From Myxococcales bacterium (lineage in GTDB: Bacteria > Myxococcota_A > Polyangia > Haliangiales > Haliangiaceae): 41,102 nucleotides of DNA. The position numbers and the translations under genes were made by a program. The notes beneath the pieces were generated by a model. That model saw only the letters and a list, made by a program, of their open reading frames with translations, was not told where the DNA came from and made no database searches. Below, one piece after another: positions 1 to 41,102 of the stretch. The DNA lies in contig JAEUJY010000097.1 of assembly GCA_016794525.1 (NCBI GenBank), positions 1-41,102 on the forward strand, in the 5' to 3' direction. The stretch's first letter is position 1, and every line of letters starts with the position of its first letter.

Positions 1-83
1 CGTCGCGCGTCGCCGAGCGCTGCATCACCAAACGTCGACGTGGCCCACGCAAGCTGGCTATTCTGCACCTCGAGCAAATCCAC
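1..83 (-). CDS. IS4/Tn5-like transposase, N-terminal fragment cut by window edge
   Basis: The minus strand from 83 reads VDLLEVQNSQ, then LAWATSTFGD, then AALGDARR before the edge. The pattern W-x5-FG-x2-x-LGD-x-R(R) is the start of the Tn5/IS4-type transposase DNA-binding domain (Transposase_Tn5 N-terminal family). GTG codons at 83 and 68 are both possible starts; an in-frame stop lies at 122-120. Local GC is low: 32 of 60 bases in 61-120, against over 70% in neighbouring genes, which supports a mobile origin. Only about 27 codons are visible, so integrity and the IS ends cannot be judged. The family call rests on one short motif. Confidence 0.55.
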   Translation of the reverse strand, partial: MDLLEVQNSQLAWATSTFGDAALGDAR

Positions 84-137
84 GGCCTTGGGCCGAAATT
101 CCCGAGATGTGATCAATGGTCAGGTCTTGGGAGGGGG

Positions 138-177
138 CCCCAGCGCAGCTGGGGGAGGGTTTGGCGACAAACCCTCC
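138..177 (-). repeat. Double-hairpin element A, 3' of bamA
   Basis: Read on the minus strand, the first hairpin has arms GGAGGGTTT (177-169) and AAACCCTCC (162-154) around the loop GTCGCC. The second has arms CCCCAGC and GCTGGGG (154-148 and 144-138) with a 3-nt loop, followed by CCCCC. It lies about 87 nt past the bamA stop and next to the transposase start. There is no U-tract, so it is not a classical terminator. The same layout recurs at 29746, and the same loop at 37664. Confidence 0.6.
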
Positions 178-263
178 TGGCGCCGTCGGCCGACGCGCGA
201 AGGGGTCGGTGCGCGCGCAGCGAGCACCTCCGGGGGCAACTCCCACGCGCGAGGCCGACGGTG

Positions 264-3481
<3,218 letters not shown>

Positions 3482-3503
3482 GCGATTCTCTAGGCGGCGC
3501 CGG

Positions 3504-3532
3504 AACTTAGTCGGCAGGTCCGGGGCTGTCAA
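3504..3532 (-). promoter_or_regulatory. Sigma70-like promoter for lolD-bamA
   Basis: On the minus strand a perfect -35 box TTGACA (3532-3527) is followed by a 17-nt spacer and TAAGTT (3509-3504) as a weak -10 box. The expected start near 3497 leaves about 15 nt of leader before the lolD GTG. Perfect TTGACA hexamers are rare in sequence this GC-rich. It would let lolD-bamA be transcribed independently of lysS-lolC. Confidence 0.5.
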
Positions 3533-3615
3533 CGCGATTGGACCCCGACCGACGCCCCGCGGTTGCCTGGAGATCCGCTGCGTTCGCAGCCGGACGCGGC
3601 GTCGCGGCCAGCGCG

Positions 3616-4152
3616 CTACAGGCCGAGGGAGACGCCGGCCATCCACATCCGCACGCCGCCCTTGCCCTCGTTCGCGAACGTCAGCTGGTCCTGGTTGACC
3701 TCGCCCCAGATCGCGGCCTGGCCGAGGATCGGCGCCGACAGCTTGTACTCGAGCCCGAGGCCGGCGGCCATGCCGTCGGCGGTGTCGCCGAACGACGGGT
3801 CGAGGCCCGACAGCCAGACCCGCTCGAGGCCGATCCGGCCGTACGCCCCGAGGTTGCCGTCGAGCGGCACGCTCAGCCGGGCGTGGACGCCGGCGGCGAC
3901 GCCGTCGCCCGCGCCGATCCCGAAGCGCGCCAGGCTGGCCTCGACGGCCACCCGGCCGAGGCTCTGACCCAGCGCGACCCGCTGCTGCGGGACGTCGCTG
4001 TCGCCGGCCTCGGTGGTGACGGCGAGGTCGCCCTGCCCGGTCGGCGTGGTGCCGAGGCCGAGCGAGACGTAGGTGCCGGCGGTGGCGGTGGCGGCGGTGG
4101 TGGCGAGGGCGGCGGGGCTGGCGAGGAGGGCGGCGACGAGCAGGGCACGCAT
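3616..4152 (-). CDS. Small outer-membrane beta-barrel protein, uncharacterised
   Basis: This is a 178-residue secreted protein. The ATG at 4152 gives a clean signal peptide, [17 protein letters not shown], with cleavage near residue 17-25. The mature part alternates Gly-rich and hydrophobic segments, such as [34 protein letters not shown] and [10 protein letters not shown], and ends in Gly-Leu, as small 8-stranded barrels do. It sits between lolC and lolD on the same strand, an unusual insertion in an otherwise conserved pair. The link to lipoprotein or Bam export is positional only. No specific family is recognised. Confidence 0.7.
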
Positions 4153-4309
4153 GCTCGGGAGTACAGCAACCGACGTGCCACCGGCGCCGAGCCCGCGCCG
4201 GCCGCGCCGAGGCCGCGCGGTGGGCGCCACCATGACCGCCGGTTCACGCCGCGGTGTGCCGCGTGTCGTGGCGCGGGCGGATCGCTTCAGGCCGGCTTCA
4301 GGCCGACGG

Positions 4310-6019
<1,710 letters not shown>

Positions 6020-6064
6020 CACGGTTGCGGTACCACTTCCGTCCCGGCCGCGCCACTCACGCCG

Positions 6065-7768
<1,704 letters not shown>

Positions 7769-7807
7769 GGCGGCGGAGCCTACACGAGTTCGTGCTACGA
7801 GATCGCC

Positions 7808-9346
7808 ATGCGCAGCATCGCGTTTGTCGCCGTCGCCGGCCTGGCGCTCCTCGGTTGCAAGAAGAAGGACGAGGCCAAGCCGGCGGCCGGCACCGCGGCC
7901 CCGCCCGCGGCGGCCGCCGCTTGCAAGGGCGGCGAGCAGAAGGGGCCGATCGCCTGGTTCGAGGACGACTACCCGGCGGCGCTGGCCTGCGCCAAGGCCA
8001 GCGGCCGGCCGCTCGTCGTCGACATGTGGGCGCCGTGGTGCCACACCTGCCTGTCGATGAGCGCGACCGTGCTGATCGACGCGTCGCTGGCGCCGCTGGC
8101 CGATCGCTTCGTGTGGGTCGGCCTCGACACCGATCGCGAGATCAACGCGGCGGCCGTCGGCAAGTTCGCGCTGCAGAACTGGCCGACGTACTTCGTGCTC
8201 GACCCCGCCGACGAGAGCATCGCGGCGCGCTGGCTGGGGGCGGCCTCGGCGCCGCAGTTCCGCCAGTTCCTGAAGGACGGCGAGGCCGCGGTGCTGGCGA
8301 CAAAGGGCGGCGCCGCGCTCGACCCGCTGCTGGCGCAGGTGAAGGCCGGCGACGCCGCGGCGACGCGCAAGGACTGGAAGACCGCCGAGGCCGCGTACGC
8401 CGGCGCGCTGAGCGCCGCGCCCGCCGACTGGCCGCGCCGGCCCGACGTGCTGGTCGCGCAGATCGCCGCGCGGCAGAAGGCCGGCGACGTCGCCGGCTGC
8501 CTCGCGCTCGGCACCGCCGCGGCCGATCAGACGGGCGCGAGCGCCAACGCCACCGACTTCCTGGTGTGGGCGCTGGCCTGCGCCGGCGCCGAGGGCGCCG
8601 ACCCCGCGGCGGCCCAGGCGCTGCGCGAGCGCGCGGTCGCGGTGCTCGGCGCGCTGGAGGCCAAGGCCGACGCGCCGCTGTCTCTCGACGATCGCAGCGA
8701 TCTGATGCTCAACCTGCGCGAGACGCTGGTCGCGCTGGGCAAGGCCGACGAGGCCAAGGCGGTGGCCGAGCGCCAGGCGGCGCTGCTCGACGACGCCGCC
8801 GCCAAGGCCGGCTCGCCGGCGCTGGCGATGACCTACAACTGGCACCGCGCCGAGGTCTACGTGTTCCTCGGCAAGGGCGAGGCGATCGTGCCGGCCCTCG
8901 AGCAGTCGACCAAGGACCTGCCGACCGAGTACGACCCGCCCTACCGCCTGGCGTGGGTGTACCTGAAGCTCGGGAAGGCGGCGGAGGCCAAGAAGTGGGC
9001 GGACGATGCGCTCGGCAAGGCGTACGGGCCGCGCAAGGTGCGGGTGGCCAACCTCGCGGTGGAGGCGGCCAAGGCGATCGGCGATGCGGCGGTCGAGAAG
9101 GCGGCGCGGGAGGCGTTGATCGCGGTGCTGGAGGGGCTGCCGAAGGAGGTCGCGCAGCCGGAGAATCTGGAGAAGGCGAAGGCGGAGCTGGCGGCGATGG
9201 GAGGGGGGACGGGAGCGGGATCGGGGACGGGATCCGGATCGGGATCCGGATCGGGATCGGGATCGGGATCCGGATCGGGATCCGGATCGGGCACGGGCAC
9301 GGGCACGGGCACGGGCACGGGTGCTGACGCGGGCGCGGGGCGCTGA
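7808..9346 (+). CDS. Thioredoxin-domain lipoprotein with TPR region and Gly-Ser/Gly-Thr tail
   Basis: This is a 512-residue predicted lipoprotein. The signal [17 protein letters not shown] gives a lipidated Cys17. A thioredoxin-like domain follows (about residues 40-165) with the redox motif WCHTC at 77-81 and the cis-Pro stretch NWPTYFVLD, similar to DsbD C-terminal or thiol-disulfide exchange proteins. Helical TPR-like repeats fill about residues 180-460 ([57 protein letters not shown]). The last 45 residues are almost only Gly-Ser, then Gly-Thr, encoded by hexanucleotide repeats. A role in periplasmic redox or protein folding is inferred. The following gene starts 1 nt after the stop. Confidence 0.8.
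9217..9318 (+). repeat. Hexanucleotide repeat inside coding sequence (GGGATC/CGGATC, then GGGCAC)
   Basis: There are seventeen consecutive hexamers in one phase: twelve of GGGATC/CGGATC type (one degenerate, GGGGAC at 9223) and then five of GGGCAC. Because the unit is 6 nt, it adds the dipeptides Gly-Ser and Gly-Thr without breaking the frame. Both unit types recur outside genes at 18861, 29096 and 34961. Confidence 0.9.
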
Positions 9347-9347
9347 G

Positions 9348-10478
9348 ATGGGGCGGTCGATCGATACGTTGCTGGCGCATGGCGGGGCGGCGATCGATGC
9401 GGCGTACGGCGAGGTGGTGCCGCCGATCCACGTGTCGACGACGTACGCGCGCGACGCGGCGTACCGGCTGCCGTCGAAGGCGGGGTACACGCGCGACGAC
9501 AACCCGACGACGCTGCCGGCCGAGGCGCTGCTGGCGGCGCTCGAGGGCGGCGCCGAGGCGATGATGTTCGGCTCGGGGATGGCGGCGGCGACGGCGGTGT
9601 TCTTGACGCTGGCGCCCGGCGATCACGTGATCGCGCCGCGGATGATGTACTGGGGGCTGCGCGGCTGGCTGGTCGAGCACTGCCGGCGGTTCGGCCTGGG
9701 GCTGGATCTGGTCGAGACCCATGACCTCGACGCCGTGCGCGCGGCGCTGCGGCCCGGCGCCACGCGGCTGGTGTGGCTGGAGGTGCCGGCCAACCCGACG
9801 TGGGACGTGGCCGACGTCGCGGCGGTGGCCGAGCTGGCCCGCGCGGCGGGGGCGCGGGTCGGGGTCGACGCGACCGCGGCGACGCCGGTGCACCTGCGCG
9901 CGCTGGCGCTGGGCGCCGATCTGGTCATGCACTCGGCGACCAAGTACCTGAACGGCCACTCCGACGCGCTGGCCGGCGCGCTGGTGACCGCGGCGTGCGA
10001 CGAGGCGTGGCAGCGGCTGCGCACCCAGCGCCACGACGGCGGCGCGGTGCTGGGCCCGTTCGAGGCGTACCTGGTCCACCGCGGGATGCGCACGCTGGCG
10101 GTGCGGGTGCGGCGGCAGAGCGCCAGCGCGCTGGCGATCGCCACCGCGCTCGAGGGCCACGCCGGCCTCGAGGCGGTGCTCTACCCCGGCCTGCCCGCCC
10201 ACCCGCAGCACGCGGTGGCCGCGCGCCAGTTCACCGACGGCTTCGGCGGCATGCTGTCGCTGCGGGTCCGCGGCGGCGCCGAGGCCGCGCTGGCGGTGGC
10301 CGGTCGGCTGCGCTGCTTCGCGCGCGCCACGTCGCTCGGTGGCGTCGAGTCGCTGGTCGAGCACCGCGCCACGGTCGAGCCGCCCGACTCGCCGGTGCCG
10401 CGCGATCTGCTGCGGCTGTCGATCGGCCTCGAGGATCCCGGCGAGCTGATCGACGACCTGCGCGCGGCGCTGGCCTGA
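9348..10478 (+). CDS. Cys/Met-metabolism PLP-dependent enzyme (cystathionine gamma-synthase/lyase family)
   Basis: This is a 376-residue fold-type I PLP enzyme of the trans-sulfuration group. Visible signatures are the N-terminal [15 protein letters not shown], the substrate/PLP loop [23 protein letters not shown], and the PLP-lysine motif [12 protein letters not shown]. The conserved C-terminal [13 protein letters not shown] is also present. The family includes cystathionine gamma-synthase, gamma-lyase, O-acylhomoserine sulfhydrylase and methionine gamma-lyase, and sequence alone does not separate them here. The stretch normally carrying a Y-G-G-T motif reads [10 protein letters not shown]. 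The start lies 1 nt after the preceding stop, and the next gene begins 2 nt after its own stop, so this is an operon. Confidence 0.85.
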
Positions 10479-10480
10479 CG

Positions 10481-11269
10481 GTGGACGCGCTCACGATCGG
10501 CGAGGCGCGCCTCGAGTACGTCCGCCACGCGGGCGATCCCGCGCGGCCGGCGGTGGTGATGCTGCACGAAGGGCTGGGCGCCGCGCGCCAGTGGCGCGAC
10601 CTGCCGGCGACCTTGGCCGCCGCGACCGGCGCGACGGTGATCGCCTACTCGCGGGCCGGCTACGGCGGCTCGTCGCCGCTGCCCGACGGCGACGATCCCC
10701 GCGGCCCGCGCCGCGGCCTGCGCCGCCCCGACTTCATGCACCGCGAGGCCGACCTGGTGCTGCCGCCGCTCCTGGCCGCGCTCGGCGTCGCGCGGCCGGT
10801 GCTGATCGGCCACTCCGACGGCGGGTCGATCGCGCTGCTCCACGCGCGGCGCCACCCGGTGGCCGCGGTGATCGCGATCGCGCCCCACGTCTTCGTCGAG
10901 CCGTGCTCGATCGACGCGATCACCGCCGCCCGCGAGGCCTACCTCCACGGCGACCTGCGCGCCCGGCTGGCCCGCCACCACGCCGACGTCGACGGCGCGT
11001 TCTGGGGCTGGAACGACGTCTGGCTGTCGTCCGAGTTCCGGGCCTGGGACATCGTCGCCGACCTCGCGACCGTCGCCGCGCCGGTGCTGGCGATCCAGGG
11101 CGACGCCGATCCCTACGGCACGATGGCCCAGGTCGAGGCGATCGCGCGCGCCTGCCCGCGCACCACGCTGCTGCGCGTCGCCGGCGCCGGCCACGCGCCG
11201 CACCGCGACCGGCCGGACCAGGTGCTGCCGGCGATCGCCGATGCCGTACGCGACGCCGCACTCGGTTAG
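10481..11269 (+). CDS. Alpha/beta-fold hydrolase
   Basis: This is a cytoplasmic hydrolase of 262 residues. The oxyanion-hole region is VVMLHEGLGAARQW. The nucleophile elbow is GHSDGG; the acid is probably the Asp in IQGDADPYGT; the catalytic His is in GAGHAPHRDRP. It resembles the MhpC/BphD-like subgroup, but the substrate cannot be read from the sequence. A GTG start 2 nt after the PLP enzyme's stop implies co-translation with it, and a role in sulfur or amino-acid catabolism could be guessed from that alone. No signal peptide. Confidence 0.83.
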   Translation: MDALTIGEARLEYVRHAGDPARPAVVMLHEGLGAARQWRDLPATLAAATGATVIAYSRAGYGGSSPLPDGDDPRGPRRGLRRPDFMHREADLVLPPLLAALGVARPVLIGHSDGGSIALLHARRHPVAAVIAIAPHVFVEPCSIDAITAAREAYLHGDLRARLARHHADVDGAFWGWNDVWLSSEFRAWDIVADLATVAAPVLAIQGDADPYGTMAQVEAIARACPRTTLLRVAGAGHAPHRDRPDQVLPAIADAVRDAALG

Positions 11270-11336
11270 CAGCGGACATCAGGCGACGCACCGGGTGGTC
11301 TGGCCACCTGCCCCGCCGCCGTGGTCGAGTCCCGGC

Positions 11337-12209
11337 ATGCGCACGCCTGCCCTCGCCGCCCTGCTCGTCGCGTTCGCTGCCTGCGGCGGCGACGACGCTA
11401 CCTCCAACCCCGCGGTCGACGCGGCCAACACCGTCCACGCGTTCGTCCCGACGCCGACCGGCACCTGCCCGGCGATCGCCAACGGCACGGTGAACTTCGC
11501 GCCCGGCGGCATCGCCCCGCGCGCGGTCACGCTGTACGTGAAGGACGGCGCCGGGCCCGGCCCGCTGGTGTTCTACTGGCACGCCACCGGCTCGAGCCCG
11601 AGCGAGGTGTCGGTCGGCCTCGGCGCGACGCTCAACGCGCTGGTCGACGCCGGCGCGGTGGTCGCGGTGCCCGCCGCCGATCCCAACGCCGGGCAGTTCC
11701 CCTGGTACATCGTCAACCAGTCGACCCGCCAGGACGACTTCCTGATCGCCGACGAGGTCGTCGGCTGCCTCGCCGCCGCCGGCCGCATCGACACCGATCG
11801 CGTCCACTCGATGGGCATGAGCGCCGGCGCGCTGCAGACCACCGGCATGACGTTCCTGCGCTCGAGCTACATCGCCTCGGTCGCGACCTACTCGGGCGGC
11901 GTCCCGTCGATCTTCACGCCGCCGCCGCTCGACCCGGACAACAAGTCGGCGGCGCTGATCTTCTTTGGCGGCGCGTCAGACAACGTCTTCAACGTCGACT
12001 TCCAGGACGCGGCGATGCGCTTCTACACGATGCTCACCACCGACGGCCACTACGCCGCGCTGTGCAACCACAACATGGGCCACTCGATCCCGCGCGACGC
12101 CGCGCCGTCGGTCGCCCAGTTCTTCGCCGACAACCCCTACGGCGCGTGGCCGTCGCCCTACGCCGCGAGCGGCCTGCCCGCGAGCTTCCCGAGCTACTGC
12201 GCCCGCTGA
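11337..12209 (+). CDS. Esterase-like alpha/beta hydrolase lipoprotein
   Basis: This is a 290-residue predicted lipoprotein; MRTPALAALLVAFAACGGDD places the lipidated Cys at residue 15. The mature part looks like a feruloyl-esterase/PHB-depolymerase type hydrolase. LVFYWHATGSSPSE is the oxyanion loop region, VHSMGMSAGALQTTGM carries the nucleophile elbow GMSAG, IFFGGASDNVFNVDFQ has the likely acid residue, and CNHNMGHSIP has the catalytic His. The Asn/Thr-rich segment after the lipobox is a flexible tether. The 67-nt upstream gap makes its own promoter possible. The substrate is unknown; outer-membrane or periplasmic location is inferred from the lipobox. Confidence 0.78.
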   Translation: MRTPALAALLVAFAACGGDDATSNPAVDAANTVHAFVPTPTGTCPAIANGTVNFAPGGIAPRAVTLYVKDGAGPGPLVFYWHATGSSPSEVSVGLGATLNALVDAGAVVAVPAADPNAGQFPWYIVNQSTRQDDFLIADEVVGCLAAAGRIDTDRVHSMGMSAGALQTTGMTFLRSSYIASVATYSGGVPSIFTPPPLDPDNKSAALIFFGGASDNVFNVDFQDAAMRFYTMLTTDGHYAALCNHNMGHSIPRDAAPSVAQFFADNPYGAWPSPYAASGLPASFPSYCAR

Positions 12210-12215
12210 GCCGAT

Positions 12216-12243
12216 TTGACAATCCGGGGTGGCGACCGATACT
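12216..12243 (+). promoter_or_regulatory. Strong sigma70-like promoter, probably leaderless
   Basis: The -35 box is TTGACA (12216-12221, six of six matches), the spacer 16 nt, and the -10 box GATACT (12238-12243, four of six). A start 6-7 nt after the -10 falls on the GTG at 12250, so the transcript would begin at or next to the start codon. It sits in an AT-richer gap directly after the preceding gene and drives the NTPase/TPR pair. Confidence 0.6.
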
Positions 12244-12249
12244 CGACGG

Positions 12250-13587
12250 GTGAGCGACCAGCAGCCACCCCAGCGACGAGCGACGACAACCCGCGACGGG
12301 TTCTGGACGCTGGACCCGAACCGTGCGGTTTTCCCCGGTGACCCTTGGTACGCGAACCTGGAGCGGCACTTCGCCGATTGGGAGTACCAGCCGGTCGAGC
12401 CACTGGTGCTACGGCTTGAGCCTATCGACGGAGTCTCACGCCACGCGGTCGTCGGCTTGGTGGGGCACCGGGGCGCCGGCAAGTCAACGGTCGTACGCAA
12501 GGCGATGGAGCGCATGGCGAAGGAGCACAACTCCCATGCCGTCTACGTCGACGTCGTCGCGGCCCTCGACCGGACCGATCTCACGTTCGCAGATGCGTTG
12601 ATGGCGATGGTCAACGCCGTCGCGGCTGAACTCGCGGCCGCGTCAGCGAAGGTGCCGGAGACCGAGCTAGCGTTGTTCCGCCTGTACTTCGCAGAGGAGT
12701 TGCTAACGGAAGAACACGTCAAGGAGCTGTCAGGCTCGATCGAGACCAGCGCGGAGGCCGGCGGCGGCGTTCCGTTCTTCGCGAAGCTGCTCGGCAAGGT
12801 CACCGCGTTGGTCAAGAGCGACAGCGAGTACCGCCGCGAAATCCGGCGCAAGATCGAGCGCAGCCCGCAGGACATGATCCGCCGCGCGAACCAGTTCCTC
12901 AATGCGGCCGCCGCCGCGCTCGGACGTGCGCTCATCGTGGTCTTCGACAACCTGGAGAAGGTCTCCGACCGCAGCCTGGTCGAGGCGGCCTTTCTGGCGC
13001 GCGCCGACGACCTGCGCAGCCTGCGGACGTCGATTGTACTGTTCCTCCACCCGGCAGACGAGTTCGCGCCGCACCGCATCCGGGCCAGCGACGCCTGCGA
13101 CGTGGTGTCGCTGCCGATGCTTCCCGTCCGCCTCCAGGAGCAGGGATACACGGTCGTCAACCCGCATGTCCACGCCGCGGTCCGCGAGCTACTCGAACTG
13201 CGCCTCGATCTCGCCGAACTCACGGACGAGCCCGCAGCCTGTGTCAGGCGGGTGTGTTTGCACTCGGGTGGGCGTCTGCGCGACGTGCTCGAGATCATGC
13301 GCGCCGCATGCGAGCGCGCTGGCGCCCGCAAGATCACCGTCGACCTGATCGACCGATGCGCGCGCAAGCTCGCCGGGGAACGCGCGGCGATGCTCCGCCC
13401 CGGAGACCACGAACGTCTGGTCGAGGTATCGAACTCCAAGCAGGTGCCCAACGACGAGGCACACGCGTATCTTCTCCTGCACTCGATGGTGTTGCAGTAC
13501 AACGGGGTGCCGTGGTGGGACATCCACCCGCTACTGCTGCTAGTGGATCGATTCCGCGCGAAGCTGCCCACGGTGACCGCGAGCTGA
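12250..13587 (+). CDS. P-loop NTPase (AAA/STAND-like), first gene of a two-gene module
   Basis: This is a 445-residue ATPase with Walker A GHRGAGKST at 72-80 and Walker B LIVVFDN at 228-234. The C-terminal half has SGGRLRDVLEIMRAACERA (sensor/winged-helix-like) and ends in YLLLHSMVLQYNGVPWWDIH followed by PLL, a tail I associate from memory with ORC/CDC6-like and STAND-like bacterial ATPases. No signal peptide or clear transmembrane segment. GTG 12250 is preferred because the promoter runs to 12243; an in-frame GTG at 12229 would lie inside the promoter. Codon use is less GC-biased than in flanking genes. The TPR partner begins 1 nt after the stop. The function is unknown; a sensing or conflict role is inferred. 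Confidence 0.8.
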   Translation: MSDQQPPQRRATTTRDGFWTLDPNRAVFPGDPWYANLERHFADWEYQPVEPLVLRLEPIDGVSRHAVVGLVGHRGAGKSTVVRKAMERMAKEHNSHAVYVDVVAALDRTDLTFADALMAMVNAVAAELAAASAKVPETELALFRLYFAEELLTEEHVKELSGSIETSAEAGGGVPFFAKLLGKVTALVKSDSEYRREIRRKIERSPQDMIRRANQFLNAAAAALGRALIVVFDNLEKVSDRSLVEAAFLARADDLRSLRTSIVLFLHPADEFAPHRIRASDACDVVSLPMLPVRLQEQGYTVVNPHVHAAVRELLELRLDLAELTDEPAACVRRVCLHSGGRLRDVLEIMRAACERAGARKITVDLIDRCARKLAGERAAMLRPGDHERLVEVSNSKQVPNDEAHAYLLLHSMVLQYNGVPWWDIHPLLLLVDRFRAKLPTVTAS

Positions 13588-13588
13588 C

Positions 13589-14956
13589 ATGACCGACGCG
13601 GACGAACCGTCCGACTTCGAACTGCTGCGGCAGTTCTTGATCGCCCCCGTGCGGCAGTTCGCGATGGTGACGGTGACGGCGTCAGACCGAGGCACGCTCG
13701 ACGCCATTCGAGCCGAGGCTGCGCGGGTGGTGGCGGACGCCGGCCGTCGATTGGCGGCACTTGACGTCCGTCCCGGCTCGTCAGTCCTCGACCAGATGGT
13801 CGCGGTCGCCGCCGACGCCGACGTGCTGTTCGTCGACCACCTCGAGCGCGTGTTGTTCGACTCGCTGGGCGCCCCGACCGTCACGGCCGACATCGAACTC
13901 CTGAACTGGGATCGCGACCGCCTGCCAAAGATGCTGCGCGCCCACACTGTATTTTGGTTGCTGCCGTCGGCAGCACACGCACTCGCGCTGGTGGCCCGCG
14001 ACCTGAACGACGTGGTCATGTCGCGTTACCACTTCGTGGGCCGAGCGAAAGCGTGGCCAATCGAGTACGTCCCAAAATCACCCTACTACCTCGCCGGAAC
14101 CAAGTCGCCGCCATCCGCACGTGAGAACCTGCTCCTCGATAACCTCCTCGCAAGCCGTCCCCCTGGCACGACCGAGTGGGCGGAGGCGGCAGCCTATCGC
14201 GCCCGCAACCACCTCCAAGCCGGCGAACCGGAACTCGCACGGAAGCTCTGGCAACAGGCGTTCGAGATCTTCGATGGCCGGGACGCTGGAAGGGCCGCTG
14301 CGGCCGCATTCGGCTTGGCCGATGTCACGATGCGTCGAGATGGCACCGGTGCGGGGATTGAGTTTGCGCGCAGCCACGTCTTGCCCCGAGCGGAACTCGC
14401 CGGGGATCGCCGCCTGCTGGCCCTCATCCACACGTGGATCGCTGTTGGTCTTCTGCAACTCGGAAACAGCGGAGATGGCGAACGGGAACTGCGTGAACAC
14501 GTCCTTCCAACGTTCACCGCCTTGCGTGACGAGCGGCAACTTGCTGTCGCGCATCGACTTCTCGCCGGTGCGTTGCTGATGAACGACGACGCGGACGAGG
14601 CCGCGCGGATCTTGCGGAGTTCAGTTATTCCTGTGTTTGAGCGTCTCGGCGATGCCGAGGAACTCGCCGTGTCGCGGCTGCGTCTTGCAAGTACGCTCGC
14701 CGCCGCCGGCGACCCCGACGGGGCGCTACGCGAGTTTCAAGCGACTTTGATTGATTTGCCGCAAGACGCGCCAAACGTAGACGAACTGCGCGCAGCAACG
14801 CTCGAACGAATCGCGTTGCTGCTCATCCGCCGAGGCGACGTGGCGCTCGGCTCCGGGATCTGGCGCGACCAAGCGCTTCCGATTTACGCCAAGCTCGGCG
14901 ACGTGGCATCGGTGGATCGTATTCGGGAAATCTTGTCGAAGGTCCCCGGCGCGTAG
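13589..14956 (+). CDS. TPR protein with degenerate NTPase-like N-terminal domain
   Basis: This is a 455-residue cytoplasmic protein. The first 145 residues look like an NTPase-related domain with no Walker A. DADVLFVDHLERVLF resembles a Walker B strand, and LNWDRDRLPKMLRAHTVFWL followed by ALALVARDLNDVVMSRYHF resembles a segment common in bacterial TPR-STAND proteins. Residues about 175-450 are TPR-type helical hairpins (WAEAAAYRARNHLQAGEPEL, LALIHTWIAVGLLQLGNSGD, ATLERIALLLIRRGDVALGS). ATG follows the NTPase stop after 1 nt, so the proteins are co-translated and probably form a complex. GC is lower than around it: 35 of 60 bases in 14581-14640. No effector domain is recognised in either protein. 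Confidence 0.78.
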   Translation: MTDADEPSDFELLRQFLIAPVRQFAMVTVTASDRGTLDAIRAEAARVVADAGRRLAALDVRPGSSVLDQMVAVAADADVLFVDHLERVLFDSLGAPTVTADIELLNWDRDRLPKMLRAHTVFWLLPSAAHALALVARDLNDVVMSRYHFVGRAKAWPIEYVPKSPYYLAGTKSPPSARENLLLDNLLASRPPGTTEWAEAAAYRARNHLQAGEPELARKLWQQAFEIFDGRDAGRAAAAAFGLADVTMRRDGTGAGIEFARSHVLPRAELAGDRRLLALIHTWIAVGLLQLGNSGDGERELREHVLPTFTALRDERQLAVAHRLLAGALLMNDDADEAARILRSSVIPVFERLGDAEELAVSRLRLASTLAAAGDPDGALREFQATLIDLPQDAPNVDELRAATLERIALLLIRRGDVALGSGIWRDQALPIYAKLGDVASVDRIREILSKVPGA

Positions 14957-14985
14957 CGCAACTGCCGCCGCCTGCCCACGCCTCA

Positions 14986-15013
14986 CGCCCGCTCGTCCTC
15001 ACGACTGCGGGCG
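14986..15013. terminator. Possible bidirectional terminator between convergent genes
   Basis: Arms CGCCCGC (14986-14992) and GCGGGCG (15007-15013) pair around a 14-nt loop, between the TPR gene stop and the prfB stop. The loop is long and there is no T-tract on either strand, so this is a weak call. Confidence 0.3.
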
Positions 15014-16139
15014 CTACGCGGTCGCGCCGGCGCGCTGCAGCAGGTAGGTGCGGATCAGCTCGTCGAGGTCGCCGTCGAGGACGGCCGACACCTGGCTGGT
15101 CTTGACCTCGGTGCGGTGGTCGTTGACCTGCTGGTACGGGAACAGCACGTAGCTGCGGATCTGGCTGCCCCACTCGATCTTGAGCTTGGCCTTGGCCTCC
15201 TCGGCGGCCTTGGCCTCGCGCTTGGAGACCTCGAGCTCGTACAGGCGGGCGCTCAGCATCTTCATCGCCTTGGCCTTGTTCGAGTGCTGGCTGCGCTCGT
15301 TCTGGCACTGGACGACGATGCCGGTCGGCATGTGCGTGATGCGCACCGCCGAGTCGGTCTTGTTGACGTGCTGACCACCGGCGCCGCCGGCGCGGTAGGT
15401 GTCGATCTTCAGGTCCTCGGTGTTGATGTCGACGACGATGTCGTCGTCGATGTCCGGGGTGATCGTCATCGACGCGAACGAGGTCTGGCGCCGGCCCTGC
15501 TGGTCGAACGGCGACACCCGCACCAGCCGGTGGACGCCGTTCTCGGCCTTGAGCAGGCCGAAGGCGTTCTCGCCGCTGATGATCATCGTCGCGCCCTTGA
15601 TGCCGGCCTCCTCGGCCGGCTGCTCGTCGACGACCTCGACCTTCCAGCCCTTGCGCTCGGCGTAGCGCATGATCATGCGCATCAGCATCTGCGCCCAGTC
15701 CGAGGCGTCGACGCCGCCGGCGCCGGCCTGGATCTGGACGATCGCGCCCTGGCCGTCGAACTCGCCCGACAGCATCCGGCGGAACTCGAGATCGTCGAGG
15801 GCCTTGCCGACCGCCTTGGCGGCGGCGACCGCCTCCTTGCCGGTGGCCTCGTCGGAGGCCTCGTCGGCCAGCTCGAGCAGCACCTCGGCGTCGGACAGCG
15901 CCTGCACCTGGCTGTCGTAGGCCGCGATCAGGCTCTTGAGCGACTTGGCCTGCTTGGTGATCGCCTGGGCCCGCTCGCGGTCGTTCCAGAACGACGGGTC
16001 GGCGGTCAGCGACTCGAGCTCCTCGACCTTCAGGCGCTTCGGATCGAGGTCAAAGTAACCTCCGGAGCGACTCGGCCTTACCCGAGAGCTCCTTCAGGAG
16101 GGCGCGCGTCTCGCGCACGTCGACGGTGGTCAGCGGCAT
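15014..16139 (-). CDS. prfB: Peptide chain release factor 2, with +1 programmed frameshift
   Basis: RF2 releases peptides at UGA and UAA codons. The gene is split between two frames. ATG at 16139 opens 29 codons ([20 protein letters not shown] and on to LRRLL) ending at an in-frame TGA, 16052-16050. Skipping the T at 16052 gives [20 protein letters not shown] and then the rest of RF2, for a total of about 374 residues. The catalytic GGQ motif is in GGAGGQHVN and the stop-recognition SPF tripeptide in [11 protein letters not shown]. It lies 9 nt downstream of purF on the same strand. The in-frame UGA is the known autoregulatory device of RF2 genes: low RF2 favours the frameshift. Confidence 0.95.
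16049..16063 (-). promoter_or_regulatory. RF2 programmed frameshift site
   Basis: On the minus strand an internal Shine-Dalgarno GGAGG (16063-16059) is followed by TTA, then CTT TGA C (16055-16049). This matches the known E. coli arrangement of SD, 3 nt and the slippery CUU UGA C. The frames before and after the site fit RF2 exactly, so it is not a sequencing error. Confidence 0.93.
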
Positions 16140-16148
16140 GGGCCCACC

Positions 16149-17546
<1,398 letters not shown>

Positions 17547-17613
17547 GGGCCCTCCGGTACCACGGCGCGCCGGCCCTGTCACCGGGCGATCCGCACACGG
17601 AGCGGCCGAAACC

Positions 17614-17642
17614 TTGTGCAAACCCAGCGGGTGCCTGACAAT
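17614..17642 (+). promoter_or_regulatory. Possible promoter of the FHA gene
   Basis: TTGTGC (17614-17619), a 17-nt spacer and GACAAT (17637-17642) match the sigma70 boxes in three and four of six positions. The expected start is near 17649, within about 3 nt of the GTG start at 17652, and no Shine-Dalgarno sequence is seen. Suggestive only. Confidence 0.35.
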
Positions 17643-17651
17643 AACGGCCTG

Positions 17652-18629
<978 letters not shown>

Positions 18630-18641
18630 CGCTGGTGGTCG

Positions 18642-18796
18642 ACTCGGGGGCGCTGGCTGCGGGGCCCCGCCCAGCGTTGCCGGGCCTCGGACCTCAGGTC
18701 CACTCGGGGGCGCTGGCTGCGGGGCCCATGGGCGGCGTTGCCGGGTCCCCCCCACGTCCTCACGTACCGACGTACGCTCCGGCGTGGGTCCCCCCC
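18642..18796. repeat. 60-bp imperfect tandem duplication plus inverted repeat, 3' of FHA gene
   Basis: Two copies with a 60-bp period begin at 18642 and 18702. The first 26 nt are identical (ACTCGGGGGCGCTGG and on) and GCGTTGCCGGG is conserved later in each copy. Downstream, CCCACG (18751-18756) and CGTGGG (18783-18788) form an inverted repeat inside a direct repeat of GGGTCCCCCCC (18743 and 18786). Together with 18797-18860 and the hexamers at 18861 this fills the gap between convergent genes; no credible gene lies in it. Confidence 0.7.
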
Positions 18797-18860
18797 GTCG
18801 CCTTGCCCATGGGCCTCCTCGCCGACGCGCGACGTGACGCGTGAGCCTCCGCGAGATCCC

Positions 18861-18998
18861 GGATCCGGATCCCGATCCCGTTCCGGATCCCGATCCCGAT
18901 CCCGTTCCGGATCCCGATCCCGATCCCGTTCCGGATCCCGTTCCGGATCCCGATCCCGATCCTGTTCCGGATCTCGATCCCGTTCCCGATCCGGATCA
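18861..18998. repeat. Hexanucleotide repeat array, 23 units
   Basis: Twenty-three in-phase hexamers of the form (C/G)G(A/T)TCC occur, with a 24-nt higher-order pattern (GGATCC, CGATCC, CGATCC, CGTTCC) early on. On the minus strand it reads GGATCG/GGAACG/GGATCC, close kin to the coding repeat at 9217. It begins about 23 nt past the stop of the small minus-strand gene at 19022. Confidence 0.9.
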
Positions 18999-19021
18999 CC
19001 AACCCGCTCCCGATCCGGCGA

Positions 19022-19234
19022 TCAGTTCTGCGCGAGCTCGATGGCGTGCAGGGCGTGCCAGCGGCGGACGGCCTCGGCCTTGGCCGGCTCGATCAGCTCG
19101 GCGACCGCGGCGATCTCGTCCGGATCGCCGGTGGGCGCGAACACCTCGGGCGGGCACAGCACGAAGGCGAGCACGTCGAGGGCGCGGGCGGGATCGGGGG
19201 TGAACCCGCTAGCGAAGACGGTCTCGGCGGCCAT
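19022..19234 (-). CDS. Small uncharacterised protein
   Basis: This is a possible 70-residue acidic, Ala-rich, soluble protein: MAAETVFASGFTPDPARALD at the start, then VLAFVLCPPEVFAP and a helical end AVAELIEPAKAEAVRRWHAL followed by HAIELAQN. No signal peptide, membrane span or known motif. It stops just before the hexamer array and lies 65 nt downstream of the tail-tube gene on the same strand, so it could share that transcript. No clear Shine-Dalgarno sequence. The coherent helix pattern favours a real gene, but length and composition leave doubt. Confidence 0.45.
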   Translation of the reverse strand: MAAETVFASGFTPDPARALDVLAFVLCPPEVFAPTGDPDEIAAVAELIEPAKAEAVRRWHALHAIELAQN

Positions 19235-19299
19235 GTGCCACCCTCACACCGTCGAGGAGACCGGGCAACTTTTCGCGTCGCGCCGGGATCAGGCCGGGA

Positions 19300-20223
19300 T
19301 CAGCCCTGAGACGAGACCTCGACGCTCTCGATCGCCATCTCGACCTTCACCGACCGCACGTCCTCGTTGGCCGCGTCGAGCTTGTCGTGGGTGGCGCTGA
19401 AGATGCGGCACCCGTGGAACTTGATCTCGCCCTTGTCCTGCTTCGCCGAGTCGAAGTAGGTGATCCAGGCGTTGGTCGGCTCGGGCCGGGTGCCGTTGCG
19501 CAGGTCGCCGGCGACCTTGATGAAGTACGCGGCGTCGGGCTCGGGCACGTAGAACGTGATGTTGGGGAACTCGAGCTTGCCCGGGATCTTGAGCGGCTCG
19601 AGGCGACCGGCGTGGTGGTAGTCGATCGTCTTGGCCTTGACGCTGAACCCGTCGACCTTGGTCACGCGGTACTCGCCCGGCGCGCCCTCGAAGTGGAACT
19701 TGAAGTTGCAGCACTTCACGTGCTGCGCCCGCTGCATGCCGGGATCCTCGGGCGAGATGACGCCGCCGTCCTTGGGCGGCTCGTAGACCAGGATCTCCGG
19801 CTGGATCGTCACGGTGACGTTGGCCGGGTTCTTGTCGCTGGCGTCGAACTTGGGGAACGCGATCTCCTCGATCAGCGCGTCGGAGAACGTCCGGCGCGCC
19901 TTCTCCTTGTACTCGTGGTCGGCGGCGACCAGCGCGCCGTTGCGCCGCTGGCAGTCACCGTCGATGAAGGTCTTCATCCAGGCCCACATGTCCTGGCTCG
20001 CGGCCATCGGCGCGACGACCTTGATCGCCTCGTACTTGAGCTTGCCGTTCTGCTTGAGGTAGTTGCCCTCGGCCGGCTTCCGGTTGTTCTGGTAGGTGAT
20101 GATCTCGGTCGAGATCTTCCCACCCTCGATCGAGCGCACGGTCGTGACCTTGCCGCCGTCCAGCTCGAGCAAGAACTGGGCGGAGGAGTACAGCGGCTTC
20201 GAGACGGTGGGCGATGCGGGCAT
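19300..20223 (-). CDS. Tandem-duplicated phage/eCIS tail-tube protein (gp19-like), solitary
   Basis: This is a 307-residue protein made of two tube-fold repeats of the T4 gp19/phage tail protein family. Repeat 1 (about 12-145) has AQFLLELDGGKVTTVRSIEG, DMWAWMKTFIDGDCQRRNGA and a closing strand VTVTIQPEILVYE. Repeat 2 (about 165-303) has FKFHFEGAPGEYRVTKVDGF, SVKAKTIDYHHAGRL, ITYFDSAKQDKGEIKFHGCR and the closing VKVEMAIESVEV. Single-repeat members are about 145-170 residues. No sheath, baseplate, spike or ATPase gene lies in this window, so it is detached from any contractile apparatus. ATG 20223 has GAGG about 8 nt upstream. It may be a structural remnant, a cytoplasmic tube protein or a component of a system encoded elsewhere. 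Confidence 0.78.
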   Translation of the reverse strand: MPASPTVSKPLYSSAQFLLELDGGKVTTVRSIEGGKISTEIITYQNNRKPAEGNYLKQNGKLKYEAIKVVAPMAASQDMWAWMKTFIDGDCQRRNGALVAADHEYKEKARRTFSDALIEEIAFPKFDASDKNPANVTVTIQPEILVYEPPKDGGVISPEDPGMQRAQHVKCCNFKFHFEGAPGEYRVTKVDGFSVKAKTIDYHHAGRLEPLKIPGKLEFPNITFYVPEPDAAYFIKVAGDLRNGTRPEPTNAWITYFDSAKQDKGEIKFHGCRIFSATHDKLDAANEDVRSVKVEMAIESVEVSSQG

Positions 20224-20282
20224 GGATACCTCGGGCGATTGTACACGACGGGCGAGAGGCCCCGGCGGGAACGACTGGTCGC

Positions 20283-20930
20283 ATGCATGGTACGTTCAGC
20301 GACGTGGAAACCTTCCCCGCGCCGGCGGGCGCCGCGGCCCCGGCCGAGTTGGCAAGGCCGCGTCGCCAAAGGCGAAAGCGCCCGCGTCGCGGGTTCGCCA
20401 AGGGCGCGGCGGTCGGGGCGCTGGTGGTCATTCCGCTGATTTCTCTGGCGATCTTCGGGGTCGGCCGGCTGGGTCTCGGGGGCGAGCGCCCGTCGATGAT
20501 CCCGGCCCTGCGCCTGGTGTTCGTGTTCGCCGCCCTGCCCGGCCTGCTCACCGCGGGCGGGATCGGCCGGCTGGCCGCCCAGGCCAGCCTGGACGGCGGA
20601 CGCCCCCGCGCCGTGTGGGTCGCCGGTCGCGCCGCGGCGATCGCCGGCATCGGCCTCGCGGTCGTCGGCGCCATCCCCAACGGGGTCATTCCGGACTCCC
20701 ACGCCGGCTGGGCGATCCTCGGCGTGGCTGGGCTGGTGGCCGGCGCGCTCGGCGGCGTGGCGATCGGCCTGGCGTGCGGCGGCGCGATGCCGACGCTGGC
20801 CGAGCTCGGCGTGTGGCCGCAAGACAACGCCGTCGGTCGCGCCGCGCAGCGCGTGGTCGATCGCGCGATGCGGCGCCGGCGCGCGACGACGGTCGCGCCG
20901 CCCGCGCCCCCGGCCGATCCGCCGCCGTGA
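20283..20930 (+). CDS. Uncharacterised integral membrane protein
   Basis: This is a 215-residue protein. A basic N-terminal region (PRRQRRKRPRRGFAKGAA) precedes about four hydrophobic segments: GALVVIPLISLAIFGVG, LRLVFVFAALPGLLTAGGIG, AGRAAAIAGIGLAVVGAIP and WAILGVAGLVAGALGGVAIG. The C-terminus is cytoplasmic-looking and Pro-rich (APPAPPADPPP). ATG 20283 is chosen; a GTG 8 codons in is possible. The stop overlaps the next start as GTGA, so it is translationally coupled to the M50B-like protein and may assist it. No family recognised. Confidence 0.7.
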   Translation: MHGTFSDVETFPAPAGAAAPAELARPRRQRRKRPRRGFAKGAAVGALVVIPLISLAIFGVGRLGLGGERPSMIPALRLVFVFAALPGLLTAGGIGRLAAQASLDGGRPRAVWVAGRAAAIAGIGLAVVGAIPNGVIPDSHAGWAILGVAGLVAGALGGVAIGLACGGAMPTLAELGVWPQDNAVGRAAQRVVDRAMRRRRATTVAPPAPPADPPP

Positions 20931-21691
20931 GCGGACGGCCACGCCCCGAGTCGCTGCGCGCGCTGGCGCTGGCGCTGATGGCCAGCATGGTGCTGTGGCA
21001 GGTGCCCTACGGCACCTACGTGCTGTACCCGTTCAAGCTGCTCGGCACCTGGTTGCACGAGGGCAGCCACGCGCTGGCGATGCTCGCCACCGGCGCCGGC
21101 TTCGCGGGCATGGAGGTGTTCGCCGACGGCAGCGGCCTGGCCCACGCGGCGTCGCTGGCCGGCCCGATCGCGGGCGCGATCATCGCGTCGGCCGGCTACA
21201 TGGGCGCGCCGATCGGCGGCGTGATCCTGGTGGTGGCCGCGCGCGACGAGCGCGGCGCGCGGCGCACGCTGGCGGCGCTGGGCGCGGTGTTGATCGCGAC
21301 GGCGCTGGCGTCGATCTCGAACCACTTCGGCCAGGTCGCGATCGGCGCGACCGGCGGCGCGCTGGTGGTGATCGCGGCGCTGCCCCGGCCGCGGTGGCAC
21401 GCGAGCCTGGTCCACCTGCTCGCGGCCCAGGCCTGCGTCGGCGCGCTGGTCGACATCCGCGTGCTGTTCCGACCCAACCTGGTCGTCGACGGCCAGGTGG
21501 TCAGCGACTCCGACGCCCACGCGATGGCCAAGGCGACGCTCGGCACCGACGCGGCGTGGGCGGTGTGGGTGTGGGCCGCGCTGTGGCTGGCGTGGTCGCT
21601 CTTGCTGTTGTTCGTCGTGTTCCGCCGGCTGCGGCGCGCCGCCGTCAGCGCTGCACCGCCAGCCGCACCCGCACCTCCACCCGCGCCTTGA
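20927..21691 (+). CDS. M50B-like membrane metalloprotease
   Basis: This is a 254-residue multi-pass protein with HEGSHALAM at the end of an early membrane segment. It fits the HExxH-type zinc motif of the peptidase M50B-like family (site-2-protease relatives). Hydrophobic segments include LALALMASMVLWQVPYGTYV, HAASLAGPIAGAIIASAGYM, VLIATALASI, GALVVIAALP and AAWAVWVWAALWLAWSLLLL. A second zinc ligand, usually Asp in a later segment, is not certain. The C-terminus is Pro/Ala-rich and its last 47 nt overlap the 3' end of the convergent OmpA-like gene. A GTG start overlaps the preceding stop. The substrate is unknown. Confidence 0.72.
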   Translation: MSGRPRPESLRALALALMASMVLWQVPYGTYVLYPFKLLGTWLHEGSHALAMLATGAGFAGMEVFADGSGLAHAASLAGPIAGAIIASAGYMGAPIGGVILVVAARDERGARRTLAALGAVLIATALASISNHFGQVAIGATGGALVVIAALPRPRWHASLVHLLAAQACVGALVDIRVLFRPNLVVDGQVVSDSDAHAMAKATLGTDAAWAVWVWAALWLAWSLLLLFVVFRRLRRAAVSAAPPAAPAPPPAP

Positions 21692-22322
21692 GCGGGGCCG
21701 CGTCGGGCGCGACGCCGTCGCCGCGCACCGCCAGCCGCGCGGCGGCGACGCCCTGGCTCTCGAGGTAGCGCGCCGCCACCTGCGCCCGCCGCAGGTCGAG
21801 GCCGTCGTGGCGCTCGCTGGCCGCGCGGTAGCCGATCAGATCCAGCTGCTCGACCTCGGGGTGCGCCGCCATCGTCGCGGCGACGGCGTCGAGCACCTGC
21901 CGTGCGGCGACGTCGAGGTCGGCCTTGCCGGGCCGGAACCCGATCGCCTGCGCCGCGGCGTCGGCCAGCGTCACCGCCCCGCCGGCCGGGCAGCCGTCGG
22001 CGGTGGCCGCCGCGATCTCCGGGCAGCCGTCCTCGCTGTCGGGGCGGCCGTCCTCGTCGTCGTCGAGATCGGGGCAGCCGTCGTCGTCCTCGACGTCGTC
22101 CGGGTCCTCGGCGCGATCGGGGCACAGATCGTTCCACGCGGTGATGCCGTCGCCGTCGTCGTCGGTGGCCGACGCCCCGGCGGCGCCGCCGGGCGCCGCG
22201 GCGGTGACCGTCGGCGCGGTCGACCACTCGGGCTCGCTCGGGCCCGGCGGGTGGCTGGGCGCGCAGCCCAGCGCGAGGGCGAGCGCGCCCGCGAGCGCGC
22301 TAATGGATGGCTTGCCGCGCAT
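21645..22322 (-). CDS. OmpA-family lipoprotein with thrombospondin type 3 repeats
   Basis: This is a 225-residue protein. The lipobox LALALGC puts the lipidated Cys at residue 20. Residues about 50-110 hold calcium-binding thrombospondin type 3 repeats (ATDDDGDGITAWNDLCPDRA, DDDGCPDLDDDEDGRPD, DGCPEI). The rest is an OmpA/Pal-type peptidoglycan-binding domain (IGFRPGKADLDVAARQVLD, LDLIGYRAASERHDGLDLRR, VAARYLESQGVAAARLAVRG). The D-x10-R peptidoglycan ligands are plausible but not exact. It probably anchors the outer membrane to the cell wall. It overlaps the extensin-like gene upstream by 23 nt and the convergent M50B gene by 47 nt. Confidence 0.82.
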   Translation of the reverse strand: MRGKPSISALAGALALALGCAPSHPPGPSEPEWSTAPTVTAAAPGGAAGASATDDDGDGITAWNDLCPDRAEDPDDVEDDDGCPDLDDDEDGRPDSEDGCPEIAAATADGCPAGGAVTLADAAAQAIGFRPGKADLDVAARQVLDAVAATMAAHPEVEQLDLIGYRAASERHDGLDLRRAQVAARYLESQGVAAARLAVRGDGVAPDAAPLKARVEVRVRLAVQR

Positions 22323-22947
22323 CGGTGACCTGCGGGCGCTGCGACCACGGCCGCGCCTCGAGATGGAAGTGATCGTGGTGGGCGTCGTCGTAGTCGGGCG
22401 ACAGCACGAGGTAGAACAGCCCCGAGCGCACCAGCTGGCACTGCAGCACCTTGAGCACCGCCCCGCCCTGCGTCATCGGCTGGCCGACGCAGTCGACGGC
22501 GTCGCCGAGCCCGGGCTCGAAGTCGGCGGCCACCGCCAGCGCGCCGACGTCGGGGCCGACCAGCCGCGGCAGATCGACCGCGAGGCCGAACGAGTGCTTC
22601 GAGCGATGATCGGTGCCGCGGACGTTGCGCACCGAGTAGCCCGAGCTCCAGCGCGCCTCGACGATGCCGACCGCGCGGAACATCCGCCCGGCCTCGGCCA
22701 GCGACACCGCCAGCGAGCAGTCGATCACCAGCGGCTCGCGGCCGGGCGGCGTCCACGCGACGCCGCCGAGCGGGCCGCGGATCTCGACGGCGTCGGCGAT
22801 GCCGGGCCGGCGCGCCGGCTTCCAGCTCACGCCGCGGGCGGCCAGCTCGTCGTGGCAGCGGTCGTCGGCGGCCGCGGGGGCGACCCGCCCGACGCCCAGC
22901 CCGAGGCCGAGCCCGAGGATCGTCGCGAGGCACAGCGCGGCGCGCAT
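22300..22947 (-). CDS. Extensin-like secreted protein (D-Ala-D-Ala carboxypeptidase fold)
   Basis: This is a 215-residue exported protein. The signal peptide MRALLCLATI-like start (MRAALCLATILGLGLGLGVG) is cut before about residue 28. The body matches the extensin-like C-terminal family: IDCSLAVSLAEAGRMFRAVG, SKHSFGLAVDLPRL and DDAHHDHFHLE, the last two giving H-x6-D and HxH zinc-type ligands as in LAS/M15 peptidases. Cysteines at CHDEL, VIDCS, VDCVG and LQCQL could form two disulfides. A role in peptidoglycan trimming is inferred, supported by the adjoining OmpA-like gene, which its 3' end overlaps. Confidence 0.8.
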   Translation of the reverse strand: MRAALCLATILGLGLGLGVGRVAPAAADDRCHDELAARGVSWKPARRPGIADAVEIRGPLGGVAWTPPGREPLVIDCSLAVSLAEAGRMFRAVGIVEARWSSGYSVRNVRGTDHRSKHSFGLAVDLPRLVGPDVGALAVAADFEPGLGDAVDCVGQPMTQGGAVLKVLQCQLVRSGLFYLVLSPDYDDAHHDHFHLEARPWSQRPQVTDARQAIH

Positions 22948-23003
22948 GCCGGGAGGCTAGCCGGCGTCCGCCGCCGGCGCGAGTTTTCGCCGCGCGGCCG
23001 GCC

Positions 23004-23980
<977 letters not shown>

Positions 23981-23984
<4 letters not shown>

Positions 23985-24913
23985 GGCGGAGGTGGTCTTA
24001 GGTATGCCGCCAGGTCGCCCAGGTCAACCCGCTCGGCGGTCGCCCACTCGACCTCGGCCTGGCCGCGGTACCAGGACAGCTGGCGCCGGGCGTAGTGCCG
24101 CGAGTTGCGCTTGATCAGCTCGATCGCCCGCGAAAGGTCCAGCCGCCCGGCCAGGTGCTCGTGCAGCTCGGCGTAGCCGATCGCCTGCTGCGAGCGCAGC
24201 GGCGGCGCGAAGCCGGCGGCGCGCAGCGCGACCACCTCGTCGAGCAGGCCGGCGGCGAGCATCGCGTCGACCCGGGCGTCGATCGCCGCGTAGAGCTGGT
24301 CGCGCCGCGGGGTCAGGCCGATCAGCCGATGCGGGTAACGCGGCGGCACGGTGCGGTGGTCGTGGCGGGCGTGGTGCTCCGACAGCGGCACGCCCGTGGC
24401 GATCGTCACCTCGAGCGCGCGGATCAGCCGCTTGCGATCGTGGCGATCGATCCGCGCGGCGCTGGGCGGGTCGAGCGCGGCCAGGCGCGTCCACAGCGCG
24501 CCGGTGCCCTCGGTCGCCGCGACCTGATCGAGCTCGGCGCGCAGCGCCGGCACCGCCGGCGGCCCCTCGAACAGCCCGTAGAGCAGCGCGCGCACGTAGA
24601 GCCCGGTGCCGCCGCACACGATCACCGGCCGCCCGCGCGCGGCGATGTCGGCGATCGCCGCCTCGGCCAGCGCGGTGAACCGCGCCGCGGTCATCTCGGC
24701 GTCGGGCGCCACGACGTCGAGCAGGTGGTGGACCGCGGCCGCGCGCTCGGCGGCGCCGGCCTTGCCGGTGCCGACGTCCATGCCGCGGTAGACCTGCTGC
24801 GAGTCACAGCTGACGATCTCGCCGTCGACGGCGCGGGCCAGCGCCACCGCGGTCGCGGTCTTGCCGGCGCCGGTCGGCCCGACGATCACCACCAGCCGCG
24901 GCGCCGCCGACAC
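23981..24913 (-). CDS. miaA: tRNA dimethylallyltransferase
   Basis: This transfers a dimethylallyl group to A37 of tRNAs reading UNN codons. It has 310 residues. Walker A is GPTGAGKT. Family motifs are DSQQVYRGMDVGTGKA, VCGGTGLYVRALLYGLFEGP, DRKRLIRALEV, SQQAIGYAELHEHL and KRNSRHYARRQLSWYRG. A GTG start at 24913, 5 nt after the mutL stop, begins the conserved strand immediately (VSAAPRLVVIVGPTGAGKT). The stop overlaps accA. The C-terminus is slightly extended and Pro-rich. Confidence 0.95.
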
Positions 24914-24918
24914 GGCGG

Positions 24919-26814
<1,896 letters not shown>

Positions 26815-26907
26815 GCTCCCGCGTAGCACGACGGCGGCTGCGGCGGAAGCCGCCGGCGCACCGTCTGGCCATCGGCCGGCGCATCGGCGCAGCCGCGGCC
26901 GGCCGGC

Positions 26908-26936
26908 TCGACTCCCGCGCGGCCCGAGGTTATACA
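26908..26936 (+). promoter_or_regulatory. Promoter of the SDR-acyltransferase genes
   Basis: TCGACT (26908-26913) and TATACA (26931-26936) lie 17 nt apart, with four matches out of six for each box. The expected start near 26943 is about 3 nt from the ATG at 26946, so the purine-rich GGAGG at 26939-26943 would be mostly upstream of the transcript. Confidence 0.45.
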
Positions 26937-26945
26937 GCGGAGGCG

Positions 26946-27983
26946 ATGGCCACCGTCTCCGTCGGCAACGCACGCCCGCGCCGCGCCCAGGGGCGCGTCG
27001 TCGCGATCACCGGCGCGTGCACCTACCTGGGCACCGAGCTGATCAAGCGGCTCGAAGAGGATCGCCGCTACGCCAAGGTGCTGGTGCTCGACGTCAAGGC
27101 GCCGGCGATCCTGGCCGCCGGCACGACCAAGGCGCGGTTCTTCCCGATCGATCTGACCCAGCCGACGATCGACGGCGACATCGCGACCTTGCTCCAGCGC
27201 GAGCAGGTCGACACGGTCGTCCACGGCGCGTTCCTGTCGCACCCGACCCACGCCACCGAGTGGGCCCACGAGTTCGAGGACGTCGGCACGATGCACGTCA
27301 TGAACGCGTGCGCCGCCGCCGGCCCGGCGCGGGTGGTGATGGTGTCGACGACGATGGCCTACGGGGCCCACCCCGAGAACCCCAACTTCCTCGACGAGCG
27401 CGCCGAGCTGCGCGGCCACCAGGACTCGCGGTTCATCAACGACAAGGTGCGGGCCGAGAAGCAGGCCGCGCGGTTCGCCCGCGAGCACCCCCACGTCCAG
27501 GTCGCGACGCTGCGCTTCGCGCCGATCCTCGGGCCGACGATCAACAACCTGCACACCCGCTTCTTCTCGCGGGTCACCGCGCCGGTCATGGCCGGCCACG
27601 ATCCGCTGATGCAGTTCGTCCACGAGCAGGACGCGGCGTGGGCGCTCAAGCGCGCGGTCGACAGCGACGCGGTCGGCCCGTTCAACATCGTCGGCAAGGG
27701 CGTCTTGCCCTACACGACGGTGCTGGCGCTGATGGGCCGGGTGCCGGTGCCGCTGCCGTTCCTGCTCGCGCGCAGCATCGCCAAGGCGCTGTGGGCGACG
27801 CAGATCGTCTCGACGGCGCCCAGCCTGCTCGACTACCTGCTCTACGTCTGCGTCGCCGACGGCAGCCGCGCCACCCGCGACCTCGGCTTCACCGCGCGCT
27901 TCTCGATCAAGCGCACCATCCTCGACTTCGTCGGCGCGTCCCCCGAGGACGGCGCCACCGACGTCGCCAGCTCGTTCGCGTGA
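26946..27983 (+). CDS. NAD-dependent epimerase/dehydratase-like SDR protein with altered motifs
   Basis: This is a 345-residue extended short-chain dehydrogenase/reductase-like protein. The nucleotide-binding start reads VVAITGACTYLGTELIKRLE, where the middle Gly of the usual TGxxGxxG is Thr. HGAF, VVMVSTTMAYG and LRFAPILGP follow the family order. The catalytic YxxxK is replaced by FINDK (Phe163, Lys167). The C-terminal part has PFLLARSIAKALWATQIV. It is followed at once by an acyltransferase gene, so a role in lipid modification or in sensing a lipid or nucleotide is inferred. Loss of the Tyr makes ordinary dehydrogenase chemistry doubtful. Confidence 0.8.
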   Translation: MATVSVGNARPRRAQGRVVAITGACTYLGTELIKRLEEDRRYAKVLVLDVKAPAILAAGTTKARFFPIDLTQPTIDGDIATLLQREQVDTVVHGAFLSHPTHATEWAHEFEDVGTMHVMNACAAAGPARVVMVSTTMAYGAHPENPNFLDERAELRGHQDSRFINDKVRAEKQAARFAREHPHVQVATLRFAPILGPTINNLHTRFFSRVTAPVMAGHDPLMQFVHEQDAAWALKRAVDSDAVGPFNIVGKGVLPYTTVLALMGRVPVPLPFLLARSIAKALWATQIVSTAPSLLDYLLYVCVADGSRATRDLGFTARFSIKRTILDFVGASPEDGATDVASSFA

Positions 27984-27985
27984 CC

Positions 27986-29050
<1,065 letters not shown>

Positions 29051-29061
29051 CAGGACGCCGA

Positions 29062-29080
29062 GAAACGCCGGAGGCGTTTC
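29062..29080 (+). terminator. Hairpin 3' of the acyltransferase gene
   Basis: GAAACGCC (29062-29069) and GGCGTTTC (29073-29080) pair perfectly around a 3-nt loop, 11 nt past the stop. There is no following T-tract. It is probably a terminator or 3'-end stabiliser and may be related to the palindromes 3' of other genes here. Confidence 0.5.
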
Positions 29081-29095
29081 GAGTCGACCTGCCCC

Positions 29096-29125
29096 GTGCC
29101 CGTGCCCGTGCCCGTGCCCGTGCCC
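29096..29125. repeat. GTGCCC hexamer repeat, 5 units
   Basis: Five perfect GTGCCC hexamers, the complement of GGGCAC, lie between the acyltransferase hairpin and the following TPR gene. The same unit occurs 10 times at 34961 and 5 times inside a gene at 9289. Confidence 0.9.
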
Positions 29126-29206
29126 GATCGGGGCATGCGCGGGCCCCAGCCGATCACCACGGGCGCGCCCCGGGGGGGCCGTGTTACCCTGCCGGCGAGC
29201 GCTGGT

Positions 29207-29740
29207 ATGGATGACGACGCCCCGGTCGCGCAGTGGCTCGAGGTCGCCCGAGGACTCCTCGGCGAGGGCGACGATCAGCGCACGCTGGCCCGGGCCAACC
29301 GCGCCATCAACCAGGCGCTGACGCTGGCCCCAGCCCACCCGGTGGCCTGGCTGGTGAAGTGCCAGATCTCGTCGGCCCGCGGCGACGACGTGGCCGCGCT
29401 GGCCGCCGCCGAGACCGCGCTCGGCCACGCGCCCGCCTCGGCCGAGGCCCACTACTGGCGCGGCGCGCTGCTCGGCGATCTCGGCCACGGCGAGGCCGGG
29501 CTGCGCGCGATCGAGCAGGCCTTCGCCTGCCTCGGCCCCGACGACGAGTGGCTGCTCGAGGACCTGTACTTCGAGAAGGCGACGATGCTCGAGGCGCTGG
29601 GCGATCACGAGCTCGCCAGCGCCACCTTCGAGGCCGGCCTCGCGCGCTGCCCGACGTCGACGCTGCTGCGCGCCGGCCTCGAGCCGGTGCGCCCGCGGCG
29701 CGCGCCGTCGCTCAAGCTGCTGCGCGGCGGCCTGCAGTAA
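29207..29740 (+). CDS. TPR-repeat protein
   Basis: This is a 177-residue soluble protein built of TPR-type helical hairpins: LARANRAINQALTLAPAHPV, AALAAAETALGHAPASAEAH, GEAGLRAIEQAFACLGPDDE and LASATFEAGLARCPTSTLLR. The basic C-terminus reads PRRAPSLKLLRGGL. ATG 29207 (MDDDAPVAQWLEVARGLLGE) is chosen; in-frame sequence further upstream encodes a Pro-Val run from the hexamer repeat and is not believed to be coding. No signal peptide. It may be a scaffold; the partner is unknown. A palindromic element begins 5 nt after the stop. Confidence 0.75.
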   Translation: MDDDAPVAQWLEVARGLLGEGDDQRTLARANRAINQALTLAPAHPVAWLVKCQISSARGDDVAALAAAETALGHAPASAEAHYWRGALLGDLGHGEAGLRAIEQAFACLGPDDEWLLEDLYFEKATMLEALGDHELASATFEAGLARCPTSTLLRAGLEPVRPRRAPSLKLLRGGLQ

Positions 29741-29745
29741 TATAC

Positions 29746-29820
29746 GGAGGCGCTTTCGCAAAGCGCCTCCCCCAGCAAGACGCTGGGGCCCCCACCGCAA
29801 ACGGCCCGGAGCGTCCAGCG
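29746..29820 (+). repeat. Double-hairpin element B with 35-nt conserved core
   Basis: Hairpin 1 is GGAGGCGCTTT (29746-29756), a 3-nt loop and AAAGCGCCTCC (29760-29770). Hairpin 2 is CCCCAGC (29770-29776), a 5-nt loop and GCTGGGG (29782-29788), followed by CCCCC. The core 29786-29820 is 32/35 identical to 34873-34907. The layout matches element A (3' of bamA). It starts 5 nt past the TPR stop. The rest of the gap to 29910 is GC-rich with no gene seen. Confidence 0.75.
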
Positions 29821-29910
29821 CAGCGTTTCGGCCGAGCACAGGCTCGCACGCCGGGAGTCTCGCGTCTCGGGCGGGGGACCTCGCCCCGACGGGGGAGCCC
29901 TCCCAGGAAC

Positions 29911-30612
29911 TCAGCCGACCGGCAGGCGCAGCACGAACTCGACCGGCAGACCGTCGCGCGGGCCGACGGCGATCGTCCCGCCGTGGGCCTCGGCGACGAG
30001 GCGGCAGAAGTACAGGCCCAGGCCGCGACCGCGGCGGGCGCCATCGGCGCGCTCGGCGCGGCGGAAGTCGCGCTCGAAGACCCGGGCCCGCTCGTCGTCG
30101 GTGAGCGGCGGCCCGCTGTTGCCCACCGCCAGCTCGAGCTCGCGGCCGGCGCGGGCGCCGCGGATCACGACCCGGCCGGCGCGCGGCGTGTAGCGCACGG
30201 CGTTGTCGAGCAGGCAGCCCAGCACCCGCCGCACGAGGCGCTGGTCGACGTCGGCCACCAGCTCGTCGTCGAGATCGCGCTCGACCACCAGGCTCCGCGC
30301 CGCGAGCTCGGCGGCGACCGTCGCCAGCGCCGCCTGGACCTCGACCGCCAGCCGCACCGGCGCGCGCCGGGCGACCACCGCGCCGCGGGCCAGCGCGTCG
30401 GCGTCGACGATGTTGCCGATCAACGCCAGCGCCCGGGTGGCCAGCGCGTCGCAGTCGTCGAGGCTGCCGGCGGCGATCGGCGTCAGCTCGACGGCGGCCA
30501 GCTCCTCGCGCAACAGCGCCAGGTTGCCGGCCAGCGCGGCCAGCGGGTTGCGCAGATCGTGGACCAGCGACGCGACCAGGGCGGCGTCGTCGTCCTTGGG
30601 CGAGCGGGTCAC
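29911..30612 (-). CDS. Soluble histidine kinase without sensor domain
   Basis: This is a 233-residue protein. It begins almost directly with the phosphoacceptor H-box (LVASLVHDLRNPLAALAGNL, His18), then a dimerisation helix. The HATPase_c domain has the N-box VLGCLLDNAVRYT, a G1-like VGNSGPPLTDDERARVF and the G2 box RRGRGLGLYFCRLVAEAHGG. No membrane span, PAS or HAMP domain is present, so the input must come from a partner. It starts 5 nt after the stop of the FHA-GGDEF gene (GTG start), which is therefore the likely partner. No response regulator is adjacent. Confidence 0.85.
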   Translation of the reverse strand: MTRSPKDDDAALVASLVHDLRNPLAALAGNLALLREELAAVELTPIAAGSLDDCDALATRALALIGNIVDADALARGAVVARRAPVRLAVEVQAALATVAAELAARSLVVERDLDDELVADVDQRLVRRVLGCLLDNAVRYTPRAGRVVIRGARAGRELELAVGNSGPPLTDDERARVFERDFRRAERADGARRGRGLGLYFCRLVAEAHGGTIAVGPRDGLPVEFVLRLPVG

Positions 30613-30617
30613 CCGCG

Positions 30618-31502
30618 CTATCCGACCACCTGGTTGCGCCCGCCCGCCTTCGCTGCGTAGAGGTTGTCGTCGGCCTGCTTGACGAAGCCGACCCAGTCGA
30701 CGGTGTCGGAGCCCAGCGTCGCGACGCCGACCGACACCGTCAGCGGGATGTCGGTGTCCTCGAAGCGGAAGCCGGTGCGCTCGACCAGCCGCCGCACCTT
30801 GTCGGCCAGCTGCATCGCGTTGTGGTGATCGATCTCCGGCAGGATGATCGCGAACTCTTCGCCGCCGTAGCGCGCCAGCACGTCCTCGCGGCGGATGTGT
30901 TGCTTGACCACCGTCGCGAGGTGCTTGAGCACGTAGTCGCCGGCGAGGTGGCCGTAGGTGTCGTTGACCAGCTTGAACCGGTCGAGGTCGAACATGATCA
31001 ACGACAGGTCGCGGCGGTAGCGCTGGGCGCGGCCGATCTCGCGCTCGAGCGTCTCCTGGAAGTAGCGCTTGTTGTAGATCTGGGTCAGGCCGTCGACGGT
31101 GGTCAGCCGGTAGATCTCTTCGTGGTAGGCGTTCTCGATGTTCGAGCCCGACAGGAACTTGAAGATGCAGCGGCCGACCTTGATGAAGTCGCCGTCGCGC
31201 AGCAGGTACTCGTCGATCAGCTCGTCGTTGATGTACGTGCCGTTGGTCGACCCCATGTCGCGCAGCACGATCGACCCGTTCGAGTTGATGATCTTGCAGT
31301 GGTTGCGCGACACCGCCTCCTGATCGATCTGGATGTCGGCCTTGCTCGAGCGGCCGATGATGATCTGGGCGCGGGTCAGGTTGAACTTGCGGCCGAGGTC
31401 GAGGCCGTAGATCACGACCAGGCACGCTTCCTTGGCGGCGGGGCGGTCGCTGATCTTGGAGATCGCCGTGACGACGGTCTTGTTGCGGCCGGTATCGCTC
31501 AC
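30618..31502 (-). CDS. FHA-GGDEF diguanylate cyclase
   Basis: This is a 294-residue protein. The N-terminal FHA domain (about 25-115) has [25 protein letters not shown] and [14 protein letters not shown], a complete phosphothreonine-binding set. The GGDEF domain (about 130-294) has the active loop GGEEF at 213-217 and the inhibitory I-site RRED just upstream, so it should make cyclic di-GMP with product inhibition. Starting at GTG 31502 gives [15 protein letters not shown]. Coupling of Ser/Thr phosphorylation to c-di-GMP is the family expectation. The histidine kinase follows after 5 nt. Confidence 0.9.
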
Positions 31503-31519
31503 GGGGCCGGTCGAGCCTA

Positions 31520-32101
31520 TCACGGCGCGCCGACGTGGTCGGCCTCGGCGCACGCCACCCGATCGTCGGCGACCCGGCGACACAGCACCGCGTCGGTCAG
31601 CAGGTAGCCCCCGCGCCGGAACTGGTAGGTCTGGATCAGCAGCCGATCGCCGCCCAGGCCCCACATGCCCCGGACGTCGGCCAGCTGGCCGCCGGTGGCG
31701 GGGATCGCCTCGAGGGCGGCCCCGGCCAGGGTGCCGGCGAACCGCTCGCACGCGCCCTCGGGGTCGCGGACGAACACGTTCCAGTAGCAGTTGTCGGCCT
31801 GGCACAGCCGGCGATCGGCGATCAGCGTCTCGGGCTGGCCGTCGCCATCGAGGTCGCGGTCGCCGCGCACCCGATCGGGGTCGGCCGACATGGCGCCGTC
31901 GTGCTCCGGGCGCGCGCACTCCCCGACCTTCACCGTCGGGACCGGCAGCCGGCTGACGTCGGGGCCGGCCGGCGGCTTGCGCGCCGCGCCGCCGCATCCG
32001 AGCGCGACCACCGCCAGCGCGGCGAGCGGCTCGCGGCCCAGGGCCGCCCGCCCGCGCGAGGGGGTGACGCCGGTGCGATCCAGGGTGCGGTGCGGAGCCA
32101 T
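31520..32101 (-). CDS. Uncharacterised lipoprotein with Asp-rich calcium-type loop
   Basis: This is a 193-residue protein. A long basic leader ([20 protein letters not shown]) precedes the hydrophobic core and lipobox [11 protein letters not shown], Cys36. One DxDxDG loop, [20 protein letters not shown], resembles FG-GAP/VCBS calcium loops. Cysteines in [26 protein letters not shown] and VACAEA suggest disulfides. The end, [18 protein letters not shown], has a beta character. It lies 17 nt upstream of the FHA-GGDEF start on the same strand. No family recognised. Confidence 0.65.
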
Positions 32102-32174
32102 CGGGGCGTGAAGCTACCGCAGAACGCCTATTAGTTGCGGGACCCTGGCGCCATGGGGTAAGCCTTTGGGTCAG

Positions 32175-33488
32175 ATGCCCCGCCACGTCCGTCGAAACCT
32201 CCTGCTCGGGGTCGGCCTCGCGCTCGGCGCGGCGGTCATCGCCCTGGGTCGAGACGACGATCGGGTGGCCGCGGACCTCGGCCGGCGCGACCTGGCCCCG
32301 GCCCCCGCGGCCCTGGCCGCCGCGGTGATGCCGGCGGCCCCCGCGGAGCCGGCCCCGCCGCCGCACCGTCCGAGCTTGCCGGTCACCGCGCCGCCGCCGC
32401 GCCCCGCCGCCGACGGCTCGCCCACGGTCGACCTGGCCCGGATGGAGCTCCACGGCGACCGCTACCTGGCGCCGATGACCGACGGCCGGATGGCCGTGCT
32501 CACGATCGACCCGGCGATCCAGGCGGTCGCCGAGAAGGTGCTGCGCCGGGCCCGCGCCCCGCGCGGCGCGATCGTCGTCACGCACCCCGACGGCCGGATC
32601 CTGGCGCTGGCCGGCCGGCGCACCGAGGATCCGACCGGCGCCGGCGAGGGCATCTCGGACCCGTCGCTGGCGCTCGACGCCTGGGCGCCGTCGGCGTCGA
32701 TCTTCAAGGTCGTCTCGGCCGCCGCGCTGGTCGAGGCCGGCGTCGGCCAGCACGACAAGGTGTGCTTCCACGGCGGCCTGCGCTCGGTGATGGAGTCCAA
32801 CCTCACCGACTCGCGCCAGGACAACCGCTGCGAGGACCTCGCCTACGGCGTCGCCCACTCGCAGAACGCGATCATCGCCAAGCTGGTGCACCAGCACCTG
32901 TCGCCGGCGCAGCTGGGCGAGGTCGCCCACCGCTTCGGCTTCGACCGCGCGCTGCCGCTGCCGGTCCCGGGCTCGTTCGGCCACGCCACGATCCCCACCG
33001 CCAAGGGCGTCGAGTTCGCCAAGACCGCCGCCGGCTTCCAGAACGTGGAGCTGTCGGTGGTGGGCGGCGCGCTGCTCGCCAACACCGTGGCCACCGGCGG
33101 CATCGCCGCCCCGCCCCGGCTGATCGCCGGCTTCGAGGGCGATCCCGCCGCCCCGCCCGGCGGCCTGGGTCAGCGCGTGCTCGAGGAGACCGTCGCCGAC
33201 GAGGTGGCGAAGATGATGGGCGAGGCGTGCACCGACGGCAGCGCCGCCAAGGCGTTCGCCGGACGCGATCGCATCCCCGGGGTCCAGGTGGCCGGCAAGA
33301 CCGGCACGCTGTCGACCACCGAGCCGTTCTACATGCAGTACTCGTGGTTCGTCGGCTTCGCCAAGACCACCAAGCCGTCGCTGTCGATCGCCGTGCTGCT
33401 CGGCAACCCCGAGCTGTGGCAGATCAAGGCGCACACCGCGGCGCGGATGGTGCTGATCGAGGCGCTCAAGAGCCGCGCCGGTTCGTGA
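32175..33488 (+). CDS. Short penicillin-binding transpeptidase-domain protein
   Basis: This is a 437-residue membrane-anchored protein. One N-terminal segment ([17 protein letters not shown]) is followed by a Pro/Ala-rich region and a transpeptidase domain from about 105. All three active-site motifs are present: SIFK at 175-178, SQN at 229-231 and KTG at 375-377. [14 protein letters not shown] resembles the start of FtsI/PbpA-type transpeptidase domains. The PBP dimerisation domain usual in class B enzymes is missing or replaced by the disordered linker. It probably cross-links peptidoglycan. ATG 32175 is used; the promoter lies in a 73-nt divergent gap. Confidence 0.82.
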
Positions 33489-33600
33489 CGGGTGCGTGAT
33501 CGCGGTCGCGGCCCGGCGCCGCGGCGCGCGTGAATGGTATGCTCACCGAGCCGTCATAGTTGTCGCGCGGTCGCTCGGATCGCGCCCGTCTGGAGGAACC

Positions 33601-34782
33601 ATGGCTTCGACTCGACTCATCCTCGGCCTGGGCGCCGCGCTCGCGCTCTTCGCCGCGCCCGCCCTGGCCCAGTCGCCGGCCAAGCAGGCCGACACGCTCA
33701 ACGAGCAGGGCAAGGCGCTGTCGCGCGCCAAGAAGTACGACGAGGCCTCGGACAAGTTCCGGCAGGCGATCGTGCTGTCGCCCGAGGGCCGGTTCTACCT
33801 GAACCTGTGCATGTCGCTGTACCAGGCGGGCAAGCTCGGCGAGGCCAACAACGCCTGCCGCGCGGTCAAGGACCACGGGGCTACCAGCCAGCAGGTCGGC
33901 CAGGCCCAGACCATCGTCGATCAGTTCATCGCGCCCAAGATGCGCGAGGCGGGGCTCGACCCCGAGACCGGCAAGCCGATCAACAGCAACCCGGACAACG
34001 GCAACCCGGACAACGGCAACCCGGACAACGGCAACCCGGACAACGGCAACCCCGACAACGGCAACCCGGACAACGGCAACCCGGACAACGGCAACCCCGA
34101 CAACGGCAACCCGGACAACGGCACCCCGAACAACGGCAACCCGAACACCGGCAACACCGGCAGCAACTTCACCGTCGCGCCGCCGCCGTCGCTGTTCGAC
34201 CAGATGGCCAACAAGCCGGCCCACGAGTACACGTGGAGCCTCGGCGCGCAGCTGCTGGGCATGAGCGCGCGCGTCGGTCGCCAGGACGACTGGAACAACG
34301 GCACCGGCGGCCTGCGCCTGGTCAGCGACTACGCGCTGTCGCGCAACCGGCAGTTCGGCGCCCAGGGGCACCTGACGTTCTTCGGCGTCACCGGCAACGA
34401 GGACGTCGGCAACATGGAGTCGATCACCGCCTTCGACCTCGGCGCGTCGGTCTACAAGGAGCTCTGCAAGGGCCGCGCGTGCGTGAAGCCGCTGATCGGC
34501 GCCCAGGTCGGCCTGTACTCGGTCGATCAGGACAACCAGTTCGCGGTGCTCGGCGTGCGCGGCGAGCTCGGCTTCGAGTACGCGCTCGGCAAGCGCTACG
34601 AGAACGTCATCACGCTCGCGCTCGGCTTCGACGGCTTCCTGCCGGCGCAGGAGTCGGACAACGGCGCCGACCCGGCGGCCTTCGGCCTCGATCGCGCGTC
34701 GTCGAACATGTACTTCGGCCTGGGCTTCACGCGGCGCTTCAACACGCCGCTGGGCAGCTCGCCGATGTTCAGCATGCAGTGA
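33601..34782 (+). CDS. Outer-membrane protein: TPR, Asn-Pro-Asp-Asn-Gly repeats, beta-barrel
   Basis: This is a 393-residue exported protein. Its signal peptide is MASTRLILGLGAALALFAAP followed by ALA. A TPR-type unit (KQADTLNEQGKALSRAKKYD, EGRFYLNLCMSLYQAGKLGE) covers about 25-115. Nine NPDNG pentapeptides follow at about 130-174, then degenerate copies TPNNG and NPNTG. The last 200 residues alternate as a barrel (YTWSLGAQLLGMSARVGRQD, GGLRLVSDYALSR, FGAQGHLTFFGVTG, GELGFEYALGKRYENVITLA, MYFGLGFTRRF). GGAGG lies about 8 nt before the ATG. The repeat probably spaces the barrel from a periplasmic binding region. The function is unknown. Confidence 0.8.
   Translation: MASTRLILGLGAALALFAAPALAQSPAKQADTLNEQGKALSRAKKYDEASDKFRQAIVLSPEGRFYLNLCMSLYQAGKLGEANNACRAVKDHGATSQQVGQAQTIVDQFIAPKMREAGLDPETGKPINSNPDNGNPDNGNPDNGNPDNGNPDNGNPDNGNPDNGNPDNGNPDNGTPNNGNPNTGNTGSNFTVAPPPSLFDQMANKPAHEYTWSLGAQLLGMSARVGRQDDWNNGTGGLRLVSDYALSRNRQFGAQGHLTFFGVTGNEDVGNMESITAFDLGASVYKELCKGRACVKPLIGAQVGLYSVDQDNQFAVLGVRGELGFEYALGKRYENVITLALGFDGFLPAQESDNGADPAAFGLDRASSNMYFGLGFTRRFNTPLGSSPMFSMQ
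33988..34152 (+). repeat. 15-bp tandem repeat encoding NPDNG
   Basis: Nine 15-bp units (AACCCGGACAACGGC, with occasional CCC for CCG) are followed by two degenerate units. Copies 1-9 run from 33988 to 34122. They are nearly identical at DNA level, so the copy number is recent or unstable. Confidence 0.92.
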
Positions 34783-34790
34783 TATTGCGA

Positions 34791-34907
34791 GGGGCTTTCG
34801 AAAAGCCCCAGGCGGTGGCAGGTGGCGCTCCGCGCTGCATGGACCACCGGGGTGCGTCGGGGACGGCGAACAGGGCCCCCACCCGAAACGGCCCGGAGCG
34901 TTCAGCG
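34791..34907 (+). repeat. Palindromic element C with 35-nt conserved core
   Basis: The hairpin GGGGCTTT (34791-34798), a 3-nt loop and AAAGCCCC (34802-34809) lies 8 nt past the stop. Inverted GGTGG and CCACC occur downstream. The core 34873-34907 differs from 29786-29820 at only three positions. Between the hairpin and core, C has about 64 nt where B has about 15. No gene is seen in 34783-35034. Confidence 0.72.
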
Positions 34908-34960
34908 AAGGGTATGGACGGGGCGAGACGCCTCGCCTCGTGCGGGGCGTTGGTGGTTTC

Positions 34961-35020
34961 GGGCACGGGCACGGGCACGGGCACGGGCACGGGCACGGGC
35001 ACGGGCACGGGCACGGGCAC
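34961..35020. repeat. GGGCAC hexamer repeat, 10 units
   Basis: Ten perfect tandem GGGCAC units lie between the 3' ends of convergent genes. With element C just upstream they form the whole intergenic space. Confidence 0.95.
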
Positions 35021-35034
35021 GGGCGCCGGGACGA

Positions 35035-35967
35035 TCACTCGTCGTCGGCGGGGCGATCGGCGCCGAGCTCGACCTTGCGGCGGTCGTAGTAGCTGGCGAG
35101 CGCGGGGAAGCTGTCGGCGAGGAACTCGGTGGCGAGGCGCGGGGAGGCCTCGCGCAGGAGCAGCGTCTCCATGTCGGTGTCGCCGCGCTTGCCGAGCGCC
35201 CACGCGAGCAGCACGAGGTTGGTGCCGAAGCGGCTGCAGCCGAGCGCGACCTTGGCCCAGTCGTAGAGGTCCTCGTCGGCCGGCAGCTCGGTGGGATCGT
35301 CGGCGCAGAACGCCAGCACCAGGTCGGTCAGCGCCAGCTCGAGCGCGAAGTAGTCGCCGGTCGGGGCCTGGCCCAGCTCGCCGCGCGCGGTGCGCGCCGC
35401 CGGCAGCCGCCCCATCACCGCCAGCAGCTGCGTGCGATCGAACGCGCACACCCAGTACATCGCGCGGCGGCGGCGCGGCGCCACCGAGCCCATCGCGCGG
35501 TCGTAGAGCGCCAGCGCGGCGTCGAACTGCCCGCGCTGCCACTCGAGCTTGCCGCGCAGGTAGGCCAGGAACGGCCGCAAGGCCTCCCCCACCCGGCCGC
35601 GCTCGATCGCGACCACCGCCGCCAGCGCCTCGTCGCGCCGGCCGGCCGAGGCCAGCACCAGCGCGCCGCGGGCCCGGCGCCACGCCTGGCTCTGCCGCCA
35701 CATCAGCGCCGCGAACAGGCTGCCGGCGACGATCCCGAAGATCGGCCCCGACACGATCGACATCGCGGCGACGCCGACGCCGGCCACGCCGCCGACCACC
35801 GACCACGCCACCGCCTGCTGCCGCCGCATCGCCGGCTCGCCCATCACCTGGCCGTCGTCGTCGAGCAGCAGCACCTCGCCCGGCTTGGCGTCGGCGAGCG
35901 ACCGCGACACCCGCCACGGCGGGGGATCGCCGCTGAGCACCAGCGCGGTCTCGGACTTGGCGGTCAC
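35035..35967 (-). CDS. Membrane-anchored TPR-like protein
   Basis: This is a 310-residue protein. Residues about 50-92 form two hydrophobic segments ([37 protein letters not shown]) in a hairpin, placing both ends in the cytoplasm. Helical repeat-like sequence follows: [60 protein letters not shown] and [18 protein letters not shown]-like ends. GTG 35967 ([20 protein letters not shown]) overlaps the stop of the GIY-YIG gene by 4 nt. The N-terminal region ([20 protein letters not shown]) is soluble. No family recognised. Confidence 0.7.
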
Positions 35968-36224
35968 GGATCGCAGTCTAGCGGATGTGGCGCCAGGCGC
36001 AGACGGCCGCGGCGCCGCTTGATGCGGGCTTCGATGACCTGCGCCCCGCCCCGGGTCGCGACCGGGCCCACCACCCGGCCCACCGCCCACGGTCGGTGGC
36101 CACGCGTCGCCCGCGCCCCGCCGACCAGCTCGCCGTTGTGCTGGCGCAGCCGGCGCGCCACGTCGGTGGCGATCCCGACGTAGGTGCGCCCACGACCTGA
36201 CACGAGCACGTACACGAACCACAC
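35964..36224 (-). CDS. GIY-YIG nuclease-superfamily protein
   Basis: This is a protein of about 86 residues (YhbQ/UPF0213-like). The hallmark tyrosines lie in [20 protein letters not shown], then the Arg/His helix [20 protein letters not shown], the strand [13 protein letters not shown] and the helix with Glu, [15 protein letters not shown] 36224 puts the first strand at the N-terminus as in relatives; GTG 36263 is an alternative. Family members are thought to act on DNA or RNA ends, and activity here is untested. The stop overlaps the membrane TPR gene start. It is divergent from gltA. Confidence 0.82.
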
Positions 36225-36344
36225 GACTGCGGCATTTTTGCATCTCAACGGCACGGGGCACACGGTCGAGATCTGCTAGGTTGCGCGCGTCGGTTCGCCG
36301 CGCTGCGGCATCACACAAGACACCGCGATCGAGGGAGTTCCTTC

Positions 36345-37643
<1,299 letters not shown>

Positions 37644-37654
37644 GCGGTATCTCA

Positions 37655-37704
37655 GGGAGGTTCGTCGCCGAACCTCCCCTCGGCGGGGTCATGCCCCCGC
37701 CGAG
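37655..37704 (+). repeat. Double-hairpin element D, 3' of gltA
   Basis: Hairpin 1 is GGGAGGTTC (37655-37663), loop GTCGCC and GAACCTCCC (37670-37678). Hairpin 2 is CTCGGCGGGG (37679-37688), a 6-nt loop and CCCCGCCGAG (37695-37704). The loop and the GGAGG/CCTCC arms match element A. The spacing between hairpins is zero, and CCTCCCC follows. Confidence 0.75.
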
Positions 37705-37781
37705 CCTCCCCTCCGAGACGGCTGTCCGCGCGGCGTCCGGGCGACGCCAACGGTCGGGCGGGTCGCGCAACGTGAACCAGA

Positions 37782-37819
37782 GGCGGGTGGCTTGCGCGGC
37801 GGCGGGTGGCTTGCGCGGC
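37782..37819. repeat. 19-bp perfect tandem duplication ahead of apaG
   Basis: GGCGGGTGGCTTGCGCGGC occurs twice in direct contact (37782-37800 and 37801-37819). It lies in the 200-nt gltA-apaG gap. No promoter is clear; it could be a recent duplication. Confidence 0.85.
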
Positions 37820-37846
37820 GGCGGCGGGCGCGGCATGGTGCCCGCC

Positions 37847-38263
37847 ATGCTCGCGCCTGCGCACCCGACGTCCTCGGCGACCACCGAGGGCATCGAAGTC
37901 ACGGTGAAGTCCCGCTACCTCCCGGAGCAGTCGGCTCCGGATCAGCACCGCTTCGTCTTCGCCTACACCATCTCGATCGCCAACCGCGGCGACCGCCCGG
38001 CGCAGCTGCGCACCCGCCACTGGATCATCACCGACGGCCGCGGCGGCGTCGAGGAGGTCCGCGGCGACGGCGTGGTCGGCGAGCAGCCGCGGCTCGAGCC
38101 CGGCGAGCAGTTCCAGTACACCTCGGGCTGCGTGCTCAAGACGCCGATCGGTACGATGCACGGCACCTACCAGATGGTGCGCGACGACGGCGACGGCTTC
38201 GACGCCGAGATCGCGGCGTTCTCGCTGGTCGCGCCGACGCGGCCCGCCGCGATGATGAACTGA
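37847..38263 (+). CDS. apaG: ApaG-domain protein
   Basis: This is a 138-residue protein of the ApaG/DUF525 family, a small Ig-like fold linked to divalent-cation tolerance and diadenosine polyphosphates. Typical blocks are GIEVTVKSRYLPEQSAPDQH, RFVFAYTISIANRGDRPAQL, RTRHWIITDGRGGVEEVRGD, GVVGEQPRLEPGEQFQYTSG and GTMHGTYQMVRDDG. ATG 37847 is preferred; ATG 37835 is in frame and adds four residues. No good Shine-Dalgarno sequence is seen for either. The only ligand role that can be read is family-based. Confidence 0.9.
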   Translation: MLAPAHPTSSATTEGIEVTVKSRYLPEQSAPDQHRFVFAYTISIANRGDRPAQLRTRHWIITDGRGGVEEVRGDGVVGEQPRLEPGEQFQYTSGCVLKTPIGTMHGTYQMVRDDGDGFDAEIAAFSLVAPTRPAAMMN

Positions 38264-38314
38264 CGCCGCGCGCGGTGGGCCTGCTCGCCGCGGGGTGAGG
38301 GTAGGCTCGAGGTC

Positions 38315-39397
38315 ATGGGCAATCGCGCCGTCGTCGTGGCCGCCGGAGTGGTCGTCGTGGGCGCCTGTGGTTCGGGGGGCGCCACCGCGGTGACACCGCC
38401 GCGGATGGCCGCCGCCGCGATCGACGGCGCGATCGACGGCGCGCCGCCGCCGGTCGACGCGCCACCGGACCTGGCGGCGACGGAGGTGGCGCCGCTCGCC
38501 GCCGCGGGGTGCCGCTGGGACCTCGCCGCGTGGTCGGGACAGGTCAGCCTGACGCCCGACGGCCCCCCGTTCGCCACCGTCCTCGCGAGCCCCGCCAGCG
38601 TCGGCGCGTCGGCCGCCGGCGAGGCGGCGATGTTCGCCGAGGTGAGCGCCAGCGGCGTGCGCCTGGCCGCCTGGATCCACCACCCAGCGCTGTTCCTGGC
38701 CCAGGCCACGCCGCTCGCGGCCGTGGTGTACCCGAAGCCGAAGATCCCGCTCGGGTGGCGCGGCCTGGGGCGCCCCGGGGCGCTCGAGGTGTCGCTCGAC
38801 GTAAGCGCGACCTTGGCCACGCCGACCGTCGCGCGCGCCGAGGCGGCGTGCGATCGGCTGTCGATCGAACCGGTGGCGTTCGCGGCCGCGGTCGTGGCGC
38901 CGACGCGGCGCGCGCCCCGGCTCACCCGCGCCGCCGCGCCGATCGGGGCGACGCCGACCGCGCCTCGCGACGTCGCGCTGCGCGCCGACCTCGGGGTCGT
39001 CGTGGGGCGGCGTCGGGGCGCGGCCACGTGGGTGTTCGTCGACGGGGGTGACCACGTGGTCGCTGGCTGGGTCCCGTCGTCGGCGCTGGTGCCCGGCGAC
39101 GGCCCGCGGCCCTACGGCGTCGAGGCCGCGGTGGTGCACCGCGACGCGACGATGACCCTCCCGCCATCGCACGTCGCGACCTGCGCGCGGGACGTCGCGC
39201 TGTTCATCGAGGTCGACGGCGCGCGCGCCACGATCGGCGCGCTCGTCGCGGGCAGCCCGGCGCCGGAGCGGCGCGGGGCGCCGGAGCCGTCGGGCTTCGT
39301 CGAGGTGGCGCCGTGGGGCCGGCAGTGGCTGGCGCTCGAACCGGGCGCGCGCCTCGTCGCCCGCGCCGCGGACCTGGACGCCTGTCGCGGGCGGTGA
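38315..39397 (+). CDS. Uncharacterised Ala/Pro-rich lipoprotein
   Basis: This is a 360-residue protein. The lipobox VVVVGACGSGG gives Cys18. A low-complexity tether (AAAAIDGAIDGAPPPVDAPP) follows. The mature region has two similar-looking beta stretches, FATVLASPASVGASAAGEAA and LGVVVGRRRGAATWVFVDGG, the second reminiscent of SH3-like domains (VVAGWVPSSALVPGD). GAGG lies 4-7 nt before the ATG. It lies 51 nt after apaG on the same strand. No family is recognised. Confidence 0.68.
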   Translation: MGNRAVVVAAGVVVVGACGSGGATAVTPPRMAAAAIDGAIDGAPPPVDAPPDLAATEVAPLAAAGCRWDLAAWSGQVSLTPDGPPFATVLASPASVGASAAGEAAMFAEVSASGVRLAAWIHHPALFLAQATPLAAVVYPKPKIPLGWRGLGRPGALEVSLDVSATLATPTVARAEAACDRLSIEPVAFAAAVVAPTRRAPRLTRAAAPIGATPTAPRDVALRADLGVVVGRRRGAATWVFVDGGDHVVAGWVPSSALVPGDGPRPYGVEAAVVHRDATMTLPPSHVATCARDVALFIEVDGARATIGALVAGSPAPERRGAPEPSGFVEVAPWGRQWLALEPGARLVARAADLDACRGR

Positions 39398-39414
39398 CCG
39401 CGCCGCGCGGGCCG

Positions 39415-40113
39415 CTACCGATCGAACGACAGGCTCTCGCGGGCCAGGCGGCGGCGGCCGCCGCTGTTGAACTGATCGGCGAGCTGCTTCATCTCGCTGG
39501 CGTAGTCGGCGCCCCACACCGACGTCCAGCCCTCCTCCTCGCGCAGGTCGAGCGTCTCGTACAGCGCGCGCGCCTCGTTGCACGTGCGGCCGCCGTAGCC
39601 GTAGTAGCCGAACGCGTACGACACGCCGCCGCCGGCGAGGCCGCCCCAGCCGATCAGCCCGACCGGCTTGGTGTTGCCGCTGGCGACGATCGCCGCGACG
39701 CCGCCGAGCATCAGCGCCATGCCGACGTAGCGCGGGACGTTGGCGCGCCGACACTCGTGGCGCATGCGGTCGAGGCGGGCCAGCTTGGTGTCGTAGTCGG
39801 GGTCGGTCATCACCTTGAACTGCGCGTAGCTGATGGGCTGGGCGCCGTAGGTGGCCGAGGTCTCGGTGCGGGTGACCGGCTCGGCGACCTCGTAGGTGGT
39901 CCGCGTGCACGCGGGGCTGCCCTCGGCGTGGCCGGCGGGACAGGTCCACGCCTCCTTCTGGCGGTTCTCGATGGCGGTGGTGGTCTCGCTCGACACCTCG
40001 AGCACCGCCTCGTCGGACAGCTCGGGCACGGCGACGCGGGCCGGGCGCGGGGGGGCGGCGCCGTAGCAGGCGGCGAGGGACAGGGACAGGGTGGCCAGGA
40101 TCAGTCGGTTCAT
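39415..40113 (-). CDS. Uncharacterised lipoprotein with central membrane-like segment
   Basis: This is a 232-residue protein. MNRLILATLSLSLAACYGAA gives a lipidated Cys16. Residues about 125-170 are hydrophobic and Gly-rich (VPRYVGMALMLGGVAAIVAS, VGLIGWGGLAGGGVSYAFGY), as in Gly-zipper proteins. Cysteines occur in AWTCPAGHAEGSPACTRTTY and GGRTCNEARAL. GAGGAAG precedes the ATG at good spacing. It converges on the lipoprotein gene at 38315 with a 17-nt gap. The function is unknown. Confidence 0.72.
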   Translation of the reverse strand: MNRLILATLSLSLAACYGAAPPRPARVAVPELSDEAVLEVSSETTTAIENRQKEAWTCPAGHAEGSPACTRTTYEVAEPVTRTETSATYGAQPISYAQFKVMTDPDYDTKLARLDRMRHECRRANVPRYVGMALMLGGVAAIVASGNTKPVGLIGWGGLAGGGVSYAFGYYGYGGRTCNEARALYETLDLREEEGWTSVWGADYASEMKQLADQFNSGGRRRLARESLSFDR

Positions 40114-40199
40114 CGCTTCCTCGGTTGCAGGTCTCGAAGGAGCGAGCCGCGGCGGGGCGGCCGGTCGCACGAAATCGTACCGGGATCGTCCGGCGCCGC

Positions 40200-41102
40200 T
40201 CAATCGAGCAGCCGGCGGCGCGCCACGACGCCGCGCAACGTGATGCCCCGGCCGCCGGCCTCGACGACCGGGTGTTCGACCACCAGCCAGATCGGCTGAT
40301 CGAGGCGCAGCGGGTCGCCGGTGAGCCCGGCGGCGTCGAGGGTCCAGCCGCCCATGTCGACGCGATCGCCGTCGCGGGCGCGGGGCCGGGCCCAGACCAG
40401 GAGCGCGCGGTCGGGCGGCCCGGCGCGGATCACGCTCTCGGCGACGTGCAGCGGCGCCAGCGCGGCCAGCTCGGTGGCGACGCGCGGCACCGCCCGGGTC
40501 GGGGCGAAGGCGTAGACCGGCACCGACGGCGACCGCCACCCCGGCGGCAGCTCGCGGCGATCGACCAGCGAGGTCGGCGGCAGCTCGAACGGGCACACCA
40601 CGACCAGCTCGCCGTCGGCGACCGCCAGTGAGCCGAGCTTGCCCTGGCGATCGCCGTCGAAGCGGTAGCTGCCGCGCGCGCCGCGCACCTCGAACATCGA
40701 CATCGGCGCCTCGCCGTCCTTGCCGACGCCGACGACCCGCTCGTGGCGGACCACCGGGCCCCAGTCGACGATCGCGCCGGCCAGCGCGGGGTCGGGCCGC
40801 GCCGGATCGACCGGGAACCGGCAGTCGGCCAGCATGCGCTCGGCGCGCGCGCGATCGAAGCCAGGCGTGACCGCCGGCGCGGCGTCGGGGCTCGGCGGCG
40901 CGGCGGCGGCGTCCGCCGGCGCGGGGAGCGCGGGGGGCGCGAGGCCGGCGTCGATCGGCGGCGCGACCGCCGCGGCGGCCGCGGGGCCGGCGTCGACGGG
41001 GCGATCGCCCGGGCGGGCCACGGCCGCCAGCGTCGCGGCGGTGGAGCCGGTGCCCGGCGGCGGCAGCGACGCGTCGGCGCGCAGCGCCGCGGACGGATCG
41101 AG
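40200..41102 (-). CDS. Uncharacterised Pro/Ala-rich protein, N-terminus beyond window
   Basis: The C-terminal 300 codons of a protein are visible. The frame is open to the right edge, and the first visible residues (LDPSAALRADASLPPPGTGS) continue the Pro/Ala/Asp-rich tether, so the true start probably lies outside; GTG 41021 is an internal candidate. After the tether come FDRARAERMLADCRFPVDPA, WGPVVRHERVVGVGKDG, VRGARGSYRFDGDRQGKLGS and the beta-rich end MGGWTLDAAGLTGDPLRLDQ. The style matches the other lipoproteins here. No motif is recognised. Confidence 0.65.
   Translation of the reverse strand, partial: LDPSAALRADASLPPPGTGSTAATLAAVARPGDRPVDAGPAAAAAVAPPIDAGLAPPALPAPADAAAAPPSPDAAPAVTPGFDRARAERMLADCRFPVDPARPDPALAGAIVDWGPVVRHERVVGVGKDGEAPMSMFEVRGARGSYRFDGDRQGKLGSLAVADGELVVVCPFELPPTSLVDRRELPPGWRSPSVPVYAFAPTRAVPRVATELAALAPLHVAESVIRAGPPDRALLVWARPRARDGDRVDMGGWTLDAAGLTGDPLRLDQPIWLVVEHPVVEAGGRGITLRGVVARRRLLD

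What the first reader, a model, noticed from the sequence alone, without database searches (positions are those of the whole stretch)
19300..20223. Solitary tail-tube protein with two fused tube domains
Seen: both halves carry the beta-strand pattern and landmarks of the gp19-like tail-tube family, about 145 residues each, with no other contractile-system gene in 41 kb. Known: tube rings are hexamers of single-domain subunits. Inferred: a fused dimer could build a ring from three chains, or the protein could have been repurposed outside a phage or eCIS particle.
Basis: partly seen in the sequence, partly recalled or inferred. Interest (0 to 1): 0.72.

Follow-up and report, generated by a model that had tools for sequence, protein, structure and literature searches.

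The report
Solitary fused double-domain tail-tube protein
A myxobacterial relative carries, far from its injection-machine genes, a stand-alone tube protein made of two fused tube domains, one of a family that also sits in the tube-gene position inside those machines and in other species has acquired export signals, so a syringe part appears to have been duplicated, scattered and partly reused.

Summary
The ORF at 19300-20223 (minus strand, 307 aa) holds two gp19-type tube domains, each over Pfam's cut-off. The AlphaFold2 model aligns over about 275 residues with the fused tube proteins of phages T5 and P74-26, which build three-chain, pseudo-hexameric rings. A fused tube subunit therefore has precedents in siphophages; I know of none in contractile injection systems (CIS).

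The gene is solitary on its contig, and the window is that whole contig. The same genome has a complete CIS on contig C149, with a divergent double-tube gene in the slot where sister lineages carry a single-domain tube. All double-tube proteins tested appear to descend from one fusion. The window's version is a conserved cytosolic ortholog in a fixed chromosomal slot: present in 22 of 22 CIS-bearing relatives where the slot can be read, absent from 6 of 6 CIS-less ones that keep the neighbouring gene.

Best explanation: an auxiliary, probably trimeric, tube ring acting in trans with the CIS. Other double-tube proteins carry Sec, lipoprotein or Tat signals, mostly in genomes without any sheath hit, so repurposing occurred, but not demonstrably in this protein. 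Its exact role is untested. New variant of a known kind.

The parts
19300..20223 (-). Solitary double-tube protein, 307 aa, no signal peptide
   Evidence: ORF; PF06841 twice; AF2 model pLDDT 85
19801..20181 (-). N-terminal tube domain
   Evidence: PF06841 57.1 bits; TIGR02241 54 bits, below its 62.4 cut-off
19321..19707 (-). C-terminal tube domain
   Evidence: PF06841 39.9 bits; VIA-align Z about 12-13.5 with eCIS tube chains
20238..20245 (-). TGTACAAT: extended -10-like element about 20 nt upstream of the ATG, conserved as TGTA(C/G)AAT in most orthologues
   Evidence: Upstream sequences of 20 orthologues compared by eye; promoter function inferred
19022..19234 (-). Conserved 70-aa ORF of unknown function next to the tube gene; orientation varies among relatives, so not a fixed operon partner
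   Evidence: Synteny; no Pfam match
20283..20930 (+). Divergent 215-aa probable membrane protein, conserved neighbour that marks the slot
   Evidence: Synteny; no Pfam match
20927..21691 (+). M50B-like membrane peptidase homologue; slot marker kept in CIS-less relatives
   Evidence: PF13398 115.6 bits; present in 33 of 35 genomes

Best explanation
It is a solitary, cytosolic paralogue of the fused double-domain tube protein of a contractile injection system encoded elsewhere in the same genome. Three chains probably close into one pseudo-hexameric ring, as in phages T5 and P74-26. The ring most likely works in trans with the CIS, as an alternative or auxiliary ring of its inner tube (comparable in logic to orphan hcp genes of type VI secretion). 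Shown: the two domains, one ancestral fusion, the predicted arrangement, the CIS-embedded homologue in the tube slot, and presence/absence that tracks the CIS. Inferred: trimer formation, incorporation into CIS particles, and the exact ring position.
For: Structure: the model over residues 11-307 aligns with the SH-Ab15497 tail protein (Z 18.7, 270 aligned), the P74-26 tube (Z 18.6, 279) and the T5 tube pb6 (Z 18.3, 279) at rmsd 3.9-4.0; one half alone aligns with eCIS tubes at Z about 13. T5 and P74-26 fused tubes form trimeric rings. Own genome: contig C149 has Pvc16_N cap, two sheaths, double tube, single tube, CIS_tube, GPD hub, base_V, gp25, Baseplate_J and Tail_P2_I. Slot: sister lineages have sheath1, single tube, p131, sheath2, tube B in the same order; Kofleriaceae-type genomes have the double exactly in the first tube's place. 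One fusion: 43 N halves form one clade (support 0.92) and the 43 C halves form one. Linkage in trans: double and sheath1 both in 26 order genomes, neither in 7, double only in 2 (59% and 75% complete), sheath1 only in 0. The solitary gene is beside M50B in 22 of 22 readable CIS+ genomes and no double exists in 6 of 6 CIS- genomes that keep M50B; empty site in L167, where the 70-aa and 215-aa ORFs lie 76 bp apart. No signal peptide.
Against: No experiment shows assembly or incorporation. The 22/22 versus 0/6 contrast rests on only about three CIS-less lineages, so it is not phylogenetically independent. The solitary gene is in a housekeeping neighbourhood with no effector, chaperone or CIS regulator in fixed linkage. 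The CIS already has its own double tube, so the need for a second one is unexplained. Multimers could not be modelled here, and AlphaFold2 may have learned the relative domain placement from T5-like structures.
Confidence: 0.6

Rival explanations
1. The protein has been repurposed outside any CIS particle: it forms cytosolic rings or short tubes with a housekeeping role, possibly linked to the neighbouring membrane peptidase.
For: Conserved, vertically inherited, in a fixed housekeeping slot beside an M50B-like gene. Relatives in sheath-less genomes carry Sec, lipoprotein or Tat signals, so the fold has been reused. A solitary double also occurs in a sheath-less Armatimonadetes MAG without a signal (L088).
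Against: Where the CIS is missing the solitary gene is missing too, although its neighbours remain. This protein has no export signal.
Confidence: 0.2
2. Within the CIS it is not a tube-body subunit but a three-fold adaptor or terminator ring, for example joining the six-fold tube to the three-fold spike.
For: Hub and spike proteins of contractile systems also use duplicated tube domains with three-fold symmetry (PMC5717097). T5 tail-tip proteins score nearly as well as tube-body proteins. Only a few copies of such a ring would be needed, which suits a separately expressed gene (inference).
Against: The CIS cluster already has a CIS_tube (PF19266) protein and a GPD hub. The highest full-length structural matches are tube-body proteins.
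Confidence: 0.17
3. It is a prophage or tailocin remnant without function.
For: Tube proteins are typical phage genes, and this one stands alone.
Against: Intact ORF, 31 invariant columns among 22 orthologues, fixed slot, conserved upstream element; no sign of decay.
Confidence: 0.03

Closest known systems
Fused tail tube proteins of siphophages T5 (pb6) and P74-26
   Same: Two tube domains in one chain; model aligns over about 279 residues, Z about 18; published as trimeric pseudo-hexameric rings
   Different: Non-contractile phage tails; 8-11% sequence identity in the structural alignment; pb6 has an extra Ig-like domain; here bacterial, in CIS clusters or solitary
eCIS inner tube and tube-initiator proteins (Afp1/Afp5, Pvc1, Alg1/Alg5, Streptomyces CIS tube; NCBIfam CIS1/CIS5, TIGR02241)
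   Same: Each half has the same fold (Z about 12-13.5) and PF06841; the CIS-embedded double occupies the tube slot beside the sheath
   Different: Those are single-domain proteins encoded in the cluster (hexameric layers in AlgoCIS); the window protein is fused, solitary and below the CIS1, CIS5 and TIGR02241 cut-offs
Orphan hcp genes of type VI secretion
   Same: Tube-type genes outside the main cluster, thought to serve a resident system in trans (PMC13098142)
   Different: Hcp is single-domain and often next to effectors; here fused, no effector neighbour, and vertically fixed rather than mobile
Duplicated tube domains of hub/spike proteins (gp27, VgrG)
   Same: Two tube-like domains, three-fold symmetry (PMC5717097)
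   Different: The paper states that pb6 and hub/spike duplications link their subdomains differently and are independent events; the model here matches tube and tail-tip proteins best

Membership tests
Phage_T4_gp19-like tube proteins (PF06841) | Profile match over the curated cut-off | tested here: met
   93.2 bits for the whole protein, both halves over 28.2 bits
Phage_T4_gp19-like tube proteins (PF06841) | Tube beta-barrel fold | tested here: met
   AF2 model and structural alignments
T5/P74-26-type fused trimeric tube proteins | Two tube domains in one chain | tested here: met
T5/P74-26-type fused trimeric tube proteins | Relative domain arrangement as in the trimeric ring | tested here: met
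   Single alignment over 270-279 residues at rmsd 3.9-4.0; prediction only
T5/P74-26-type fused trimeric tube proteins | Assembles as trimeric rings | not testable with these tools
   No multimer prediction or experiment available
T5/P74-26-type fused trimeric tube proteins | Part of a siphophage tail gene module | tested here: not met
   Housekeeping neighbourhood, no phage module recognised
eCIS inner tube proteins (CIS1 / CIS5, TIGR02241) | Curated NCBIfam cut-offs | tested here: not met
   TIGR02241 54.1 versus 62.4; CIS5 26 versus 260; CIS1 23.8 versus 220
eCIS inner tube proteins (CIS1 / CIS5, TIGR02241) | Encoded in a cluster with sheath and baseplate genes | tested here: not met
   Solitary; the paralogue at C149:9650-10594 does meet this
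eCIS inner tube proteins (CIS1 / CIS5, TIGR02241) | Present in assembled particles | not testable with these tools
   Needs purified particles and mass spectrometry

The most novel reading that the evidence does not exclude
A lineage of bacterial contractile injection systems replaced its six-subunit inner tube by a three-subunit fused tube, kept extra solitary copies as in-trans tube parts, and in other species the fused tube protein was repeatedly turned into an exported or surface protein after the contractile machine was lost.
Probability: 0.45. Interest if true: 0.8.

Novelty: new variant of a known kind. Interest (0 to 1): 0.6.

Why it matters
Fused, three-fold tubes were known to me only from non-contractile phage tails. 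A contractile system with such a tube would show that the tube's symmetry can change under a conserved sheath (median 88% identity here, against 28% for the double tube). The solitary copies and the exported relatives give a traceable series from machine part to in-trans part to independent protein, testable by particle proteomics, gene deletion and cryo-EM. It would also warn that gp19 hits far from sheath genes need not be phage remnants.

Tried and rejected
A complete contractile cluster close by: not on this contig, which ends at the window's edges. Fixed operon with the 70-aa ORF: rejected, its orientation differs among relatives. Effector pairing as for orphan hcp: no recognised toxin or effector beside the orthologues. 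Separate fusions for solitary and CIS copies: not favoured, since N and C halves each form one clade, although the C clade has low local support (0.24). My gene caller fails on low-GC or short loci (for example L171, and at first L087, L089, L090), so absence there was not used. Its call at 17852-18217 (-) is wrong; an FHA ORF runs on the plus strand. Literature searches for fused or exported tube proteins in contractile systems found no report, but only open-access papers are held.

Full report
CHECK OF THE OBSERVATION. The ORF lies at 19300-20223 on the minus strand and encodes 307 residues. Pfam's tail-tube model PF06841 matches each half over its curated cut-off: 57.1 bits for the N half, 39.9 for the C half, cut-off 28.2. 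The profiles of the two halves of 43 double proteins align with each other over 142 columns, E = 1e-19. The sequence also matches a Streptomyces CIS tube chain in the PDB (8bl4, E = 1.2e-5; title). The window is the complete contig C54 of 41102 bases. No other PF06841 or PF04984 (sheath) match falls on it.

STRUCTURE. AlphaFold2 with an alignment of 29 sequences gave mean pLDDT 85.3 and pTM 0.82. Foldseek ranks fused siphophage tube and tail-tip proteins first and eCIS tubes next. VIA-align 2 aligns the model from residue 11-14 to 307 with the SH-Ab15497 tail protein (Z 18.7, 270 residues), the P74-26 tube (Z 18.6, 279) and the T5 tube (Z 18.3, 279), at rmsd about 4 A. Single-domain eCIS tubes (PVC, AFP, AlgoCIS, Streptomyces) align with one half at Z about 12-13.5. 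T5 pb6 arose by duplication/fusion and forms trimeric pseudo-hexameric rings (PMC5717097). The same is reported for P74-26 (PMC10034513). A CIS-embedded double from another genome (L086) gave a model of the same quality and the same best matches. Trimer formation itself was not modelled.

THE GENOME'S OWN CIS. Contig C149 carries a complete system. Its order is Pvc16_N, sheath1 (405 aa), a double-tube gene (314 aa, C149:9650-10594), a 131-aa protein, a 60-aa protein, sheath2 (594 aa), a single tube (153 aa), a large protein, CIS_tube, GPD hub, base_V proteins, gp25, Baseplate_J and Tail_P2_I. The double in this cluster is too divergent for any Pfam hit but is found with the family profile. A second contractile-type cluster is on C34. 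A second solitary double is on C2.

THE TUBE SLOT. In other lineages of the same phylum sheath1 is mostly 70-76% identical to the window genome's and is followed by a single-domain tube of about 143 aa, then the 131-aa protein, sheath2 and a second tube. The Nitrosospira and Nitrospirales clusters share the order single tube, 131-aa-type protein, second tube. In Kofleriaceae-type genomes the double sits exactly where that first single tube sits. Compared with the CIS5 (adaptor) score, the CIS1 (inner tube) NCBIfam score is higher in the first tube than in the second tube of the same cluster, though CIS5 scores best in both and all are below cut-off. That the double is the main inner tube of these systems is therefore likely but inferred. 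AlgoCIS defines the usual roles: Alg1 builds hexameric inner-tube layers, Alg5/Alg7 the initiator (PMC8894135).

ONE FUSION, MANY COPIES. In a domain tree all 43 N halves form one clade (support 0.92) and all 43 C halves form one (low local support, 0.24). A tree of whole proteins puts the window protein in a well supported clade of solitary orthologues, whose sister group is solitary copies from other families of the class (98/100). CIS-embedded doubles scatter over the tree. Their median pairwise identity is 28% while sheath1 beside them has 88%, the 131-aa protein 78%, sheath2 67.5% and the single tube 53%. In the closest pair, L012 and L052, sheath1 is 96.5% identical and the double 21%. 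Cassette exchange or fast change at this locus is the likely reason (inference).

CONSERVATION AND CO-OCCURRENCE OF THE SOLITARY GENE. Orthologues lie beside the same divergent pair of genes (a 215-aa probable membrane protein and an M50B-like peptidase) and near accA, miaA and mutL (the last three named from sequence reading). In the order, 26 of 35 genomes have both a double and sheath1, 7 have neither, 2 have only doubles (59% and 75% complete) and none has only sheath1. The M50B neighbour is present in 33 of 35 genomes. Reading the coordinates, the double is within 3 kb of M50B in 22 of 22 genomes where the slot can be read (21 with a sheath hit, plus one 59%-complete genome, G015, without). 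In six CIS-less genomes with M50B no double exists. One clear empty site is L167, where the 70-aa and 215-aa ORFs lie 76 bp apart. Fisher's exact p is 2.7e-6, but only about three CIS-less lineages are involved, so the test overstates independence.

EXPORTED RELATIVES. Fourteen double-tube proteins in 13 genomes start with export signals: twin-arginine type (L117, L118, L206), lipoprotein type (L116, L212, L215, L213) and Sec type (L087, L115, L205, L209, L210, L211, L224). NCBIfam's Tat model hits L117 over its cut-off. SignalP was not available. A simple hydrophobicity scan separates the Sec and lipoprotein types only moderately and the Tat types not at all, so these calls rest on motif reading. 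L209, L210, L211, L213 and L224 are only partial profile matches. Of the 13 genomes, 11 have no PF04984 sheath hit, against 2 of 41 genomes with strong cytosolic doubles (Fisher p = 6e-8, again not independent). In the tree the five exported forms included fall in three separate places. This supports repeated reuse after loss of the machine.

SOLITARY DOUBLES ELSEWHERE. Nitrosospira sp. NpAV and Nitrospirales NPIRA04 have solitary doubles and a CIS on another contig with single-domain tubes. A Dehalococcoidia MAG (export signal) and an Armatimonadetes MAG (none) have a double and no sheath hit. MAG taxonomy and completeness are uncertain. Doubles are rare in the Nitrosospira family: 4 of 125 genomes have a long match.

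MECHANISM. Best supported: a cytosolic, probably trimeric, pseudo-hexameric ring that serves the CIS in trans, as an alternative or auxiliary tube ring (0.6). The logic resembles orphan hcp genes (PMC13098142), but without mobile context or effector neighbours. Rivals are a role outside the particle (0.2) and an adaptor or terminator ring (0.17).

COMPARISON AND NOVELTY. By fold and architecture it works like the T5/P74-26 fused tubes; it is not part of a siphophage tail. By domain family it belongs to PF06841. It fails the NCBIfam CIS1, CIS5 and TIGR02241 cut-offs. Literature searches found no fused tube in a contractile system and no exported tube protein, within an open-access library. New variant of a known kind.

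Noticed in passing
L012:9650-10594 and CIS loci L126-L142: The CIS-embedded double tube is hypervariable (median 28% identity) beside a sheath that is 88% identical; its tree scatters, suggesting cassette exchange.
   Followed up: partly
L117, L118, L206, L116, L212, L215, L213, L087, L115, L205, L209-L211, L224: Double-tube proteins with Sec, lipoprotein or twin-arginine signals, mostly in genomes without any sheath hit.
   Followed up: partly
L046, L112, L140: Two tandem double-tube genes in the same CIS cluster, between sheath1 and the 131-aa gene.
   Followed up: no
window 17652-18629 (+): FHA protein 40% identical over 121 aa to an FHA protein beside the CIS cluster (L225:18159); that cluster is followed by several FHA proteins and preceded by two large kinase-like ORFs (L012:1286-6970, named from sequence reading).
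   Followed up: partly
window 20927-21691 and L010:11022-11690: Both solitary double-tube lineages lie next to membrane-protease homologues (M50B PF13398; Rce1-like PF02517).
   Followed up: no
window 18760-19203: Low-complexity repeat stretch between the FHA gene and the 70-aa ORF, read as DPDPVP or SRSGS repeats depending on frame.
   Followed up: no
L117:8041-9420: The Tat-type double tube lies just downstream of a protein with an IgGFc_binding domain (238 bits).
   Followed up: no
L011 (contig C34:40001-60000): A second contractile-type cluster with one 815-aa sheath and a single 166-aa tube in the same genome.
   Followed up: no
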